A stretch of DNA of 64,000 nt, from positions 72,001 through 136,000 of the forward strand of contig NZ_OY761823.1 in assembly GCF_963664965.1 (NCBI RefSeq), written 5' to 3'. The notes under the pieces are model-generated. The model did not search any database. It was not told the origin of the DNA and saw only the letters and a list, made by a program, of their open reading frames with translations. The position numbers and the translations under genes were made by a program. Positions 1 to 64,000 of this stretch are shown here, in pieces; position 1 is the stretch's first letter; each line of letters opens with the position of its first letter. Source of the stretch: an uncultured Pseudodesulfovibrio sp. Its GTDB lineage: Bacteria; Desulfobacterota; Desulfovibrionia; Desulfovibrionales; Desulfovibrionaceae.

Positions 1-227
1 TCCTGACCGGCAATCTCTACCCCAACGACATCATCCTCACCCGCTCCGAAGTGCTGGAGACACCGATCATCATGGTCCGCGAAGACACCTTCACGGTCGC
101 CAAGAAGATGGACGACATCCTGTCCCGCCACAAACTGCGCGATGCCATCAAGATCAAGCAGGGCGCGGAACTGGTCGCGGGCAACATCGACTTCCAGCAC
201 CTGAAAAAGGAACTGGGCCTGAAATAG
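1..227 (+). CDS. DRTGG / BioD-like phosphotransacetylase-family protein, C-terminal part
   Basis: The gene enters from the left edge and only the last 74 residues are present, read in the frame starting at base 3 and ending in TAG at 225-227. The fragment has a run of hydrophobic strands (NDIILTRSE, TPIIMVRED), then TFTVAKKMDDILSR and a helical end. This is the pattern seen at the C-terminus of DRTGG-domain proteins that carry a BioD-like P-loop domain. It is probably a cytoplasmic nucleotide-binding protein, but the P-loop lies outside the window, so the family call rests on the tail alone. A good terminator follows. Confidence 0.5.
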   Translation, partial: LTGNLYPNDIILTRSEVLETPIIMVREDTFTVAKKMDDILSRHKLRDAIKIKQGAELVAGNIDFQHLKKELGLK

Positions 228-250
228 CCGATCCGTTTCGATACAATGAA

Positions 251-278
251 AAAGACCCCGAACCGGGGTCTTTTTTTT
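251..278 (+). terminator. Rho-independent terminator
   Basis: A GC-rich stem (AAAGACCCCG / CGGGGTCTTT) is followed by eight T. It lies 24 bases after the stop of the DRTGG-type gene, and would also meet the convergent exporter gene that ends at 320. Confidence 0.85.
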
Positions 279-319
279 GGTCTTCACCATATCGGAGCAC
301 AGACAATCCATGCCGATAC

Positions 320-1294
320 TTATGCCTGTTCGACGCCTCTCGATTTTCGAAACGATACCGAAACATTCCCGAGCCATACACCGCATGCGACTACTCCGCA
401 GGCAAGCAGCTGAGAAAAGGACAGAACCTCTCCCATCACAAGCCACCCTGCCGCAAGCGCCACCGGAGACACGAGATTGATGGCGACCGCAGCCTGACCG
501 GCAGGCATGAAAGTCATGGCCATGTTATACAGCCCGAAAGCCCCCAGAGTAACGAAAAAGCCGAGATAGGCCACGGCCATCCAAGCCTGCTTCGAAACAC
601 TTCCCCAAACATCCGGCGCGCTGAATATCCCGCCCGGGAGAAAGAAAACCGCTCCGGCCACACACTGCATGCCGGTCAGCCACCATGTGGAATAACGGGC
701 GGAAAGCCGTTTCATGACCACCATGTACCCGGCCGCACAAATCATGGCCCCGACCTCCAGCAGGTTCCCCAGCGCAGGATTCGGAGAGGACTCGTCTGCC
801 ACGCCGCCAAGCGACAACCAAACCACTCCGCCAATGGACAGGAGAAGTCCGGCAAAACCTGTCGGGGACACCGGCTCCTTGAGCACGGCCCATGCCCCGG
901 CTGTCACCAGCAAAGGCACCAGCGCGGAGATCATTCCTGCCTGCGAAGACGAAGTCAGGCTCAGGGCATATCCTTCCAACAAGAAATACAGGCATGGCTG
1001 CATCAGGCACAAAAAAGCCAAAACCTTCCAGTCTCCCGGTTCATATATGGGTGCGGGGATTCGCTTACGGATAAGCAGGACAAGAAATGAAGCCATAGTC
1101 ATACGCAACCACACCACGGTCAGGGGACTAAACGCTGACAACGCCGCCTTGGTCGCCATGAAGGAGGTTCCCCACAGCAAAACGGCTCCGGCAAGACTGA
1201 GCAAAGCCACCAGTCTGCCTGTTTCCTTCGACCCTGCAAAAACGCAACCCGGCCTGCCCGAGACAGGTACCCCGGCTTTTCCGACTTTCGACAT
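320..1294 (-). CDS. EamA/DMT-superfamily permease
   Basis: A 324-residue inner-membrane protein with about ten hydrophobic segments arranged as two EamA halves. The first half begins LLSLAGAVLLWGTSFMATKAAL, and the second contains MAVAYLGFFVTLGAFGLYNMAM. DMT permeases export or import small metabolites; the substrate cannot be read from sequence. The start at 1294 was chosen because AGGAGGAAAT sits directly before its ATG; an in-frame ATG 18 bases earlier has no comparable site. The AraC-type gene lies just upstream on the same strand, an arrangement common for regulated exporters. Confidence 0.85.
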   Translation of the reverse strand: MSKVGKAGVPVSGRPGCVFAGSKETGRLVALLSLAGAVLLWGTSFMATKAALSAFSPLTVVWLRMTMASFLVLLIRKRIPAPIYEPGDWKVLAFLCLMQPCLYFLLEGYALSLTSSSQAGMISALVPLLVTAGAWAVLKEPVSPTGFAGLLLSIGGVVWLSLGGVADESSPNPALGNLLEVGAMICAAGYMVVMKRLSARYSTWWLTGMQCVAGAVFFLPGGIFSAPDVWGSVSKQAWMAVAYLGFFVTLGAFGLYNMAMTFMPAGQAAVAINLVSPVALAAGWLVMGEVLSFSQLLACGVVACGVWLGNVSVSFRKSRGVEQA

Positions 1295-1367
1295 ATTTCC
1301 TCCTGAACTCATTCAGGCGTCAATGTGATCGAAAGTGGAAAAGATATATTGTATGAAATTGCGAAAT

Positions 1368-2207
1368 CTAGCTGCGGAAAACCGCTGAAGATTGATACTG
1401 ACGAGGCGTTGCCCCGGTGTACTGCTTGAACACACGGGAAAAATGACTTTGATCAGCAAAACCGGCGTCCGCAGCGACACTGCTGACAGGCGCTCCCTGA
1501 ACCAGCAACGCTTTTGCCAAATCGACCCGAAGCTGATTCTGATAAGCATGGGGAGGCATCCCCACCTCTCCATGAAACTTACGCAGCAGATGATAACGGC
1601 TGACATGAGCCACTCCGGCCAACGTGTCCAGACTGACTTTCTCCGAAAGGTGAGCCGCCAGATATTCACGGACGAGTTGCACTGACCTGTCATTTTCCGC
1701 AGGAACAGAATCTTCCCCACTCGTGGCATGATGGGAAATCAATTCGCCCAGAGCCTGTATCAGGAGGGACTCCTTCACAAGACGCTCTTCCCCTTGTTTG
1801 ACGGCCTCATGCAATTCGCACCAAAGCGCAAAAAGGGGAGGATCGCTGACCACAGGAGAAGGGAAACGCGGCATTCCCGAAACGGAAGCAAATATTTCAC
1901 CAGACACGGATTCAAGCCACGACGAATCCACATAAAACATGCGGTAGGTCATATTTGAATCCAGATCAGGATTACAGGCATGCACTTCGCCGGGACACAT
2001 CAATGCAATCTGTCCGGCATGGGCCTCAAAAACATTCCCTTCCAGATAGAAAGACGTCCAGCCGGTCTCGATCAGCCCGATGGAATAGGCTGCATGACTG
2101 TGCTTTCTGAAGGCCTCTTCATTATAGCTGGAATAACGCACCTCCACACCCGGAAGGTCCGGATCGCGCCAGAAGCGCACATCGGTATTGGCAGGTTTTC
2201 TTCCCAT
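1368..2207 (-). CDS. AraC-family transcriptional regulator
   Basis: A 279-residue DNA-binding protein. The N-terminal half is cupin-like (KHSHAAYSIGLIETG, then AGQIALMCPGEVHACNP), the usual effector-binding fold of AraC regulators. The C-terminal 100 residues hold two helix-turn-helix units (VSLDTLAGVAHVSRYHLLRKF and VSSVAADAGFADQSHFSRVFK) ending in the family signature FKQYTGATPRQYQ. It lies immediately upstream of the DMT permease on the same strand with a gap of about 70 bases, so it probably controls that exporter. It is divergent from the MATE gene, which could also be a target. No strong ribosome site precedes the ATG. Confidence 0.9.
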   Translation of the reverse strand: MGRKPANTDVRFWRDPDLPGVEVRYSSYNEEAFRKHSHAAYSIGLIETGWTSFYLEGNVFEAHAGQIALMCPGEVHACNPDLDSNMTYRMFYVDSSWLESVSGEIFASVSGMPRFPSPVVSDPPLFALWCELHEAVKQGEERLVKESLLIQALGELISHHATSGEDSVPAENDRSVQLVREYLAAHLSEKVSLDTLAGVAHVSRYHLLRKFHGEVGMPPHAYQNQLRVDLAKALLVQGAPVSSVAADAGFADQSHFSRVFKQYTGATPRQYQSSAVFRS

Positions 2208-2318
2208 TTACAGAGCATAGCCTTCTGAAAAACCATACGTCAACTTTGCCCTCCAGCCTCTCGGGAAGCCCGAAAAATCCCCCTCGGTTTCAAAAGCCTT
2301 TTCTGGTAGACTTCCGAA

Positions 2319-3677
2319 ATGTCAGACACAACCGACCTCACGAAACGTCCCATACCGGCAGTCATCAGACAGGTTGCCGTGCCCGCCAGCGTGGGATTCT
2401 TCTTCAACACCATGTTCAATGTCGTGGATACGTGGTGGGCTGGACAGATCGACACCGAAGCCGTGGCCGCCCTCGCGCTGTCGCTGCCTGTCTACATGAT
2501 CATCTCCTCCCTCGGCAGCGGCATCGGCACGGGTGCCACTGCGCTCATGGGATCGGCACTCGGTGCCGGGGACAAAAAACAGGCATCGCTCACGGCAGTA
2601 CAGATGCTCAGTTTCGGCATCATCCTGAGCGCACTCCTCGCATGGTTCGGCCTGACATTCACTCCCGCCGTGTTCGGCTGGCTCGGCGCGCAGGGACCAT
2701 ATCTCGACACCTGCCTCGCCTACATGAACCCCATCTTCGCCTGCAACTTCGCGGCGATCTTCCTTTTTCTCTTCAATGCGATTCTTCAATCGCAGGGAGA
2801 CACCAAGAGTTTTCGCAACGTGCTCATCCTGTCCGCCATCCTGAACATAGGTCTTGACCCATGGTTCATCTACGGCGGATTCGGCCTGCCCGCCATGGGC
2901 ATCGCTGGCGTAGCATGGGCAACGGTCTGCGCTCAACTCATCAGCTGCATCTATCTGGCAGTCAGGGCACGCCGGACCGGCCTGCTGAAAACCGACGCAG
3001 GACGCAACCTTGTTCCACACCCGAAGATCTATGCGGAGATCGCACATCAGGGCTTCCCTGCCAGCCTGAATTTCATGACCATCGCCCTCGGCTTTTTCGT
3101 GATCTTCAAGTTCGTCTCGAAGTTCGGCCCCGAGGCATCTGCCGCGTACGGCATTGCCACCCGCATCGACCAGATCGTGCTGCTGCCCACTATCGGCCTG
3201 AACGTCGCGGCCCTGACCATCACGGCACAGAATTACGGCGCAGGCAAGATCGACCGCATCCGTGAGACAGCCCGCAAATGCCTCAAATACGGCGCGGTTC
3301 TCCTGCTTCCGCTTTCGATACCGATATTCCTGTTCGCAGAACCGCTCATGCGGATATTCTCGTCAGATCCGGCAGTCGTTTCCATCGGGGCGGAATACCT
3401 CCGCATTGATGCATTCACGTTGTATGGCTATGTCATCATCTTTGTCTCGACCTCCATGCTGCAAGGCATGAAGCGTCCCATGTTCGCCATCTGGATGGGC
3501 ATTTCCAGACAGGTCGCCGCACCATGGGCACTGTTCACTCTGTTCACGACCGGACTCGGCTACGGAACCATTGCCCTGTGGTTCTCCATCGCCATCATCG
3601 TATGGAGCGCTGCCGGAATCTCGTTCTGGTTCGCGCAGAGGACACTGCGCCGGGTCGAAAGCAAAACCACGGCATAG
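2319..3677 (+). CDS. MATE-family efflux transporter
   Basis: A 452-residue inner-membrane protein with about twelve hydrophobic segments. The N-terminal half shows MATE signatures: PASVGFFFNTMFNVVDTWWAG, then SGIGTGATALMGSALGAGD, and the two six-helix bundles repeat this pattern (PTIGLNVAALTITAQNYGAGKID). MATE proteins export cationic drugs and metabolites using H+ or Na+ gradients. The gene is transcribed away from the AraC regulator across a 111-base intergenic region. The start matches the usual length of the family. Confidence 0.92.
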   Translation: MSDTTDLTKRPIPAVIRQVAVPASVGFFFNTMFNVVDTWWAGQIDTEAVAALALSLPVYMIISSLGSGIGTGATALMGSALGAGDKKQASLTAVQMLSFGIILSALLAWFGLTFTPAVFGWLGAQGPYLDTCLAYMNPIFACNFAAIFLFLFNAILQSQGDTKSFRNVLILSAILNIGLDPWFIYGGFGLPAMGIAGVAWATVCAQLISCIYLAVRARRTGLLKTDAGRNLVPHPKIYAEIAHQGFPASLNFMTIALGFFVIFKFVSKFGPEASAAYGIATRIDQIVLLPTIGLNVAALTITAQNYGAGKIDRIRETARKCLKYGAVLLLPLSIPIFLFAEPLMRIFSSDPAVVSIGAEYLRIDAFTLYGYVIIFVSTSMLQGMKRPMFAIWMGISRQVAAPWALFTLFTTGLGYGTIALWFSIAIIVWSAAGISFWFAQRTLRRVESKTTA

Positions 3678-3734
3678 GCCAATCGAGCCATTTTCTTACA
3701 TCAGAACGGCTTAACAAATTCCGCCGGGACCGCT

Positions 3735-4925
3735 ATGATGCCCATCATGCTCCCATGGATTCTGCATATCGACATGGACGCCTTTTTCGCGTCCGTGGAA
3801 CAGCTCGACAACCCCGAACTGCGCGGCAAGCCCATTGCCATTGGCGGCTCGTCTGACCGCGGCGTGGTCTCGACGGCAAGCTACGAGGCGCGCAAGTTCG
3901 GCGTGCGCTCGGCATTGAGCGTGGTCAAGGCCCGAAGACTCTGCCCGCAACTCATCCTAATTCCGGGGCGCATGAAGCGGTACAAAGAGCTTTCGCGCCT
4001 CGCCATGGGCGTGCTTCAGGAATTCTCCCCAACCGTTGAGCAGGCGAGTGTGGATGAGGCGTATCTCGACGGCACCGGCCTTGAACGGCTGTTCGGCCCC
4101 ATCGACGAAGTCGGGCGGCGAATCAGGGAACGCATGGTCGAAGTCACCGGCCTGACCTGCTCGGTGGGCGCGGCCCCGGTCCGGTTCCTTGCCAAGATCG
4201 CCTCGGACATGAACAAGCCCGACGGCATGTTCATCATCCGCCACGATGAAGTGGAAACGTTTCTGCATACGCTGCCAGTCAAGAAAATACCGGGCGTGGG
4301 CAAAAAAGCGGCGGCAACCCTTGAACGCCTCGGCGTACGCACCTGCGGTGACGTCCGGCAAAAGCCCAAGGACCACTGGGAGAAGCGGCTCGGCAAACAG
4401 GGGGGCGTGCTCCACGACAGGGCGTGCGGCATCGACAACAACGGCGTCATCGTCTGGACCGGCGCAAAGAGTTGCAGCGCGGAGAACACGTTTCATGAAG
4501 ATACCGCGGACCGAGGACTTCTCACCAAGTGGCTTCTGGCCCAGTCCGAACGGGTGGGCGGCGACCTGCGGCGGCACGACTACAAAGGCCGCACCATCAC
4601 CCTGAAAGTGAAGTTCGCCGACTTCAAACAGATCACGCGCAGCAAGAGTCTGGAAGGGCGCACCGACAACACGGCCCTCATTTTTGAAACAGCCTGCGAC
4701 CTGCTGGAACAACTGGAACTGCGCCGTCCAGTCCGGCTTATCGGAGTCGGGGTATCCAATTTCGAACCTCGCGCCCGACAGGTCACCCTTTTCGAGGAAG
4801 CCCCGCAGGAACAGGAGGCGACCAGCGAACTTGATCAGGCCGTGGATTCGGTCAGGAAAAAATTCGGCTCCAAGGCCATGATCCGGGGCGACCTGCTCGA
4901 ATTCCACAAAAAGCAACCGAAATAA
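3735..4925 (+). CDS. dinB: DNA polymerase IV (Y-family, translesion)
   Basis: A 396-residue Y-family polymerase that copies past damaged bases. The palm carries the first metal-binding pair in HIDMDAFFASVE (D13, with F17/F18 at the steric-gate position) and the second in SVDEAYLD (D108, E109). A helix-hairpin-helix region (KKIPGVGKKAAATLERLG) and a little-finger domain follow. QVTLF near residue 355 looks like a beta-clamp-binding peptide, but about 35 residues follow it, so it is not at the extreme C-terminus. Several ATGs cluster at the start (3735, 3738, 3747); none has a strong ribosome site, and 3747 gives the more typical N-terminus. Confidence 0.95.
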   Translation: MMPIMLPWILHIDMDAFFASVEQLDNPELRGKPIAIGGSSDRGVVSTASYEARKFGVRSALSVVKARRLCPQLILIPGRMKRYKELSRLAMGVLQEFSPTVEQASVDEAYLDGTGLERLFGPIDEVGRRIRERMVEVTGLTCSVGAAPVRFLAKIASDMNKPDGMFIIRHDEVETFLHTLPVKKIPGVGKKAAATLERLGVRTCGDVRQKPKDHWEKRLGKQGGVLHDRACGIDNNGVIVWTGAKSCSAENTFHEDTADRGLLTKWLLAQSERVGGDLRRHDYKGRTITLKVKFADFKQITRSKSLEGRTDNTALIFETACDLLEQLELRRPVRLIGVGVSNFEPRARQVTLFEEAPQEQEATSELDQAVDSVRKKFGSKAMIRGDLLEFHKKQPK

Positions 4926-5052
4926 CGAGATTTTTGCAGAGTATTATATTATCCATGCCCTCACTTGCCAAATCTGCATAAGATTACTACAAAGAAACTC
5001 CTGAGGAGAACAAACCCGCCCCCGCCAACCGCGAGGAGCACCCCAAATCCAT

Positions 5053-6285
5053 ATGAAAGCAACATCGTTTTTTTACAATGCGCTGCGTACAGGCATTTAC
5101 ATGCTGCCTCTCGCCATTTTGTGTACGGCCCTCCTGACCGTTTCCCCTGCTCTGGCCGGAGAAGAGGACGGAGCACCGGAAGTCAAGCTGTCCGTCAAGC
5201 CCGCGTCCCTTGCCAAGGACGTGGAGACCGGACTGGACCACCTTTTCGAGGTGCTCAACAACACGTCTGCCTCATTCGATACTTCCAAAATCGGCCCCAT
5301 GCTCGATTTCGTGTCCGCCACACAGGACCCCAAGGACATTGCTCCTGCCAAACGGTTCAAGGGCCACGGCATCTGCCTCAAACAGGACGTATCCTCTGAC
5401 CTGAGCACCATTCTGCGCTACTTCTACAACCCGGAAATTCCCAACTACCTGCTCTGTCCGGCGGTCCTGCGACTGTCCGGCTGGAAAGACGGCAGCGAAC
5501 TGCTGACCCGCGACACCCCCCTGTGGGATGAATTGGAAACTCTTGACCAGCCGGTTCTGGTGCGCGGAAAGGAATTCGAAGTCAACACGCCTGACGCCTT
5601 TGCCGAGGCATACTACCGCTACGATCTCAAACGCCTCATCATCCTGCTCAAGTACAACGGCAAGAACGTCGCCATCTCCATTTCCGAGCAGGCTGACAAG
5701 TCCGACGTGGGCCGTAAAGGGGCCATCCTCAACGACAAGGAATGGGAATATTTCTATTCCGGCATCGAAGGGCTGAACAAGGGCCTCATCGGATGGATGG
5801 ACAGCTTCATGTACAAATCCGCTTCCGTGCAGATTTTCATGGAAAACGACGCTGCCGCCCCCAACAGTTCGGTCTTTCTCTTCAAATGGCTCAATGCGGG
5901 TTGGGCTGGCATGAACGTGGTCAAACGCAGTCATATTTATGACGGCAGCCTGCGCTATGCACGCAGCTTCGTGAAAGTGCTCGAATCCGCCACGCTGACC
6001 CCGGAAGAAGTCGCAGACAACCTCAAGGACGTCCGCACCCTTTCCACTCCCGAAATCGATTCGCTTATCAAGGAATACTCCAAGAACTTCGAAATCCGGT
6101 TCAAGGACAATCCCAAGCTGAAATCGAGAGAGTACGCCAAGGTCATCAAGGATGGAAAATACTACGAGGTACTTGACGCCGACGCCCGCAAGAGTGTGCT
6201 CGCGCTCGAAAAGCTCAAGTGCCTGATGAACATGGACACGCTCCTCGACCTCTGCGCCTCGCCGGTGGCGGAAGCCGAGAACTAG
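5053..6285 (+). CDS. Exported protein of unknown function
   Basis: A 410-residue protein not recognised as a named family. It begins with a clear Sec signal peptide (a positively charged start, hydrophobic core LPLAILCTALLTV, then PALA before GEED), so it should be periplasmic or lipid-free outer-membrane associated. The rest is soluble, rich in Lys and Asp, with few cysteines (for example at GICLKQ, LLCPAVL, LKCLMN and LLDLCASP). GAGGAG about 15 bases before the ATG supports the start. It stands alone between dinB and a strong terminator. Confidence 0.75.
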   Translation: MKATSFFYNALRTGIYMLPLAILCTALLTVSPALAGEEDGAPEVKLSVKPASLAKDVETGLDHLFEVLNNTSASFDTSKIGPMLDFVSATQDPKDIAPAKRFKGHGICLKQDVSSDLSTILRYFYNPEIPNYLLCPAVLRLSGWKDGSELLTRDTPLWDELETLDQPVLVRGKEFEVNTPDAFAEAYYRYDLKRLIILLKYNGKNVAISISEQADKSDVGRKGAILNDKEWEYFYSGIEGLNKGLIGWMDSFMYKSASVQIFMENDAAAPNSSVFLFKWLNAGWAGMNVVKRSHIYDGSLRYARSFVKVLESATLTPEEVADNLKDVRTLSTPEIDSLIKEYSKNFEIRFKDNPKLKSREYAKVIKDGKYYEVLDADARKSVLALEKLKCLMNMDTLLDLCASPVAEAEN

Positions 6286-6312
6286 CCAACAATCCCGAAC
6301 ACGGGTAAAGTG

Positions 6313-6350
6313 ACGGCGCGTTGCACAAGGCAACGCGCCGTTTTATTTTT
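6313..6350 (+). terminator. Rho-independent terminator
   Basis: An 11-base-pair stem (ACGGCGCGTTG / CAACGCGCCGT) with a short loop is followed by a T-rich tail. It closes the transcript of the exported unknown protein. Confidence 0.9.
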
Positions 6351-6370
6351 TCACGACAAGGAGTACCCGC

Positions 6371-6541
6371 ATGCTGACCAGTGAAAGCGAAGCCAAATTC
6401 AAGTTCTGTCCCCTGCTCAAGACCAATGATGACAAGATGAAAATGTGTCAGACCACCATGTGCATGATGTGGCGCTGGGCCGATGACAAAAAGGAAGAGG
6501 GCTACTGCGGTCTGGCCGGGAGCGTTGCCAAGGCGAAATAG
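6371..6541 (+). CDS. Small four-cysteine protein
   Basis: A 56-residue open frame with AAGGAG seven bases before the ATG. The product begins MLTSESEAKFKFCPLLK and has cysteines at FCPLL, KMCQTTMCMMW and GYCGL, a spacing that could bind a metal or a small cluster. No named family is recognised. It lies between a terminator and fliJ, 41 bases upstream of the latter, so it may share the fliJ transcript. The good ribosome site and the conserved-looking Cys/Trp content make it more credible than a chance frame. Confidence 0.6.
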   Translation: MLTSESEAKFKFCPLLKTNDDKMKMCQTTMCMMWRWADDKKEEGYCGLAGSVAKAK

Positions 6542-6582
6542 CGTTCCTTGCCCGGTTCGCCGTAACGTGGCACTAGATACAT

Positions 6583-7023
6583 ATGTCCAAGCCGTTCCAT
6601 TTCAAACTCGAAAAGGTCCTCGACTACCGGGGGCAGCTCGAAGAGCAGGCCAAGGCCGCCCTTGCGGCGGCACAGGCCAAGCATGACCGTCAGGCAGAAC
6701 TTGTCAGCGGCCTGCGCGACCGTCTCGCCGCGCACATGGACAAACAGGCCGAGTCCAACAAGAGCGCCAACGACATGTGGCTGTGGCGACAGTACAAGGA
6801 CGCTCTGGAGCAGGATATTTCCCGCGAGCAATACAGGCTGAGCGAATTGGAACTCAAATTGCATCAAGCCCGACAGGAGGCCGTGGCCCGCTCCAAGGAC
6901 AGGAAGCTTTTGGAGAAGCTCAAGGAAACCCAAGCCAAGAAGCATCATGAAGAAGAAAACGCCCGCGAAGAGAAGGAAAACGATGAAATGGCAACGCTTC
7001 GGTACGAATCTGAAAATTTCTAA
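6583..7023 (+). CDS. fliJ: Flagellar export protein FliJ
   Basis: A 146-residue, almost entirely helical and charged protein of the length expected for FliJ, the stalk-like chaperone-escort subunit of the flagellar type III export ATPase. The N-terminus PFHFKLEKVLDYRGQLEEQAK matches the family start, and the rest is a heptad-rich coiled coil (ISREQYRLSELELKLHQAR). The next gene overlaps it and encodes a MotE-like protein, which supports a motility role. Other flagellar genes are not in the window. No strong ribosome site precedes the ATG. Confidence 0.88.
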   Translation: MSKPFHFKLEKVLDYRGQLEEQAKAALAAAQAKHDRQAELVSGLRDRLAAHMDKQAESNKSANDMWLWRQYKDALEQDISREQYRLSELELKLHQARQEAVARSKDRKLLEKLKETQAKKHHEEENAREEKENDEMATLRYESENF

Positions 7024-7657
7024 GGTTCTGCTCAGTCTCGTTTTTCTGGCCCTTTTCAAGCTCGCAGTGTTCGGCATGCTGAGTGTCGATTCCGTGACAC
7101 TCAAGGTCATGCAGGCTGTCATTCCCGATGCTGTTACCGGCGTTGCCGTGGCTGCCGAGGAAAAAGCCGATCCTCCGACTCCCATTGCGGACAAGGCTGA
7201 TTCCGCTGCCAACCGCGCTGCGACAGAAGAAGAAACAGCCGATCAGGCCGCGCAGGACATACGCACGGAACAGGACCTCCCCTCGGAATGGAAAGCACTC
7301 AAGAAGAAGGAAGAAGAACTCGCCATCCGTGAGCGTACCCTTCAGGAAATGGAGGCAAGCATCCGCGCCGAAGCCGCACGGGTGGAAAAGATTCAGGCCG
7401 AAATCAAGACGATGCTCGACGACGCCAAGAACATCAAGGACAAGCGCGTCAAGCAGCTCGTGGAAATGATCTCCAACACCAAGGCCAAGAAGGCCGCTGA
7501 AATCCTGCAAACAATGGACACCGATCTGGCCGTCAAGGTTTTGTCAGGCATGCGTGGCCGTCAGGCCGGTGAAATCATGTCGTTCATCGAAGCAAAGAAA
7601 GCAGCTGAACTGTCGGAAAAACTCACGCAGCTCCAGATTCCTTTCATGGAACAATAG
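6983..7657 (+). CDS. MotE-like membrane-anchored flagellar protein (MgtE-N fold)
   Basis: A 224-residue protein with one N-terminal membrane segment (VLLSLVFLALFKLAVFGML), a long charged coiled coil (EWKALKKKEEELAIRERTLQEME), and a C-terminal MgtE-N-type domain (ILQTMDTDLAVKVLSGMRGRQAGEIMSFI). This is the layout of MotE, a chaperone of the flagellar motor protein MotC, and of related proteins found beside fliJ. The start at 6983 has AAGGA seven bases upstream and overlaps the fliJ end by 41 bases; an upstream in-frame ATG at 6947 would add a Lys-rich leader. Confidence 0.8.
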   Translation: MKWQRFGTNLKISKVLLSLVFLALFKLAVFGMLSVDSVTLKVMQAVIPDAVTGVAVAAEEKADPPTPIADKADSAANRAATEEETADQAAQDIRTEQDLPSEWKALKKKEEELAIRERTLQEMEASIRAEAARVEKIQAEIKTMLDDAKNIKDKRVKQLVEMISNTKAKKAAEILQTMDTDLAVKVLSGMRGRQAGEIMSFIEAKKAAELSEKLTQLQIPFMEQ

Positions 7658-7677
7658 TTCACGTTGATACAAAATCG

Positions 7678-7712
7678 AAGGCCCGGAGGACGAATCCTCC
7701 GGGCCTTTCTTA
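7678..7712 (+). terminator. Bidirectional terminator between convergent genes
   Basis: The stem AAGGCCCGGAGGA / TCCTCCGGGCCTT is followed by TCTTATTTT. It lies between the MotE-like gene and the convergent MFS gene. Confidence 0.85.
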
Positions 7713-7754
7713 TTTTCCAGAACTGAAAAGGAATACCCTTTTCAATGTTGGTGC

Positions 7755-9134
7755 CTACTTGTCAGCCAGCCGACGCCGTGCGCGGGCGGACATGAACACG
7801 CCCAAGGCGCTGAACACCGTCAGGGCGATGAATATGACGTGCATGGCTTCTATGTACGAGGACGAGCTTTCCGCATGCAGGGCCTGCGGACCGATGATCA
7901 TGGCGAACACCGCGCTGATGAACACGAGGCTGACCGTCATGCCGGTGGTCCGCATTCCGGCGACCACTGCCGATGCCACGCCATAGTATTCCTTGCTCAC
8001 AGCGCCCATGATGACAGCCATGTTGGCGGTGGCGAAAATGGCACTGCCCGCACCGCACAGGACAAGCACCACGATAATGAGCGGCAGGGAACTTTGCGCG
8101 CCGAGAAAAACGGCTCCGCCCAGTCCCAGTGTAGCCAGTCCCATGCCGAGGGTGGCGATATGATGCGCGGGCCAGCGTTCACACCAGTTGCCGCTGACAA
8201 GGGAAAAGATCGCCTGCATAACGGGCTGGGCCACAAGCACCAGTCCGGCCTCGCTGGCTGTCATCCCCTGTGTCACCTGAAGGTAAAGCGACAGCAAGAA
8301 AGTAATCCCGAACGTGGCGGCGTAGCTGATGAACTGCACCGCACTGCCCAGCGAAAAGGAAGGATTGCCGCAAAAAAGACGCATATCCAGAAGCGGAGCC
8401 TTGGCATGGCTTTCCCACAGCACGAACGCAGCCAGCGACAGCACGCCAACGCCCAGCATGATCTTGCCGCTCAGGTCATGGAAATGCGACCCGCCCTGAG
8501 ACAGCAGTGTCATGCCGATGGCACAAAGCACGGCACCACCCCAGTCGAACGGCGGGCATTTCTGCCTGATCGGCCTGACCGGAAGCACCTTGAGCGTGAG
8601 CAAAAGGCACATGACACAGGGAACGGCCCCGATGTAGAAAATCCAGCGCCAGCCGAGATGCGTGGCGATCAGGCCGCCCAGCCACGGACCGGCGGACAGC
8701 CCGAGATACACGCCTGCGGACGCAATGCCGAGCGCCCGTGCCCGTCCGGGGCCGGGATAGAGATCCGCCAGAATGGCAAGCCCGGTGGAGACCATCATGG
8801 CACCGCCGCCGCCCTGAAACACGCGCAGGATGATGAAATGATCGATGCTCCCGGACAATGGCAACACAAGGCTCACCGTGCTGAAAAGAGCCGCGCCCAT
8901 GGCAAAGACCGTGGCACGCCCGATCATGTCGGCCAGACGCGTCACAGGGAAAAGCAGCATGGCCACAGCCGCGATATATCCTGACTCGACAAGCCCGAGC
9001 TGTGCGGCACTGGCTCCGAATTCCCGCCCCAGCACAGGCACGGCGATCGCCACGCCGGACAGCATGAAAACCAATGCGAACTGCGTGAAGGTGATGACCC
9101 ACAGTCCGGTCGTACGTTCATTAGCAGAGAGCAT
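7755..9134 (-). CDS. MFS drug-type exporter (DHA2-like)
   Basis: A 459-residue inner-membrane transporter with twelve or more hydrophobic segments. The loop between helices 2 and 3 has TRLADMIGRATVFAMG, and the antiporter-like motif around LGIASAGVYLGLSAGPWLGG matches drug:H+ antiporters. AGGGAGGG stands five bases before the ATG. The upstream marR gene overlaps it by 14 bases, so the two are translationally coupled. Together with the operator palindromes upstream, this suggests an efflux pump induced when its ligand binds the MarR repressor. The substrate is unknown. Confidence 0.9.
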   Translation of the reverse strand: MLSANERTTGLWVITFTQFALVFMLSGVAIAVPVLGREFGASAAQLGLVESGYIAAVAMLLFPVTRLADMIGRATVFAMGAALFSTVSLVLPLSGSIDHFIILRVFQGGGGAMMVSTGLAILADLYPGPGRARALGIASAGVYLGLSAGPWLGGLIATHLGWRWIFYIGAVPCVMCLLLTLKVLPVRPIRQKCPPFDWGGAVLCAIGMTLLSQGGSHFHDLSGKIMLGVGVLSLAAFVLWESHAKAPLLDMRLFCGNPSFSLGSAVQFISYAATFGITFLLSLYLQVTQGMTASEAGLVLVAQPVMQAIFSLVSGNWCERWPAHHIATLGMGLATLGLGGAVFLGAQSSLPLIIVVLVLCGAGSAIFATANMAVIMGAVSKEYYGVASAVVAGMRTTGMTVSLVFISAVFAMIIGPQALHAESSSSYIEAMHVIFIALTVFSALGVFMSARARRRLADK

Positions 9135-9603
9135 CAGGCCCTCCCTTATCGTCTTTAGACCATTCCGCGTTTTCGAGGATACGATCCATCATCGAAAACA
9201 GCAGTTCCCGTTCCTCGTCGGAAAAACCCTTGAGCAACGTTTCATTGTGAATATCCAACACATCGACCACATCACCAATGAGCGCACAGGACTTATCTGT
9301 CGGAAACACGAGATTCTGACGTCGATTCTCTGGGTTTTCCTTTCGTGTAACAAGACCTGCTGCTTCCATATTCTTGAGAATGCGAGCAGTCGCTGCCCGA
9401 TGAACATGGACCTGCGCAGCCAGTTCATCCTGTGTCTGCCCGCTTTTTTCCGTAATGCTTATAAGGTACGGCACCTGCCCGTGACACAGGCCGAATTCGG
9501 CAAGCCACCGATCAAGCCGACAGGAATTCATCCTGAACAGACGAGCGATACGATAACCGAGACTTGCGGCACGTTGTTTCTTGAAATCCATATTTCGATC
9601 CAT
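9121..9603 (-). CDS. MarR-family transcriptional regulator
   Basis: A 160-residue winged-helix regulator. Recognisable parts are the dimerising N-terminal helices, the recognition region QTQDELAAQVHVHRAATARILKNMEAAGLVTRKENPENRR with the wing after ENPENRR, and C-terminal helices ending SDEERELLFSMMDRIL. The ATG at 9603 was chosen; an in-frame TTG at 9621 would extend it by six residues. A 16-base palindrome sits directly upstream of this start and a second one 44 bases further up, so it probably represses itself and the overlapping MFS exporter gene. Confidence 0.88.
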   Translation of the reverse strand: MDRNMDFKKQRAASLGYRIARLFRMNSCRLDRWLAEFGLCHGQVPYLISITEKSGQTQDELAAQVHVHRAATARILKNMEAAGLVTRKENPENRRQNLVFPTDKSCALIGDVVDVLDIHNETLLKGFSDEERELLFSMMDRILENAEWSKDDKGGPDALC

Positions 9604-9604
9604 T

Positions 9605-9620
9605 TGTTGACGTGTTAACA
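9605..9620. promoter_or_regulatory. Probable MarR operator, site 1
   Basis: TGTTGACGTGTTAACA is a near-perfect palindrome with one mismatch between the 7-base arms. It abuts the marR start codon and shares its arm with a second site 44 bases away. Confidence 0.65.
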
Positions 9621-9648
9621 ATTCAAAAAGCGATGACTATGCCTCTTT

Positions 9649-9664
9649 TGTTGACACGTCAACA
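9649..9664. promoter_or_regulatory. Probable MarR operator, site 2
   Basis: TGTTGACACGTCAACA has perfect 7-base arms. On the minus strand it contains TTGACG, which could serve as the -35 element of the marR promoter, so binding here would block polymerase. Its centre is 44 bases from site 1, about four helical turns. Confidence 0.7.
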
Positions 9665-9696
9665 GTTATTTGAACATCACCCCCATTTACATGAAG

Positions 9697-9729
9697 AGGC
9701 CCGAAGACATCAGTCTCCGGGCCTTTTTT
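9697..9729 (+). terminator. Terminator-like hairpin in a divergent position
   Basis: The stem AGGCCCGAAGAC / GTCTCCGGGCCT has one mismatch and is followed by six T on the plus strand. No plus-strand gene ends here: genes on both sides run on the minus strand. Confidence 0.6.
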
Positions 9730-9768
9730 CAGCATCCCAAAATGGTTGGTTAATGCACTGACTTACGA

Positions 9769-10020
9769 TCAGTCATTATCCCTGTTGCGCACGTCGTCGC
9801 GCCACGAATTGAGCGGCGCATAGCACCCCTGCCCTTCATGCTGGGAAGACCGCGCCTCCTCACCCTTTTCCGGGTCGAGCATGAGCTTGCAGATATATCG
9901 GTTCTGTTCCTCGTCCCAATGAATCGCAGGGCACCGCTTGGTGTAGCCATACAGCCTGTGGGAAAACATGCAGGGGTCGGTGAGACAGCACCAGCCGCAG
10001 CCGACGCAGGGTTTGGACAT
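9769..10020 (-). CDS. Cysteine-cluster protein (YkgJ-like)
   Basis: An 83-residue protein starting MSKPCVGCGWCCLTDPC, with further cysteines at KRCPAIHW, ICKLM and GCYAP. The dense CxxCxxCC start resembles the YkgJ/Fli-type cysteine cluster proteins thought to bind zinc or an iron-sulfur centre. The start at 10020 has GAGG nine bases upstream; the frame stays open further upstream, but without a ribosome site. It is followed by nothing on the same strand until marR. The upstream neighbour is a small membrane protein, possibly in the same transcript. Confidence 0.7.
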   Translation of the reverse strand: MSKPCVGCGWCCLTDPCMFSHRLYGYTKRCPAIHWDEEQNRYICKLMLDPEKGEEARSSQHEGQGCYAPLNSWRDDVRNRDND

Positions 10021-10094
10021 GATCAATCCTCGGTCAAAGTGAACAACTGCCCCCGCGATACCCCCGAAGATGGGAAAAGGCAAGCAACCCACCG

Positions 10095-10517
10095 CTACAA
10101 GACAAGGTTCTGAATGACCTGCCAGCCCGTCTTGATCTGGTAAAAAGCCATGAACAGCAGCAGAAGATTGCACGCGCCATGCAAAATCGGCAGTGCGGTC
10201 CGCTTGGCCTTCCGCCTGTCCATGTAAATGCCGGAGACGACACCCACAACCAGCAGCGGGACCATGGCGAATGCGACTTCATAATGCTCCCCGGTAATAA
10301 AGTTCACCTGCCATTTCAGCCGTGCGATAATCAGGCCGCCCAGCAGGCCGCCCAGCCACAGCAGCATGGCGATCCGCCCGAAAAGGACATGGCGTTTCCA
10401 AAGGAACTGGGTCCGCAGGCCGACGTGCTGCGACAGAAACCGTTCACCGCCCAGATAGGCGGCATAGAATCCGGCAACGGTGGCGATCAGTTGAATGGCA
10501 GGATGAATCCAGAGCAT
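10095..10517 (-). CDS. DUF4079-like membrane protein
   Basis: A 140-residue protein with four hydrophobic helices (IHPAIQLIATVAGFYAAYL, IAMLLWLGGLLGGLIIA, AMVPLLVVGVVSGIYM, ILHGACNLLLLFMAFYQI). Histidines at the helix edges (IHP, KRHVLFG, ILHGA) recall the b561-like arrangement of DUF4079 proteins, so heme binding is possible but not shown. GGGGAGAGGGT stands directly before the ATG at 10517. It lies 74 bases upstream of the Cys-cluster gene on the same strand. Confidence 0.65.
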   Translation of the reverse strand: MLWIHPAIQLIATVAGFYAAYLGGERFLSQHVGLRTQFLWKRHVLFGRIAMLLWLGGLLGGLIIARLKWQVNFITGEHYEVAFAMVPLLVVGVVSGIYMDRRKAKRTALPILHGACNLLLLFMAFYQIKTGWQVIQNLVL

Positions 10518-10619
10518 ACCCTCTCCCCGGCTCTGTGTGTCTGATATTGCCGAAAAGACTACACCAAAATCACTGACCGGCAAAGAGCGTGATACAAAAA
10601 GATGAAATTCCGCCGATTG

Positions 10620-11651
10620 CTACAGCCCGAGCTTTACCCGCAGCGCGTCCCACACCATGTCCGGAGTCAACCGGCGCATGCAGTCATGATGGCCCTTGGG
10701 GCACTTTTTCGGCCCATGCAGACCGCAGGGGCGGCAGTCGAGGGGCACTTCGAGCACCGTGGAATTGTCGCCGCGAGGGAAAAACCCGAGCTTGCGGACG
10801 GTGGGACCGAACAGGGCGACCAGCGGGGTATCCTGTGCCCACGCCAGATGCATAGGACCAGAATCGTTGGTCAGATAGGCATCCAGCCTGCCCAGATACG
10901 CGGCAAGCTGCGGCAGGGAGAGTTTCCCGGCGAGATTGACGGCACGGGTTTCCCCGGCTCCCCGCATCACCTGCTCCGCCACTTCGGTTTCGTCAGGTCC
11001 GGCAAAAACAAGCACCTGTGCGCCCGCCTTGTCGGCACGGGCGACGATCTCGCTGAAATATTCCACGGGCCAGCACTTGGTGGGCCATGTCGAGCCGGGA
11101 TGCACGCCGAGCACGGGGCGGTCGCCGCAATGCTCCTGCCAGAACAGGTCCGCATCCATGCGGACTTCCTCGCCCACGACCAGCTCGGTCTTGGGGGCGG
11201 GAGTCGTGATGCCGAGCGGCGCAAGAAGCTGAAACAGACGCTCAATCTCCTCCAGTTCGTCGAACCGCCTGTCCACGGTTTCGGTGTAAGCGAGACGATT
11301 GAACCACGGCTCGTTGTAGCCGATGCGCCTCTTGATGCCGGTCGCCCCGGCCACCAGAGCCGAACGCAGGCTCTTGTGCGTGGATATCCAGAGATCGAAT
11401 CCCTGCTGACCGATCTCCCACCCGAGACGCACAGCCGCATTCAGCGATTTCTGCGCCCCGCGTTTGGCAAATCCGTGGACCTCGGTGATCTCGGGCTGGG
11501 CCGCAAAGATCGATTCCACGCCGCCGCGCACGAAGAAATGTATTTCCGCTTCCGGGTAGCGGTTCTTGAGTGCCCGCAAAAGGGGCAGGGTCAGGACGGC
11601 ATCGCCGAGAAAGGCGGTCTGCCACACGCCGATTTTCTTGTATTCGCTCAT
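10620..11651 (-). CDS. Glycosyltransferase family 9 (ADP-heptose:LPS heptosyltransferase-like)
   Basis: A 343-residue GT-B enzyme of the WaaC/WaaF type, which transfers heptose to the lipopolysaccharide core on the cytoplasmic face. The N-terminal fold begins KIGVWQTAFLGDAVLTLPLL. The C-terminal half has the donor-site region GVHPGSTWPTKCW and the family signature LTNDSGPMHLAWA near residue 270. The end (CRPCGLHGPKKCPKGHHDCM) is the cysteine-rich tail common in this family. It appears monocistronic. The exact sugar is not certain. Confidence 0.87.
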   Translation of the reverse strand: MSEYKKIGVWQTAFLGDAVLTLPLLRALKNRYPEAEIHFFVRGGVESIFAAQPEITEVHGFAKRGAQKSLNAAVRLGWEIGQQGFDLWISTHKSLRSALVAGATGIKRRIGYNEPWFNRLAYTETVDRRFDELEEIERLFQLLAPLGITTPAPKTELVVGEEVRMDADLFWQEHCGDRPVLGVHPGSTWPTKCWPVEYFSEIVARADKAGAQVLVFAGPDETEVAEQVMRGAGETRAVNLAGKLSLPQLAAYLGRLDAYLTNDSGPMHLAWAQDTPLVALFGPTVRKLGFFPRGDNSTVLEVPLDCRPCGLHGPKKCPKGHHDCMRRLTPDMVWDALRVKLGL

Positions 11652-11757
11652 CCCGCCCAGTGTAGCCTGTCCACTTTATTCAGGCAATGGTTGATCTCCC
11701 GGCAAATACCAAATATCCTCAAGGGAATCAGAAACCATCAAGCGACAGGAGCCTGCC

Positions 11758-11997
11758 GTGAAATACATCATCTTTGAAGACTTCTCCGGCGACCCGACCC
11801 CGATCATCTTTCCCAACCGTATCGACCACGCGGACATGCGTGAACAGATGCCCTACACCAAGGCGCTCTCCGCAGGGTACGTATCCCACGGCCCGTACGG
11901 TTTCAGCTGCCACGGCAAATCCAAGACCCTCGACCTTGAGGCGGACGAAAACGATGCCGTCATCATCACCGAGAAGTTCGAGGACGCCGAGAGCTAG
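11758..11997 (+). CDS. Small conserved-type hypothetical protein
   Basis: A 79-residue acidic protein starting at a GTG with CAGGAG about seven bases upstream. The product (KYIIFEDFSGDPTPIIFPN, then HADMREQMPYTKALSAGYV and LDLEADENDAVIITEKF) reads like a compact alpha/beta domain with no membrane segment or signal. No named family is recognised. It is divergent from the heptosyltransferase and stands alone. Confidence 0.65.
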   Translation: MKYIIFEDFSGDPTPIIFPNRIDHADMREQMPYTKALSAGYVSHGPYGFSCHGKSKTLDLEADENDAVIITEKFEDAES

Positions 11998-12128
11998 AAA
12001 ATCAGAGTCTTTGACACACAAAAGAAGAAAGGCCCTGTGGCGGTTATTCAGGACCTTTCGGGGGAGTCCCGACGGGGAATGTCGGGAAAATGTGTCACTA
12101 TAAGGACATACTGACGCCCCAAACACAA

Positions 12129-12178
12129 TAGGGAGATATCCCGTTTTACTCATGCTCATCGGGAAATCATCCCAACAA
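12129..12178 (-). pseudogene. Remnant of the lysE-type gene start (duplicate)
   Basis: About 50 bases repeat, with small indels, the 5' part of the lysE-type gene at 12765-12813. Read on the minus strand they give MSKTG, as in the longer copy, and then run out of homology. This is the left edge of a tandem partial duplication. Confidence 0.65.
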
Positions 12179-12186
12179 CGTCCAAA

Positions 12187-12219
12187 AAGGCCCGGAAATT
12201 GTTTTCCGGGCCTTTTGTT
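12187..12219 (-). terminator. Hairpin repeated in the lysE duplication
   Basis: AAGGCCCGGAAA / TTTCCGGGCCTT forms a stem. On the minus strand it is followed by five T. A slightly decayed copy lies at 12833-12864, carried along by the duplication. Confidence 0.6.
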
Positions 12220-12282
12220 GGGTTATGCAAATCAGCGTTCCTTCGCGACGAAAAATCCACTGTTCACAAAACGCTGAACGAA

Positions 12283-12813
12283 TCATTCATCGCAGACCAA
12301 AGCGACACCGAACGCGATAAAGGCCGCCCCTGTCAGTTTGTTGAAATATCCCATTGCGCGATCATTCGATAAAAACGGCGCAAGATATGAGGCAAGCAGT
12401 GCGTAGCTTGTCAGGACGATAAATGAAACGCCTTCAATGGTCAGGATCAGGGTCAGAAATTGCGGAGTGTAGGCCCGTAAGGGGTCGATGAACTGGGGGA
12501 ACAAGGCAGCGAAAAAGGCAATGGCCTTGGGGTTGCTGATGCCGACCCCGAACCCTTCCCTGAAAAGCGCGACAAAACTTTTGTGTTCTCTCTGTAAAAC
12601 TGCACCCTGCGGACTGCCGCCTGCCATGGGCGGGGCTTTCCAAGCCATTATCCCGAGATACACCAGATACAAACCGCCGAGCAGCTTCAGCGCGGTAAAA
12701 AGCGTGGCAGACGACAGGAGCACGGCTCCCAGACCGACTGCGGAAAGCGTCGCCAAAATGACCATGGGAGATATTCCCGTTTTACTCATGCTGTTCCATC
12801 GGGAAATCATCCC
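12283..12813 (-). pseudogene. LysE/RhtB-family exporter, 5'-truncated
   Basis: This open frame gives a 175-residue LysE/RhtB-type membrane protein when read from the ATG at 12810. The family body is clear: GLGAVLLSSATLFTALKLLGGLYLVYLGIMAWK, then ISNPKAIAFFAALFPQF and a C-terminal helix. The normal first helix with the family PGP motif is missing: MISRWNSMSKTGISPMV joins straight to the second helix. LysE proteins are usually about 205 residues. The frame is flanked by partial copies of itself on both sides, so it is best read as a rearranged, probably non-functional exporter gene. A short functional variant cannot be excluded. Confidence 0.7.
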
Positions 12814-12949
12814 AACAACGTCACCGCCAAAGAAGGCCCGGAAATTGTTTTCCGAGGCCTTTTGTTGGGTTATCGGCTAGGATTCTGTTCAAAGACAGCG
12901 TTCCTTCGCGACGAAAAATCCACTGTTCACAACACGCTGAACGAATCAT

Positions 12950-13219
12950 TCATCGCAGACCAAGGCAGCCAGACTTACGCTCATAAATGGCTACGCCCCT
13001 GTCAATTTGTTGAAATATCCCATTGCGCGTCATTCGATAAAAACGGTTTGAGAGTACAAATATGAGGCAAGCAGTGCGTAGCTTGCAGGACGAGAAATGA
13101 AACGCCTTCAATGGTCAGGATCAGGGTCAGAAATTCCGGAGTGTAGGCCCGTAAGGGGTCGATTGAATCCCGGGGAACATAGTTCAGCGAAAAAGGCAAT
13201 GATCCTTGGGGTTGCTGTT
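12950..13219 (-). pseudogene. Decayed 3' part of a second lysE-type copy
   Basis: This piece matches 12290-12540 base by base over long runs, but the reading frame is broken by small insertions and deletions. One open patch still gives IDPLRAYTPEFLTLILTIEGVSF, matching the intact body at PLRAYTPQFLTLILTIEGVSF. It is not translatable as a whole. Confidence 0.75.
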
Positions 13220-13936
13220 AACCATTTTTCTCTTTGCTTTCCGTTCATTTTGATTTCAAGAATTTTATATAGGCCTAAATACTTAAAAAAAAATACTATT
13301 TGTGCTTACCCCTCTGTATATAAGCCCACTGCCAAACCCTTGTTTGCGGACGGTGTTCATATCAATAACTTCATTACAAAAACGATTCCCGCATGGTATG
13401 AAGATTTACAGGGGCGTTTCCACCCCCCAGCTCTACCCCAAGAATTTCAACATCCCAAAGCCATGATACACCTTAAGATACATTAAACCTGCAATAGCAG
13501 CACTCATGCCCCCAAAACAACTTCTATATGAATTTGATTTGAAGACGACCGCAGGACGATTTCTACGTAAAGTAAACTTAGCCTTCATTATTTCAAATTG
13601 ATAATCATTATAAAGCAGTGTATGATTCGTCGCCGTAAAATCAAAACCCCAGTCGGTATGATACGAAATTAAACCTCATTAGGCATACCTGCTATGGCAA
13701 GCATCTATAAATATCGCTAACGACACCCTGCCAAAGGTTTTTTGACAATTCCTGATGGTCTAGCCAAGACAACAAATTAACTGTCTAATCAACCTGAGTC
13801 ACGTCAATTTACAGACTATTTCACGTCTCAAACATCGCAATCACTTCAAAAAACCTTGGCCGAGATCAAGTCTGCCAAGGGCATCGAATCATTTGGAACA
13901 GAAATCATCCGAGTCGTTTTGCCGCACTTCCGCATC
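13220..13936. other. AT-rich region without a convincing gene
   Basis: About 700 bases between the decayed lysE copy and the end of the deacetylase gene are clearly richer in A+T than the surroundings. Stops are frequent in all frames. The best minus-strand patch is open over 13433-13675 and gives YHTDWGFDFTATNHTLLYND followed, from an ATG at 13588, by a basic stretch and a possible membrane helix. It has no ribosome site and no recognised family. It may be a decayed acquired gene. Confidence 0.5.
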
Positions 13937-15271
13937 CTAGAACCCGTGCCGCACGTAATCCTTGTCCTTGCGGTTTATCATCTGCATGTAGCGGTAGTCG
14001 CCCTTAAGCTGTGCGTCTTCCAGCAGTTGATATCCACGGCTTCGGCAGTCAGGACAGGCGTCGATGGGGATTTCCAGTCCGAGGCAGAGCGGACCGGAAT
14101 CGGCGCGGGTTTCCACCTTGTACAGGCCGCGGCACTTTTTGCACAGGGTCAGGGTTTCCTGCTGCACCTCGTTGATGCCGTCGGTATCGTAATACACCTG
14201 ACGATGACGGACGTATGTGTCACCGGAAATCATGCCTTGCCGAGAGTCATCCCCCGTCTTGAATGCAGGCGGATCGAAATAAAGTTTCGGGAGCTGTTTG
14301 CACAGTTCCTCGATATATTCCGTTGTCCGCGCATCCTGTTTTATCTGCTCGGGACGGTAGTTCGGCTCGCGCACATGGGAATAATCCACGCCCGCCATGG
14401 CAAGACAGATGCCGAGATTGATATACGGCAGCGCGCCCTGAATGGAATAGCCGCCTTCAAGCACCGCGATATCCGGCTTGAGCATCTCGTTGAGCGCGGC
14501 ATACCCCTGCGCGGAAAAATTCATGTTCGTGATCGGATCGGTGAAGTGGTTGTCCTGTCCTGCGGAGTTGATGATCAAGTCCGGCTTGAAATCCTCAAGG
14601 ATGGGCATGACAACGCGCTCCATGGCCATGAGGAACCCTTCGTCCGAAGTGTTGGGCGGCAGCGGAATGTTGATGGTCCGGCCCATGGCGTTCGGCCCGC
14701 CGAGTTCCTGCGGGAACCCGGAACCGGGATACAGGGTACGCCCGTCCTGATGGATGGAAATGAACAGCGTGTCCGGGTCGTGCCAGTACACGTCCTGCGT
14801 GCCGTCGCCGTGATGGCAATCGGTATCCACGATGGCGACGCGCTTGTGCCCGTACTTTTCGCGGATATGCTCGATCATCACGGCTTCGATGTTGATGTTG
14901 CAGAAACCGCGTGAACCGTGGACGACCTTCATGGCGTGATGGCCGGGAGGACGCACCATGGCAAACGCGCAGTCGCGCTCCCCTTCCATGACCAGATCCG
15001 CGGCCTTCATGGCCCCGCCCGCCGAAATCATGTGCGACCGGGTGGTGACGCTGCTCACTTCCGGGAAACAGAAGTGCACACGCTCCACATCTTCGGTGGT
15101 CGCCACATCCGGCTTGTATTCGCGCACGCCCTCGATGTCGAAGATGCCTTCCTCGCGCAGTTGGTCCTGCGTGTAAAGCAGACGCTCCTGCCGCTCCGGG
15201 TGGGTCGGTGATATGGCCCAGTCGAACGCCGGGAAAAAGATGATGCCGAGATTGTTCTTCGCCTTGAGCAT
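13937..15271 (-). CDS. Histone-deacetylase-family protein with C-terminal zinc ribbon
   Basis: A 444-residue member of the arginase/deacetylase fold family that includes acetoin-utilisation and acetylpolyamine deacetylases. The active site is visible: RPPGHHA (H111, H112), VDTDCHHGDGT (D149, D151, H153, H154) and later NSAGQDNHFTDP and LEGGYS. The enzyme should hydrolyse an N-acetyl or similar amide bond with a zinc ion. After the catalytic domain comes an extension with two CxxC pairs (LCKKCRGLY and DACPDCRSRG), a probable structural zinc ribbon. GGGGAGGAG precedes the ATG at 15271. It starts two bases after the stop of the hydantoinase-type gene, so the two are co-translated. Confidence 0.88.
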   Translation of the reverse strand: MLKAKNNLGIIFFPAFDWAISPTHPERQERLLYTQDQLREEGIFDIEGVREYKPDVATTEDVERVHFCFPEVSSVTTRSHMISAGGAMKAADLVMEGERDCAFAMVRPPGHHAMKVVHGSRGFCNINIEAVMIEHIREKYGHKRVAIVDTDCHHGDGTQDVYWHDPDTLFISIHQDGRTLYPGSGFPQELGGPNAMGRTINIPLPPNTSDEGFLMAMERVVMPILEDFKPDLIINSAGQDNHFTDPITNMNFSAQGYAALNEMLKPDIAVLEGGYSIQGALPYINLGICLAMAGVDYSHVREPNYRPEQIKQDARTTEYIEELCKQLPKLYFDPPAFKTGDDSRQGMISGDTYVRHRQVYYDTDGINEVQQETLTLCKKCRGLYKVETRADSGPLCLGLEIPIDACPDCRSRGYQLLEDAQLKGDYRYMQMINRKDKDYVRHGF

Positions 15272-15273
15272 GG

Positions 15274-16974
15274 CTAGCTCCTCCCCGTGGTTCGGACAAC
15301 GCCGGGGCGGACCTGGCACTTGACTCTGATATTCTTTCCGACCTGACTCATGCCCTCGACCATATTGAAGCTCGACGTGTGCGTAATCTGTGCATCTTCG
15401 GGTTCAAGGAAAACTCCCATGGAATCGAGCTGCATGGTCAGTTGGTTCACGGCGTCCTTTTCCGCGTCCTTCTGGTCGTAGCTGGTATGGACATTCTCGC
15501 GATAGGACAGCGAGGGAATGAACAGGACGTGCCGCTGCGTATCCGCGAACAGCTCCAGTTCCCATGTGGTGCGGGTAAGGGCCGCGCCGATGGCGTTCGC
15601 CACATCGTAGTTCTCCGGCACTTCCGTGGAAAGCTGGAACCGATGAAACAGGTCGCGCTTCAACGCCTTGGCAGGGCCGCCCATCAAATAGACCTTCTTG
15701 GGCACCACCCGCTTGTTCTCCACCAGTTCGTGAATGGTGTACACCGGCTTGGAATTGATCTCGTCGAGCAAGTCCCGTGTGGCCGTATGAATGGCATCCG
15801 ATGCCGCTGCAACGGCTGCCGAAGCCAGTTTCTCAGGACTCATGGAATGCTTTTCCGCAAAAGCCGCCATGGCTGCGCGGGAGGCGTCCACATCACCCAC
15901 TTCACACGCCCCTTCGCAATTGAGGGCGTCTGTCAGCGTCACCCGCTCCCCGCCCACACACACGGACGGTCCGAGACGGTTCGGCCCCACACGGACCTCC
16001 TCGCCGACAACGGAAATGACCGAGTCGCCGCCGATGCCGATGGAATGCACCTTGAGCGCGGTCACCAATGTCGGGTGCGAACCGATGGCAATGCCCTCAC
16101 GCTCGATGAGCGGGGCACCGTCCGCGAACACGGCGATATCCGTGGTGGTCCCGCCGATGTCGAGAATCACGGAGTCATGAAAAATGTCGGTCAACGCGAT
16201 GATGCCCATGACCGAGGCGGCCGGACCGGAAAAAATGGACTGCACCGGCATCTTGCGGGACTGCGGCAGGGGCATGGTTCCGCCGTCCGCCTTGAGGATG
16301 TTCACCTTGACGTGGGCCAGCCCCATCTCGTCCAGCGCTTTTTCCACGGCAGAGGCGAAATCATTGTACAGCCGCCAGACAGCACAGTTGAAATAGGCCG
16401 TGGCGACCCGGCGCGGAAAGTTGAGCGCCCCACCGAGCTGATGCCCGAGCGTGACGAAATCGGCGAATTCGCAGGACTCGTCGTCCCGGCACTGGCACAC
16501 GGACCGGCGGATGAAATTTTCATGGCGCGGATTGCGCGTGGAAAATTTGCCCACCGCCGCAAAGACCCGCACACCGTTGTCGCGGCAGGAATCAATGGCG
16601 CGGGTCAGTTGCCTCGTGGACAGGGCACGAACTTCGTTGCCACGATGGTCAATGGAACCGTCGATGACGTGAAAATCGCGGCATGGCATGAAGCTGTGCG
16701 GGTCCACGCCCGGACCGGCGGAAACGATAACGCCCACATCCTCGATCTTGCCCTGCACAATGGCATTGGTGGACAGCGTAGTGGACAGGTTCAACTGCGT
16801 TACCGACGACTTGTCGATTTCGGCAAGAATGATTTCCAGTGCCTCTGTGACAGAAGACAGCAAATCGTCATGCCGGGTAACCACTTTGCACGAAGTAACC
16901 ACTTTTGCATCCGCTTCCAGATCAATGGCGACACCATCGGTGTGCGTGCCGCCCACATCTATTCCGAGTAGCAT
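15274..16974 (-). CDS. Hydantoinase/oxoprolinase-family protein
   Basis: A 566-residue protein of the HyuA/OplA type with an actin-like ATPase fold. The phosphate-binding start LLGIDVGGTHTDGVAIDLEA, the central DSVILDIGGTTTDIAVFADG and the late VYLMGGPAKALKRDLF follow the family order. Such proteins use ATP to open cyclic amides such as hydantoins or 5-oxoproline, usually with a HyuB partner. No hyuB lies here; the partner is the deacetylase-type gene immediately downstream. The pair suggests stepwise hydrolysis of an amide or lactam metabolite, which is inference. Confidence 0.85.
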   Translation of the reverse strand: MLLGIDVGGTHTDGVAIDLEADAKVVTSCKVVTRHDDLLSSVTEALEIILAEIDKSSVTQLNLSTTLSTNAIVQGKIEDVGVIVSAGPGVDPHSFMPCRDFHVIDGSIDHRGNEVRALSTRQLTRAIDSCRDNGVRVFAAVGKFSTRNPRHENFIRRSVCQCRDDESCEFADFVTLGHQLGGALNFPRRVATAYFNCAVWRLYNDFASAVEKALDEMGLAHVKVNILKADGGTMPLPQSRKMPVQSIFSGPAASVMGIIALTDIFHDSVILDIGGTTTDIAVFADGAPLIEREGIAIGSHPTLVTALKVHSIGIGGDSVISVVGEEVRVGPNRLGPSVCVGGERVTLTDALNCEGACEVGDVDASRAAMAAFAEKHSMSPEKLASAAVAAASDAIHTATRDLLDEINSKPVYTIHELVENKRVVPKKVYLMGGPAKALKRDLFHRFQLSTEVPENYDVANAIGAALTRTTWELELFADTQRHVLFIPSLSYRENVHTSYDQKDAEKDAVNQLTMQLDSMGVFLEPEDAQITHTSSFNMVEGMSQVGKNIRVKCQVRPGVVRTTGRS

Positions 16975-17123
16975 TGAATCTCCTTGGCTTTTTCCAAGCT
17001 TAGACGAGAGTTAGCACCCGGTGCGCCGAAGGCGCAAGACGGAATACGGTGAATGGTCAAAATGATGCGGGGAATGGTGAGAAAAAAAGAGGAAAAGAAA
17101 AAACAGGTGCTTTCGAAATACAA

Positions 17124-17984
17124 CTATGAACGCCGGCTCGACCAGATCATGCCGCCGCCAATGGCCAAAAGAATCATGAAAGCACCGAAAACCATCAATC
17201 TCAACAGGCCGGAATCGGAAGGTGCAGCGACAAACCACTTCGTGGAAATCTGTTCCTTCTCTTCCGCGGTAATAAGGGAAAGCCCCTCGTTTACCAAGGA
17301 AAGCAATGCGGCATTACCCTTGGGCAGCCCCGCTCGCAAGTCCCTCTCATAAACAACGTCGCATATCTCGATATCATTGGCGATACCCAGATTTCCACCA
17401 AGCGACATCAGCGTAGGCAGATCGGCCACAACGGCATGCACCTCGCCGTTCACAAAGGCCTGAAGCATGGCTTCGTTTGTCTCATACGTCCGGGCCTGCG
17501 TGTTCGGATGCTTGAGCTTGAGGGCGGATTCTTCATAACTTCCGGCAATCACTCCGACCGGTTCGGAATACACGATTTCACAAGACTTCGGCTCACCCTT
17601 CTTGATGGCAAGCACTCCCTTGGAGCGGTGTATCGATTGAGAAAAATCAAGATACTGGCTGCGCTCTTCGCTGCTGTAGAGACCGCTCTGAAAATCACAT
17701 TCTCCATTCCGGACCAGAGTGATGGTTTCCTTCCATGGTGCAAGCCGAAACTGCACGGAAATCCCTGTCTTTTCAGACCACTTCCGCCAATAATCAATGA
17801 GGAAGCCTTCCAGTTCGTCATCCTGCCCAAGAAAAGAGTAAGGCTTCCAGTAGGGTGAAGCGGAAATAATGACACCCTTTTCCCTGTAGGAATCAAGCGA
17901 ATCGTCCCATGCCCTTGCCGGGGAGCACAGAAACAATATGGCAGCGAGCAATGCAACCAGATCAAATCGACGGAAAGCTTTCAC
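17124..17984 (-). CDS. Solute-binding (SBP_bac_3-type) protein with C-terminal membrane helix
   Basis: A 286-residue protein with a signal peptide (LVALLAAILFLCSPARA) and a family 3 solute-binding body: PYWKPYSFLGQDDELEGFLIDYW, ECDFQSGLYSSEERSQYLDFS, and EAMLQAFVNGEVHAVVADLPT. A single membrane helix follows near residue 262 (VFGAFMILLAIGGGMIW), and the chain stops after SSRRS. Solute-binding domains joined to a membrane helix normally lead into a histidine kinase, GGDEF or similar output domain, which is absent here. No ABC permease genes are adjacent. Confidence 0.78.
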   Translation of the reverse strand: MKAFRRFDLVALLAAILFLCSPARAWDDSLDSYREKGVIISASPYWKPYSFLGQDDELEGFLIDYWRKWSEKTGISVQFRLAPWKETITLVRNGECDFQSGLYSSEERSQYLDFSQSIHRSKGVLAIKKGEPKSCEIVYSEPVGVIAGSYEESALKLKHPNTQARTYETNEAMLQAFVNGEVHAVVADLPTLMSLGGNLGIANDIEICDVVYERDLRAGLPKGNAALLSLVNEGLSLITAEEKEQISTKWFVAAPSDSGLLRLMVFGAFMILLAIGGGMIWSSRRS

Positions 17985-18131
17985 GAAAAATACCGAAAAC
18001 CCCTTTAATAGAGTCAGTTATATCCAATTCAATTCGTGTAATAATAGCAGACAAACACCTATTTGACTAGTGAGGACAGAATATCCATCATCACTACCAT
18101 CATTCATGAATCGATATAAAACAGCAGACGC

Positions 18132-18160
18132 AAAAAAAGGGCAGCCTTTCGGCCGCCCTC
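18132..18160 (-). terminator. Terminator after glyA
   Basis: On the minus strand a GGGCGGC / GCTGCCC stem is followed by seven T, about 25 bases after the glyA stop. Confidence 0.85.
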
Positions 18161-18183
18161 TTACTTTCTGATGAATCAGTCTG

Positions 18184-19422
18184 CTACCAGGCAAACAGCG
18201 GGAATTCGCTGGCGAACTCCTCGACTTCGGCGCTGATTTCCTTGAGCGCCTTGTCGTTGTTGATGTTGTCCAGTGCGGCGTTGATGGCCTCGGCGACAAC
18301 GATCATGTCTTCCTCGATCATGCCGCGGGTCGTCAGTGCCGGAGTACCGATACGGATGCCGGAAGTCTGGAACGGCGACTTGGTCTCGAACGGAATGGTA
18401 TTCTTGTTGACCGTGATACCGGCCTTGTCCAGAGCGATCTGTGCGTCCTTGCCGGTGTAGTCCCTCTCGGACAGGTCAACCAGCATGAGGTGGTTGTCCG
18501 TGCCGCCGGAAACGAGCTTGTGGCCTGCTTCCTGAAGGCTGGTGGCGAGCACCTTGGCGTTCTTGACCACCTGCCTCTGGTACTCCACGAATCCCGGAGA
18601 CAGCGCCTCGCCAAAGGCCACGGCCTTGGAAGCGATGACGTGCATGAGCGGGCCGCCCTGAATACCGGGGAAGATGTTGGAGTTCAGTTCCTGCTCCAGA
18701 TCTTCGGCACCGAGAATCATGCCGCCGCGGGGACCGCGCAGGGTCTTGTGCGTCGTGGTGGTGGTGTAGTGGGCGTGCTCGATGCAGCTCGGATGCTCAC
18801 CGGCTGCGATGAGACCGGCGATGTGAGCCATGTCCACCATCAGCTTGGCGCCGACTTCATCGGCAATGGCGCGAAAACGGGCAAAGTCGATGACACGCGG
18901 GTATGCGGAAGCACCTGCGATGATGAGCGCGGGCTTGTGTTCCTTGGCGAGCGCTTCGACCTGATCGTAATCAATGGTCTGGGTCTCGCGGGACACGCCG
19001 TAGTGCACCATGTTGAAAAGCTTGCCGGAAAAGTTCACCGGGCTGCCGTGGGTCAGATGGCCGCCGTGGGACAGGTCCATGCCGAGCACGGTGTCACCGG
19101 GTTTGCAGCAGGCAAAGAACACGGCCATGTTGGCCTGGGAACCGGAATGGGGCTGAACATTGGCATATCCTGCACCGAACAGCTCCTTGGCGCGATCACG
19201 GGCGAGGTCTTCGACCACGTCCACGTTTTCGCAACCGCCGTACCAGCGCTTGCCGGGGTACCCCTCGGCGTACTTGTGGGTCAGGATGGACCCCTGAGCC
19301 TGACGTACGGCCGTGGAAACGAAATTCTCACTGGCGATAAGTTCCAGTTTGGTGACCTGACGTTCTGCTTCGTCGATAATGGTCTGGGCTACTGCCGGAT
19401 CCTGAATTAAGAGCTCTTCCAT
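18184..19422 (-). CDS. glyA: Serine hydroxymethyltransferase
   Basis: A 412-residue cytoplasmic PLP enzyme that converts serine and tetrahydrofolate to glycine and methylene-tetrahydrofolate, feeding one-carbon metabolism. The PLP lysine is K226 in [36 protein letters not shown] and [13 protein letters not shown] are all in place and the length is standard. The ATG at 19422 has GAGGTG upstream; the frame is open further up but without homology. It follows fabF across a terminator and a leader of roughly 150 bases, so it likely has its own promoter while keeping the fab-glyA order common in Desulfovibrionales. Confidence 0.97.
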
Positions 19423-19574
19423 GGTGATGACACCTCGTGTTGGATGTGAATACGAATGGCTTCCCACTTCCGGACAGGAGAAACGGCCTTCACACGCTGC
19501 CCATCGGCACGACTTCCATCGTCCGGGGGCTGACGCAGCCACCTTCCCATACAGGGTGGAGATCCGCTTTATAT

Positions 19575-19603
19575 ATAAAGAAAGGGGCCGTTCGGCCCCT
19601 TTT
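19575..19603 (-). terminator. Terminator after fabF
   Basis: On the minus strand GGGGCCG / CGGCCCC is followed by TTTCTTTATA. It separates the fatty acid operon from glyA. Confidence 0.85.
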
Positions 19604-19605
19604 CA

Positions 19606-20844
19606 TTATCCTTCGAAGCGCTTGAACAGGACACAGGCGTTGGTTCCGCCGAATCCGAACGAGTTACTCAGCGCATAGTTGACCTGCTTCTTGCGCGGTC
19701 CGTCAACGCATACATCCAGATCACAATCCGGGTCCGGCGTATCGCGGTTGATGGTTCCGGGAATGACGCCTTCGGACAGGGTCTTGACGGCAAATGCCGC
19801 CTCAACGCCGCCCGCGGCTCCGAGCAGGTGCCCGATCTGCGATTTGTTGGCGCAGATATTGATATTATATGCGTGGTCGCCGAAGATCTTCTTGATCGCA
19901 CGGGTCTCACACAGATCGTTGAGTTTGGTGGAGGTGCCGTGAGCGTTGATGTGGTCGATCTCGGACGGATCGACCTTGGCTTCACGGATGGCACCGGCCA
20001 TGGCATAGGCCATACCGGAACCGTCTTCGGCAGGAGCGGTCATGTGACTCGCATCACCGGAGGCTCCGAAACCGACAACCTCGGCAAGGATATTCGCACC
20101 GCGGGCTTCGGCATGCTCCAGGGATTCCAGAAGCAGCAGACCGCAGCCCTCGCCCATGATGAATCCGGAACGGTCCGCGTCAAAGGGACGGGAAGCCTTT
20201 TCCGGCTCGTCATTGCGGGTGGAAAGCGCACGCATGGCGTTGAATCCGGCAACACCGAGCTTGGTGATGGTGGATTCGGCACCGCCGCAGATCATGACAT
20301 CGGCACGGCCCATGGCGATGTCGGTGTAGGCATAGCCGACACCGTGGGTGCCCGAGGCGCATGCGGTCGTGGTACAGACGTTCGGTCCCATGGCACCGGC
20401 CTCAATGGAAACCTGACCGGCTGCCATGTTGGCGATGAGAATGGGAATGAAGAATGGAGAAATGCGGCCCGGCCCCTTGGTCATGAGCTTGGTATGCATG
20501 TCCTCAATGGTCTGCAGACCGCCAAGACCGACACCGACAACGACACCCGCACGATCCTTTTCGGATTCCGGGATAGTCCAACCGGCGGATTCAAAGAGCA
20601 TCTTGGTGGAAGCAACCGCATACTGGGTGAAAGTCTCCATGCGGCGGGCTTCTTTCTTGTTGATATAGTCGGTGGGATCAAAATTCTTGACCTCACCGGC
20701 AATCTGGGTGGCGAAATCCGATGCGTCGAATCTGGTAATCCTGCCAACGCCGGATTTCCCGGCCAGAAGATTCTGCCAGCTGGTCTCGATATCATTACCG
20801 ATCGGAGTGATGGCAGAGACGCTTGTGACTACAACCCTGTTCAT
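19606..20844 (-). CDS. fabF: Beta-ketoacyl-ACP synthase II
   Basis: A 412-residue condensing enzyme of fatty acid elongation. The Cys-His-His triad is visible: C162 in TTACASGTHGVG, H302 in HINAHGTSTKLND and H339 in NKSQIGHLLGAAGG. It joins malonyl-ACP to acyl-ACP in the cytoplasm. It is the last gene of the rpmF-plsX-fabH-fabG-acpP-fabF run, separated from acpP by a hairpin that probably lowers its expression relative to the carrier protein. Confidence 0.97.
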   Translation of the reverse strand: MNRVVVTSVSAITPIGNDIETSWQNLLAGKSGVGRITRFDASDFATQIAGEVKNFDPTDYINKKEARRMETFTQYAVASTKMLFESAGWTIPESEKDRAGVVVGVGLGGLQTIEDMHTKLMTKGPGRISPFFIPILIANMAAGQVSIEAGAMGPNVCTTTACASGTHGVGYAYTDIAMGRADVMICGGAESTITKLGVAGFNAMRALSTRNDEPEKASRPFDADRSGFIMGEGCGLLLLESLEHAEARGANILAEVVGFGASGDASHMTAPAEDGSGMAYAMAGAIREAKVDPSEIDHINAHGTSTKLNDLCETRAIKKIFGDHAYNINICANKSQIGHLLGAAGGVEAAFAVKTLSEGVIPGTINRDTPDPDCDLDVCVDGPRKKQVNYALSNSFGFGGTNACVLFKRFEG

Positions 20845-20883
20845 AATAAGTATCCGTATTTCCTACGTGTATAAATGAAAAAG

Positions 20884-20915
20884 GAGCGTCTCACACCTTC
20901 GTGCATAAGACGCTC
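20884..20915 (-). terminator. Partial terminator or processing hairpin between acpP and fabF
   Basis: GAGCGTCT and AGACGCTC form an 8-base stem. On the minus strand it is followed by CCTTTTTC. It lies in the 100-base gap between acpP and fabF and could allow much more acpP than fabF transcript. Confidence 0.6.
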
Positions 20916-20945
20916 ACATCATTATCGTATTCAGACAGACCGAAA

Positions 20946-21182
20946 TTAGGCCTGAGCTTTCTCGATATGAGAAATGGCATCCTTGACCTTGACGATCTTC
21001 TGAGCTTCCTCGTCATCGATCTCCAGGTCGAATTCTTCTTCCATGGCCATGATCAGTTCGGTGAGGTCGAGAGAATCGGCACCCAGGTCTTCAACAAAGG
21101 CGGCGCCTTCAACAACTTCATCAGCGCTCACGCCGAGCTGGTCCACGATGATGTCTTTAACTTTTGCGGCTACGTCGGACAT
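20946..21182 (-). CDS. acpP: Acyl carrier protein
   Basis: A 78-residue acidic four-helix protein that carries growing acyl chains on phosphopantetheine. The attachment serine is S37 in [14 protein letters not shown]. The start at 21182 has TGGAGGAAATC immediately upstream, an excellent ribosome site fitting an abundant protein. It sits between fabG and fabF in the standard order. Confidence 0.97.
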
Positions 21183-21217
21183 GATTTCCTCCAATAACGA
21201 TTTTTTTAGTGTCTTGA

Positions 21218-21961
21218 TTACATGTACATTCCGCCGTTCACCCCGAGAACCTGACCGGTAATGTAACCGGCTCCGGGGCCCGCCAGAAATGAGACGGCGG
21301 CGGCGATATCCTCGGACTGTCCGAGGGATTTTAATGGAATCTGTTCGAGCATGGCGGCCACGACCTTTTCAGGCAGTTCGGCTGTCATGTCGGTCTCGAT
21401 AAAACCGGGAGCCACGGCATTGACCGTGATTCCGCGTGCGGCCAATTCCCGCGCTGCGGACTTGGTCAGGCCGATGAGGCCCGCCTTTGCCGAACTGTAA
21501 TTGGCCTGCCCTGCGTTGCCCATCTGCCCCACCACGCTGGTGATGTTGATGATGCGCCCCGCACGCTGCTTGCCCATGATCTTGGACGCTTCCTTGAGGA
21601 AGACAAAGCAGCCGGTAAGATTGATCTGAAGAACCTTGTCCCAATCGTCATCCTTCATACGCATCATGAGACCGTCACGGGTGATGCCCGCATTGTTGAC
21701 AAGAACATCAAGGGAAACCTTGCCCTTGATCTCGTCCTTGAAAAACGCGGCAACAGCGTCGCGATCACCGGAATCGAGCTTGAAGGCTTTTGCCTTTCCG
21801 CCGTTTTCCTCGATGGCAGCCACGACTTTGTCCGCCTCTTCCGGGCGGCTCACATATGTCAGATAGACTTCGAAACCGTCGGCAGCCAGCTTCTCGGCAA
21901 TGTTGCGGCCAATGCCGCGGGAACCGCCGGTCACCAGTGCGACTCGGGAAAGATCACTCAT
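21218..21961 (-). CDS. fabG: 3-oxoacyl-ACP reductase
   Basis: A 247-residue short-chain dehydrogenase using NADPH to reduce 3-oxoacyl-ACP. The Rossmann motif is TGGSRGIG (11-18), with NNAG at 89-92, and the catalytic residues are S142, Y155 and K159 in the YSSAK motif. The C-terminus [12 protein letters not shown] is typical of FabG. It lies between fabH and acpP in the fatty acid operon. Confidence 0.97.
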
Positions 21962-22100
21962 TCATGTACCTCTATTATTCTCTATAAGGTCAGGACCCAA
22001 TATACCAATCCGTCACGGACTGCAAATCCGGCCCGTAAGGGTATCTGAACAGCTTATTGCCCAGTTGCGGCAAAAAGGCAACGAAACACATGTTTTAATG

Positions 22101-23090
22101 TTAAAACTGTATCAACGCCGCAGCCCAGGTGAAACCACCACCGAACGTGGGAATGAGCACGGTATCGCCCTTCTTGACGAACTCGGTATCCAGCGCCTCG
22201 GACAGGGCGACCGGGACAGAGGCGGCAGATGTGTTCCCGTAACGATCCACGTTCGAGAATACGCGCTCCGCCGGAATCTCCAGCTTGCGTCCGACGGCAT
22301 CGATGATCCGCCAGTTGGCCTGATGCGGGATGAGCACATCCACATCAGCCTTGACCATGCCGTTGTCCTTGAGCACGGTCTCGCAGATTCCGCACATGTT
22401 GCGTACGGCATGCTTGAAGACTTCACGCCCCTGGAACTGGACGAAAAATTCCTCGCCCACGGTTTCGCCAAGCTTGTAGGCGTACCGGGACCCACCGCCG
22501 TTAACGGTCAGGAGATCGCCCAGACTGCCGTCGGCGGCAAGCCTGATGTCCTTGATCTCCGGCCCTTCACCGGGCTCGCCCGCAGTGACGATGGCCGCAC
22601 CGGCGGCATCGCCGAAGAGGACACAGGTGGTGCGATCTTCCCAGTTCATGCGGCGTGAGATGACCTCGGAGGTCACCACCAGCACCTTGCTGTCCGGGTT
22701 GAGGGCAATGTATCCGCGTGCTGTCTCCAGAGCGTAAACAAAACCGGAGCAGGCAGCCGCGATATCCACACAGGCCTGTCCCTTGATTCCGAATTTCTCC
22801 TGAATCCGACAGGCTGTGGACGGCACCATGGCGTCCGGAGTGAAGGTTCCACAGACGATGTGGGTCAATTCGGAGGCATCCATGCCCGCATCGGCCAGAG
22901 CGACCTTGGCGGCTTCGTATGCCATGTCCGACGCGGCCTGATCGTCGGCTGCGATATGACGTTCCTTGATACCTGTTCGGGTGGTGATCCACTCATCGGA
23001 TGTATCGACTATCTTTTCGAGATCGGCGTTGGTCATGACACGCTCGGGGGCGTAGCGACCAAAACCGCGAAGAATGAAATGTGTATTCAT
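22101..23090 (-). CDS. fabH: Beta-ketoacyl-ACP synthase III
   Basis: A 329-residue enzyme that starts fatty acid synthesis by condensing acetyl-CoA with malonyl-ACP. The catalytic triad is C114 (AAACSGF), H256 (PHQANWRI) and N286 (YGNTSAAS). The ATG at 23090 gives the conserved start (HFILRGFGRYAPERVMTN); no strong ribosome site precedes it. It lies downstream of plsX in the operon with a gap of about 180 bases. Confidence 0.96.
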   Translation of the reverse strand: MNTHFILRGFGRYAPERVMTNADLEKIVDTSDEWITTRTGIKERHIAADDQAASDMAYEAAKVALADAGMDASELTHIVCGTFTPDAMVPSTACRIQEKFGIKGQACVDIAAACSGFVYALETARGYIALNPDSKVLVVTSEVISRRMNWEDRTTCVLFGDAAGAAIVTAGEPGEGPEIKDIRLAADGSLGDLLTVNGGGSRYAYKLGETVGEEFFVQFQGREVFKHAVRNMCGICETVLKDNGMVKADVDVLIPHQANWRIIDAVGRKLEIPAERVFSNVDRYGNTSAASVPVALSEALDTEFVKKGDTVLIPTFGGGFTWAAALIQF

Positions 23091-23271
23091 GGTGGGTGGT
23101 GTAAGCAAATGGTTGTGCCGGGTCAAGCCGTCCTGAAAAAACAAACAGGTGTTTTAAAGCAGCAAATCCAGCCCTCGCGACATGAATTCATGTACGAAGC
23201 CTGGATTTTCCGCGCCTTCTGTCTGAGCATTCTCTTACTGGCGGCTTGATGTGGCGTTGTTGAGCGGTACG

Positions 23272-24330
23272 TTATGCGGCTGTCTTGGCATTCTTCTCGG
23301 CCTTGCCGAAAAGATCGCTATGAGCGGCCAGCCCTTCGGCCAGATGCTCATGCACCTTGTTACGTACGCTTGTGGCGGCCACGCGAATGGAATTCACGAT
23401 AGCCAACTCATTGGATTTGCCGTGGCTCACGATAACGATACCTTTCAGGCCAAGCAGGGGAGCACCGCCGTATTCGGCGTAGTCCACAACCTTCTTGAAT
23501 CGCCTGAAAGCACGAATGGAAAGCAGGGTGCCCAGTTTGGACAGCCAGCTCGACTTGAGTTCCACTTTCAGGATACGGCTCATGGATTTGGCCAATCCTT
23601 CAGACAGCTTGAGGGCCACGTTGCCCACGAAACCGTCGCAGACGACGATATCCACATCACCGGTAAAGATATCCCGTCCCTCGACATTGCCGATGAAACG
23701 AAGATTCGATTCCCGAAGCAGATCAAATGCCTCGCGCACGATCGCGTTGCCCTTGCCTTCTTCCTCGCCAATGGACAAAAGCCCAACGGACGGGTCCTTC
23801 ATGCCGAGAACGTACTTGGCAAGCACGTCCGCCATGAGACCGAACTGGAAAAGATGCTGCGGCTTGGAATCCACGTTGGCCCCGACGTCGATAAGGACGA
23901 CCGGTTCCTTTTCCGTGGGCATCACGCTCGCAAGCGCAGGACGCAGAACGCCCTTGATACGCCCAAGCACGAACATGCCGCAGGCCACACTCGCACCGGA
24001 GTTGCCTGCGGAAACCACGCCATCGGCCTCCCCTTTCTTGACGAGTCGGCAGGCCACCTGAATAGACGAATCCTTCTTGCGCCGAAGCGCATCAGAAGGT
24101 TTGTCATCCATTTCAACGACCTGTGAGGCGTGGACAACGCGAATGTCCAGCCCCTTGACATCAAGACGGGAAAGCTCGGCGTTTATTGCCGCCTCATCAC
24201 CGACAAGCGCAATGTCGATACCTTCGCGTGCGGCTTCCACCGCAGCGGGCACGACAACGCAGGGGCCGAAATCGCCCCCCATGGCGTCCACGGCAATCCG
24301 CGGAGCCGCTTGCGTCTCGTTGCTAGGCAT
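23272..24330 (-). CDS. plsX: Phosphate acyltransferase PlsX
   Basis: A 352-residue enzyme that makes acyl-phosphate from acyl-ACP, the first committed step toward phosphatidic acid in the PlsX/PlsY route. The N-terminus [13 protein letters not shown], the central [15 protein letters not shown] and [16 protein letters not shown], and the later [16 protein letters not shown] match the family. The start at 24330 overlaps the rpmF stop by eight bases, the usual coupling of these two genes. Confidence 0.96.
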
Positions 24331-24502
24331 CGTCGCCGCTGACAACCTGACGACCCTTGTAGGAACCGCAGACAGCGCAAACACGATGAGGAAGATTGGG
24401 TTCACCGCACTCGCAGTAAACGACGTTGGGAACAGCCACGTGATCGTGGGAGCGACGCATGCCCTTGCGGGACTTGGAAGTTTTCTTTTTGGGAACTGCC
24501 AT
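24323..24502 (-). CDS. rpmF: 50S ribosomal protein L32
   Basis: A 59-residue basic ribosomal protein starting [20 protein letters not shown]. Four cysteines ([18 protein letters not shown]) make it the zinc-binding form. A GAGGTATACATC ribosome site precedes the ATG. It is followed with overlap by plsX, the widely conserved rpmF-plsX pair. Confidence 0.95.
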
Positions 24503-24575
24503 GATGTATACCTCTTTAATTTGTAATCTTATAAGCTCGAAGCACGGAAAACGAAAAATCCGTCTGCCGAGCCCG

Positions 24576-25094
24576 TTACTTTATCTTCAAATTGCGGAAA
24601 ACCGCAAGTCTTTCGTCACCCTCGTCCCGGTCGCACTCGCAGGGACCTTCATTGAGATCCTTGCCACATCCGGGGCACATGCCCTTGCAATCCTCGGAAC
24701 ACAGGGGCTTGACCGGCAGAGCCAGAGCGAATTCTTCCCACAGCACGGCACCGATGTTCAACTGAAGCTCACCGCTTTCCGTACGGACGCGGGGTTCCTC
24801 GTCGTATTCACCATCCGGGAGCTGCTCGAACACGTCGAACGACTCGTCGATCTTGAACACGAAATCGGCTGTACAACGGTCGCACCGCATGGAGACAGCG
24901 CCCTTGAGCGTGCCTCGCACCAAAGCGCCGTCATCTCCCTGCGGCAGAATCATCACTTCCGCGACAAGATTCTCGCTCGCCTCGACAGCAACGGAAAACT
25001 CCTTCCAACCATCATGCCACAAGGCCTGATCGTCGAAGGTGTACTCCCTGCCGTCCGCAGGAATTTCACTTATGGGCATCCACAATTCAATCAT
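24576..25094 (-). CDS. yceD: DUF177 / YceD-family protein
   Basis: A 172-residue protein of the DUF177 family, regularly found upstream of rpmF and linked in other bacteria to 23S rRNA accumulation. The family cysteines are visible: [10 protein letters not shown] in the middle, then [19 protein letters not shown] and the end [31 protein letters not shown] precedes the ATG at 25094. The order yceD-rpmF-plsX is the common one and starts the lipid operon here. Confidence 0.92.
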
Positions 25095-25305
25095 AATATA
25101 CTCCGCCGAAAACCATGAGGGGTCCTCGGGCAACCGAAGCTCTCTATATGGGAACTTTTTCTCTTGTCAAGAAAAAAACCCTTGCCATTTACCAAAAGGC
25201 TCGGTAATGAATCACTCCCGCTGACGAGAGATCGCTCTTTTTCGTGGCGGAAAAAATTTAAAAAAGACATTATTCTCTTCAATGAGAATACGCGAGGAGG
25301 TCGCC

Positions 25306-25521
25306 ATGTCCCAAGTTTGCGATATATGTGGTAAGGGGCCCCAGTCGGGCAACAACGTCAGCCACTCCCATATCAAGACAAAACGCCGCTTCATGCCCAA
25401 TCTGCAAAAGGTTCGCCATCAGCTCGAATCCGGTCAGGTTGTCAGCATCAAAGCCTGTACCCGCTGCATCCGCAACGGTGCTGTCACCAAGCCCGTAGCC
25501 AGCAAGAAACCCGAAGCATAA
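25306..25521 (+). CDS. rpmB: 50S ribosomal protein L28
   Basis: A 71-residue large-subunit protein starting [21 protein letters not shown], with [14 protein letters not shown] and a second cysteine pair ACTRCIRNG; the two CxxC pairs mark the zinc-binding form. The ATG at 25306 has GCGAGGAGG upstream. It is divergent from the yceD operon and ends at a strong terminator. Confidence 0.96.
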
Positions 25522-25556
25522 GCTCAGGTTTTACATTTCGTCTCTGACGTATCGCT

Positions 25557-25589
25557 GCCGCCGATATATTCGGCGGCAGCTTTTTTCGT
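25557..25589 (+). terminator. Terminator after rpmB
   Basis: GCTGCCGCCGA / TCGGCGGCAGC stem (written from either strand) with TTTTTT after it on the plus strand, 36 bases after the rpmB stop. Confidence 0.9.
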
Positions 25590-25762
25590 TTTTTCTTTTC
25601 CGCTCTGCCCCTTCCTGAAATACATTCCTTTTCTCAGTCGGTTATGGCATCCTTTGTTCAAACGATGCGGTTCAAGGTCACAACGGCATGACTGAACATC
25701 ACCACAAAACATATGTATTTTCACAGAAAATTCTGAACAATCTGGTGGCTGGAGTCTGATAC

Positions 25763-27679
25763 ATGTTCTCTTTCAAGAAAAGCCTCATACTCAAAATCAG
25801 CGCTGTCGTTTTCCTTGTGGAATTCCTTGTTCTCACATCGCTGGGCCTTTTCTACACAGAACTCTTTTCACACCAGATCGACGAATACCTCGAATCGAGC
25901 ATACAACTTCCGGGCGAACTCATGAATCGCCGCGTACTCAGATATGAAACCGTGGCCGACACCGACGCCATGGCCGATATTCTGGGTGATGAATTCCTCG
26001 AAGGCCTGATCGTCGGAGAAGGTGGACATATCTACTTCGCTTCCGATCCCGACCGAGTGAATAAATCCATTGCCGACATCCCCGGCATAGACGCCTCCCT
26101 GTTCACCGACAACGACTCTCAGCAACTCATCCGAACGACCGAGGATGGACGTCCGGTCATCATTTCGATTACCCCGCTGAGCGCATACGAAGGGGCCGAA
26201 CCTTTTTTTCAAGTCTACATCAAAGCCGGAGTCAACAACGCCCGGGACGCCAAGATCCGCATAACCCTCCTGTTCATTCTCGGCTCGGCCTTCTGCATCA
26301 TACTGACCTCACTCGCCATCATCGGCTACTCCCGCCGACACGTCACAGCCCCGCTGAGCAAGCTCACGAAAAACGCCGACGCACTGCAAAAAGGCAACCT
26401 TGACGTCAAAATATCCATTGACCGTCAGGACGAAATAGGCCGCCTTGCAGACAGTTTTTCCAACATGCGGGATTCCATCGCCCGCCAGATAGCGGAACTT
26501 GAAAACGCCAATGAATCCATCAGCCGCAACGAGCAGCAGCTCAACGCATTGATCCAGGCCATGCCGGACCTTCTGCTCGTTCTCGACAAGGAAGGCCGCT
26601 ATCTGGAAATATACACTTCACAAACCAACCTTCTGGCAGCAGACGCCAAGGCACTGAAGGGATCCCTGCTGCACGAGAAGCTTCCGGAGGACTTGGCGAA
26701 CAATTTTCTCACGGCAATCCAGACCACACTGGAAACCGGCACGGTCCAGTCCATTGAATACGAACTCACGATTCCCATCGGAACACGCTGGTTCGAAGCC
26801 CGCATATCTCCCATCAACTACACGGATGGAAGACAGGACTGCATATGGCTTGTGCGCGACATGACCGAACATAAGGACATGGAAAAACGTCTGCTGCAAT
26901 CCAAGGAAGAACTGGAAAGCGCCAACCTCCGCCTTACCGAACTCGATCAAATCAAGTCCGCGCTCGTCTCGTCGGTTTCCCATGAGCTTCGCACGCCACT
27001 CACGTCCCTGCTCGGCTTCTCCAAGCTCATTCTCAAGAATTTCTCCAAACACTATTGGCCGCTTGCAAAAGACGACCACAAACTCCTGACCAAAGGTTCC
27101 CAGATCGTTGAAAACCTGAATATCCTGATCCACGAAGGCGATCGTCTGACCCGGCTCATCAACGATGTTCTGGATCTCAATAAAATAGAAATGGGCTACA
27201 CCGAATGGCGCAAGGAGAAAATCAGTCCGGACGAACTCGCCAAACGCGCGATCGACGCCGTCAGCGGACAGTTCGACAACAACCCGGACCTTTCTCTCGT
27301 CAGCGACGTTGCCGACGACCTGCCCAGCCTCGTCATTGACGGCGACAAGATACTTCAGGTGCTGCTCAACCTGCTCACCAACGCGGCCAAGTTCACCCCT
27401 GAAGGCATCGTCACACTCAAGGTCCACTCTCCCTTCACGGAAGTCGTCCGCTTCGAAGTCGCTGACACCGGGCCGGGAATCGCCCCCGAAGAACAGGAAC
27501 GCATCTTCGAACGCTTCCACCAGATCGGACACAACGACCCGGCAGGCGACAAACCCCACGGCGCGGGCCTCGGCCTTGCCATCTGCCGTGAAATCGTCGC
27601 CCATCACAATGGCTCCATCTGGGTCGAATCCGTTCTCGGGCACGGAGCGACCTTCATCATTGAATTGCCGGTGAAATAA
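25763..27679 (+). CDS. Membrane sensor histidine kinase with HAMP and PAS domains
   Basis: A 638-residue inner-membrane kinase. Two membrane helices (about 10-30 and 168-188) bound a periplasmic sensing domain. They are followed by a HAMP linker, a PAS-type domain (about 260-370), and a HisKA region with the phosphorylated histidine H407 in SSVSHELRTPLTSL. The ATP-binding domain shows LLNLLTNAAKF, DTGPGI and GAGLGLAICREI. No response regulator is adjacent: the neighbours are rpmB and a SHOCT protein, so it is an orphan kinase and its partner must lie elsewhere. Confidence 0.92.
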   Translation: MFSFKKSLILKISAVVFLVEFLVLTSLGLFYTELFSHQIDEYLESSIQLPGELMNRRVLRYETVADTDAMADILGDEFLEGLIVGEGGHIYFASDPDRVNKSIADIPGIDASLFTDNDSQQLIRTTEDGRPVIISITPLSAYEGAEPFFQVYIKAGVNNARDAKIRITLLFILGSAFCIILTSLAIIGYSRRHVTAPLSKLTKNADALQKGNLDVKISIDRQDEIGRLADSFSNMRDSIARQIAELENANESISRNEQQLNALIQAMPDLLLVLDKEGRYLEIYTSQTNLLAADAKALKGSLLHEKLPEDLANNFLTAIQTTLETGTVQSIEYELTIPIGTRWFEARISPINYTDGRQDCIWLVRDMTEHKDMEKRLLQSKEELESANLRLTELDQIKSALVSSVSHELRTPLTSLLGFSKLILKNFSKHYWPLAKDDHKLLTKGSQIVENLNILIHEGDRLTRLINDVLDLNKIEMGYTEWRKEKISPDELAKRAIDAVSGQFDNNPDLSLVSDVADDLPSLVIDGDKILQVLLNLLTNAAKFTPEGIVTLKVHSPFTEVVRFEVADTGPGIAPEEQERIFERFHQIGHNDPAGDKPHGAGLGLAICREIVAHHNGSIWVESVLGHGATFIIELPVK

Positions 27680-27758
27680 CATCAAGCAGGGGCACCCTGC
27701 ACAATTCTGCCGGGAAACTTCAAGAAAGCATCCCCCAAAGTGCAATCCACAACACCGA

Positions 27759-27799
27759 TTGCACGCAGGGCTTTGCACATCTGCACACATCAGCACATC
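27759..27799 (+). promoter_or_regulatory. TGCACA repeat cluster, probable activator sites (SHOCT gene)
   Basis: The stretch holds TTGCAC at 27759, then TGCACATC, TGCACACATC and AGCACATC in a row at 27774-27799. It lies 42-82 bases upstream of a sigma-54 promoter. A similar cluster lies upstream of the zraP-like sigma-54 promoter at 37 kb. Confidence 0.5.
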
Positions 27800-27840
27800 T
27801 TGATTTTTATTAACACACTGTATTCATTGATATTATAGTT

Positions 27841-27855
27841 TGGCACGCTCCCTGC
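27841..27855 (+). promoter_or_regulatory. Sigma-54 promoter
   Basis: TGGCACGCTCCCTGC matches the sigma-54 consensus TGGCACG-N4-TTGC at all but one position, with GG and GC at the correct distance. It lies 31 bases before the SHOCT gene start, so the leader would be about 20 bases. Confidence 0.85.
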
Positions 27856-27885
27856 TTATCAATCCGAAAAGCAGGAGACAATTAC

Positions 27886-28158
27886 ATGAGCCTACTCACA
27901 ACATCAGCCAGTTGGTGCGGCGGACCGGGATTATGGCACGGCGGCCAGAGCTGGTTCGGAGGAATGGGATTTCATTTCGGCGGAATCATCCAGCTCCTTG
28001 TCATCGGCCTGATCATATATTTCACCGTCCGGCTGCTCAAAAGGGATACCGCGCCTTCATCCGCGTCCTCTTCGGCAGACGACATCCTGAAACAACGATA
28101 CGCCTCAGGCGAAATCGATAAAGATACATTCCAGAGCATGAAAGAAGAGTTGAAATAG
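27886..28158 (+). CDS. SHOCT-domain small membrane protein
   Basis: A 90-residue protein. The N-terminus is rich in Gly, Trp and His (SWCGGPGLWHGGQSWFGGMG), followed by one membrane helix (IIQLLVIGLIIYFTVRLL) and a C-terminal SHOCT motif (DDILKQRYASGEIDKDTFQSMKEEL). SHOCT segments are short helical modules, often at the end of membrane or oligomeric proteins. GCAGGAG about ten bases before the ATG supports the start. A near-perfect sigma-54 promoter directly upstream and TGCACA repeats shared with the zraP-like gene suggest induction by the Zra-type system. The function is not known. Confidence 0.82.
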   Translation: MSLLTTSASWCGGPGLWHGGQSWFGGMGFHFGGIIQLLVIGLIIYFTVRLLKRDTAPSSASSSADDILKQRYASGEIDKDTFQSMKEELK

Positions 28159-28228
28159 CAGTTTCATTGCACCTCCCCTTATGTGGCGGGGTGGAGCCGA
28201 CTTCAGTCCCGGCTCCACCCCCATGCAC

Positions 28229-28266
28229 AAAAAAGCCCGCCGGAACGGTTCCGGCGGGCTTTTCGT
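28229..28266 (+). terminator. Bidirectional terminator between SHOCT gene and gltX
   Basis: AAAAGCCCGCCGGAAC / GTTCCGGCGGGCTTTT has T-runs on both strands and lies between convergent genes. Confidence 0.9.
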
Positions 28267-28287
28267 TTATTGTATGTACGGCTACGG

Positions 28288-29685
28288 CTACAATTCGACA
28301 GCGCGTTGCATGCGGGCGAGGGTTTCATCCTTGCCGAGAACCATCATGGTCTCGAACAGGCCCGGAGACTGCGTCTTGCCCATGATCGCCACGCGTATGG
28401 GCTGTGCAATTACCTTGAACTTGATATCCTTGTCCTCAAGGAACTGGCGATGCACGTCCTCAAGGCCCTTCTCGGTGAATTCGTCCAGCGCCTCGATGCG
28501 TCCGGCGATTTCCTCAAGTAGCGGCTTGGTCTCGTCGGTCAGGAACTTTTTCACAGCCTTCTCGTCGTACGGCAGGAAGTTAGCCGGAACGATGAACGGG
28601 CGCGACTGCTCCAGCATGTCCACGATGGACTTGGCACGCGGCTGCAAAAGCGGAGCAACGTTCACGAACATCATACGGTCCACGTTCGCGGCCTCTTCCT
28701 CGCCCACTTCGCGGGTCAGGAAATCCATCAGCAGATCGGCAAGCACCTCGGGATCGGCCTTCTGCATGTACTGGCCGTTCACCCACTCGAATTTCGTCAG
28801 GTCGAACACGGACGGGGAATTGCCGAGATGATCCGTGGAGAACAGCTTCACCATCTCTTCCATGGTGAACAGCTCCTGGTCGCCGTGCGACCAGCCGAGC
28901 CGCGCCAGATAGTTGCACACGGCCTCGGGCAGGTAGCCCATCTTTTCGTATTCCATCACGGACAGTGCGCCGTGACGCTTGGAAAGCTTCTTTTTGTCCG
29001 GCCCCAGAATCATGGGCACATGACCGAATTCCGGAACATCCCAGCCCATGGCCCGGTAGATCAGAATCTGCCGCGGGGTGTTGTTCACATGGTCGTCGCC
29101 GCGCAGCACATGGTTCACGCCCATGTCATGGTCATCGACAACAACAGCCAGATTGTACGTCGGGGAACCGTCCGTGCGGCGCAAGATCATGTCGTCCATC
29201 TCCGTGTTCTCCACGGCAATCGGCCCTTTCACCATGTCCTTGAACGCCGTCACGCCGTCCTGCGGCGTCTTGAAGCGGACCACGCCGGAAGTCAGCCCCT
29301 TTTCGCGGCACGTTCCGTCGTACTTGGGCTTGCGGCCTTCCTTCATGGCCTGCTCGCGCATGGCGTCAACGTCCTCTTTGGAACACTGACAGTAATAGGC
29401 GTGACCGCTTTCGATCAACTGATCGATCACTTCATTATGGCGGTCCGCACGCGTGGACTGGAAGACGATCTCGCCGTCATGCTCCAGACCGAGCCATTTC
29501 ATCGAATCAATGATCGCGTCCGTGGCTTCCTGCGTGGAACGTTCCCTATCCGTGTCCTCGACACGCAACCGGAACTCACCGCCCGACGCACGGGCCAGCA
29601 GCCACGAAAACAAAGCGGTCCGGGCACCGCCGATGTGAAGATACCCTGTCGGACTCGGTGCAAACCGAGATATAATCTTACCCAT
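28288..29685 (-). CDS. gltX: Glutamyl-tRNA synthetase
   Basis: A 465-residue class I synthetase that charges tRNA-Glu. The HIGH-type motif is PTGYLHIGGART (residues 12-23) and the KMSKS-type motif is KKLSKRHG. A zinc-type cysteine region is present (YYCQCSKEDVDAM, and GTCREKG). The length and N-terminus (GKIISRFAPSPTGYLHIGG) are standard. It stands alone on the minus strand, convergent with the SHOCT gene. Confidence 0.96.
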   Translation of the reverse strand: MGKIISRFAPSPTGYLHIGGARTALFSWLLARASGGEFRLRVEDTDRERSTQEATDAIIDSMKWLGLEHDGEIVFQSTRADRHNEVIDQLIESGHAYYCQCSKEDVDAMREQAMKEGRKPKYDGTCREKGLTSGVVRFKTPQDGVTAFKDMVKGPIAVENTEMDDMILRRTDGSPTYNLAVVVDDHDMGVNHVLRGDDHVNNTPRQILIYRAMGWDVPEFGHVPMILGPDKKKLSKRHGALSVMEYEKMGYLPEAVCNYLARLGWSHGDQELFTMEEMVKLFSTDHLGNSPSVFDLTKFEWVNGQYMQKADPEVLADLLMDFLTREVGEEEAANVDRMMFVNVAPLLQPRAKSIVDMLEQSRPFIVPANFLPYDEKAVKKFLTDETKPLLEEIAGRIEALDEFTEKGLEDVHRQFLEDKDIKFKVIAQPIRVAIMGKTQSPGLFETMMVLGKDETLARMQRAVEL

Positions 29686-29730
29686 GATATTCTCCTTGAG
29701 ATTGCCCGCGAAGAGGATGAAAAGAATTGC

Positions 29731-29795
29731 CTCCGGCGGCTCAAGAACCCTTCGTGAAGGGTTCTTGAGAATCTCCTAAGCTTTTTGGTGCGCTT
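29731..29795 (+). repeat. Dispersed palindromic intergenic repeat, copy 1
   Basis: A perfect hairpin (TCAAGAACCCTT, loop CGTG, AAGGGTTCTTGA) with flanking GAATCTCC and AAGCTTTTTGGT. The same element with about four changes lies inverted at 40821-40886. Confidence 0.8.
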
Positions 29796-29940
29796 CGCGA
29801 GAGAGTGCGAGCACAAAAATTTATCTTCTACTTATAGCCTTAATCCGCCACTATCCGACGAAATAGCACTGCCCCATCAAGCTCCTCCGCCCGCGCGAAT
29901 GCGCATACAAAAAGTTTAGGAGAGGAGAGGGGATGGGGGT

Positions 29941-29999
29941 CCAGGGGGAAGGGGAGAGGGGAACCCTTTACAAAGGGTTCCCCTCTCCCCTTCCTCTGG
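29941..29999 (-). terminator. Long hairpin downstream of the Nfu-type gene
   Basis: The arms are about 28 bases with almost no mismatch (core GGGGAGAGGGGAACCCTTT / AAAGGGTTCCCCTCTCCCC) and a 3-base loop. It lies 20 bases after the stop of the Nfu-type gene and probably ends or stabilises that transcript. It lacks a classical T-run. Confidence 0.5.
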
Positions 30000-30020
30000 C
30001 CGCCGGAGGCATTCTTCGCC

Positions 30021-30242
30021 TTACACAGCTTCGACGGATTTGACTTCGGGGATCTCTTTGAGAACGATTCGTTCGATGCCGTTCTTGAGCGTCATCTGTG
30101 ACATGGGGCATCCTTTGCAGGCACCGGTCAGTCGCACCTGAACCACGCCTTTATCAGTGATATCGACGAGTTCGACATCTCCACCGTCGCCCTGCAACAT
30201 GGGACGGACCTTATCCAGAACTGCTTCTACTTTTTCACGCAT
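30021..30242 (-). CDS. NifU-like (Nfu) iron-sulfur scaffold protein
   Basis: A 73-residue protein equal to the C-terminal Nfu domain. The cluster-binding pair is in GACKGCPMSQMTLKNGIE, preceded by the family stretch RPMLQGDGGDVELVDI. Such proteins carry or hand over Fe-S clusters in the cytoplasm. The short length is normal for stand-alone Nfu proteins in sulfate reducers, which have many Fe-S enzymes to supply. Confidence 0.92.
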   Translation of the reverse strand: MREKVEAVLDKVRPMLQGDGGDVELVDITDKGVVQVRLTGACKGCPMSQMTLKNGIERIVLKEIPEVKSVEAV

Positions 30243-30310
30243 GATGATTTCCTTTGTTAGGGACGTTTGACGGGAGAAGTAAGGCTTTGACCGGGATGTG
30301 TCAATTCCGG

Positions 30311-31372
30311 CTACCCTTGAACAAGCACGGCAAAGGCTTCTTCCAGTTCCTCATCGAGATCTTCGATCATTTCCTCGATCCGGTCAGGGGTCAGTTCCAT
30401 ACTCTCCCACACCGCCTTGTCCGGCGGCTGCACGAAATATTCACCGCTCGACCCGATACCGAGTCCGGTGGCAATGGTCTCGGCACAGTGGACCAGGCCG
30501 GGTTCGGCTGCCTTCTGCCCCGGTTTGGGCTGATGATGCTCAAGCACGGCAGAGACAAGCACAAAGGGGAAATTCCATTTCCGCAACAGCATGCCGCCGA
30601 GGGTCGCATGATCGAAACCGAGCATATTCTTTTCCTCGGCATACAGGAGCACATCCTTGCTGCGGGCATGGGCAAGCACTGCGGCAGCACGTTCCGGCTC
30701 GGCCTGAAGCAGGACAAGCTGCCCTATGTCGTGCAGAAGTCCTGCCACGAATGCGCGCTCGGGATCACCCTTTCCGGTGATACGGCACAGGCGTCGGGCA
30801 ATCAGCCCGCAACCAACGGAATGTTTCCAGAACTGTTCCATGTCGAGCACGTCGGCGGGAACGTCCTTGAACAGACTCATGACAGACGTACCCACAGCGA
30901 GCGTGGAGAGCTGATTGACCCCGACCACGGTCACCGCGCGGGAGATGGTGTCGATCTGCATGGGCAGACTGTAAAAAGCCGAATTGACCATACGCAGAAG
31001 AAAAGCGGTCAGACTCGGGTCCTGACTGATGATCGAGGCAAGGTCATCTGCCGAAGTGTTCTTCGCATTGATGGCCTGCTGCAATTCGAGAAAGACCTGC
31101 GGCAGTGCCGGAAGCTGGTGTTCCTTCCGCAACACGTCGAGCGGGTCCACCGGTTCGATTTCGATTTTTCCGGATGGCGCTGCCGGAGTCTCATACCGTT
31201 TCGGATTCAACGTCATGTCGCGGGCCACATGCTCGGCACCGAGAGTGGCCAGCCTGCGGATGGAATCGTCCGGATTCTTGATGAACTTGAAGCGCCTGAC
31301 CAGAAGCTGTCGGGCGGCTTCCAGAGTTTCAGGCTGGATTTCGCTTTCGGGAACAGAGGTTTCTTCTGCCAT
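30311..31372 (-). CDS. HDOD-domain signalling protein
   Basis: A 353-residue cytoplasmic protein. The central and C-terminal part is an HDOD domain: LPALPQVFLELQQAI, IISQDPSLTAFLLRMVNSAFY, ISRAVTVVGVNQLSTLA and GLLHDIGQLVLL. HDOD proteins are HD-superfamily relatives, generally non-catalytic, that act in signal or motility regulation. The N-terminal 90 residues are a separate helical region without a recognised domain. It follows the MBL-fold gene on the same strand at 134 bases and may share its transcript. Confidence 0.87.
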   Translation of the reverse strand: MAEETSVPESEIQPETLEAARQLLVRRFKFIKNPDDSIRRLATLGAEHVARDMTLNPKRYETPAAPSGKIEIEPVDPLDVLRKEHQLPALPQVFLELQQAINAKNTSADDLASIISQDPSLTAFLLRMVNSAFYSLPMQIDTISRAVTVVGVNQLSTLAVGTSVMSLFKDVPADVLDMEQFWKHSVGCGLIARRLCRITGKGDPERAFVAGLLHDIGQLVLLQAEPERAAAVLAHARSKDVLLYAEEKNMLGFDHATLGGMLLRKWNFPFVLVSAVLEHHQPKPGQKAAEPGLVHCAETIATGLGIGSSGEYFVQPPDKAVWESMELTPDRIEEMIEDLDEELEEAFAVLVQG

Positions 31373-31506
31373 ATTTCATTCCTGTTCGAGGTTGTGTCAG
31401 CAAGCCAGAATTCCACCATAGAAAAAAAAGACGGGAAGAAAAAGCGGTTTTATACATTAAAACGACTGCTCACACATGAGGCACGCTCATACCAGAAGGC
31501 GCAAAC

Positions 31507-32133
31507 CTAGAAAATGAAATGAGGATTGTTCTGCTTCTCATGAATGACCGTGGTCATGGGGCCATGCCCGGAATAGATACGGGTATCATCCGGCAAAATG
31601 AAAATGCGGGAACGAATGGACGTGAGCAGTGCCGAACTGCTGGCACGCGGAAGATGGGTATTTCCCACGGCGATCATGAAGATCAGATCGCCCACGAACA
31701 CACAGCCCGCAGAAGGGAAGAAGAAGGACAGACTTCCCGGAGTGTGCCCCGGCGTATCAAGCACCATCATGGTCTGGCCGAGTACGGTCTGCCGCCCCGG
31801 CCCGAGGGGGGAATACGGAAAGCCCACATATTCGACAAGTTCGCGGATTCCGCCCGCTTCCATGGACAGTTCCTTGAGAAACTCGTCTTCCGGGCTGGCA
31901 AAGACCGGTGCGTTGAAATGCTCATGCACCTGCTGCACGCCGCCGATATGGTCGAGATGAAAATGCGTGACGTAGATGCCGCGCAGCGTCAACCCCAATT
32001 CCTCGATACGCGCGACAAGACGGTCAGGCTCTACGCCCACGTCAAAGACCACGGCATCGCTGCCGGAAGAAACCAGATAGCAGTTGGCCTCGTCCGGGCC
32101 GAGAATGAATGTTTCTATGGTCAGTTCGCTCAT
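31507..32133 (-). CDS. MBL-fold metallo-hydrolase (glyoxalase II-like)
   Basis: A 208-residue metallo-beta-lactamase-fold enzyme. The metal site reads THFHLDHIGG, then TPGHTPGSLSFFF, FVGDLIF and the late YSGHGPMTTV, the full order of two-metal hydrolases of the glyoxalase II type. The likely reaction is thioester or related hydrolysis in the cytoplasm; the substrate is unknown. CAGGGAATTTGAT precedes the ATG at 32133. It lies 64 bases downstream of the NtrC-type regulator gene on the same strand. Confidence 0.9.
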   Translation of the reverse strand: MSELTIETFILGPDEANCYLVSSGSDAVVFDVGVEPDRLVARIEELGLTLRGIYVTHFHLDHIGGVQQVHEHFNAPVFASPEDEFLKELSMEAGGIRELVEYVGFPYSPLGPGRQTVLGQTMMVLDTPGHTPGSLSFFFPSAGCVFVGDLIFMIAVGNTHLPRASSSALLTSIRSRIFILPDDTRIYSGHGPMTTVIHEKQNNPHFIF

Positions 32134-32197
32134 ATCAAATTCCCTGCGCTGCCCGAACATGCGGCAGCGTTTGACATCTTGTCAACCTTTCAAGACG

Positions 32198-33583
32198 CTA
32201 ACGACGCGTCAGGCCGTACTTTTTCAGTTTGTACTGCAAGGTTCGGCGGCTGATCCCAAGCGCGTCCGCCGTGCGTTCACGATGGTTGCCGTTCTCTTCC
32301 AGCGCACGCATGATGGCGAGCTTCTCCGCCTCTTCGAGTGACGCAGGAGTACTCATGGCCGACGGGGACGCCTCGGTAGACATGTCTATGGCCGCCTCGC
32401 GCGCCCCGGTCACCTGCGGAGGCAGAAGGTCGGGACCGAGCGCATCCGAACGCGACAGGATCAACGCGCGTTCCAGCACATTCTCCAGTTCACGCACGTT
32501 ACCGGGCCAGTCATACCCGGACAGCGCGTCGAGAAACGCGGGAGTGACGGTACGGATAATCTTGTTGTTCTTGTTGCCGAGCCGACGCAGCAGGAAGCTG
32601 ACCAGAAGCGGCAGGTCTTCCTTGCGCTCGCACAGCGGCGGGATGCGTATTTCAAGCACTGCCAGCCGATAGAAAAGGTCTTCACGAAAACGTCCGGCCT
32701 CGACTTCGGCCTTCAGGTTGCGGTTGGTGGCGGCGATGATCCGGGTGTCCACCTTGATCGTCTTGACCGACCCGAGCGGCTCCACGGTCTTTTCCTGCAA
32801 CGCGCGCAGCAGTTTCGCCTGTAACGCCGCAGGCATTTCACCTATCTCATCAAGGAACAGCGTGCCGCCGTCCGCCAACTGGAACCGGCCCGGTTTATCC
32901 TTTATCGCGCCGGTGAACGCGCCTTTCTCATATCCGAAAAGTTCACTTTCAAGCAGGTCATCCGGCAGGGCCGCACAGTTCACCTTGATCAGCGGCCTGT
33001 CCGCACGGTTGCTCGCACGGTGCAGCCCCTCGGCCACCAGTTCCTTACCTGTTCCCGACTGTCCGAGAATCAGCACGGTCGCCTCGGTCGGTCCGGCCTG
33101 ACTTATCAGGTCACGCACCCGCTCAATGCCCGGACTCGCACCGATAAAGTCGGCGCTGCTGTCCACTTCGGCCCGAAGCCGTGCGTTTTCCTTGATGAGC
33201 TTATGGTACTCGTAGGCCTTGCCGATCACTGCCGTGAGTTCGTCGTTGTCCGCGGGCTTGGTCAGATAGTCGAACGCACCGCGCTTCATGGCATCCACTG
33301 CGCTGCCCACGCTGCCGAACGCCGTCAGCAGGACCACGGGTAGCCCCGGCCTGCGAATCTGCAATTCCTTGAGCAACTGCATGCCATCCATACCGGGCAT
33401 TTTCATGTCGACCATGGCGACATCCGGGAAGGTATCGGATTCGGCCTCTTCAGCCAGAACCGTCAACGCCCGTTCGCCGGAATCCGCTTCAAGCACGGTC
33501 CAGCCGTCGTCTTCCAGAACAGCCCGGACCATCATCCGGTGTCCCGGCTCATCATCAACTATGAGTACAATTCTTTCGTCCAT
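32198..33583 (-). CDS. NtrC-family sigma-54 response regulator (ZraR-like)
   Basis: A 461-residue activator. The receiver domain has the phosphorylated D59 (AMVDMKMPG) and K109. The AAA+ domain has the Walker A box ILGQSGTGKE and the sigma-54 contact loop GAFTGA at 221-226, with Walker B LFLDEIGEMP. A Fis-type helix-turn-helix ends the chain (HRERTADALGISRRTLQYKLKKYG). GGAGG stands before the ATG at 33583. It follows the sensor kinase on the same strand, making a ZraS/ZraR-type pair. The probable targets are the two sigma-54 promoters found at 27.8 and 37.2 kb. Confidence 0.95.
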   Translation of the reverse strand: MDERIVLIVDDEPGHRMMVRAVLEDDGWTVLEADSGERALTVLAEEAESDTFPDVAMVDMKMPGMDGMQLLKELQIRRPGLPVVLLTAFGSVGSAVDAMKRGAFDYLTKPADNDELTAVIGKAYEYHKLIKENARLRAEVDSSADFIGASPGIERVRDLISQAGPTEATVLILGQSGTGKELVAEGLHRASNRADRPLIKVNCAALPDDLLESELFGYEKGAFTGAIKDKPGRFQLADGGTLFLDEIGEMPAALQAKLLRALQEKTVEPLGSVKTIKVDTRIIAATNRNLKAEVEAGRFREDLFYRLAVLEIRIPPLCERKEDLPLLVSFLLRRLGNKNNKIIRTVTPAFLDALSGYDWPGNVRELENVLERALILSRSDALGPDLLPPQVTGAREAAIDMSTEASPSAMSTPASLEEAEKLAIMRALEENGNHRERTADALGISRRTLQYKLKKYGLTRR

Positions 33584-33732
33584 TTTCAGCCTCCGCGGCC
33601 CTTTCGGAAAATCCGGAAGAGAGGTCGCACATTGTATCATTTCGTCACGGCCTGCGTTCGCATCAATCCGCAACGGGTCGTTCATAAAAATCTTTTCAAT
33701 GAAACACACCGCCATGGGCGGCCTGTTTCATC

Positions 33733-35610
33733 CTATCCCTTCTGCTCCACATCCGGGAAAAAAAGGCGAATTCGTGTTCCTTCGCCGGGTTCGGAATCCA
33801 CAGCGACCCGGCCCCGGTGTGCCCGCATGATATTGTCGACGATGGCAAGCCCGAGTCCTGTACCGGTCTTCTTGCCGGTAACAAACGGCTTGAACACCTC
33901 GTCACGAATCTCGGGATTCATGCCGGGGCCGTCGTCAGCCACGATGATCCAGACACCATCGTCCGCCCGAACCGAGGAAAGGCTGATATGTCCGGGAGTG
34001 GGACAATCGTCACAGGCACCCAACGCATCAAGGCTGTTGGAAATCAGATTGAGCAGCACCTGCTTGAGGGCGTCCTGATCGGCCATCACGGTTTCGCACC
34101 TGAAATCGAAAACCGGCTCGGTCTGCCTGTTCTCGAAATCGAAGCGCATGAGTTGGCGGATGGAATCCCCCAGCTCGGCGAGATCAATCGCAACGGGGTC
34201 GAGCTGACGCGGCTTGGCGAGATAGAGAAGGTCCGTGACCACGCGGTTGAGGCGGTCCGCCTCCTGCACCATGGTGGTGGCATACTGTTCCAACGGCTGC
34301 TGGCCCTTGAGCTTGTTGGCGAACAGTTGGGCAAACCCGCGCAGGGAACTGAGCGGGTTACGCACTTCATGGGCCACGCCCGCGGCAAGGGAACCGACGG
34401 CGGCGAGCCGCTGCGCCTCGTTCAGGTCCTCCTCAAGGGACCGAATCTGGGTTCGGTCACGAATGAGCACGAGCCGCTGACCGAGTTCCGGCGCGGCATC
34501 TTCATCACTCTCCTGAAAAGGCAGGGAAAGAATTTCAAGCCTGCGCCCCTGATAATCGAACTGCTGCCAGTCCGTCGGGGCGAGAGGCGTGTCATCGAAA
34601 CGGGAACCGAACGCGAGGTCACGCCAGTTAGAGCCGATGATCTCTGGAATACCGTCCTCATCCTTGGGCGCGAGGAGTTTCTTGGCCGAATGGTTGGCAG
34701 CCATGATCTGTCCGTCCTCGGCAAGGGTCACGAGGCCATCCGGCATATTGTCGAGAAGCTTGTTCTGGAAACGCTCCATCCGGTCGAGCTTGCGTCCTTC
34801 GCCCCGGCGCTGAAGGTAGGCGAATACGAGGGACCACAGCACCACGGCGGCGAGAAACACGTAGCCGGTCTGGTAAATGGCGGCGCTGCGATATTGGCGA
34901 AACTGCGCCATATGCTTCTGGGCGTTCAGGCCGACAACGAGATAAACATGCGGCAACCCCGCATCCATGGGAGGATTATCGTTTCCCGGCCCCATGCCAT
35001 GGCCCGGTCCCATGCCGCGCCCCCGACCTCGTCCCATGCCGTGGCCCATGCCGCGCTCCGCTTCGGGCACATGATTCTCATCCGGGCGGACACTCTTGTG
35101 CCGCAGTGGCGGGGTCGACCCAAAGGAAAGGCGGGCAACGGACGGCCGGACACGCAGGCCGGAAATGAGTACCTGATTCTTTTCGAATTCAGCCATGACA
35201 TGCCATGCCCGCCCCACTTCAAGGTCCGCAGCCACGGTTTCAGGCAGGCTGAATGTCGGTTTGGAACGGTCGGCATCGGAAGTGATGATCGGCGTATCGC
35301 CACCGCCGTACATGGCGATGAATTTTATGTCTTCGGAACGTGCAAGCTCTGTAAAAAGTTCTCCCACCATGGTCGGAAAAAGAGGCGCAGCCTGAGGGTT
35401 CATGCTCAGACTACGCATGATGCGGGAGATATTGCTGTCCACACCGCGCAGAATGGAACTGCCGGTCATTATCATGTTTTCCTCGACGATCTCACGCTGA
35501 TGCGCGATGGAGCGCCATGTCAGGTACAGACTGCCGAGACCGAGCACTATGAGTGCCAGGACAAGGGCGACAAGCGGCCCCTTTTCTCCGCTGTAGGAGT
35601 GGACTTCCAT
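33733..35610 (-). CDS. Sensor histidine kinase (ZraS-like) with Gly-Met-Arg-rich insert
   Basis: A 625-residue inner-membrane kinase. Helix 1 spans about 12-31 and helix 2 about 247-265, bounding a periplasmic sensor. A PAS-type region follows (FQNKLLDNMPDGLVTLAEDG), then the HisKA histidine in AAGVAHEVRNPLSSLRGF, and the ATPase motifs LLNLISNSLDALG, DDGPGMNP and GTGLGLAIVDNI. Residues 187-209 of the sensor are a low-complexity run of Gly, Met, His and Arg (GMGHGMGRGRG...). The ZraP-like protein two genes away ends in a similar GRGMGRGMGRGF tail. It starts nine bases after the DUF4405 gene stop and precedes the NtrC-type regulator. Confidence 0.93.
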   Translation of the reverse strand: MEVHSYSGEKGPLVALVLALIVLGLGSLYLTWRSIAHQREIVEENMIMTGSSILRGVDSNISRIMRSLSMNPQAAPLFPTMVGELFTELARSEDIKFIAMYGGGDTPIITSDADRSKPTFSLPETVAADLEVGRAWHVMAEFEKNQVLISGLRVRPSVARLSFGSTPPLRHKSVRPDENHVPEAERGMGHGMGRGRGRGMGPGHGMGPGNDNPPMDAGLPHVYLVVGLNAQKHMAQFRQYRSAAIYQTGYVFLAAVVLWSLVFAYLQRRGEGRKLDRMERFQNKLLDNMPDGLVTLAEDGQIMAANHSAKKLLAPKDEDGIPEIIGSNWRDLAFGSRFDDTPLAPTDWQQFDYQGRRLEILSLPFQESDEDAAPELGQRLVLIRDRTQIRSLEEDLNEAQRLAAVGSLAAGVAHEVRNPLSSLRGFAQLFANKLKGQQPLEQYATTMVQEADRLNRVVTDLLYLAKPRQLDPVAIDLAELGDSIRQLMRFDFENRQTEPVFDFRCETVMADQDALKQVLLNLISNSLDALGACDDCPTPGHISLSSVRADDGVWIIVADDGPGMNPEIRDEVFKPFVTGKKTGTGLGLAIVDNIMRAHRGRVAVDSEPGEGTRIRLFFPDVEQKG

Positions 35611-35619
35611 TCAATTTTC

Positions 35620-36438
35620 CTATTGTCCGCGAAGTGCGGAATAAACATCACGGGGAACCATGCCGTTCTTGTTTGCGATCTCCTTCATGGACAGATCGGG
35701 AGTGGCGGCAATCCCCTTTTCGGCAAGCCGCGCAAGCGCAGCGTCCACGGGAAGCCCGAAACTGCGGCAGACATCCGTGAGGGCGACCTTGCCCAAGCCT
35801 TCCGGCGGCTTCGGCGGCATGGATGCAAAGGGATCCTTTACAAGCACCTTGCGGATATCGTCATACACCTGTTGCGGGCTGACGTCACGGGAAGTGGCGA
35901 TGTCGCGAATTTCCGTATCCACCGTGATCTCGGCGGGATACCCTGCCGCCCGGAGCGCGGCCAGAGCGTCATTCACATCAAAACCGAGATACCCGCAGAA
36001 CTTCGTGAGGGAACTCTGCTCGGCATGACCGTACGGCGGATTGCCATAGACCTTTACGGCGTCATCCTTGATGGAAAGTCCGAAATCGAGAAACTGCTGC
36101 ATGGGCGGCAGGTGCAGGAGCGTACCCACGGCGACGAACAGGGTGATGACCACACTGACGATCATGGGAGCCGTCATGACGACCATCTCACGCGCCTTGT
36201 TCTTCATGTAGGCCATGAGCGGCTTCCAGTTCAGCCAGAGGTGCAGCAGGAGCGCGATGACAAACAGGGTTCCGACCGTGATGTGGACATCACCCCACTG
36301 TTCCTTGGACAATCCCCAGAAACGCCATTCGGCCCAGTAGGCGACGCGGCCATGAGGCACAATGTACAAAATCACGCTGGTAAGGAGCGTGATGACGAAA
36401 GACAGAAAGCTGGTAAGGGAACAGACTTTGCGAAGCAT
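35620..36438 (-). CDS. DUF4405 membrane protein with duplicated C-terminal domain
   Basis: A 272-residue protein. The N-terminal part is a DUF4405 region with about three membrane helices (LTSFLSFVITLLTSVILYIV, VGTLFVIALLLHLWLN, VSVVITLFVAVGTLLHL) and histidines (DVHITVG, LLHLWLN, LLHL) that could bind heme. The soluble C-terminal part contains two related units of about 50 residues: LTKFCGYLGFDVNDALAALR...VSPQQVYDDIRK and LTDVCRSFGLPVDAALARLA...MVPRDVYSALR. It lies between the zraP-like gene and the sensor kinase on the same strand, nine bases before the kinase, so it is part of the Zra-type locus. Confidence 0.85.
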   Translation of the reverse strand: MLRKVCSLTSFLSFVITLLTSVILYIVPHGRVAYWAEWRFWGLSKEQWGDVHITVGTLFVIALLLHLWLNWKPLMAYMKNKAREMVVMTAPMIVSVVITLFVAVGTLLHLPPMQQFLDFGLSIKDDAVKVYGNPPYGHAEQSSLTKFCGYLGFDVNDALAALRAAGYPAEITVDTEIRDIATSRDVSPQQVYDDIRKVLVKDPFASMPPKPPEGLGKVALTDVCRSFGLPVDAALARLAEKGIAATPDLSMKEIANKNGMVPRDVYSALRGQ

Positions 36439-36534
36439 CAGTTTTCTCCCGGTTGCATTTTTTCACGAGTGGAAAGAGACACCAACCGTCCTTTTACACG
36501 CTGACGCGATACATGTTAATTAGATACTCATGTT

Positions 36535-36570
36535 TCGGGACGGCCCTTCCCCGTGAAAGGCCGTCCCGTC
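36535..36570 (-). terminator. Hairpin between zraP-like and DUF4405 genes
   Basis: GGGACGGCCCTT / AAGGCCGTCCC forms a strong stem without a good T-run on either strand. It may cause partial termination so that the zraP-like gene is transcribed more than the genes below it. Confidence 0.5.
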
Positions 36571-36602
36571 TTATCCTGTTTTCCGGTTAAACGGAAATTT
36601 GC

Positions 36603-37157
36603 TTACGAGTTGAATCCGCGGCCCATGCCTCGTCCCATGCCTCGGCCATTGCCGAGACCGGGGCAGTCACCGTAACCGGCACCGCCTCGGGGGCCAGCTC
36701 CGAAACCGCACTGGCCGCCGGGGCCGAAGCCACCGCATTGACCGCCACCGAATCCACGACCCATGACAAGGCCGGTTTCCTTCTCAATTTCACTGAAGGT
36801 CTTGTCGCGAAGTTCCTGCATCTTGACGCGCAGTTCGCTCATTTCATTCACGATCTTACCGATCTTCTTTTCGTTGGAATTGCCGTCGTTGACCATGGCT
36901 TCCAGCACGGTGTGCTTGGTCAGCATGGCGTTGCGAAGTTCGGTCATCTCCCCTCTGTGCTTGGCGAAGATGGCATCCACGGCAGCACGCTTTTCCGGGG
37001 TAAGCTGGCTGTATCCAGCACGCATGCCCGGTCCATCGCCGTTACAGCCACGTCCCTTGCCCTGCCCGTAGGCAAAAGCGAAAGAACTCAGCGCCAGAAT
37101 CAGCAACGCGGACAGCGGGACAATCATCATGTTCTTCTTGGTGACAGCTTTGGTCAT
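36603..37157 (-). CDS. ZraP-like periplasmic metal-associated chaperone
   Basis: A 184-residue exported protein with a signal peptide (MIVPLSALLILALSSFAFA). The middle is the helical ZraP/CpxP-type domain (LTPEKRAAVDAIFAKHRGEMTELRNAML, then MSELRVKMQELRDKTFSEIEKE). The C-terminal 50 residues are rich in Gly, Arg and Met with several Cys (GGGQCGGFGPGGQCG, then GRGMGRGMGRGFNS). In enterics ZraP binds zinc, acts as a chaperone and represses ZraSR. TTTGGAGGAAACG precedes the ATG at 37157. A sigma-54 promoter and TGCACA repeats upstream fit control by the neighbouring NtrC-type regulator. Confidence 0.88.
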   Translation of the reverse strand: MTKAVTKKNMMIVPLSALLILALSSFAFAYGQGKGRGCNGDGPGMRAGYSQLTPEKRAAVDAIFAKHRGEMTELRNAMLTKHTVLEAMVNDGNSNEKKIGKIVNEMSELRVKMQELRDKTFSEIEKETGLVMGRGFGGGQCGGFGPGGQCGFGAGPRGGAGYGDCPGLGNGRGMGRGMGRGFNS

Positions 37158-37223
37158 GGTCGTTTCCTCCAAAGGTTGTTTTTTCATGCAATCAGGAAAG
37201 TGTGTTAGTTTGACCTGTTTAAA

Positions 37224-37238
37224 GCACAGTCTGTGCCA
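37224..37238 (-). promoter_or_regulatory. Sigma-54 promoter of the zraP-like gene
   Basis: On the minus strand TGGCACAGACTGTGC keeps TGGCAC and TGC at sigma-54 spacing and is followed by TTT. It lies 67 bases before the zraP-like start. The core GCACAG / CTGTGC is also a small inverted repeat. Confidence 0.85.
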
Positions 37239-37313
37239 AACTTTTTTATACAATGATTACAAGATGAAACAACTTCAAGACACAAACAGGACATTGATAT
37301 TTGTGCCAACCGC

Positions 37314-37350
37314 TGCACATCAGATTGCACAAAACGTGCACAGAGTGCAA
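37314..37350 (-). promoter_or_regulatory. TGCACA repeat cluster, probable activator sites (zraP-like gene)
   Basis: The stretch holds TGCACATC at 37314, TTGCACAA at 37325, GTGCACAG at 37336 and AGTGCAAG near 37345. It lies 76-112 bases upstream of the sigma-54 promoter, the distance usual for NtrC-type enhancers. The same motif precedes the SHOCT gene promoter. Confidence 0.55.
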
Positions 37351-37426
37351 GGATAAACCGCCTTGACATCTCGCGACACGACACCACATTTGTCATAGAC
37401 AAAAGAAATCAACCAAAGGACGCACC

Positions 37427-37639
37427 ATGCCTATTTATGAATACGTCTGTGCCGATTGCGAAAACGAGTTCGAGGAACTCGTCTTTTCCCATGACGAAAC
37501 CCCGCCCTGCCCCAAGTGCGGATCAAGGAACGTGACCAAGCTCATGAGCGCGGGAGTCGTGAAAACCGAAAGCGGCACACCGGATCTCGGTCCCATGCCA
37601 CCCATGGGCGGAGGCTGCGGCAGCAGCGGCGGTGGCTGA
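37427..37639 (+). CDS. FmdB-family zinc ribbon protein
   Basis: A 70-residue protein starting MPIYEYVCADCENEFEELV with a second cysteine pair in PPCPKCGSRNVTKLMS, the FmdB regulatory-protein zinc ribbon. The tail is a Gly/Ser/Met linker (MPPMGGGCGSSGGG). Its exact role is unknown. TTGACA at 37372 may be part of its promoter. It is divergent from the zraP-like gene, so the intergenic region holds control elements for both. A paralogue lies at 49.6 kb. Confidence 0.88.
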   Translation: MPIYEYVCADCENEFEELVFSHDETPPCPKCGSRNVTKLMSAGVVKTESGTPDLGPMPPMGGGCGSSGGG

Positions 37640-37767
37640 GGCATATAGCCTTCCGCCCCGGTCGGGGCGGCTCCGTACCGTTTCCTTTCAATTGAAGACA
37701 TGCTAGGGAATTGTTCCGTCACGCGCACAGAACGCAGGCGGAAACATATCCCGATATGGAGAGACAC

Positions 37768-38226
37768 ATGTCCAACAGACTCCCTTGGCCAGAATATTTC
37801 ATGCGTATCGCGCACCTTGTGGCGCAGCGCTCCACCTGCACCCGCCGTGCAGTAGGTGCCATCGCCGTGCACGACAAACGCATCCTCGCCACCGGCTACA
37901 ACGGCGTGCCGACCAACATCGCCCACTGCGAAGAAGTCGGCTGTCTCCGCGACAAACTGAATATCCCCTCAGGGGAACGCCACGAACTCTGCCGCGGCCT
38001 GCACGCCGAACAGAACGTCATCATACAGGCCGCCACACACGGCCTCGACCTCAAGGGCTGCGACATATACTGCACCACCAAGCCCTGCATCCTCTGCACC
38101 AAGATGCTCATCAACTGCCAGGTGCAGAACATCTACTTCTCCGAGAACTACCCTGACGAGCTCTCCGAGGAAATGCTCGACGAAGCCGGAGTGAATTATG
38201 TCTATATGGAAGGCGACTTCATCTAG
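37768..38226 (+). CDS. dCMP deaminase (ComEB-type cytidine/deoxycytidylate deaminase)
   Basis: A 152-residue zinc enzyme that converts dCMP to dUMP in thymidylate supply. The active site is [11 protein letters not shown] with the second zinc-binding stretch [15 protein letters not shown], and the start [26 protein letters not shown] is typical. The ATG at 37768 has GGAGAGACAC upstream. It overlaps the ribD start by 29 bases, so the two are co-translated, an order frequent in Desulfovibrionales. Confidence 0.93.
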
Positions 38227-39334
38227 AGACGAAGAGTTCATGGCGCGAGCCATTGAACTGGCCCGACGCGGACGCGGACCGACCGCACCCAATCCGTGCG
38301 TCGGCGCCGTACTCGTCAGCAACGACACCGTGGTCGCCGAAGGATGGCACACCCGCGTTGGCGAGTTGCATGCCGAACGTGAATGCCTTGCCGATGCCCG
38401 TGATAAAGGCATCAATCCGCAGGGCATGACCATGTACGTCACTCTGGAGCCGTGCAATCATCACGGCAGGACGCCGCCCTGCACCGAGGCGATCATCGAG
38501 GCGGACATAGCACGCGTCGTGATCGGCACCCGTGACCCCAACCCGGTGGCCGCCGGTGGGATCGAAAAACTCGTGGAGCACGGCATCAACGTCGAGTCCG
38601 GCATTCTGGAACAGGACTGCAAGGACCTCATCGCGGACTTTCTGCTCTGGCAGACGTCCCACTCCCCGTACAACATCATCAAGATGGCTGCCACGCTTGA
38701 CGGCAAGATCGCCTCGCGCTTCCGCAAACCGGAACCGGTCTCCTGCCCGGAATCCTTCCGCAAGGTACACGAACTCCGCTCGCAGGTCGGAGCCGTGGTC
38801 ATCGGCGGCGGTACATTCCACGCGGACAACCCGAGCCTGACCTGCCGGCTGGACAAACTGCCCGAAGGCTTCACCCAGCCCTACGCGGTGATCGTGACGT
38901 CCCGGCTGCCCGAAAACCCGGAAGACTTCACCCTGCTGTCATCCCGCCCGGAGCGCACCATCTTCATGACAACCGAAGACGCCGCCCGAAGCGACCTTGC
39001 CGACGGACTACGTAAACGCGGTACACGGGTCTGGCCCCTGCCCGGAGAGTCCGGCTGCCTGAACCTTTCCAGCGGTTTCGAGCGCCTGCGGTACGAACTC
39101 GGATGCCACTACACCCTGTGCGAAGGCGGCGGACAGTTCGCCATGACCTGCATCGAACAGGGACTGGCCGACGAGATTGTTCACTTCGTCACCCCGCGCG
39201 TGCTCGGCGACAACTCTGCCCCGGCTGCCTATTCGGGACGGGAAGACGTCCCCATGGCCGATGCCGTGAACTTCCGCATCTCCCGGCTGGAAGCCACCGG
39301 CACCGACATCATGCTGACCTTGCGCCCGGAATAG
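38198..39334 (+). CDS. ribD: Bifunctional riboflavin deaminase/reductase
   Basis: A 378-residue two-domain enzyme for the second and third steps of riboflavin synthesis. The N-terminal deaminase has [10 protein letters not shown] and [18 protein letters not shown] as zinc ligands. The C-terminal reductase has [27 protein letters not shown] and [16 protein letters not shown] about seven bases before the ATG at 38198 supports the start inside the deaminase gene end. ribE follows after about 106 bases. ribBA, ribH and nusB, often next in related genomes, are not here. Confidence 0.95.
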
Positions 39335-39440
39335 CTCCTTCACTTCTTTCCGGCTGCATCCGACGTAGCTGCAACGGATTTACACCCGCTCCGCTCCCTG
39401 TTACAACCGCACCAACGACAAACCAAGTGAGGAATTTTCC

Positions 39441-40100
39441 ATGTTCACCGGACTCGTCATGGGTATGGGCCGCATTGAAGCCGCCGACAACAGGGGCGCG
39501 GAAACACGTTTTCGCATCGCCCCGCTTTTCACTCTTTCCGACATCGAACTCGGCGAATCCATCGCCGTCAACGGCGTCTGCCTGACCGTGGAGACCTTTG
39601 GCGACAACTGGTTCACGGCCTATGCATCCCGCGAAACCATGTCCGTCACCAGCCTCGGTGAACTCAAAGTGGGCAGCAAAGCCAACCTTGAACGGGCCAT
39701 GGCCATGGGCGACCGTTTCGGCGGACACATCGTCTCCGGTCACGTAGACGCCCTCGCATCCGTCGAGGCAGTCCGTCCTGCCGGTGAATCGAAAATCTAC
39801 CGCCTCACCTTCTCCTCCGAGCATGGCAAGTACGTCATTCCCAAAGGCTCCGTCGCGCTCGACGGCATCAGCCTGACAGTCAACGACTGCGGCCCCACAT
39901 GGCTCGAAGTGAACATCATCCCCGAAACCCAGAAGGCCACCACCATCTCCGGCTGGACCCCCGGCAGAAACGTCAACATGGAAACCGACGTCATCGGCAA
40001 ATACGTCGAACGCATGGTCGCACCATGGACCGCCACCGGCGACAAGCCCGAAAAAGAATCCAAGATCACCATGGATTACCTGCGAGAACATGGCTTCTAA
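39441..40100 (+). CDS. ribE: Riboflavin synthase, alpha subunit
   Basis: A 219-residue enzyme that dismutates two lumazine molecules into riboflavin. The two barrel repeats start MFTGLVMGMGRIE and MGDRFGGHIVSGHVDALA, with ESIAVNGVCLTVE and GSVALDGISLTVND as matching motifs. GTGAGGAATTTTCC precedes the ATG. The stop overlaps the DUF4911 gene start by 11 bases. Confidence 0.96.
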   Translation: MFTGLVMGMGRIEAADNRGAETRFRIAPLFTLSDIELGESIAVNGVCLTVETFGDNWFTAYASRETMSVTSLGELKVGSKANLERAMAMGDRFGGHIVSGHVDALASVEAVRPAGESKIYRLTFSSEHGKYVIPKGSVALDGISLTVNDCGPTWLEVNIIPETQKATTISGWTPGRNVNMETDVIGKYVERMVAPWTATGDKPEKESKITMDYLREHGF

Positions 40101-40374
40101 GAAAAACAAGAAGAATTCATCGCGCCGCCGTCCGCGCCAGCGCATCTGTCCGCCGCCGCCCAAGACATCGGAGCGGACCTACGTCCGGATCGAGCCGACA
40201 AACATCGGCCTGTTCCGCTTCCTGCTCGAAGCGCACGACAATCTCGGCATCTTCACGGTTACGGACAAATTCAAGGGCATTCTCATGCTTCGCTACAGCC
40301 CGCACCAGAAGCAGGACATCAAGAAATTCATCCGCCAAGTCGCTACGGAAATGGACATCGAAGTGGTGATGTAG
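40090..40374 (+). CDS. DUF4911-family protein
   Basis: A 94-residue protein with a very basic start (KKNKKNSSRRRPRQRICPPPP), then a compact alpha/beta domain (TYVRIEPTNIGLFRFLLEAHDNLGIFTV, KGILMLRYSPHQKQDIKKFI). The second part fits DUF4911, a small family of unknown function often seen in Deltaproteobacteria. It is translationally coupled to ribE and ends the operon. Confidence 0.75.
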   Translation: MASKKNKKNSSRRRPRQRICPPPPKTSERTYVRIEPTNIGLFRFLLEAHDNLGIFTVTDKFKGILMLRYSPHQKQDIKKFIRQVATEMDIEVVM

Positions 40375-40516
40375 GCGACTCGGCGGCCCTTCGGGGACCG
40401 CTGCGCGTGGCTGCTGCCGTGTGGCCCCTTCCGGGGGACCAGAGCGCTGCTCTGGACTCGCCAAAGGCCGAGGGCCTTTTGGAATTCCGGTGCGCCTTCG
40501 ACGGGCTGCGCCAATT

Positions 40517-40597
40517 ACGTTTTGAGCCGGGAAAAATGGGTGTAAGTCCGTACTGCTTAACGGTACTTTCACAGCCTTTTTTCCCGGCTCAAAACGT
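40517..40597 (+). repeat. Large inverted repeat with 41-base loop
   Basis: ACGTTTTGAGCCGGGAAAAA at 40517-40536 is perfectly complementary to 40578-40597. The loop can pair further. GGGGGTATTTTT follows on the plus strand. It could be a terminator-type or structured RNA element. Confidence 0.65.
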
Positions 40598-40716
40598 GGG
40601 GGTATTTTTAAGATAAGAAAAAGGAGATAGGTTTAATCCAAGGCTAAACACGCCACCACGACAATTCTTCAAGTTACTTCCGCAGGCCCTAGTGGCGTGG
40701 GCACCGTTCCAATAAA

Positions 40717-40775
40717 AATGCGCCGGTCTGTTGCTTTTCATTTTTTGCAACTGACCGGCGCATTTTCATTGAAAC
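40717..40775 (+). terminator. Bidirectional terminator between DUF4911 gene and cysS
   Basis: Arms AAATGCGCCGGTCTGTTGC and GCAACTGACCGGCGCATTT pair with one mismatch around a T-rich loop, with A/T-rich flanks on both sides. Confidence 0.75.
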
Positions 40776-40820
40776 ACGGTTTTCCGTTCACATCCAAACT
40801 TCCCACTCAACCGACGCCGA

Positions 40821-40886
40821 AGGCGAACCAAAAAGCTTCGGAGATTCTCAAGAACCCTTCACGAAGGGTTCTTGAGCCGTCGGAGA
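40821..40886 (-). repeat. Dispersed palindromic intergenic repeat, copy 2
   Basis: This is the element of 29731-29795 in opposite orientation, with about four differences over 62 bases. It contains the same perfect hairpin and the AAAAAGCTT flank, and lies about 30 bases after the cysS stop. Confidence 0.8.
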
Positions 40887-40914
40887 CGCCCCCCGGCGAG
40901 GGTTTTATTCTCTT

Positions 40915-42372
40915 CTACAGAACGTCCCAAGTAGCACCCTGCGGGGTGTCCTTGACTTCGACGTTCATGGCGACGAGTTCATCGCGGATGGCATCGGACT
41001 TTTCAAAGTCCTTGTTTGCGCGGGCTTCCTTGCGGGCGTCGAGCAGTTCCTGCACCTTGGCGGGTTCGATACCGGCACGGGCAGCGCGGTTGTCACGCAG
41101 TTCGGTGAGGAATTCGGCAGGCTCGCGCTCGAAGATACCGAGCACAGTGCCCCAGACCTTGATGTCTTCCTTGATGCGGATGAAGAGATCACGCCCGCCT
41201 TCGGATTTGCGGAGATTCTTGTCCTCGGCAATGCGTCCGGCAAGACGGATGGCGGAAAAGACATGACCGAGCGCACCGGCGGTGTTAATGTCGTCTTCCA
41301 TGGCCTCGGCCCAGTGCTTTTCGATCTCGTCAAGTTCGGTGACCAGCTCTTCCGGGAACGGGGATTTCTTCCACTTGGACTTACCAAGCTCCACGTCGAC
41401 CTGTGCGAGGGCGGAGTAGACGCGCTTGATGCCTTTTTCGGCTTCTTCCAGAGCGTCGAAAGAAAAGTCGAGGGGGCTGCGGTAATGCATGGTCAGCAGG
41501 AAATAGCGCAGGGTCTCGGGCAGGAACTGGGCGAGAATGTCACGGATGGTGAAGAAGTTTCCAAGGGATTTGGACATCTTCTCGGAGTTGATCTGCACGA
41601 ACCCGTTGTGAACCCAGAAATTGGCAAACGGTTTGCCGGTTGCGGCCTCGGACTGGGCGATCTCGTTTTCATGGTGCGGGAAGGAAAGATCCTGTCCGCC
41701 GCCGTGAATATCGAGCGGCAGGGGCGCGTACTTCTCACTCATGGCCGAGCATTCGAGATGCCAGCCGGGACGGCCTTTGCCCCACGGGGATTCCCATGAA
41801 GGCTCACCGGGCTTGGCTCCCTTCCAGAGAGCGAAATCGAGCGGGTCCTGCTTTTCTTCGCCGGGATTGATGCGTGCGCCGGATTCGAGTTCGTCGATGT
41901 TGCGGCCGGACAGCTTTCCGTACCCGTCAAAGGAACGGACCTTGAAGTAGACGTCGCCGGACGGCGTGGCGTAGGCGTGATCCTTTTCGATCAGCCGCTC
42001 GGTAAGAGCGATCATCTCGGAAATATGTTCGGTACACTTTGGCTCGACATCGGCACGCATTACGGCCAGACGGTCCATGTCCACGTAGAACTCACCGATG
42101 AATTTCTCGGCAATGGCGGAGGATTCTTCCCCGACCTCGTTGGCACGCTTGATGATCTTGTCGTCCACGTCCGTGAAGTTGCGGATGAAAGTGACGTCGT
42201 AGCCTTTGTGACGCAGATAACGGTACAGGACGTCAAACACCACACTGGAGCGAGCGTGGCCGATGTGACAGAGGTCATAGGCGGTGATACCGCAGACGTA
42301 CATGTTGACCTTGTTGTCGTTGATCGGGGTGAATTCCTGCTTTTTGCGAGCAAGCGTATTGTAAAGTCTCAT
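40915..42372 (-). CDS. cysS: Cysteinyl-tRNA synthetase
   Basis: A 485-residue class I synthetase that charges tRNA-Cys. The zinc-binding cysteine and HIGH motif are in VCGITAYDLCHIGHARS (C27; HIGH 36-39), and KMSKSLGNF is the second ATP motif. CSAMSEKYAPLPLDIHGGGQDLSFPHHENEIAQSEA is standard. It is read from the same strand as the ispDF block upstream, about 40 bases after the membrane-anchored unknown gene. Confidence 0.97.
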   Translation of the reverse strand: MRLYNTLARKKQEFTPINDNKVNMYVCGITAYDLCHIGHARSSVVFDVLYRYLRHKGYDVTFIRNFTDVDDKIIKRANEVGEESSAIAEKFIGEFYVDMDRLAVMRADVEPKCTEHISEMIALTERLIEKDHAYATPSGDVYFKVRSFDGYGKLSGRNIDELESGARINPGEEKQDPLDFALWKGAKPGEPSWESPWGKGRPGWHLECSAMSEKYAPLPLDIHGGGQDLSFPHHENEIAQSEAATGKPFANFWVHNGFVQINSEKMSKSLGNFFTIRDILAQFLPETLRYFLLTMHYRSPLDFSFDALEEAEKGIKRVYSALAQVDVELGKSKWKKSPFPEELVTELDEIEKHWAEAMEDDINTAGALGHVFSAIRLAGRIAEDKNLRKSEGGRDLFIRIKEDIKVWGTVLGIFEREPAEFLTELRDNRAARAGIEPAKVQELLDARKEARANKDFEKSDAIRDELVAMNVEVKDTPQGATWDVL

Positions 42373-42415
42373 TGGAAAGCTCCGCTTGTAATACTTTGAA
42401 TTTACAATCTATTGG

Positions 42416-43297
42416 TTAGATATTGTCGCTTGAATCAGTTACCACGGTAACGTTCATCAACCGAAGATTTTCGTAAAAGTCACGTCCCATGAAAATATAG
42501 AGAAACGGCACAGGCTCGGCAGGTTTTGCCGATATGGTCACCGTACCGGGATCATCCACAAACCGCTTCAGTCCGCGCAGGGCGTTTTCCGCAACCGAAT
42601 TATCCTGAGTGCCTGCATAATCCGCCATGGCATCCAGCTCGGCACAGAACATGGAACGCACCTCACTGCGGGAAATGCCCATCCGCGTCGCCGTACCGTC
42701 AACAGCCTGGTCCATGAACGAACGATTGACAACCGTCAAGTTCATCTCGGCAAGGCGTAACCCGACGAGTTTTTCCACACGAAGCTGTGCAAGGTCAAGG
42801 CGATCAAACGTCCCGGTGAGCTTTGCCTCGCCAAGCCCATCCAGACTGACATCCAGATTGCTCACGACGAGTGATTGCTTGTCGGGATTGTACCTGTACG
42901 CGACAGCCACGTCTCCAGCCACGGAAGTCCGGCCCATGGCCGCCAGCGGGGCAGCCAGATCGCCAAAATTGGCGGGGCTGACATTCATTGTAAGACCGGA
43001 AGCGTCCATGGCAACAAAATGAGGGACAGAATGCATCTGGTCAAAGGCGTTGATACGCACAGTATCAGCGGAAAACTGCTGTCCGAGGGGTAGGGTCGCG
43101 GTAACACCTTCGAGAACCACGGTCTGGTCGAGAATATCCACTGCAAGATCAGCGTAATTGACACTCAGGCCGTCCACGTTGGCAACAGCTTCATTGAAGC
43201 CCTTCTCCACCTCGCTGTTCACGAACCAGATCAGGCCGAAATAGCAGATCGTGGCAAAGATCACGAAGGAAAGCAGGAATTTCCACGTACGGGACAC
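42416..43297 (-). CDS. Membrane-anchored protein of unknown function
   Basis: A 293-residue protein with one N-terminal membrane helix (FLLSFVIFATICYFGLIWFV) and a long soluble part rich in beta-prone repeats (LSVNYADLAVDILDQTVVLEGVTATLP). This pattern loosely recalls AsmA-like or DUF945-like periplasmic proteins, but no clear family motif is seen. The start codon is GTG with GGGAGA upstream. It begins three bases after the ispDF stop and so belongs to the ispDF-cysS transcript. Confidence 0.72.
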   Translation of the reverse strand: MSRTWKFLLSFVIFATICYFGLIWFVNSEVEKGFNEAVANVDGLSVNYADLAVDILDQTVVLEGVTATLPLGQQFSADTVRINAFDQMHSVPHFVAMDASGLTMNVSPANFGDLAAPLAAMGRTSVAGDVAVAYRYNPDKQSLVVSNLDVSLDGLGEAKLTGTFDRLDLAQLRVEKLVGLRLAEMNLTVVNRSFMDQAVDGTATRMGISRSEVRSMFCAELDAMADYAGTQDNSVAENALRGLKRFVDDPGTVTISAKPAEPVPFLYIFMGRDFYENLRLMNVTVVTDSSDNI

Positions 43298-43300
43298 AGC

Positions 43301-44497
43301 CTACATCTCCCTGAGGGCGGTAACCGTGGCAACGGCCTTGATGCCCTTTTTCTCGCCGGTGAAACCGAGTTTTTCCTCGGTGGTGGCCTTGAAATTCACC
43401 TGATGCGCGTCCAGTCCGAGCAGGCGGCAGACGTTTTTAGTAATCTGCGCGGCATGGGGCGAAAGCTTCGGAATCTGGGTAATGACCGTCAGGTCGGCAT
43501 GCACGATACGCACCCCGGCTTCTTCGGCCAGAGCAAGCGTCTCCTTGAGGAGCAGGGAGCTGTTCGCCCCGGAAAATTTGGGATCGGTGTCCGGAAAATG
43601 GGTCCCGATGTCACCACCGCCGAACGTACCGAGTACCGCGTCGGTCAAGGCGTGCAGCAGGACATCCCCGTCCGAATGCGCGACAATGGTCAGGGAGCCG
43701 GGGACAGGCACGCCGCCAAGCACCAGAGGCCGGTCATTCTCACCGCCGAAGCGATGGACGTCATACCCCCATCCCACGCACGGAACCGTGACCTTGGCCT
43801 CTTCCAGTCGGGCAAGGTCTTCGGGAGTGGTGATCTTGATGTTGGCCTGCTCGCCGGGGATGGTCGCAACCTCGGCCAGCCGTTCGACCATGCTCGCGTC
43901 GTCGGTTACGTCCCAGCCTTCCTGTTCGGCACGCTCATGCGCCTGAACAAGCAAGTCTTTCTCAAACCCCTGCGGCGTCTGCACGGCACGGAGTTCGGAA
44001 CGGGTCAGCGTGGCGGAAACGGTGTCTCCTTCGACTTTCTTGATGGTGTCAGTCACCGGAATAACCGGGATGACACCCTGAGCACCTGCATTCAATGCGT
44101 CGACAAGACCGTTGATGATGCGGGCGGAAACAAACGGACGGGCCGAGTCATGGACCAGCACGCCGTCACACTTGGTCGGCAGTTCGCGCAGACCGTTGAA
44201 AACGGAATCCTGACGCCGTTCACCGCCTTCGCAGACAGCCCATTTCACACCGAGATCTTCGCTCCTGAAAAACTGGCGGACCTGTTTGGCCATGGCCTTG
44301 GCATCCTCGGGCGGAAACACGAACACGAGGCCTTTCACCCCGCTCACGCGCGAAAAAGTCCGGGCGGAATGCCAGAAAAGCGGCACGCCACGGTACTTGA
44401 GATACTGCTTTCGCACGCCCCCCGACGCCTCGGCCAGACGGGTGCCTGAACCGGCGGCAAGGATTATGCCCCATGTGTTTTTCAGCGGTCGATCCAT
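43301..44497 (-). CDS. ispDF: Bifunctional IspD/IspF isoprenoid enzyme
   Basis: A 398-residue fusion. The N-terminal half is IspD (MEP cytidylyltransferase) with ILAAGSGTRLAEASGG, VLVHDSARPFVS and AVQTPQGF. The C-terminal half is IspF (2-C-methyl-D-erythritol 2,4-cyclodiphosphate synthase) with VGWGYDVHRFG, HSDGDVLLHALTDAVLG, DIGTHFPDTDPKF and NFKATTEEKLGFTG. Both act in the non-mevalonate isoprenoid pathway. Fused forms occur in several delta- and epsilonproteobacteria. GAGGATTCGA precedes the ATG at 44497; in-frame TTG further up is less likely. RNase P RNA lies directly upstream. Confidence 0.95.
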   Translation of the reverse strand: MDRPLKNTWGIILAAGSGTRLAEASGGVRKQYLKYRGVPLFWHSARTFSRVSGVKGLVFVFPPEDAKAMAKQVRQFFRSEDLGVKWAVCEGGERRQDSVFNGLRELPTKCDGVLVHDSARPFVSARIINGLVDALNAGAQGVIPVIPVTDTIKKVEGDTVSATLTRSELRAVQTPQGFEKDLLVQAHERAEQEGWDVTDDASMVERLAEVATIPGEQANIKITTPEDLARLEEAKVTVPCVGWGYDVHRFGGENDRPLVLGGVPVPGSLTIVAHSDGDVLLHALTDAVLGTFGGGDIGTHFPDTDPKFSGANSSLLLKETLALAEEAGVRIVHADLTVITQIPKLSPHAAQITKNVCRLLGLDAHQVNFKATTEEKLGFTGEKKGIKAVATVTALREM

Positions 44498-44550
44498 TCG
44501 AATCCTCAAGATGCGCCCCGGACCGAAGCCCGAGGCGCGCAATATATTCA

Positions 44551-44921
44551 GGTTTGGAGCCGGTCGATAAGCCGGGTCTTGTTCCCTCGCAAGCGAGGGC
44601 GACTGTCATTCATCTAGGACGACTGTTACCAGCCGCCTCAAGCAACCTACCCGGTGACACGATCGGGCCGATCTTGGCGCCACCCTATTTGGTCTTGCTC
44701 CGGACGGAGTTCACCTGGCCTGCCGTGTCACCACGACAGCCGGTGGGCTCTTACCCCACCCTTTCACCCTTACCGCCGGGACGAACCCGGAGGCGGTCTA
44801 CTCTCTGTTGCACGTGACGGGGATCGCTCCCCCTGGGAGTTACCCAGCGTCCTGCCCTGCGGAGCCCGGACTTTCCTCTCCGATCAAAAGATCGCAGCGA
44901 CAGTCTGTCCGACTCCAAACC
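44551..44921 (-). ncRNA. rnpB: RNase P RNA (bacterial class A)
   Basis: Read on the minus strand, the 371 bases have the terminal pairing (TTTGGAGTCGG at the 5' end with CGGCTCCAAA at the 3' end), the conserved GAGGAAAGTCCGGGCT just after the first helix, the ACAGAGAGTAGACCGCC region, GGTAAGGGTGAAAGGGTG, and the late core AGATGAATGACAG. These are the conserved cores of class A RNase P RNA, the catalytic subunit that trims tRNA 5' ends. It lies between the zinc-ribbon coiled-coil gene and ispDF. Ends are estimated to a few bases. Confidence 0.95.
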
Positions 44922-44992
44922 TGTTCGTATGCCGCAAGCGGCACGATTTCCTTGTTGCTCCTACACTCGATTCAAGCGCAGGAAAAGCGTTC

Positions 44993-45721
44993 TTAGTCCT
45001 CGACTTCAGCGGGCTTCCAGTGGATCAGCCGCTGGCAGTTGGGGCAGCTCAGAATCTGCTGGCCCTTTTGCAGGTCGTTGTAATCCTGCGGCGGAATCAT
45101 GATGTGGCAGCCGTGGCAGACGCCGTCGGTCACCGGCACGATGACCGGGTTTTCCATACGTTCGCGGATGAACTCGTAACGGCCGAGGATCGGCGGCGGA
45201 ACGACCTTGCAGGCCTTCTTGCGCTTGCGGCCGAGAGATTCAAGCTTCTTCTGGGCCTTCTGCATACGCACCTCAAGAGTCTCCTTAAGCGCATCATACT
45301 GTTCCTTGACACCACTCATATCCTCTTTGAGGGCTGCGGTGGCTTCGTTCTGACGGCCCAGCTCTTCCTTGACGGCGGCCTGCTCATCCTCACGCATGCG
45401 GTTGAGTTTCTCAAGGCTGTCCATCTCGCGCATCATGGCGTGATATTCCTTGGTGTTGCCGACCAGCATGAGCTTGTTCTTGCTCTTCTTGATCTTGCCC
45501 GCATCCTCTTCGATCTCAAGGTCCAGCTTCTTCTGCTGTTCCTTGAGAAGTTCCATGCGTTCGTTGATCTGAACCTTACGCTCGTCAAAGCTGCTCATCT
45601 GCGCTTCAAGATCGGCCAGCTCAAGCGGAGCCTTTTCGATCTCGTCCTTCAGGATGAGAATCTCGTCATCCACCTGTTGCAGGATGATCAACTGCTCAAT
45701 CTGTTTCTCGTACATCTGCAC
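44993..45721 (-). CDS. Coiled-coil protein with C4 zinc ribbon (CT398-like)
   Basis: A 242-residue protein. Residues 5-175 form a long charged coiled coil (YEKQIEQLIILQQVDDEI onward), and the C-terminus is a zinc ribbon with VCHGCHIMIPP and SCPNCQRLIHW. The internal stretch NKLMLVGNTKEYHAMMREM matches the family. Related proteins (CT398/YdiV-type zinc ribbon family) are thought to bind nucleic acid or transcription factors such as sigma-54, without a settled role. GAGGTGTGCAG precedes the ATG. It lies between the Nif3 gene and rnpB. Confidence 0.87.
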   Translation of the reverse strand: MQMYEKQIEQLIILQQVDDEILILKDEIEKAPLELADLEAQMSSFDERKVQINERMELLKEQQKKLDLEIEEDAGKIKKSKNKLMLVGNTKEYHAMMREMDSLEKLNRMREDEQAAVKEELGRQNEATAALKEDMSGVKEQYDALKETLEVRMQKAQKKLESLGRKRKKACKVVPPPILGRYEFIRERMENPVIVPVTDGVCHGCHIMIPPQDYNDLQKGQQILSCPNCQRLIHWKPAEVED

Positions 45722-45749
45722 ACCTCTTTATCTATTTGAAATAAATCAG

Positions 45750-46751
45750 TTACCTGTTTACGACGTGGAACCTGAACGGGTCCTCGCCCTTGAAGAATTT
45801 CACCTCGGCACCATCCAGCGCCCCGGCGAGCTCATCGGCAAAAAGCCGCATCATTTCCTCTTCCAGTGAAAAATGCCCCACATCCGCCACGCAGACATCC
45901 GCTTCCACGGCGGGGTGGTATTTCATGTCGCCCGTAATGAACACGTCGGCACCAGCGCGGGCCGCACGACCCACAAGCGTCGTTCCCGACCCGCCGCAAT
46001 AGGCGACTTTTTCAACCATTTCAGGCTTGGGACCGGACACGGTAAACGCGTCACGGTCAATGAGTCCGCCAAGCAGGTCGGCGAAGTCATTCCACGGCAT
46101 CGGCTCCGGCAGCACGCCCACCTCGCCAAAACCGACTTCATCACGAGGCCCGGTCAACTGACGAGTATAGAAGACCGGCTTGCGCCCCATGGAAAATTCT
46201 ATTCCACCGGCAATCTCGCCCCACGCGCTCTCATCGCACACGAGCCGAATCTCACCGGTATTGCTCTGCGACACCGAATGCATGCCGTCATTATTGGCCC
46301 AGATGTCGGCGGTCTCACGCGAAATCGGCTCCTCGGAATAAAAGGAAACCTCAATGGGGGTAACCCCATGCTCCACTTCAAGAAGCTTTCGGTTTTCAAG
46401 CTTCAAGCTGTCCCCCAACCAGAAGGCGGGGCCGTTCGGGCGGGTATCCAGAGACGTATGCGCTGCATACAGCCACGCACCGCTCTTCACAACCAGCCTC
46501 ACCACGTCAAGAAACGGGGACTCAGCCCCAAGCCCTTTGGGCTTCATGTACAGCGGGTGGTGCGTAATGACCGCTCCGGCGCCCCATTCGAGGCACCGGG
46601 CAAGCATGTCGGGAGTCGGCTCAAGGCAGACCGCCACTTGCGAAACATCGCTCACCGAGCCTGCGATCTGCACCCCGGAGTTGTCCCACGAGCTTTGATT
46701 TCGCTCAGGGGCCAAATTGCGAAAAATCGCCAGAATATCCATAATTTTCAT
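45750..46751 (-). CDS. Nif3-like dinuclear metal centre protein
   Basis: A 333-residue cytoplasmic protein of the Nif3/YbgI/YqfO family. The metal-binding residues are visible in VITHHPLYMKPKG, YAAHTSLDTRPNG and near the end ADVCVADVGHFSLE. The middle insertion of about 100 residues fits the longer YqfO-like form. Members have been called GTP cyclohydrolase type 2, though the cellular reaction is unsettled. AAGGGGTG precedes the ATG at 46751. It starts the zinc-ribbon, rnpB and ispDF block. Confidence 0.92.
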   Translation of the reverse strand: MKIMDILAIFRNLAPERNQSSWDNSGVQIAGSVSDVSQVAVCLEPTPDMLARCLEWGAGAVITHHPLYMKPKGLGAESPFLDVVRLVVKSGAWLYAAHTSLDTRPNGPAFWLGDSLKLENRKLLEVEHGVTPIEVSFYSEEPISRETADIWANNDGMHSVSQSNTGEIRLVCDESAWGEIAGGIEFSMGRKPVFYTRQLTGPRDEVGFGEVGVLPEPMPWNDFADLLGGLIDRDAFTVSGPKPEMVEKVAYCGGSGTTLVGRAARAGADVFITGDMKYHPAVEADVCVADVGHFSLEEEMMRLFADELAGALDGAEVKFFKGEDPFRFHVVNR

Positions 46752-46778
46752 ATAGTTACACCCCTTTTCCGGATAAAG

Positions 46779-46816
46779 AATGCTCCCGTAGGGTTTCCCC
46801 CTCGGGAGCATCGTTT
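46779..46816. terminator. Hairpin upstream of the Nif3 gene
   Basis: ATGCTCCCG / CGGGAGCAT stem with a 15-base loop; TCGTTTTCC follows on the plus strand and TTCTTTATCC on the minus strand. It may end the tRNA transcript. Confidence 0.5.
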
Positions 46817-46927
46817 TCCTCTTCAATAACCCGGCCTGCGGCCTGTGTGGGAAACTTCAGGATATATGCGGTAATCTGTATTCCAGTCTTCAATGATCGC
46901 AATCATTACTCCCTGTTAGGGGGAAGA

Positions 46928-47003
46928 TGGTGGGCCAGCCAGGATTCGAACCTGGGACCGACCGGTTATGAGCCGGTGGCTCTGCCAACTGAGCTACTGG
47001 CCC
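46928..47003 (-). tRNA. tRNA-Met (CAU), elongator type
   Basis: Read on the minus strand, the 76 bases fold as a cloverleaf: acceptor GGGCCAG / CTGGCCC, D-arm AGCTCAGTTGGCAGAGC, anticodon stem ACCGG / CCGGT around CTCATAA with anticodon CAU, and T-arm CCAGGTTCGAATCCTGG. CCA is encoded. A paired first base makes it not an initiator. A CAU tRNA later modified to read Ile (AUA) is the alternative. Confidence 0.93.
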
Positions 47004-47172
47004 GTAGTCCATGAGCGGGACAACATATCCGAGACAGACAGCATATGTCAAGAGCATCTTGAAACACATTATAATAGTTCTCGCAGGCCACATATACTCT
47101 TGTCAAAGGGCACAGACGCCTCTACAAATAAATTATCAAGCTGACTCCCTGCAATAACATTTCAGGAATACG

Positions 47173-47976
47173 ATGTTCTCGATGCGCCTTTCAAAGCTGC
47201 CCATTCCCGGCCTGTCGGCCATATTCTGCCTGCTCTTTCTCCTGTGCAGCCAGTCGGCGCTTGCCATGCAGCCGCCCATGATCATCCATTATGTCGATTT
47301 CTGGCCTTTTCACCAAAGAGGCACAGACGGTCAGATGACCGGTTTTTTCCATGAAATAGTGACCGAGGCCTTTGACAGGATGGGGATCAAGGCCACTTGG
47401 CACGCCTATCCATGGAGCCGGTGCCAGGAGCAGGTGAAAAATGGCGAGGCTGACGCCATGCTCACCGTCCCCACGGCGGAACGCCTAGTGTATTCCCAAA
47501 CGCATCCGACGCCCTTCTACCAGAAGAAACTCACCATCTTCACGTACGCCGAGCATCCCCAAAGAACGAAAATCGAACAAATCAAAACGATTGATGATAT
47601 CTTGAGACTGAACCTCTCGGTCATCACCTACATAGGCAACGGATGGAACGACAGGCACATTCGCACTCACGGCATCAAGACATATGAAACGCCGAAGCTG
47701 CCAAACGTCTGGCCCATGCTCGCACACAAACGCGGCGATATCGTCATAGAATGGCCCGGAGCAGCGTGGCCTGCCATCCACAAGACAGACACAGGCCAAA
47801 GCATCGTCCAGACCGCAGCAACGCTGCAAGCCCTTCCGTTTCATCTCATGATACGGAAGACCTCACCATACGCACAGCTTCTCCCCGAATTCGATCGCAC
47901 CATCCGCGAAATGCAAAAGGACGGAACCATTGACCGCATCGTCAGGGAATACTTTGACCAGCCAGCCCCCGAATAG
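47173..47976 (+). CDS. Periplasmic solute-binding protein (SBP_bac_3-like)
   Basis: A 267-residue exported protein with a signal peptide (LSAIFCLLFLLCSQSALA). The body follows the family 3 solute-binding layout: IHYVDFWPFHQRGTDGQMTGFFHEIV, AYPWSRCQEQVKNGEADAMLTVPTAERLVYS and FDRTIREMQKDGTIDRIVREYF. No ABC transporter genes are adjacent, so it may work with a distant permease or act as a sensor. AGGAATACG stands before the ATG at 47173; a second ATG nine bases later is possible. Confidence 0.85.
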   Translation: MFSMRLSKLPIPGLSAIFCLLFLLCSQSALAMQPPMIIHYVDFWPFHQRGTDGQMTGFFHEIVTEAFDRMGIKATWHAYPWSRCQEQVKNGEADAMLTVPTAERLVYSQTHPTPFYQKKLTIFTYAEHPQRTKIEQIKTIDDILRLNLSVITYIGNGWNDRHIRTHGIKTYETPKLPNVWPMLAHKRGDIVIEWPGAAWPAIHKTDTGQSIVQTAATLQALPFHLMIRKTSPYAQLLPEFDRTIREMQKDGTIDRIVREYFDQPAPE

Positions 47977-48003
47977 AAACGGGAATTCCGCATCACACCA
48001 AAA

Positions 48004-48044
48004 AAATAGGCCGGACGTTTGCGCGTCCGGCCTATTTTTTTGAT
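48004..48044 (+). terminator. Terminator after the solute-binding gene
   Basis: AATAGGCCGGACG / CGTCCGGCCTATT stem followed by TTTTT. With A-rich 5' flank it can also serve the convergent 65-residue gene. Confidence 0.9.
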
Positions 48045-48068
48045 ATGCCGTGTCTCCCGGCCAATTGG

Positions 48069-48266
48069 CTAAGCGTCACCGAGGTCTCCTGATACAGCCT
48101 GGATAACGTCACCCTTGGCATTATAGGTTCCGGTCGCTTCGACCTTGACGAGCTGGCGTGCCATCTCGGGGTTTTCCATAACCTGTCGCTGAAGCCGAAC
48201 CTTGCGAATACTCTTCATCTGTTCCGCAACTGTCGAGCTTTGTAATTCAAATCCACCAACTTCCAT
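48069..48266 (-). CDS. Small protein under a sigma-28-type promoter
   Basis: A 65-residue protein (MEVGGFELQSSTVAEQMKSI, then a basic helix VRLQRQVMENPEMARQLV and a short C-terminal beta-prone part). No named family is recognised. GAAGGAGGTACG stands nine bases before the ATG at 48266. A sequence matching the flagellar sigma-28 consensus lies 48 bases upstream, so it probably belongs to the late motility regulon, like other small motility-associated proteins. That role is inference. Confidence 0.7.
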   Translation of the reverse strand: MEVGGFELQSSTVAEQMKSIRKVRLQRQVMENPEMARQLVKVEATGTYNAKGDVIQAVSGDLGDA

Positions 48267-48313
48267 GATTCGTACCTCCTTCCATGGAGCATTAAAGATG
48301 TTTCTTACCGCTC

Positions 48314-48340
48314 TTATCGGACGATATGAGAAAATCTTTA
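48314..48340 (-). promoter_or_regulatory. Sigma-28 (FliA-type) promoter
   Basis: On the minus strand TAAA, 15 bases and TCCGATAA match the sigma-28 consensus TAAA-N15-GCCGATAA except at one base. It lies upstream of the 65-residue gene. Confidence 0.75.
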
Positions 48341-48391
48341 GGGAACCGTTGATAGTCCGTGATTTGCGCTCGCCCACAAGGCGAACTCCTT

Positions 48392-48661
48392 TTAATCTTT
48401 CCACTTCCACCACTTGAGTTTTTCCGGCTCGTGACCGGTATTTGAAGCGTAATACACAGCGCATCGAAAAACATAGAGCACGCAACGATCCACATGAGAA
48501 CCGACCAGCTCCATGAGTCGCGCATACATGACTTCCGGGTCCTCTCCGGCCAGTTCCGGCACGGATTCATACCCAAGGCGCAGCAGGTCTTGTGCAAGGC
48601 TCGGCCCGACTCCGGGGATTTCCCGGAGCCGCGCAATTGCCTGCTTATTATCGGATTTCAC
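48392..48661 (-). CDS. Helix-hairpin-helix protein (Cdd1 / pathogenicity-locus family)
   Basis: An 89-residue protein with an HhH core ARLREIPGVGPSLAQDLLRLG and the Cdd1 stretch DPEVMYARLMELVGSHVDRCVLYVFRCAVYYA. The family is small, of unknown function, and probably binds nucleic acid. The GTG at 48661, eight bases after the hemC stop with AGGTTG upstream, is the favoured start; an ATG at 48688 inside hemC is the alternative. It is coupled to hemC. Confidence 0.82.
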   Translation of the reverse strand: MKSDNKQAIARLREIPGVGPSLAQDLLRLGYESVPELAGEDPEVMYARLMELVGSHVDRCVLYVFRCAVYYASNTGHEPEKLKWWKWKD

Positions 48662-48668
48662 GTTCAAC

Positions 48669-49601
48669 CTATTTGGTTTCGCGTGCATAGACCTCGTCAA
48701 GAATCTCCTTGCCACCGGCGTCAAGGACCTGTCCGGCCAGCTTCATGCCGATATCCCAGGCGTCATCCACATGCCCTTCGGCCTCCAGACGAATGGGACG
48801 GGAGCCGTCCACATCTGCCACGAAACCGGTCAGGTGGACACGGTCGCCATCAAGCACGGACCATGCCGCGATAGGCACCTGACAACCGCCGTCCAGCCCG
48901 GTCAGGAAACCGCGCTCGGCAAGCACCTGATACTTCGTGGGCTGATGATCGAGGAAACGAAGCATCTCCTGGACCTCAGTGTTGTTCTTGTCATACTCGA
49001 TCCCCAGTGCGCCTTGTGCAACCGCGGGAAGAAATTCCGGCGGGCCGAGAATTTCCATTTTCGGCGCGGACAGCTCCAGCCGATTGAGTCCGGCAGTAGC
49101 GACCACGATGGCGTCATATTCGCCGTCCATGAGCTTTCGCACACGGGTATCGAGATTGCCGCGCAGCCATGTGATCTTGAGGTCCGGGCGAAGTGCGGCG
49201 AGTTGGGACTGGCGACGAAGGCTGGATGTGCCGACGACGGCCCCTTCAGGCAGCTCCTTGAGTCCGTCGTATTTCACTGACAGCAGGGAATCGGTAGGAG
49301 CCTCACGCTCGGGGATGATGCCGACTTCAAGCCCTTCCGGGAGTTCGGTGGGCACATCCTTCATGGAATGGACCGCGAGCTGGGCGCGACCATCAAGAAG
49401 CGCCTCTTCGATTTCCTTGACAAAAAGCCCTTTCCCGCCAACCTTGGCAAGAGGAACATCGAGAATCTTGTCGCCCTTGGTCTTGATCTTGAGCAACTCC
49501 ACGACAAGGCCGGGGTGTTCGCTTTCAAGGCAGTCCTTGATGTGATTGGCCTGCCAAAGAGCCAAGGCGCTGCCGCGTGTGGCAATGACGAGTTTTTTCA
49601 T
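48669..49601 (-). CDS. hemC: Porphobilinogen deaminase (hydroxymethylbilane synthase)
   Basis: A 310-residue enzyme that joins four porphobilinogens into the linear tetrapyrrole used for siroheme, heme and corrinoids. The dipyrromethane cofactor cysteine is C240 in GLDGGCQVP. The catalytic stretch HSMKDVP (79-85), [11 protein letters not shown] and WLRGNLDTR are all present. It lies downstream of the second FmdB gene on the same strand, an adjacency that may be functional or incidental. Confidence 0.97.
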
Positions 49602-49628
49602 GAGAAAACCTTTCGCTGATATGTAAAT

Positions 49629-49889
49629 TTAGGAACCGCAACTGGAGCAATCGCCACCCGAACAACCGGCACAGCCGGAAGAGGCGGAAGAAGGCGAGGA
49701 CTGAATGCCGCCGCTGTCATCGCCGCCGGTATCGGGACGGAAACCGCCCACCTTGGCGCGAACCGCGCTCATGAGCTTGCCGGTTTTTTCCGATGAGCAT
49801 TTGGGGCAGGCCGGACATTCGTCCCGGTCAAAAACGAGTTCCTCGAATTCGTGGCCGCAGTCATTACACTTGTATTCGAATATGGGCAT
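49629..49889 (-). CDS. FmdB-family zinc ribbon protein, paralogue 2
   Basis: An 86-residue protein starting MPIFEYKCNDCGHEFEELVF with the second pair PACPKCSSEKTGKLMS. The tail is long and rich in Gly, Ser and Cys (SGCAGCSGGDCSSCGS), with four more cysteines that could bind metal. The ATG at 49889 has GGAG nine bases upstream. It is the paralogue of the protein at 37.4 kb and sits 27 bases upstream of hemC. Confidence 0.88.
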   Translation of the reverse strand: MPIFEYKCNDCGHEFEELVFDRDECPACPKCSSEKTGKLMSAVRAKVGGFRPDTGGDDSGGIQSSPSSASSGCAGCSGGDCSSCGS

Positions 49890-50002
49890 GATGTGCTCCG
49901 ATCCTTGATTATTTATACCGGATACGCCCCGGCAGACGGTCTCCATATCTGAAAAGGCATGGACTGGCAACGATTGCACCGCCGTGGGAAATGTAAGAAT
50001 TG

Positions 50003-50030
50003 TTGCGAGATTGTCCAGACGCTGTATTAT
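50003..50030 (+). promoter_or_regulatory. Probable sigma-70 promoter of the TPR operon
   Basis: TTGCGA and TATTAT are separated by 16 bases, about 90 bases before the first TPR gene. Confidence 0.45.
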
Positions 50031-50118
50031 AAAAGACTCATTCAGACGGATATTTTATGCTTACGCTCTGTAGAGAAAAACACCACTTCAAAAAGCCGAA
50101 TACAATCGAGCTTTATAT

Positions 50119-51051
50119 ATGGGAAGCATGCAAATAAAATCCAGACAGGCCCAAACAGGTGGATGTACGGGACTAGACAACCCGGATGAACCGCTCCGGT
50201 GTGTCTTTTCCACTGTCCAGGAAATGAAAGTCGGAACCGGCACAACGGCCCGCAAACAACAGACAAAATACCTTTGGTACGTGGAACAGCAGGACGTGGA
50301 CGAATTCGGGGTACGAAAGATCAACCCTCAATTCGTTCCCACGGGCGAAGAAAAGATTATCGACTCGGAAACGCTGCTGGCCGACTACACACCTGAAGTC
50401 GAAATCCACAATACGCGCGTTGAACCGGCCATACAGGGGCTGACCAGAACCGTGGCCAAAGGCGACAGACACCGGCAGAACTGCGAACCGCTTTCCGCAG
50501 AAATGGAATACACCAAGGCCCTCGACGTAGACGAAACCAATGTCCGCGCCATGTTCGGCCTCGGGCTGGTCTATCTGGAACGGCAAGACCTGGAAAAATC
50601 ACGCAGCGTATTCAATCAGCTTGTGGAACTGAACGCGGCCTTTGACCTGGACCACAAACACCTGTTCAATGAATTCGGCATCGCCCTCCGCAAAAACAAG
50701 CTCTATGACGAGGCAGTGCAATACTACAGCCGCGCCGTGGAACTCACCGATGAAGACGAGAACCTCTATTTCAATCTCTCGCGGGCCTTTTATGAAAAGG
50801 ACGACTGGGAGCACTGCTTCGAATTCGCTGACCGGGCGCTGAATATCGACGCCTATCACGAACACGCTCTCGCCATGTGCAAGCACATCGCAACCATGGC
50901 AGGCAGCGAACCCTTGCGAAATCGCCACAACAAACCTCCCATTCCGCGAGAAGTAGCCGAAAAGGTCAACGACCTCCTCGGAGAAGATGACGACATGGAC
51001 ATGTCCGTTGAAATCGGCCCCGGCGGTTTCGGTGATTCCACCTCCAACTGA
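50119..51051 (+). CDS. TPR protein with novel N-terminal domain (paralogue A)
   Basis: A 310-residue soluble protein. Residues about 27-100 form a domain shared with the gene at 51.7 kb: CVFSTVQEMKVGTGTTARK, LWYVEQ, VRKINP, PTGEEKII and DYTPEVE. Several tetratricopeptide-like repeats follow (AMFGLGLVYLERQDLEKSRSVF, LFNEFGIALRKNKLYDEAVQYY, LYFNLSRAFYEKDDWEHCFEF). TPRs usually mediate protein contacts. The end is acidic and Gly-rich. The start may be the ATG at 50119 or at 50128. It heads a three-gene operon with an unknown protein and the paralogue. Confidence 0.82.
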   Translation: MGSMQIKSRQAQTGGCTGLDNPDEPLRCVFSTVQEMKVGTGTTARKQQTKYLWYVEQQDVDEFGVRKINPQFVPTGEEKIIDSETLLADYTPEVEIHNTRVEPAIQGLTRTVAKGDRHRQNCEPLSAEMEYTKALDVDETNVRAMFGLGLVYLERQDLEKSRSVFNQLVELNAAFDLDHKHLFNEFGIALRKNKLYDEAVQYYSRAVELTDEDENLYFNLSRAFYEKDDWEHCFEFADRALNIDAYHEHALAMCKHIATMAGSEPLRNRHNKPPIPREVAEKVNDLLGEDDDMDMSVEIGPGGFGDSTSN

Positions 51052-51064
51052 ACAGGGATACAGC

Positions 51065-51661
51065 GTGAGCAAACGACTCGAAATAACACTTTTCGGCACC
51101 TATTACCGTATGTGCGTGCTCAAGCTCAGCCAAGCCGCGGTCCGGGCGGGAATGAAGATTTACGGAGCAGGAGACTGGAAGGCCAAGACAAGCTCCATCG
51201 CGCTCGCCCCCAACGGCAAGGCACTGTGCAAGGAAATCAGCCACACCATCGGGCACACCATATCCATCGTCCATCAGGGCGAAGGCATTGCCCTGCAAGG
51301 GGCGAAATTCGGCATGGAAATATTTCACGGCGGCAACTTCACCCCAGTGGAATTCGTGGAGGCGGACAACAAGACCCTGCGTCCGGACACGTTCCTGGCC
51401 GACTGCAAAAGAAACGACATGCTCGGCGTATCCTGGGCACAACGCGACGGAGCCATGTTCTTTCGCTGGGAGGATGTCGACCGGATAGATGAAAAGGACA
51501 TCTGCCTCTCCTATGACCGGCTCGGCCCGATACTGGGCAGAAAGCGTGCCCTCGACATCGTGGTTGACGTCACCTTTCGCGGCAAATCGGGACAGAAGAA
51601 AAAGGATGAAGCCAACACCGAATACACACCCGTAAAGCATGTTTTCCATGTCAAGAAATAG
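51065..51661 (+). CDS. Unknown protein between two TPR paralogues
   Basis: A 198-residue soluble protein starting at a GTG with AGGGAT upstream, 13 bases after the first TPR gene. It begins SKRLEITLFGTYYRMCVLKL and continues with ALCKEISHTIGHTISIVHQ, FGMEIFHGGNFTPVEFVEAD and LDIVVDVTFRGKSGQKKKDE. No signal peptide, membrane helix or known motif was recognised. The tight spacing on both sides shows it is made together with the two TPR proteins, which may be its partners. Confidence 0.75.
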   Translation: MSKRLEITLFGTYYRMCVLKLSQAAVRAGMKIYGAGDWKAKTSSIALAPNGKALCKEISHTIGHTISIVHQGEGIALQGAKFGMEIFHGGNFTPVEFVEADNKTLRPDTFLADCKRNDMLGVSWAQRDGAMFFRWEDVDRIDEKDICLSYDRLGPILGRKRALDIVVDVTFRGKSGQKKKDEANTEYTPVKHVFHVKK

Positions 51662-51679
51662 CATTGCAATCCACAGGCT

Positions 51680-52672
51680 ATGATCAAGGAAAAACAACGC
51701 CCCACACTGGACGATGCGGATGACCTGCCCGACATCAACATTCCCCGCCCCAAGGAAGGTTTCATTAAATGCGCGTTCTCCTCGGCAGCCACCATCAAGG
51801 TCGGAACCGGGGTCACCACCCGTCAACACAAGACACATCTCCTGTGGTTTGTACGGCAGATCGAGGAAAACCGTCTTGAGATCCGCAAGATAAACGATCA
51901 CCACCTCCCGACGGGCGACCCGGAAATTATCGGCCTCGCACGGCTGGTGGAAAACTACACGCCGGAACTGGAATACTACGAAACACACGTCCTGCCTGCC
52001 ATGGAAAAGCTGGAGGACACGCTTGATCAGGGCGATGAGTTCCGCGAAAAAAAGCAGTTTTACAGCGCCGAGCAGGAATACGGATCGGCTCTGGGAATGG
52101 ACGAAGGGAACGTCCGCGCCTTGTTCGGCCTCGGCCTCGTGTTCATCGAACGAGGCGAAAAAGACCGAACCCGGGAGTTGCTAACGCAATTGGTGGACAT
52201 CAAGTCCCTTTTCGACGGCAGGAACCAGCACCTGTTCAACGAATTCGGCATCGCCCTTCGCAAGGCAGGCATGTTCGACGAGGCGACAGCCTACTACCGC
52301 CGCGCGCTGGACTTCGTAAAGACGGACGAACACCTCTACTACAATCTGGGGCGCGCCTGCTACGAAAACGGGGACTGGTCCGGCTGCATGGAAGCCCTTG
52401 CCGAATCCAACCGACTTGCGCCGAAACTCGACGTAACCAGACAGCTAGTCAGCACCATCGTCAAACTCTCGGAAAACGATGATAAGCGGCAGGAACTCGA
52501 AAAGCCCCGAATCCCGGAAGAGATCATTGCAAACGCACGCAAGCTGCTGACAAGAAGACCCGCCAGCGTCCACGAAGGCCTCCCTCTTCAACCTCCCGAA
52601 AATACGGGCCGGGTCCGGGCGGGCCGCGTTGAAATCATCTCGCAGGACGACATCGAAATGGAAGACGGCTGA
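51680..52672 (+). CDS. TPR protein with novel N-terminal domain (paralogue B)
   Basis: A 330-residue paralogue of the gene at 50.1 kb. The shared N-terminal domain reads CAFSSAATIKVGTGVTTRQ, LWFVRQ, IRKIND, PTGDPEII and NYTPELE. The TPR part aligns closely (ALFGLGLVFIERGEKDRTRELL, HLFNEFGIALRKAGMFDEATAYY, LYYNLGRACYENGDWSGCMEAL). It has a longer C-terminal tail (RPASVHEGLPLQPPENTGRV). It begins 18 bases after the middle gene, so all three are one operon. Confidence 0.82.
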   Translation: MIKEKQRPTLDDADDLPDINIPRPKEGFIKCAFSSAATIKVGTGVTTRQHKTHLLWFVRQIEENRLEIRKINDHHLPTGDPEIIGLARLVENYTPELEYYETHVLPAMEKLEDTLDQGDEFREKKQFYSAEQEYGSALGMDEGNVRALFGLGLVFIERGEKDRTRELLTQLVDIKSLFDGRNQHLFNEFGIALRKAGMFDEATAYYRRALDFVKTDEHLYYNLGRACYENGDWSGCMEALAESNRLAPKLDVTRQLVSTIVKLSENDDKRQELEKPRIPEEIIANARKLLTRRPASVHEGLPLQPPENTGRVRAGRVEIISQDDIEMEDG

Positions 52673-52782
52673 ATTTCACCAGCATCGAAAAACCCGGCAC
52701 AGATCACCGTCTCAAGACGGGCAAGGGAGAATGACGATCCGTCGTAAGCCGGTTCGGCCCCGCCTCACCCACCACACGCATC

Positions 52783-52813
52783 AAGGCCCCCTGCACAAGC
52801 AGGGGGGCTTCTT
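52783..52813. terminator. Terminator between convergent genes
   Basis: AAGGCCCCCTGC / GCAGGGGGGCTT with a 4-base loop lies between the TPR operon and the convergent methyltransferase gene. Confidence 0.7.
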
Positions 52814-52821
52814 CGTGATCA

Positions 52822-53655
52822 TTATCTGGCAGCGGTCAGCAACACGAAGGCGTCAGCCGGATCAGGCCAATCGTCATGGATGGCAACATCCGTGAAGCCG
52901 ATATCCGTCAGCATCGCCGCCAATTCGTCATTGGTCCATGCCTTGGTGGTACTCACATAGGTCCCGGTATCGGCCTTGTTTTCAGCCCGGACACGGAACT
53001 CCTGCCGTGCCACACCTTCCGCCTCGTACCAGCGATTCCTCGTCCGGCAGACATACGGCGCATCCGAAAACAACCCGCTTTCGGCTTCCATCTCCGCCTC
53101 AGGGGCTACACCGGTGGCGCGAACCGTTTCATACCGCTGGGCTTCAAGCACCAGATGTCCGCCCGAAACAAGGTTGTCATACGCTTTTTTCAGGATCAGC
53201 AGGGCCTCGGCAGGCGGGAACACATTGATCTCGCCGTACAGCATCATCGCCAGATTATGGAGTCCCTTGAAATCGGCAGTGACGACATCGCCAAGGACAA
53301 AACGGTACCACCGGTCATCTGCGTGTTTTCGTGCGGCATACTCGATGGAAGCCGGACTGAAATCGATTCCGAGATAGTCATGCTCGTCACCGGCCAACAG
53401 CTTGGCGTACAAGCCGGGACCACAGCCTATATCCAGAATCGAAGCGGTCTCACCGCACAAATAACGCGAATGAATCCACTCGGACTGCGCTTTGACCGCC
53501 TGCATTTTGCGGCTGGCGAGGTGGTGATCCTGAGAGAGGTGTTCCCTGAGCATCCGTGCGCTGAATGCAGGGTCGTTCCAGGGGATTTTGTATTGCCCGA
53601 CCCAAAGAGAGGACAGGCCGCAAGAGGTGTCTATATCGTATATTCTATTACTCAT
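52822..53655 (-). CDS. SAM-dependent class I methyltransferase
   Basis: A 277-residue cytoplasmic enzyme. The SAM-binding start is ASILDIGCGPGLYAKLLAG, followed by YLGIDFSPASIEYAA, VLGDVVTADF and LKKAYDNLVSGGHLVLEAQ. The N-terminal 65 residues (YDIDTSCGLSSLWVGQYKIPW) and C-terminal part are specific to this subfamily. The substrate is unknown. The gene stands alone on the minus strand. Confidence 0.87.
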   Translation of the reverse strand: MSNRIYDIDTSCGLSSLWVGQYKIPWNDPAFSARMLREHLSQDHHLASRKMQAVKAQSEWIHSRYLCGETASILDIGCGPGLYAKLLAGDEHDYLGIDFSPASIEYAARKHADDRWYRFVLGDVVTADFKGLHNLAMMLYGEINVFPPAEALLILKKAYDNLVSGGHLVLEAQRYETVRATGVAPEAEMEAESGLFSDAPYVCRTRNRWYEAEGVARQEFRVRAENKADTGTYVSTTKAWTNDELAAMLTDIGFTDVAIHDDWPDPADAFVLLTAAR

Positions 53656-53840
53656 GATGTGCTCCTAAATCAGGTTTTCTTCAGTGTTCCGTACGAACAC
53701 GAACCAATTCCAATTATGGATAATTTAGAAGCGCATAATGAGGGATCAGTATATCAACTCAAAACCGTTTGCAACCTCTTCAGCAATACGGGGAACCGTC
53801 CGATAAGCCCTGTACAGGCAACACCACGGAGGGTCGAGCC

Positions 53841-54200
53841 ATGTACATAGAACTCGATTCCGCCCTCAAGGGCGGTTCCGCCTTTGAAAGGCACCTCAGG
53901 GAAGTGGCTGCATTCGAACAGGCGCAGGAAGCACTCAGCGGCGATGCGGTCCACTTTTCCGAAGAGGCCATTCAGGCCTTCAGGGAAGCGGCCATCGAAC
54001 CAATAAAAAACGGCACCTTCTCTCTTGAACAGATAGAGAAGCGCATCGGTACAGTGCGTGCCGAAATCGCGCAGGTATGGAATTCGGCGCTGCCGAAGGA
54101 CGAGAAATACCGCCAGATCAACGCCAAGGAAAACGAGATCGCCCTGCTTCAGGCCGGACAGTTCACCTTTGCCAAAGCGGGAATGACCAGATCCGTCTAG
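53841..54200 (+). CDS. Hypothetical helical protein
   Basis: A 119-residue soluble, mostly helical protein (FERHLREVAAFEQAQEALSG, IEKRIGTVRAEIAQVWNSAL, YRQINAKENEIALLQAGQF) with no signal peptide or known motif. GGAGGG about eight bases before the ATG at 53841 supports the start. It is flanked by divergent and convergent methyltransferase genes and appears monocistronic. Confidence 0.65.
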   Translation: MYIELDSALKGGSAFERHLREVAAFEQAQEALSGDAVHFSEEAIQAFREAAIEPIKNGTFSLEQIEKRIGTVRAEIAQVWNSALPKDEKYRQINAKENEIALLQAGQFTFAKAGMTRSV

Positions 54201-54223
54201 ACCGGCCATTCCCTTTCGGCATT

Positions 54224-55432
54224 CTACTTTTTGCGCCCCCAGACGGCATACACGGGATCGCTCTCTGCCAGTTCCGGGTAGTAGCGGTCCTCATCGTCGG
54301 GCAGACGGGGCCAGCCCCGTTCGCTGAGGGTATGCAGGTCGTCGAACTTGTCTGACCGGACAAAGAACTGGCTCACAAGCCCCATGCGCTCGAACTCATG
54401 CAGCTCGGGCCAGATACGGATGACCTTCGGCTCGAACCAGCGGGTCGAGAACGTCAGCGCAAACACGCCGCCCGGTCGCAGAACACGGGCCGCTTCCTCG
54501 AAAACCTCGAACGGACGGGTCAGGTATTCCACTGACGACGTGCAGATGATCGCATCGAAACTTTCATCATCAAACGGAAGCGTCGGCTTCTCGTTGAGAT
54601 TGTGGAGAACGGTATCAGTCAGGGCCGGATTCGCGTCCAGCTCGGTCTGGTTGAGTCCCAGTCCGGTGACGGAATCAAACGTCAATTCGCTCGGCAGATG
54701 GGAGATGTGGGACGACATGAGATCAAGGACATCCATGCCGTTTTCCAGCACGCCGGAATACACATTCCGCACATTCTGCTGCGCCTGCCTGTCCAGATGG
54801 GCGACGAGACGTGCATTTTCATAAAAATCGGCATCCCCGGTCTCGTCCTCACGCAGGAACGGGTCCGCGCCAAGATAATCCGTGGGGGTTTCCGGGAGTC
54901 TTGCCTGCATGCCGGGACCGTTGAAAAACCGGTCAGCCCAGCGGACGGTCTTTCCGGGATCATCGGACTGGGGATGGATATCCACCACCCGCGCACGGAT
55001 GGTGACATCACGTCCGGCCATGGGATGATTGAGGTCCGCTTTGAAGCCCGCCTTGTCCGCCTCGACAACCCGGAAGGGGGCATTCGAGTCCGGCCGGGTG
55101 CCGGGGACATCCTCGATAAGGTGCATGGGATAATACCGCCCGATACGCGGCCTGATGGCGCGGCCGTGAATGAAGGGGGCCTTGAACCGGGCAAGCGGCA
55201 TGTCGAGGACCTTGCCGTCGCTCAATTCGGGCACTTCGGACGAATCCATGGTTATTTCAATACTGTCGCCAGCGCCAAGTCCGCGCATATGGCTTTTGAC
55301 TCCAAGAGGCAGGGTATCGCCAGTGAATCTGACACGGGATGCGAGGTACCGTTCCACATGGCTGGCGTGGGAGCTTTTCCAAAAAAATTCGAAATATATG
55401 GTCGCCAGGGAATCCTGTGCGAGATGCGTCAT
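54224..55432 (-). CDS. FKBP/SlyD-like domain fused to a methyltransferase
   Basis: A 402-residue protein. The first half ends with DLNHPMAGRDVTIRARVVDI, the signature of SlyD-type FKBP prolyl isomerases, and has YPMHLIEDVPG and IEITMDSSEVPE before it. From about residue 235 a class I methyltransferase follows: NGMDVLDLMSSHISHLP, LTFDSVTGLGLNQTEL, DDESFDAIICTSSVEYLTRP and EEAARVLRPGGVFALTF. A chaperone-like domain joined to a methyltransferase suggests action on a protein or peptide, which is inference. AGGAGATTG precedes the ATG at 55432. Confidence 0.82.
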   Translation of the reverse strand: MTHLAQDSLATIYFEFFWKSSHASHVERYLASRVRFTGDTLPLGVKSHMRGLGAGDSIEITMDSSEVPELSDGKVLDMPLARFKAPFIHGRAIRPRIGRYYPMHLIEDVPGTRPDSNAPFRVVEADKAGFKADLNHPMAGRDVTIRARVVDIHPQSDDPGKTVRWADRFFNGPGMQARLPETPTDYLGADPFLREDETGDADFYENARLVAHLDRQAQQNVRNVYSGVLENGMDVLDLMSSHISHLPSELTFDSVTGLGLNQTELDANPALTDTVLHNLNEKPTLPFDDESFDAIICTSSVEYLTRPFEVFEEAARVLRPGGVFALTFSTRWFEPKVIRIWPELHEFERMGLVSQFFVRSDKFDDLHTLSERGWPRLPDDEDRYYPELAESDPVYAVWGRKK

Positions 55433-55587
55433 AAACAATCTCCTTGTATATATATCCGCGCAAATGACGACAGCCGTCAAAATAAGGCGGGTTAGTCCAA
55501 ACATATCCCAAAAGTTAAAAAAGGCAAACCTGATAGAGCAATCACGCGGATTGCAACGAAGGCTTTCAAATCCGTTACAGGGAAAGG

Positions 55588-56298
55588 CTACGCGCGGCAA
55601 AATGCCGCAAAATGGCGCAGGACGGATGCGGAGTCGGGCGTTTCCCGCACATCATCATACACGACCCCGGCATCAAGCCCCTGTTTGACGAGCAAGTTCT
55701 CCTGCATACGCACATAATGGCGGGAAGCATCGGCATCGAATTCCGGATGAAACTGCACGCCCCAGGCCTTTTCGCCAATACGAAAGGCCTGATGCGCCTC
55801 ATGCTCGCTCGACGCCAGCAGGACCGCTTCCGACGGCAACACGAGCGCACTCTGCGAATGGGTCACATGGGCAGGAAATGTCTGCGGCAGTTGCGAAAAG
55901 AGGGGGTCATTCTTTGCCGCACTGTTCAGGGTGACGTCCACGGACCCGATCTCCGGACCGTTGGGATGAAATCCGGCCTTGCCGCCAAAGGCCTCGGCCA
56001 TCAACTGATGTCCGAAACAGATGCCGAGGACGGGAATCCTGCCAAGCACACCGCGCAACCACGCAGCGGCATCAAGCATCCACGGGGCCCGTTCCGTGAC
56101 CATGTCATGGGACCCCGTAAGTACGCAGCCCGCAAAGGAATCCGGTTCCGGCAGGGGATCGCCCGCGCGAACGTCGCAGATGGACCACTCACTTTGGCCG
56201 AGACCCATGGCACGCGCGGTCCAGTCCGTAAAATCGTCATTGAGCGCAGCGTAATCGCTGAAGGTCGAGCCGGTGCGGATGATGAGGAAGGGTTTCAT
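55588..56298 (-). CDS. Class I glutamine amidotransferase
   Basis: A 236-residue GATase-fold protein. The nucleophile elbow is VLGICFGHQLMAEAFGG, and the catalytic His-Glu is in GVQFHPEFDADA. GCVLTGSHDMV and AHVTHSQSALVLP fit the GMP-synthase-like stand-alone subgroup of uncertain function. It would release ammonia from glutamine or hydrolyse a gamma-glutamyl bond. The FKBP-methyltransferase gene is about 155 bases downstream on the same strand. Confidence 0.88.
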   Translation of the reverse strand: MKPFLIIRTGSTFSDYAALNDDFTDWTARAMGLGQSEWSICDVRAGDPLPEPDSFAGCVLTGSHDMVTERAPWMLDAAAWLRGVLGRIPVLGICFGHQLMAEAFGGKAGFHPNGPEIGSVDVTLNSAAKNDPLFSQLPQTFPAHVTHSQSALVLPSEAVLLASSEHEAHQAFRIGEKAWGVQFHPEFDADASRHYVRMQENLLVKQGLDAGVVYDDVRETPDSASVLRHFAAFCRA

Positions 56299-56508
56299 AT
56301 GCTGGTCACGAAAGCGCAGGCAGTCTGAAGGGTTGATTCATGCTGCCAAGCTTGCCCAGATACGCGGATATGTCAACAATCCGATTTCCCACTCCCCCTT
56401 CCGTATTGACCTGACGGCCCTGCGCTTTATTATTTACAGGCAGAACATCCCGCCTTGAAGTGCAGGCATGCTTTGCGCTATCTTTCAGGGAAAGGAAACG
56501 GAGCAGAC

Positions 56509-57882
56509 ATGCACATGAAAAAGATTTCAGGAAAACTGAACCGCCGCGAATTCGTGAAGGTGGGTTCCATGACCGCGCTGGGGCTGGCCCTCGGCGGTTG
56601 CGCCAAGAATCCGGTGACCGGCCAGAGCCAGTTCATGCTCATCAACGAGGCCGACGAAATCAAACTGGACAAACAGGCGTCACCGCAGCAGTTGTCCAAC
56701 GACTACGGCCCGACGCAGGACACGGAACTCAACAAGTACGTTTCCGGTGTGGGGCACAGCCTTGCCGCCACCACACACCGGCCGCACATGCCGTATTCCT
56801 TCCGCGTGGTGAACGCCAACTACGTCAACGCCTACGCCTTTCCCGGCGGCACCATCGCCTGTACCCGCGGCATCATGCTCGAAGTGGACAACGAGGCGGA
56901 ACTCGCCGCCCTGCTCGGCCATGAACTCGGGCACGTCAACGCACGGCACACGGCTTCACGCATGAGCTCACAGGCGGTCATCGGCACGCTGGCAGGCGTG
57001 GGCGGTGCCGTGATCGGCTCCAAATACGGCAGCGGCTGGGGCGCGCTGGCCGGAGGCGTCGCAGGTTTCGGCGTCGGAGCCCTGCTCGCTTCCTACAGCC
57101 GGGACGACGAAAGGCAGGCCGACAGCCTCGGCATGCAATACATGACCAACGCCCACTACAACCCGGACGGCATGATCGGCCTGATGGACATGCTCAACGA
57201 ACAGCACACCAAGGAACCCAGCGCGCTGGAAGTCATGTTCGCCACCCACCCCATGAGCAGCGAACGCCTCGCCACGGCCCGCAAGACGGCCAACACCAAA
57301 TATCTCGGGGCAAAGGAATACTCCGTCTACCGCGAACGCTACATGGACAACACCGCGTCATTGCGGAAGATCGCTCCGGCCGTCAAGGAATTGCAGACCG
57401 CGGAAAAGCTCATGGCCAAAAAAAAGTACGGCGAGGCCGAAGAACATATCCAGACCGCTCTCAAGACGGCACCGGAAGATTACGCAGGCCTGATGCTCAT
57501 GTCCAAATGCCAGATCGCACAGAACAAGCTCGACAAGGGGCAGACCTATGCGAGCCGCGCACGCGAGGCCTACCCCAGTGAAGCGCAGGCCATGCAGCTC
57601 AACGGACTGCTTCTGGTGAAGAATGAACAATTCGCAGCCGCGTTCGACAATTTCTCGGATTACGATCAGGCTCTGCCGGGGAATCCGTACACCGCGTTTT
57701 TCAGGGGCTACAGCCTGGAAGGCATGGGCCGCACACGCGATGCGGCACAACTGTATATCCAGTTCCTCAGGCAGGTGAATCAGGGCGAGCAGGCGCAATA
57801 CGCCTATAATCGTCTGGTCGAATGGGGATATATCAGGGGCGAGGCAGGTCCGGCGACCGACCCGTTTGCCGGTCTGGCCTAG
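56509..57882 (+). CDS. M48-family zinc metallopeptidase, lipoprotein with TPR-like tail
   Basis: A 457-residue exported peptidase. The start has a twin-arginine-like stretch (NRREFVKVG) and a lipobox LALGGC, so it is probably a lipoprotein. The zinc site is LLGHELGHVNARH, with DERQADSLGMQYM providing the third ligand. After the catalytic part comes a TPR-like region (AEKLMAKKKYGEAEEHIQTAL, YASRAREAYPSEAQAMQL), the layout of BepA/YfgC-type envelope quality-control peptidases. GGAG precedes the ATG at 56509. It is convergent with the AMIN gene. Confidence 0.9.
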   Translation: MHMKKISGKLNRREFVKVGSMTALGLALGGCAKNPVTGQSQFMLINEADEIKLDKQASPQQLSNDYGPTQDTELNKYVSGVGHSLAATTHRPHMPYSFRVVNANYVNAYAFPGGTIACTRGIMLEVDNEAELAALLGHELGHVNARHTASRMSSQAVIGTLAGVGGAVIGSKYGSGWGALAGGVAGFGVGALLASYSRDDERQADSLGMQYMTNAHYNPDGMIGLMDMLNEQHTKEPSALEVMFATHPMSSERLATARKTANTKYLGAKEYSVYRERYMDNTASLRKIAPAVKELQTAEKLMAKKKYGEAEEHIQTALKTAPEDYAGLMLMSKCQIAQNKLDKGQTYASRAREAYPSEAQAMQLNGLLLVKNEQFAAAFDNFSDYDQALPGNPYTAFFRGYSLEGMGRTRDAAQLYIQFLRQVNQGEQAQYAYNRLVEWGYIRGEAGPATDPFAGLA

Positions 57883-57906
57883 GACCGCATCAGGCAGTCG
57901 GGAATA

Positions 57907-58617
57907 TTACGGTTGGGAAACCATGACGGTCAGCGAGTTGCCGCTGCGTGAGAACTGCGGGGTCAGCATGCCCTTCGGCGGGGTCCGGAAATGGATCACG
58001 AAACGGAGCCGGTCGGGATGCTCGCCGATGACCACATGCTTGACCATGCCCGACTGGGCGCGAAGCACGTTCCGTTTTCCCGGTTTCCATTTTTCGCGAA
58101 GATCAATGACCAGTCGGCGCGGCCCGGTCAGGTTCATGTAGGACGTATCTCCCACCGGACGATCACAGGCCAGAACAAGGGTGAATCCGGTATCCGTGGA
58201 ATCAAGCGACATGTTCCGAACCGTACCGGCACCGCCTTTCGCAACGGGTGCAGGTTCCGGCTTTGCGACAGGCTTGGGTGCGGCTTCTTCCTCTACCTTG
58301 GGAGCGGGTTTCTCTTCCGCTTGTTCGACAGGAACTTCCTTGCCGCCTTCGGCCCCCTCCTCTTCCACGACCACCACGACATCGTCGTCAGGGGTCTCTG
58401 ATTCGGCCTCGGGCGCAGACGCATCCGGTTCTGAAATCAGCTCGTCGTCCATGGGAGGCCGCACAGGGGGAAGCACGGTGGGATCCACGGCCATACGCAC
58501 TTCATTTACAGGAGCGTCCTTTGAAACGGCAGTGCCCGTGTGCAGCGTCCAACTCATCATCACGACCACAACGGCCATGACGACAACGGACATATTCATT
58601 CTGAATGGTACGGGCAT
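57907..58617 (-). CDS. AMIN-domain envelope protein
   Basis: A 236-residue protein with an N-terminal membrane or signal segment (MSVVVMAVVVVMMSWTLHTG), a long Pro/Glu/Ala-rich linker (about 50-130), and a C-terminal AMIN-type beta domain: VRNMSLDSTDTGFTLVLACDRPVG, PRRLVIDLREKW and HPDRLRFVIHFRTP. AMIN domains localise proteins to peptidoglycan or to secretion machinery. No amidase domain follows, so it is likely a scaffold. It stands alone. Confidence 0.82.
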   Translation of the reverse strand: MPVPFRMNMSVVVMAVVVVMMSWTLHTGTAVSKDAPVNEVRMAVDPTVLPPVRPPMDDELISEPDASAPEAESETPDDDVVVVVEEEGAEGGKEVPVEQAEEKPAPKVEEEAAPKPVAKPEPAPVAKGGAGTVRNMSLDSTDTGFTLVLACDRPVGDTSYMNLTGPRRLVIDLREKWKPGKRNVLRAQSGMVKHVVIGEHPDRLRFVIHFRTPPKGMLTPQFSRSGNSLTVMVSQP

Positions 58618-58743
58618 GAAACTCTCCTCAGCGGTTCAGTCTGAGGGATATACGTGAAAGCGAAATGAAAGGCAAAGTGCCCACGAACCGTCATGGCTGC
58701 TCAGGTTTCCCACGGCTCGAAAAACCGCGCTCACCCACCCGTA

Positions 58744-59703
58744 CTACAGGGATTCGTAGAATTCGGCGAGGTAACCGGCCACCCGTCTGTCCGACCAGTG
58801 GTCTTCCATGAAACGGCGTCCCTGCATACCGCAGGCTTCACAGTACGCACGGTCATTGTGAAAATGGCGCAAACGTTTTTCAAGTTCGGCCTGATCGCGG
58901 GCAATGATCCACGGCAGGTCATCGGTTCCGGCAAAGCGCGCCACCTGCTCCCGGTTCCACTCGTTGAGTCCGGCGATGACCGCCACGCCCTGCGACAGCC
59001 CCTCAAGGCTGCTGACGCCGTAATATCCCTGCATGTGGTCAAACAGCACATGGCAGCGCCGCTTACGCATCAGACAGTGGTCATTGGGGACATCGTCGAT
59101 CATGTCCACCTTGAGACGTACTTTCTTCCTGTACAGGCTCTTGACGACAGCCAGGAAATCATCGGTGTTCTTGAGATCCTTGCGCGTGGGAGAATGACAG
59201 ACCAGAAGCTGTCCGGGATCGTCAAACCGGCCGCCCAGCGGCATGAACAGCGGGTCGTTGACCGGAACGAGGTTCGGCTGCCAGCGGGCCTCGGGCAGGA
59301 GATGCATCAGGTCAGGAGTGCTTACCAGCAGATTGGTGCGGTCGAGTTTCCGGTATTTTTCACGGAAGGATTCCGGGTTGGAACGAAAGTCGTGATGCCC
59401 GTGATGATGGTGGACTATGCGCTTCCCCTTCATGAAATCGGCAGGAACGTGTTCGCCAAACGGCTGATGTTCGTCACAGGTCATGTGGAAATGAAAGATA
59501 TCCGCCTCACGCATGAGGATGGCTACCTCCTCCATGCCGTCCGGCCCGAGATCGGGAACGTGCAGATCCTTTTCCCACGAGTGGGTATACCGGGTCTCCA
59601 GCGTGACAAGCCGAGCCGAATGCGAAGTGTGGAGATTCAAGGCCTTGCAGAACTGGATGGCCGTTCCGGCAGGGTCGTTAATGGCAAACATCAGGACATT
59701 CAT
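58744..59703 (-). CDS. Glycosyltransferase (GT4-like)
   Basis: A 319-residue GT-B-type protein. The N-terminal half has ADIFHFHMTCDEHQPFG and RIVHHHHGHHDF. The C-terminal donor half has LLVCHSPTRKDLKNTDDFL and YYGVSSLEGLSQGVAVIAG, the GT4-type glutamate motif. The sugar and acceptor are unknown; envelope or flagellin glycosylation are possible. It starts two bases after the stop of the HPt gene on the same strand, so the two are co-translated. Confidence 0.82.
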   Translation of the reverse strand: MNVLMFAINDPAGTAIQFCKALNLHTSHSARLVTLETRYTHSWEKDLHVPDLGPDGMEEVAILMREADIFHFHMTCDEHQPFGEHVPADFMKGKRIVHHHHGHHDFRSNPESFREKYRKLDRTNLLVSTPDLMHLLPEARWQPNLVPVNDPLFMPLGGRFDDPGQLLVCHSPTRKDLKNTDDFLAVVKSLYRKKVRLKVDMIDDVPNDHCLMRKRRCHVLFDHMQGYYGVSSLEGLSQGVAVIAGLNEWNREQVARFAGTDDLPWIIARDQAELEKRLRHFHNDRAYCEACGMQGRRFMEDHWSDRRVAGYLAEFYESL

Positions 59704-59705
59704 GA

Positions 59706-60014
59706 CTATTCGATCTCTCCGTAAATGATATCCACATTTTCAAGATAGGCGCGAATCTCTGCCGTCAGGGTACGGGCTTCGTCGAACCGGGCTTCCCGTC
59801 CGGCAATCTCTACCGCCGCACCGAGTTCGGTCAGTCGCGCAAACCCATAGGAAGTCCCTGTCCCCTTGAGCCGGTGACCGAATTTGCTGAGGGTAGTGCC
59901 GTCACCTGTCTGGATGGCAGACTCCATTTTCCCGAGTTCTTCCCGCTGGATCTCGAAATAGCGCGGCATGATCGACTTGAGATCGACATCCACTATTACC
60001 TGAAACTTTTTCAC
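59706..60014 (-). CDS. HPt-domain phosphotransfer protein
   Basis: A 102-residue helical protein with the HPt histidine in LSKFGHRLKGTGTSYGFARL. Such proteins relay phosphate between hybrid kinases and response regulators. The GTG at 60014 has GGGAGG six bases upstream; another GTG at 60032 is possible. No kinase or receiver gene is adjacent. Neighbours are the glycosyltransferase, an acetolactate decarboxylase and cheD. Confidence 0.85.
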   Translation of the reverse strand: MKKFQVIVDVDLKSIMPRYFEIQREELGKMESAIQTGDGTTLSKFGHRLKGTGTSYGFARLTELGAAVEIAGREARFDEARTLTAEIRAYLENVDIIYGEIE

Positions 60015-60039
60015 ATCCAGCCTCCCGTCCACGGATTCA

Positions 60040-60831
60040 TCACTGCTTCCGAACCGAGTCCTTTTCCACCGAATGGAGTTCCTTGCTCCGGTCCGGAGTC
60101 AGGTCCACGGCGTCATACGTCTCGGAGTCGGGCAACTGTACCGTAAATTCACGAATAAAGTCGAGTCGGGCAGAAGCGGGAGATATTTCGCAGTCCAGCA
60201 CATGGCCGCCGCCCTTGTGATCCGCGGTCAGGAAATGCCAATGGAAACCGGGTACGCCGACTCCCTTGACGAACGAGGGCGAATAGATGCCGACCAATGT
60301 ACCCTGTCCTGAAAAGTTGACCACTACCTGCTCCTTGACCAGTTCCGCCAACGGTGCGTAGGGGGGGTTCTGTTTCGGAATGGCGCGGGCCTTGACGTTC
60401 CTGAAATCCGCGTCAATGCGGATGGCGCAGAAAATGTTGCGTGACGGAACGGCTTTCAGGATGGCGGTGTTCAATGCTTCCAGAGAGGAAATTCCACTGA
60501 GCTTGAGGGTCGCGTCCTGCTCGAAAAAACAGACCGCGGCAAAGGGGATGCGGGAGGAATCCGCCGGAATGGACGCCTTGCCGCCCGCCATGATGTGGTA
60601 GGCCTGCCCGTCGAGCACGACCAGTTCCCCGTCCAGCCCGTTCAGGGTGCCCAGTCCGAAATCTCCCTTGAACTTGAGTTCTTCAAGCGTCATCTGCCCG
60701 TCATACAGACCGGCCAGCAGCGCATCGATAGTGGCATACTGATAAACCGGACGCCCCGCCTGTGCCGTCTGGCCAAAAAACAGAAAACCGATCAGAAATA
60801 CCGCAACCGAAATCTTGCCGAGTAAACGCAT
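60040..60831 (-). CDS. Exported acetolactate decarboxylase
   Basis: A 263-residue protein of the AlsD/BudA family, which converts acetolactate to acetoin. The body matches well: YQYATIDALLAGLYDGQ, LGTLNGLDGELVVLDGQAYHI, RIPFAAVCFF, and the metal site GFHWHFLTADHKGGGHVLDC. It begins with a clear signal peptide (ISVAVFLIGFLFFGQTAQA), so the enzyme should be periplasmic, unlike most cytoplasmic homologues. It lies between cheD and the HPt gene on one strand, nine bases from cheD. Confidence 0.9.
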   Translation of the reverse strand: MRLLGKISVAVFLIGFLFFGQTAQAGRPVYQYATIDALLAGLYDGQMTLEELKFKGDFGLGTLNGLDGELVVLDGQAYHIMAGGKASIPADSSRIPFAAVCFFEQDATLKLSGISSLEALNTAILKAVPSRNIFCAIRIDADFRNVKARAIPKQNPPYAPLAELVKEQVVVNFSGQGTLVGIYSPSFVKGVGVPGFHWHFLTADHKGGGHVLDCEISPASARLDFIREFTVQLPDSETYDAVDLTPDRSKELHSVEKDSVRKQ

Positions 60832-60839
60832 TGAAACTC

Positions 60840-61385
60840 CTAGAATTTTGTTCCCGCCGTGTCGCCGTTCAAATTTTCAAAGGCAGTCTGCCGCAACCTC
60901 TTGACCCATACTTCGCCCGTCTGCGTATGGAACATGAGCTTGCGCCCCTTGTTGCCGCCCACATCCTCAACCTGTATGTCGAGCCGAGCGAATTTCAACA
61001 GCTTCCGGGCCATTTCGATATTACGACGCCCTATGTCGTAAGTGCTGTTTTCCATTCCGCGCACAGCCACCCCGGTAGAGCCGCCAAACAGCTTGATAAC
61101 AAGATCCCGGCGCGGAACGCCGATCTTGTCCAGAGTCTCAAGCATGTTTTGCAGGGCCGTATCCACATACCTGCACACCTGCGGTTCATGCGAAACATGC
61201 CCTCGCCGATCCGAACTGTCCGGCAGAAAGGCGTGACAGATGGTGCCGATGCCCATTTTCGGAACGTGTATGATCACGGCCACACAGGAGCCGAGAACGG
61301 TACTCACCAATGTTGGCTGAACACCGAAAAAACAGTCACCTGTCTGAAGAAAAACCTTGGGCAGTCCCTGTCCGAGTCCTTTCAT
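60840..61385 (-). CDS. cheD: Chemoreceptor glutamine deamidase CheD
   Basis: A 181-residue enzyme that deamidates glutamines of chemoreceptors and interacts with CheC/CheY. The catalytic pair is C34 (STVLGSCVAV) and H51 (GTICHAFLP), and KLFGGSTGVAVRGMENSTYDIGRRN follows as in the family. It starts a minus-strand run with the acetolactate decarboxylase, HPt and glycosyltransferase genes. No other che genes are in the window. Confidence 0.93.
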   Translation of the reverse strand: MKGLGQGLPKVFLQTGDCFFGVQPTLVSTVLGSCVAVIIHVPKMGIGTICHAFLPDSSDRRGHVSHEPQVCRYVDTALQNMLETLDKIGVPRRDLVIKLFGGSTGVAVRGMENSTYDIGRRNIEMARKLLKFARLDIQVEDVGGNKGRKLMFHTQTGEVWVKRLRQTAFENLNGDTAGTKF

Positions 61386-61463
61386 ATCATTCCCGTAATA
61401 ATCCGTAACTGAAATTCATGCGAAAAACGGCACTATTTAATAGTACCCTGCATCCGGTGCAAG

Positions 61464-62621
61464 TCAACTCCCGTATTGCGCCTTTTCAAGCTGAGCCGGA
61501 ACACACTGCACCAGAGCAAGCGACACGAGGCTCAGGGCCACGGCCCCGAGAAAAACCATCCGGTAATCCATGATCCACATCAGCCCGCCCAAAGCCGGAA
61601 TAAAGACTGCGGCGATGTGGTTGATGGTGAACCCGACAGCCATGCCCGACGCGATATCCTTGGGATCAGCGACCTTCTGGTAGAACGTCTTGATGCCGAT
61701 GGCAAAATTGAAAAAGATATTGTCCACCACGTACAACCCTGCCGCCAGCCACGGATTTTCCGTATAGGCATACCCGAGAAAGACAAGGGCGAGCACAGTG
61801 TATTCCGTGCTCAGCACGACGCGTTCACCGAACCGGTTGATCGCCTTCCCGATGATCGGGTTGGCAAAATAGTTGATAATGTTATTGAGCACGAACAAAA
61901 TGGTGATGTGACGCAGGGTGAAACCGAATTTTTCCACCAAAAGAAACACCGCAAACGCAACAAATATCTGGCGTCTGGCTCCGCTCAGGAAAGTCAGGGC
62001 ATAGTACAGCCAATATTTCCCATGCAGCGCCATCTTCTTCCGCTGCGGCGGGATGTCGGTCTGCGACGGGTCACGGGTCAACGCCCACAGCCCGCATCCG
62101 ACGGCTGCCGCGCCGAGCAGTGCGAACATCTCGGTATACCCCATGGCCTTTGTCATGAAATATATGGCGGCCCCCACGAGGATGTTGGTCAGTGCCGTGA
62201 CGCTACGCAGACGCCCCATGACCAGCGGAGCTTCGGAGTGGCTGAAATACTGGAGGGTCAGAGACTGGTTCATGGTCTCGAAATAGTGAAAACCGAAACT
62301 CATGACGAGCGTGGTGAAAACCAGTCCGCCGGTGGACGGCATCAGCCCGGTCAGGGCCACACCCGCACCGAGAATGGCGACAGACAACGCTGCCAGCTTG
62401 TGTTCCCTGATGATGAGAATTACATACAGGGCGAGCAGGGCGAGAAAACCGGGAATCTCACGCACGGACTGAACAATGCCGATGTCGAGACCGGACAGTC
62501 CGCCCACGTCCACGGCGAAGTTATTGAGCAGGGTCCGCCATCCCTGAAATCCGATATGCGCCCCCACCATGAGGACGAGCAGGAAAACATACATCCTGCG
62601 CTGTTTGTAGGCATCAGCCAT
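61464..62621 (-). CDS. MFS transporter
   Basis: A 385-residue inner-membrane protein with about eleven or twelve hydrophobic segments (VFLLVLMVGAHIGFQGW, FLALLALYVILIIREH, ILFVLNNIINYFANPIIGKAINRFGERVV). The order and internal GR/GK loops fit the major facilitator superfamily. The substrate is not evident. It is divergent from the DUF523 gene. Confidence 0.85.
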   Translation of the reverse strand: MADAYKQRRMYVFLLVLMVGAHIGFQGWRTLLNNFAVDVGGLSGLDIGIVQSVREIPGFLALLALYVILIIREHKLAALSVAILGAGVALTGLMPSTGGLVFTTLVMSFGFHYFETMNQSLTLQYFSHSEAPLVMGRLRSVTALTNILVGAAIYFMTKAMGYTEMFALLGAAAVGCGLWALTRDPSQTDIPPQRKKMALHGKYWLYYALTFLSGARRQIFVAFAVFLLVEKFGFTLRHITILFVLNNIINYFANPIIGKAINRFGERVVLSTEYTVLALVFLGYAYTENPWLAAGLYVVDNIFFNFAIGIKTFYQKVADPKDIASGMAVGFTINHIAAVFIPALGGLMWIMDYRMVFLGAVALSLVSLALVQCVPAQLEKAQYGS

Positions 62622-62727
62622 GTGTCAACTCCCTTTGAGAAGTCGGCACCATAGGGCTTTGACACGGAAAAAATCAAGGATAGAATCGGCCAAAACGGAC
62701 ACAATACCGAAAAAGGAATATAATATC

Positions 62728-63156
62728 ATGCAAAACCAAATAGTTATCGTTAGCGCTTGTCTTGCAGGCATCCGCTGCCGTTACGACGGGAATAACAATA
62801 CCAGCGAAGCCGTACTCGACCTCGTGCGAAAAGGGGACGCCATTCCCTTCTGTCCGGAAGTATTCGGCGGCCTGACAACACCCCGCCCCTGCTGCGAATT
62901 GCAGAACGGACGCGTCATCGACACCGACGGCGTGGACCGGACGGACGCCTTCCTGCGCGGAGCCGAAGAAGGGTTGAAGCTCGCCAGACTCGCCGGATGC
63001 ACCGAGGCCGTGCTCAAGGCCAATTCCCCGTCCTGCGGTTGCGGCAGGGTCTATGACGGAACCTTCTCGGGCAACCGCATTCCCGGCAACGGTGTTTTCG
63101 CCGAACTGCTGCTCGCCAACGGTTTCACCATCCGCACCGAAGAGGACCTCGACTGA
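62728..63156 (+). CDS. DUF523-family protein
   Basis: A 142-residue cytoplasmic protein. The family cysteines are present: SACLAGIRCRYDG, PFCPEVFGGL, RPCCELQ and NSPSCGCGRVYDG. The function is unsettled; the conserved cysteines suggest metal or cluster binding. AAAGGAATATAAT stands before the ATG at 62728. It ends two bases before the YgjP-like gene, so the two are co-translated. Confidence 0.9.
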   Translation: MQNQIVIVSACLAGIRCRYDGNNNTSEAVLDLVRKGDAIPFCPEVFGGLTTPRPCCELQNGRVIDTDGVDRTDAFLRGAEEGLKLARLAGCTEAVLKANSPSCGCGRVYDGTFSGNRIPGNGVFAELLLANGFTIRTEEDLD

Positions 63157-63158
63157 CA

Positions 63159-63872
63159 ATGACCGACTATTCCGGCCTGCCCCTTGTCATAAAGGAAAAT
63201 GCCCGCGCCCGACGGGTGCTTGTCAAACTCGTCCCCGGACGGGGGCTTGAAGTCGTGGTGCCGCGAGGCTTCGACACCGGGCTGGTGCCCGATATTCTCG
63301 ATAAAAAACGGAAATGGATAGAGCGAACGCGGGACCGGATGCTGGCGGACGGAGCCGACCTTTCAGGCAAACCGCCGGAAGTGCCGGAAACCATCGAATT
63401 CACGGCCATGGACCGAACATACACGCTGCATTGCATCCATCGGGCGGGACGGATTTCCGTTACGGAAAACGCCACCCGGCTCATGGTCTCCGGTCCGGTG
63501 ACCGACCCGGCTGTCGTGATTGCCGCCCTGCAACACTTCACGGCCCGCAAGGCCCGCCAGTTCCTGCTTCCTCGCCTTGACTCCATGAGCCGGAATCTCG
63601 GCATGGAGTACTCCGCGCTCCGGGTCAGACGCCAGAAAACCCGCTGGGGCAGCTGTTCGGGCCGCGGCACCATCAGCCTGAATGCCAAGGCCCTGTTCCT
63701 GCCCGTCGAACTGGTCGATCATCTGCTGTTGCACGAGCTCTGCCACACGCACCACCTCAACCATTCCAAAAAATACTGGGAACTGGTGGCCCGCCACCAG
63801 CCGGATTTCGTTCGCCTTGAAGACGAACTGAAAAACGGAACCAGACATGTACCTGCCTGGTTCCGTTCGTAA
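63159..63872 (+). CDS. YgjP-like (DUF45) zinc metallopeptidase
   Basis: A 237-residue protein of the YgjP/SprT-like metallopeptidase family. The zinc site is LLHELCHTHHLNHSKKYWEL, preceded by KTRWGSCSGRGTISLN. The N-terminal beta part (NARARRVLVKLVPGRGLEVVVP) fits the family. The physiological substrate is unknown. It directly follows the DUF523 gene. Confidence 0.9.
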   Translation: MTDYSGLPLVIKENARARRVLVKLVPGRGLEVVVPRGFDTGLVPDILDKKRKWIERTRDRMLADGADLSGKPPEVPETIEFTAMDRTYTLHCIHRAGRISVTENATRLMVSGPVTDPAVVIAALQHFTARKARQFLLPRLDSMSRNLGMEYSALRVRRQKTRWGSCSGRGTISLNAKALFLPVELVDHLLLHELCHTHHLNHSKKYWELVARHQPDFVRLEDELKNGTRHVPAWFRS

Positions 63873-63913
63873 CTTCAAAAGGGTCGGTTCCCTTCAATGG
63901 AATCCTTGTGGGG

Positions 63914-64000
63914 CTACAGGCTCTGTGCCGCCTTTTCCACAGATTCCTTGAACCCTTCACGGGCCTCCCTGAGCTTTTCCGCGATGGATTCGTCGTGCAG
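63914..64000 (-). CDS. C-terminal fragment of an unidentified protein
   Basis: On the minus strand the last 28 codons before a TAG read LHDESIAEKLREAREGFKES and then VEKAAQSL, a helical charged tail. The gene continues beyond the right edge. Too little is present for a family call. It is convergent with the YgjP-like gene. Confidence 0.45.
   Translation of the reverse strand: MHDESIAEKLREAREGFKESVEKAAQSL

Follow-up and report, generated by a model that had tools for sequence, protein, structure and literature searches.

In Escherichia coli, the direct targets given for the response regulator ZraR are zraP, zraSR, and mgtA (available sections of PMC7657598). For Desulfovibrio vulgaris Hildenborough, the accessible parts of two studies describe comparable regulons. 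The regulator DVU3381 has a binding motif that was tested by gel shift, and its listed targets are DVU3382-DVU3381 and DVU3384, under the label 'envelope stress response' (PMC3333781, PMC4641369). A second regulator, DVU0621, is reported there to target DVU3384 too (PMC3333781). The regulator DVU1419, of a three-gene operon, is given the targets DVU0036, DVU1418-DVU1419, and an ncRNA upstream of DVU3282 (PMC4641369; PMC3333781, legend of Fig. 2), and its regulon is labelled 'envelope stress response, posttranscriptional regulation' (PMC4641369). When the literature was searched under DVU locus names, these were the only two papers found.

We analyzed a stretch of 64,000 nucleotides from an uncultured Pseudodesulfovibrio sp., hereafter called the window, where four genes succeed one another on the minus strand. 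The first encodes a ZraP-like protein of 184 amino acids (36603..37157; Metal_resist PF13801, Pfam E 1.3e-16). It is followed by the gene of a DUF4405 membrane protein (35620..36438; Pfam E 1.3e-18), which is probably in the same operon, then by a ZraS-like sensor histidine kinase (33733..35610) with HisKA and HATPase_c domains, a weak PAS match, and a His/Met/Gly/Arg-rich stretch, and finally by a ZraR-like NtrC-type response regulator (32198..33715; Response_reg, Sigma54_activat, HTH_8). The annotated start of the regulator at 33715 is provisional, and the portion aligned with its orthologues begins at 33580. The layout is that of a ZraPSR-like system, with a Metal_resist protein, a kinase, and an NtrC-type regulator adjoining, and a sigma-54 promoter at zraP. 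When compared with the NCBIfam equivalog models, the proteins score 52.6 bits vs a cut-off of 200 for ZraP (NF008584), 224.3 vs 479 for ZraS (NF007688), and 415.3 vs 760 for ZraR (NF007689). The regulator scores higher on the AtoC and NtrC models than on the ZraR one, and is under their cut-offs as well. The ZraP-like protein exceeds the threshold of the broader PF13801 domain (61.4 vs 29.2). Hence, the system is ZraPSR-like in its parts and lies outside these curated equivalogs.

Two details of these genes deserve mention. The ZraP-like protein has a Gly/Met/Arg-rich tail (GRGMGRGMGRG) similar to a segment of the kinase (ERGMGHGMGRGRGRGMGPGHGMGPG), which could point to metal binding or to mimicry. 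Between zraP and the DUF4405 gene there is a GC-rich inverted repeat (36536-36568), which on the minus strand lacks a clear run of T and may serve within the operon as a partial terminator or as a processing site.

The original prediction placed a sigma-54 promoter at 37224-37238 on the minus strand, upstream of the zraP-like gene, and half-sites 76-112 bases further upstream. The promoter sequence TGGCACAGACTGTGC is indeed found at 37238-37224 on this strand. As a 16-mer it reads TGGCACAGACTGTGCT (37223..37238) and scores 27 out of 30 on the simple home-made consensus with which we scored sigma-54 sites (maximum 30). The half-sites TGCACATC (37314), TTGCACAA (37325), GTGCACAG (37336), and GTGCAA (37345) precede the -24 element at distances of 76-111 bases. 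Together they make an array of overlapping or adjacent TGCAC/GTGCA half-sites on the minus strand (37314..37349) that is conserved in the genus and is the putative enhancer (UAS) of zraP. Measured upstream from the promoter 16-mer, the half-sites of the zraP array peak at 57, 69, 80, 91-92, 102-103, and 110-111 nt, a spacing of mostly about 11 bp, or around one helical turn. The upstream region is common to zraP and to a divergent gene encoding a small FmdB-type zinc-ribbon protein (37427-37639, plus strand). Another small protein judged by eye to be of the FmdB zinc-ribbon type is encoded at 49629-49979 (minus strand).

A second promoter with the same clustered word had been announced 9.5 kb away. 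It is present at a distance of 9.4 kb, on the plus strand (TGGCACGCTCCCTGCT, 27841..27856), and scores 28 out of 30. The half-sites clustered upstream start at 27740, 27760, 27774, and 27782, making up a conserved array (27740..27786, plus strand), with an extra half-site at 27698. This promoter precedes a gene encoding a SHOCT-domain protein of 90 amino acids (27886..28158, plus strand; PF09851, E 6.9e-7), which by eye has a Gly/His-rich N-terminus and one probable membrane segment. Relatives of this protein at E <= 0.001 were found in 38 of 60 genomes. The gene immediately 5' of it encodes a HAMP-PAS sensor kinase (25763-27679, plus strand). The motif had also been said to differ from the enteric ZraR site, and this is borne out by the zraP-zraS intergenic region of E. 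coli K-12, which has no TGCAC/GTGCA half-site and carries GAGTAAAAATGACTC-type inverted repeats, which we take to be the ZraR sites.

Arrays of this sort might arise by chance, if a common word happened to cluster close to sequences resembling sigma-54 sites. Across the window TGCACA shows no enrichment (27 matches vs 35.8 in shuffles), and sigma-54-like hexamers are common there. Ten sites score 26 or more out of 30, and the eight that are not the zraP and SHOCT promoters score 26-27. A scan allowing up to 2 mismatches gave 41 matches vs 34.6 expected. Hence, sigma-54 hexamers are not exceptional by themselves, and since TGCACA alone is not enriched, the claims must stand on clustering and conservation. 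The clustering is indeed exceptional: at least four half-sites in 60 bp are found at exactly two places of the window, the SHOCT and zraP promoters, whereas Markov-shuffled windows have on average 0.015 such clusters, with a maximum of 1 in any of 200 shuffles. Along with these counts and the near-zero controls, the conservation described below, which covers three promoters and tens of species, refutes chance clustering, to which we give almost no credence. One sigma-54-like site of the window (35558-35543, minus strand), inside the start of the kinase gene, scores 27 out of 30 with no half-site in the 160 bp upstream, and was put down to chance.

We then searched the whole genome of the same organism for clustered repeats near sigma-54 promoters, as had been suggested with the original prediction. 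Seven distinct places have three TGCA half-sites in a span of 56 bp (1 match per strand in the backward-pattern control), and three of these are near a sigma-54 promoter: those of SHOCT and zraP and a new locus, treated below. The four others (G000:C1:751011, 1787789, 2102472, and 3521468, G000 being the genome of the window) have no sigma-54 site scoring at least 25 within 600 bp, which counts against the explanation that we propose.

The regulator has an orthologue in 34 of the 35 other genomes of the genus, with 78-94% identity, two of the matches being partial. No close match was found in the thirty-fifth (G029). We fetched the 34 regulator loci and, with the window, obtained a set of 35, in which tblastn identifies zraP in 33, DUF4405 in 28, and SHOCT in 23. 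Of the two loci lacking a zraP match, one is on a contig that breaks off within the kinase gene (L068), and the other nonetheless has an array and a promoter upstream of DUF4405 (L092). Among the 35 loci examined, the 33 with zraP all show a sigma-54 site with a score of 26 or more out of 30, preceded within 160 bp by 3 to 8 half-sites. Similarly, 22 of the 23 SHOCT loci have a sigma-54 site with at least three half-sites, and the promoter of the exception scores 25. A separate set of 30 SHOCT loci gave 27 positives; of the three misses, two come from other families and one is again this genome. For comparison, the 35 loci of the genus have 91 other sigma-54-like sites, of which 7 are accompanied by at least three half-sites, and some of these 7 are probably real, in species that have a cluster downstream of the regulator without a recognised SHOCT. 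The array-plus-promoter pattern is present in all 36 genomes of the genus (195 overlapping match rows vs 2 for the backward control). The conservation of the motif at both promoters throughout the genus, its presence at kinase-regulator promoters of other families (see below), and its scarcity at other sigma-54-like sites of the same loci strongly support the shared regulon motif that had been predicted.

In three genomes (G016, G023, and G013), an array-plus-promoter near the regulator and on the same contig (L195, L197, and L201, respectively) is followed by a short C/T-rich sequence and a hairpin-like end, rather than by a recognised SHOCT gene.

The new locus, found by following the array motif through the window's own genome, is an unlinked third target, 208 kb away, which the original prediction had missed. 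The array (G000:C1:317550-317611) has TGGCACACCGTGTGCT downstream, then a 64-codon ORF outside the window (L120:7274-7465, minus strand, corresponding to G000:C1:317273-317464), a C-rich 3' tract, and a hairpin. This small ORF has relatives in 30 of the 36 genomes of the genus, with lengths of 62-68 codons. A profile search in the remaining 312 of the 348 genomes of the order found none, aside from five marginal matches in as many genomes (E 0.001-0.01), which we dismissed as noise together with one at E 0.019. The ORF has no match in Pfam (to E 1) or NCBIfam (to E 0.01). In the 22 of 31 copies that were aligned, the small protein has a hydrophobic N-terminal segment, then LLRRSLLTDPDA, and a C-terminal P-H-P region.

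Several measures bear on the nature of this ORF. The first in-frame stop comes after 62-68 codons in all 31 copies. Over a fixed stretch of 177 nt, the copies with a stop number 0 of 31 in frame 0, 29 in frame +1, and 22 in frame +2. All 60 internal gap runs of the fixed-length alignment are multiples of 3. When the ORFs are cut at their own stop, the amino-acid identity and the mean substitution score are above those of all 200 column shuffles. For codons 2-31 alone, 3 of 200 column shuffles are free of stops in every row, with a mean of 14.5 of the 31 rows having one. The divergence by codon position (0.32, 0.32, 0.36) gives no coding signal. Judged from these alignments, the small ORF is coding.

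The promoter of this gene is extremely close to the start codon. In 31 copies from 29 genomes, the distance from the sigma-54 16-mer to the ATG is 10 nt (1 copy), 11 nt (24), or 12 nt (6). In the thirtieth genome the contig begins just upstream, and by eye the promoter is again followed by 11 nt to the ATG. Sigma-54 transcription usually starts about 12 nt past the -12 base. Hence, the leader should measure 0-2 nt, and the small protein would be made from a nearly leaderless message, which makes for an unusual gene. In two genomes (G002 and G015; loci L183 and L186), the small ORFs come as tandem units, each with its own array and promoter. Another genome has a second copy (G032:C1:2035981-2036223, minus strand), where an array-plus-promoter match is followed by a weak small-ORF match interrupted by one TAG; this copy is apparently decaying.

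The 3' part of the locus is also conserved. Between the stop and the hairpin, CCTCC occurs in 31 of the 31 copies, with a mean of 1.87 vs 0.26 in shuffles (for one copy, in which no stem was found, the first 90 nt were taken), and all 21 aligned rows (21 of 31 copies) have CCTCCT unchanged. It is followed by a terminator hairpin of the GGCCGC...GCGGCC type, where pairing of the stem is kept through double changes at 4 of 11 pairs. Three single copies fold 2.7 to 4.2 standard deviations under shuffles, essentially owing to this hairpin. For the six genomes of the genus without the small-ORF family, one array-plus-promoter locus was taken from each; all six are followed by C/T-rich sequence, with an exact CCTCC within 404 nt in 5 of the 6. 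A different possible ORF is found in four of these loci (L194, L196, L198, L199) and no clear ORF in two (L193, L200). A scan of 8 loci against Rfam gave 10 matches up to E 1, none at its gathering score. Within the accessible portion of the literature on leaderless sigma-54 small proteins, CCUCC sRNAs, and Pseudodesulfovibrio sRNA, nothing on this system was found.

To follow the system beyond the genus, we scanned named genomes with generic activator peptides. This gave one useful orthologue, the regulator of Humidesulfovibrio, with 70% identity; the other 79 loci have 47% or less. Humidesulfovibrio has a PF13801 gene behind one array. Another array is followed by a sigma-54 promoter, then by CCTCCTCCTCC tracts and a hairpin like that described above, and no ORF reaching 40 codons begins within the first 130 nt. 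Humidesulfovibrio also encodes a Met-rich protein of 98 amino acids, with a likely signal peptide (by eye) and no Pfam family (L293:1695-1988, plus strand), behind a sigma-54 site and two half-sites; it is a possible further member of the regulon.

In 24 genomes from other families, our first pattern, with a gap of 40-70 bp between array and promoter, had no match (0/24), because the spacing is longer in these families. After viewing the loci we revised the pattern: the promoter was now sought 58-88 bp from the array, GTGCA replaced TGTGCA as the second half-site, and the inner gap was widened from 5-18 to 3-25. As the revision was made on 5 kinase-regulator loci, the search is blind only for other places in the 24 genomes. 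The revised pattern occurs in 6 of the 24, exactly once in each, and backward controls are empty. Five matches are upstream of kinase-regulator genes, and in 3 of these loci tblastn recognises zraP; the sixth is at an unlinked PF13801 gene. Among the 13 genomes whose regulator match has E < 1e-150 (58-62% identity), 6 have the pattern, vs 0 of the 11 without such a match (Fisher p 0.016).

These results bear on whether a different sigma-54 activator could bind the arrays, the adjoining ZraR-like regulator being coincidental or one of several inputs. The genome has 27 PF00158 matches, and as 25 of them are strong, another activator could bind. There is also the precedent of DVU0621, named as second regulator of DVU3384 in the accessible text of PMC3333781. 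However, the ZraR-like regulator accounts for the single PF00158 match that falls in the window, in agreement with the one NtrC-type activator of the original prediction, and in other families the pattern is seen only together with a close regulator match and beside it 5 times out of 6. We consider the involvement of another activator to be rather improbable, and the TGCAC/GTGCA arrays to be very likely the enhancer of the neighbouring ZraR-like regulator. Counting against this explanation, 7 of the 13 genomes of other families that have a close regulator match lack the pattern.

Within the family, the pattern is present in 75 of 149 genomes, belonging to 27 of 44 genera, and its absence from the 74 other genomes also counts against the explanation. 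The backward control gave 0 matches, and since it scrambles the sigma-54 part too, it overstates the specificity. From the family list we hand-picked 20 loci (12 genomes, 9 other genera), favouring genomes with two matches. Eleven of them stand before PF13801 genes and 7, judged by eye, before no clear gene. One precedes a cytochrome b-like gene, with PF00033 barely over its cut-off and DUF4405 below, and one a Gly-rich protein without family. CCTCC is found within 200 nt in 5 of the 7 loci without clear gene vs 2 of the 13 others. The division of these loci suggests that one and the same array is often used both for a ZraP-like gene and for an apparent RNA gene.

The third locus could still be an ordinary gene for a small protein whose 3' UTR is long, in which case the C-rich tract would be a mere 3' region and there would be no regulatory RNA. 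The coding constraint on the ORF, seen in its stops, frames, gap runs, and shuffles, fits this interpretation, which we find plausible without being probable. The excess of CCTCC in every copy and the invariant CCTCCT argue against it, as do the Humidesulfovibrio locus, where array, promoter, CCTCC tracts, and hairpin come without a 40-codon ORF, and the 7 of 20 hand-picked loci with no clear gene past the promoter. Given these observations, we think that a small-RNA arm is likely. Its fullest form, which we put forward tentatively and with somewhat less than even confidence, is a sigma-54-driven dual-function RNA. Its 5' part would be a leaderless or near-leaderless mRNA for a single-helix membrane protein, induced by stress and belonging to an undescribed family, and its 3' part a C-rich sequence imitating the anti-Shine-Dalgarno end of 16S rRNA, the non-coding form being ancestral and the ORF having been gained in one genus.

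The explanation that we favour, and in which we have good confidence as a whole, is that the ZraR-like regulator uses the arrays as UAS to control three targets, including the RNA arm. The ZraS-like kinase would sense envelope or metal stress, leading to the phosphorylation of the regulator. The phosphorylated regulator would assemble on the array, whose half-sites at zraP are about one helical turn apart, and would contact RNA polymerase-sigma-54 some 60-110 bp downstream. This would turn on zraP, probably together with the DUF4405, kinase, and regulator genes, in a positive autoregulation. It would also turn on the SHOCT membrane protein and the unlinked transcript. In most of the genus, the latter would give a near-leaderless protein of 62-68 amino acids with one hydrophobic segment, and would end in a C-rich, CCUCC-bearing tract and a terminator. 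In a relative, it would be C-rich and without ORF. Through its CCUCC tract it may act on Shine-Dalgarno sequences, most likely pairing with those of selected mRNAs and so repressing their translation. If so, a ZraPSR-like system would reach beyond protein repair and include a probable small-RNA arm, and the arrays provide a candidate binding site, open to experiment, for a widely conserved sigma-54 envelope-stress regulator.

This system resembles the enteric ZraPSR in having a Metal_resist-type protein, a sensor kinase, and a sigma-54 response regulator. It differs from it in gene order, since zraP of E. coli is divergent from zraSR whereas here the zraP-like gene, DUF4405, the kinase, and the regulator are on one strand. 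It further differs in the DUF4405 and SHOCT proteins and the small-RNA arm, which the available sections of PMC7657598 do not list. Among the D. vulgaris regulators, which we compared by their descriptions in the accessible text, DVU3381 is alike in being a two-component sigma-54 activator with GAFTGA that targets its own operon and a nearby gene; unlike here, the parts of PMC3333781 and PMC4641369 available to us list no third target for it. DVU1419, as described in the same sections, is alike in being a sigma-54 response regulator whose targets are its own operon and an ncRNA. The set of loci defined here by sequence would allow a comparison with this undescribed 'ncRNA upstream of DVU3282'. 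Comparable regulons of D. vulgaris are already published; the novelty here lies in the array and how widely it is conserved, in the SHOCT gene as a member, and in an RNA that is apparently dual.
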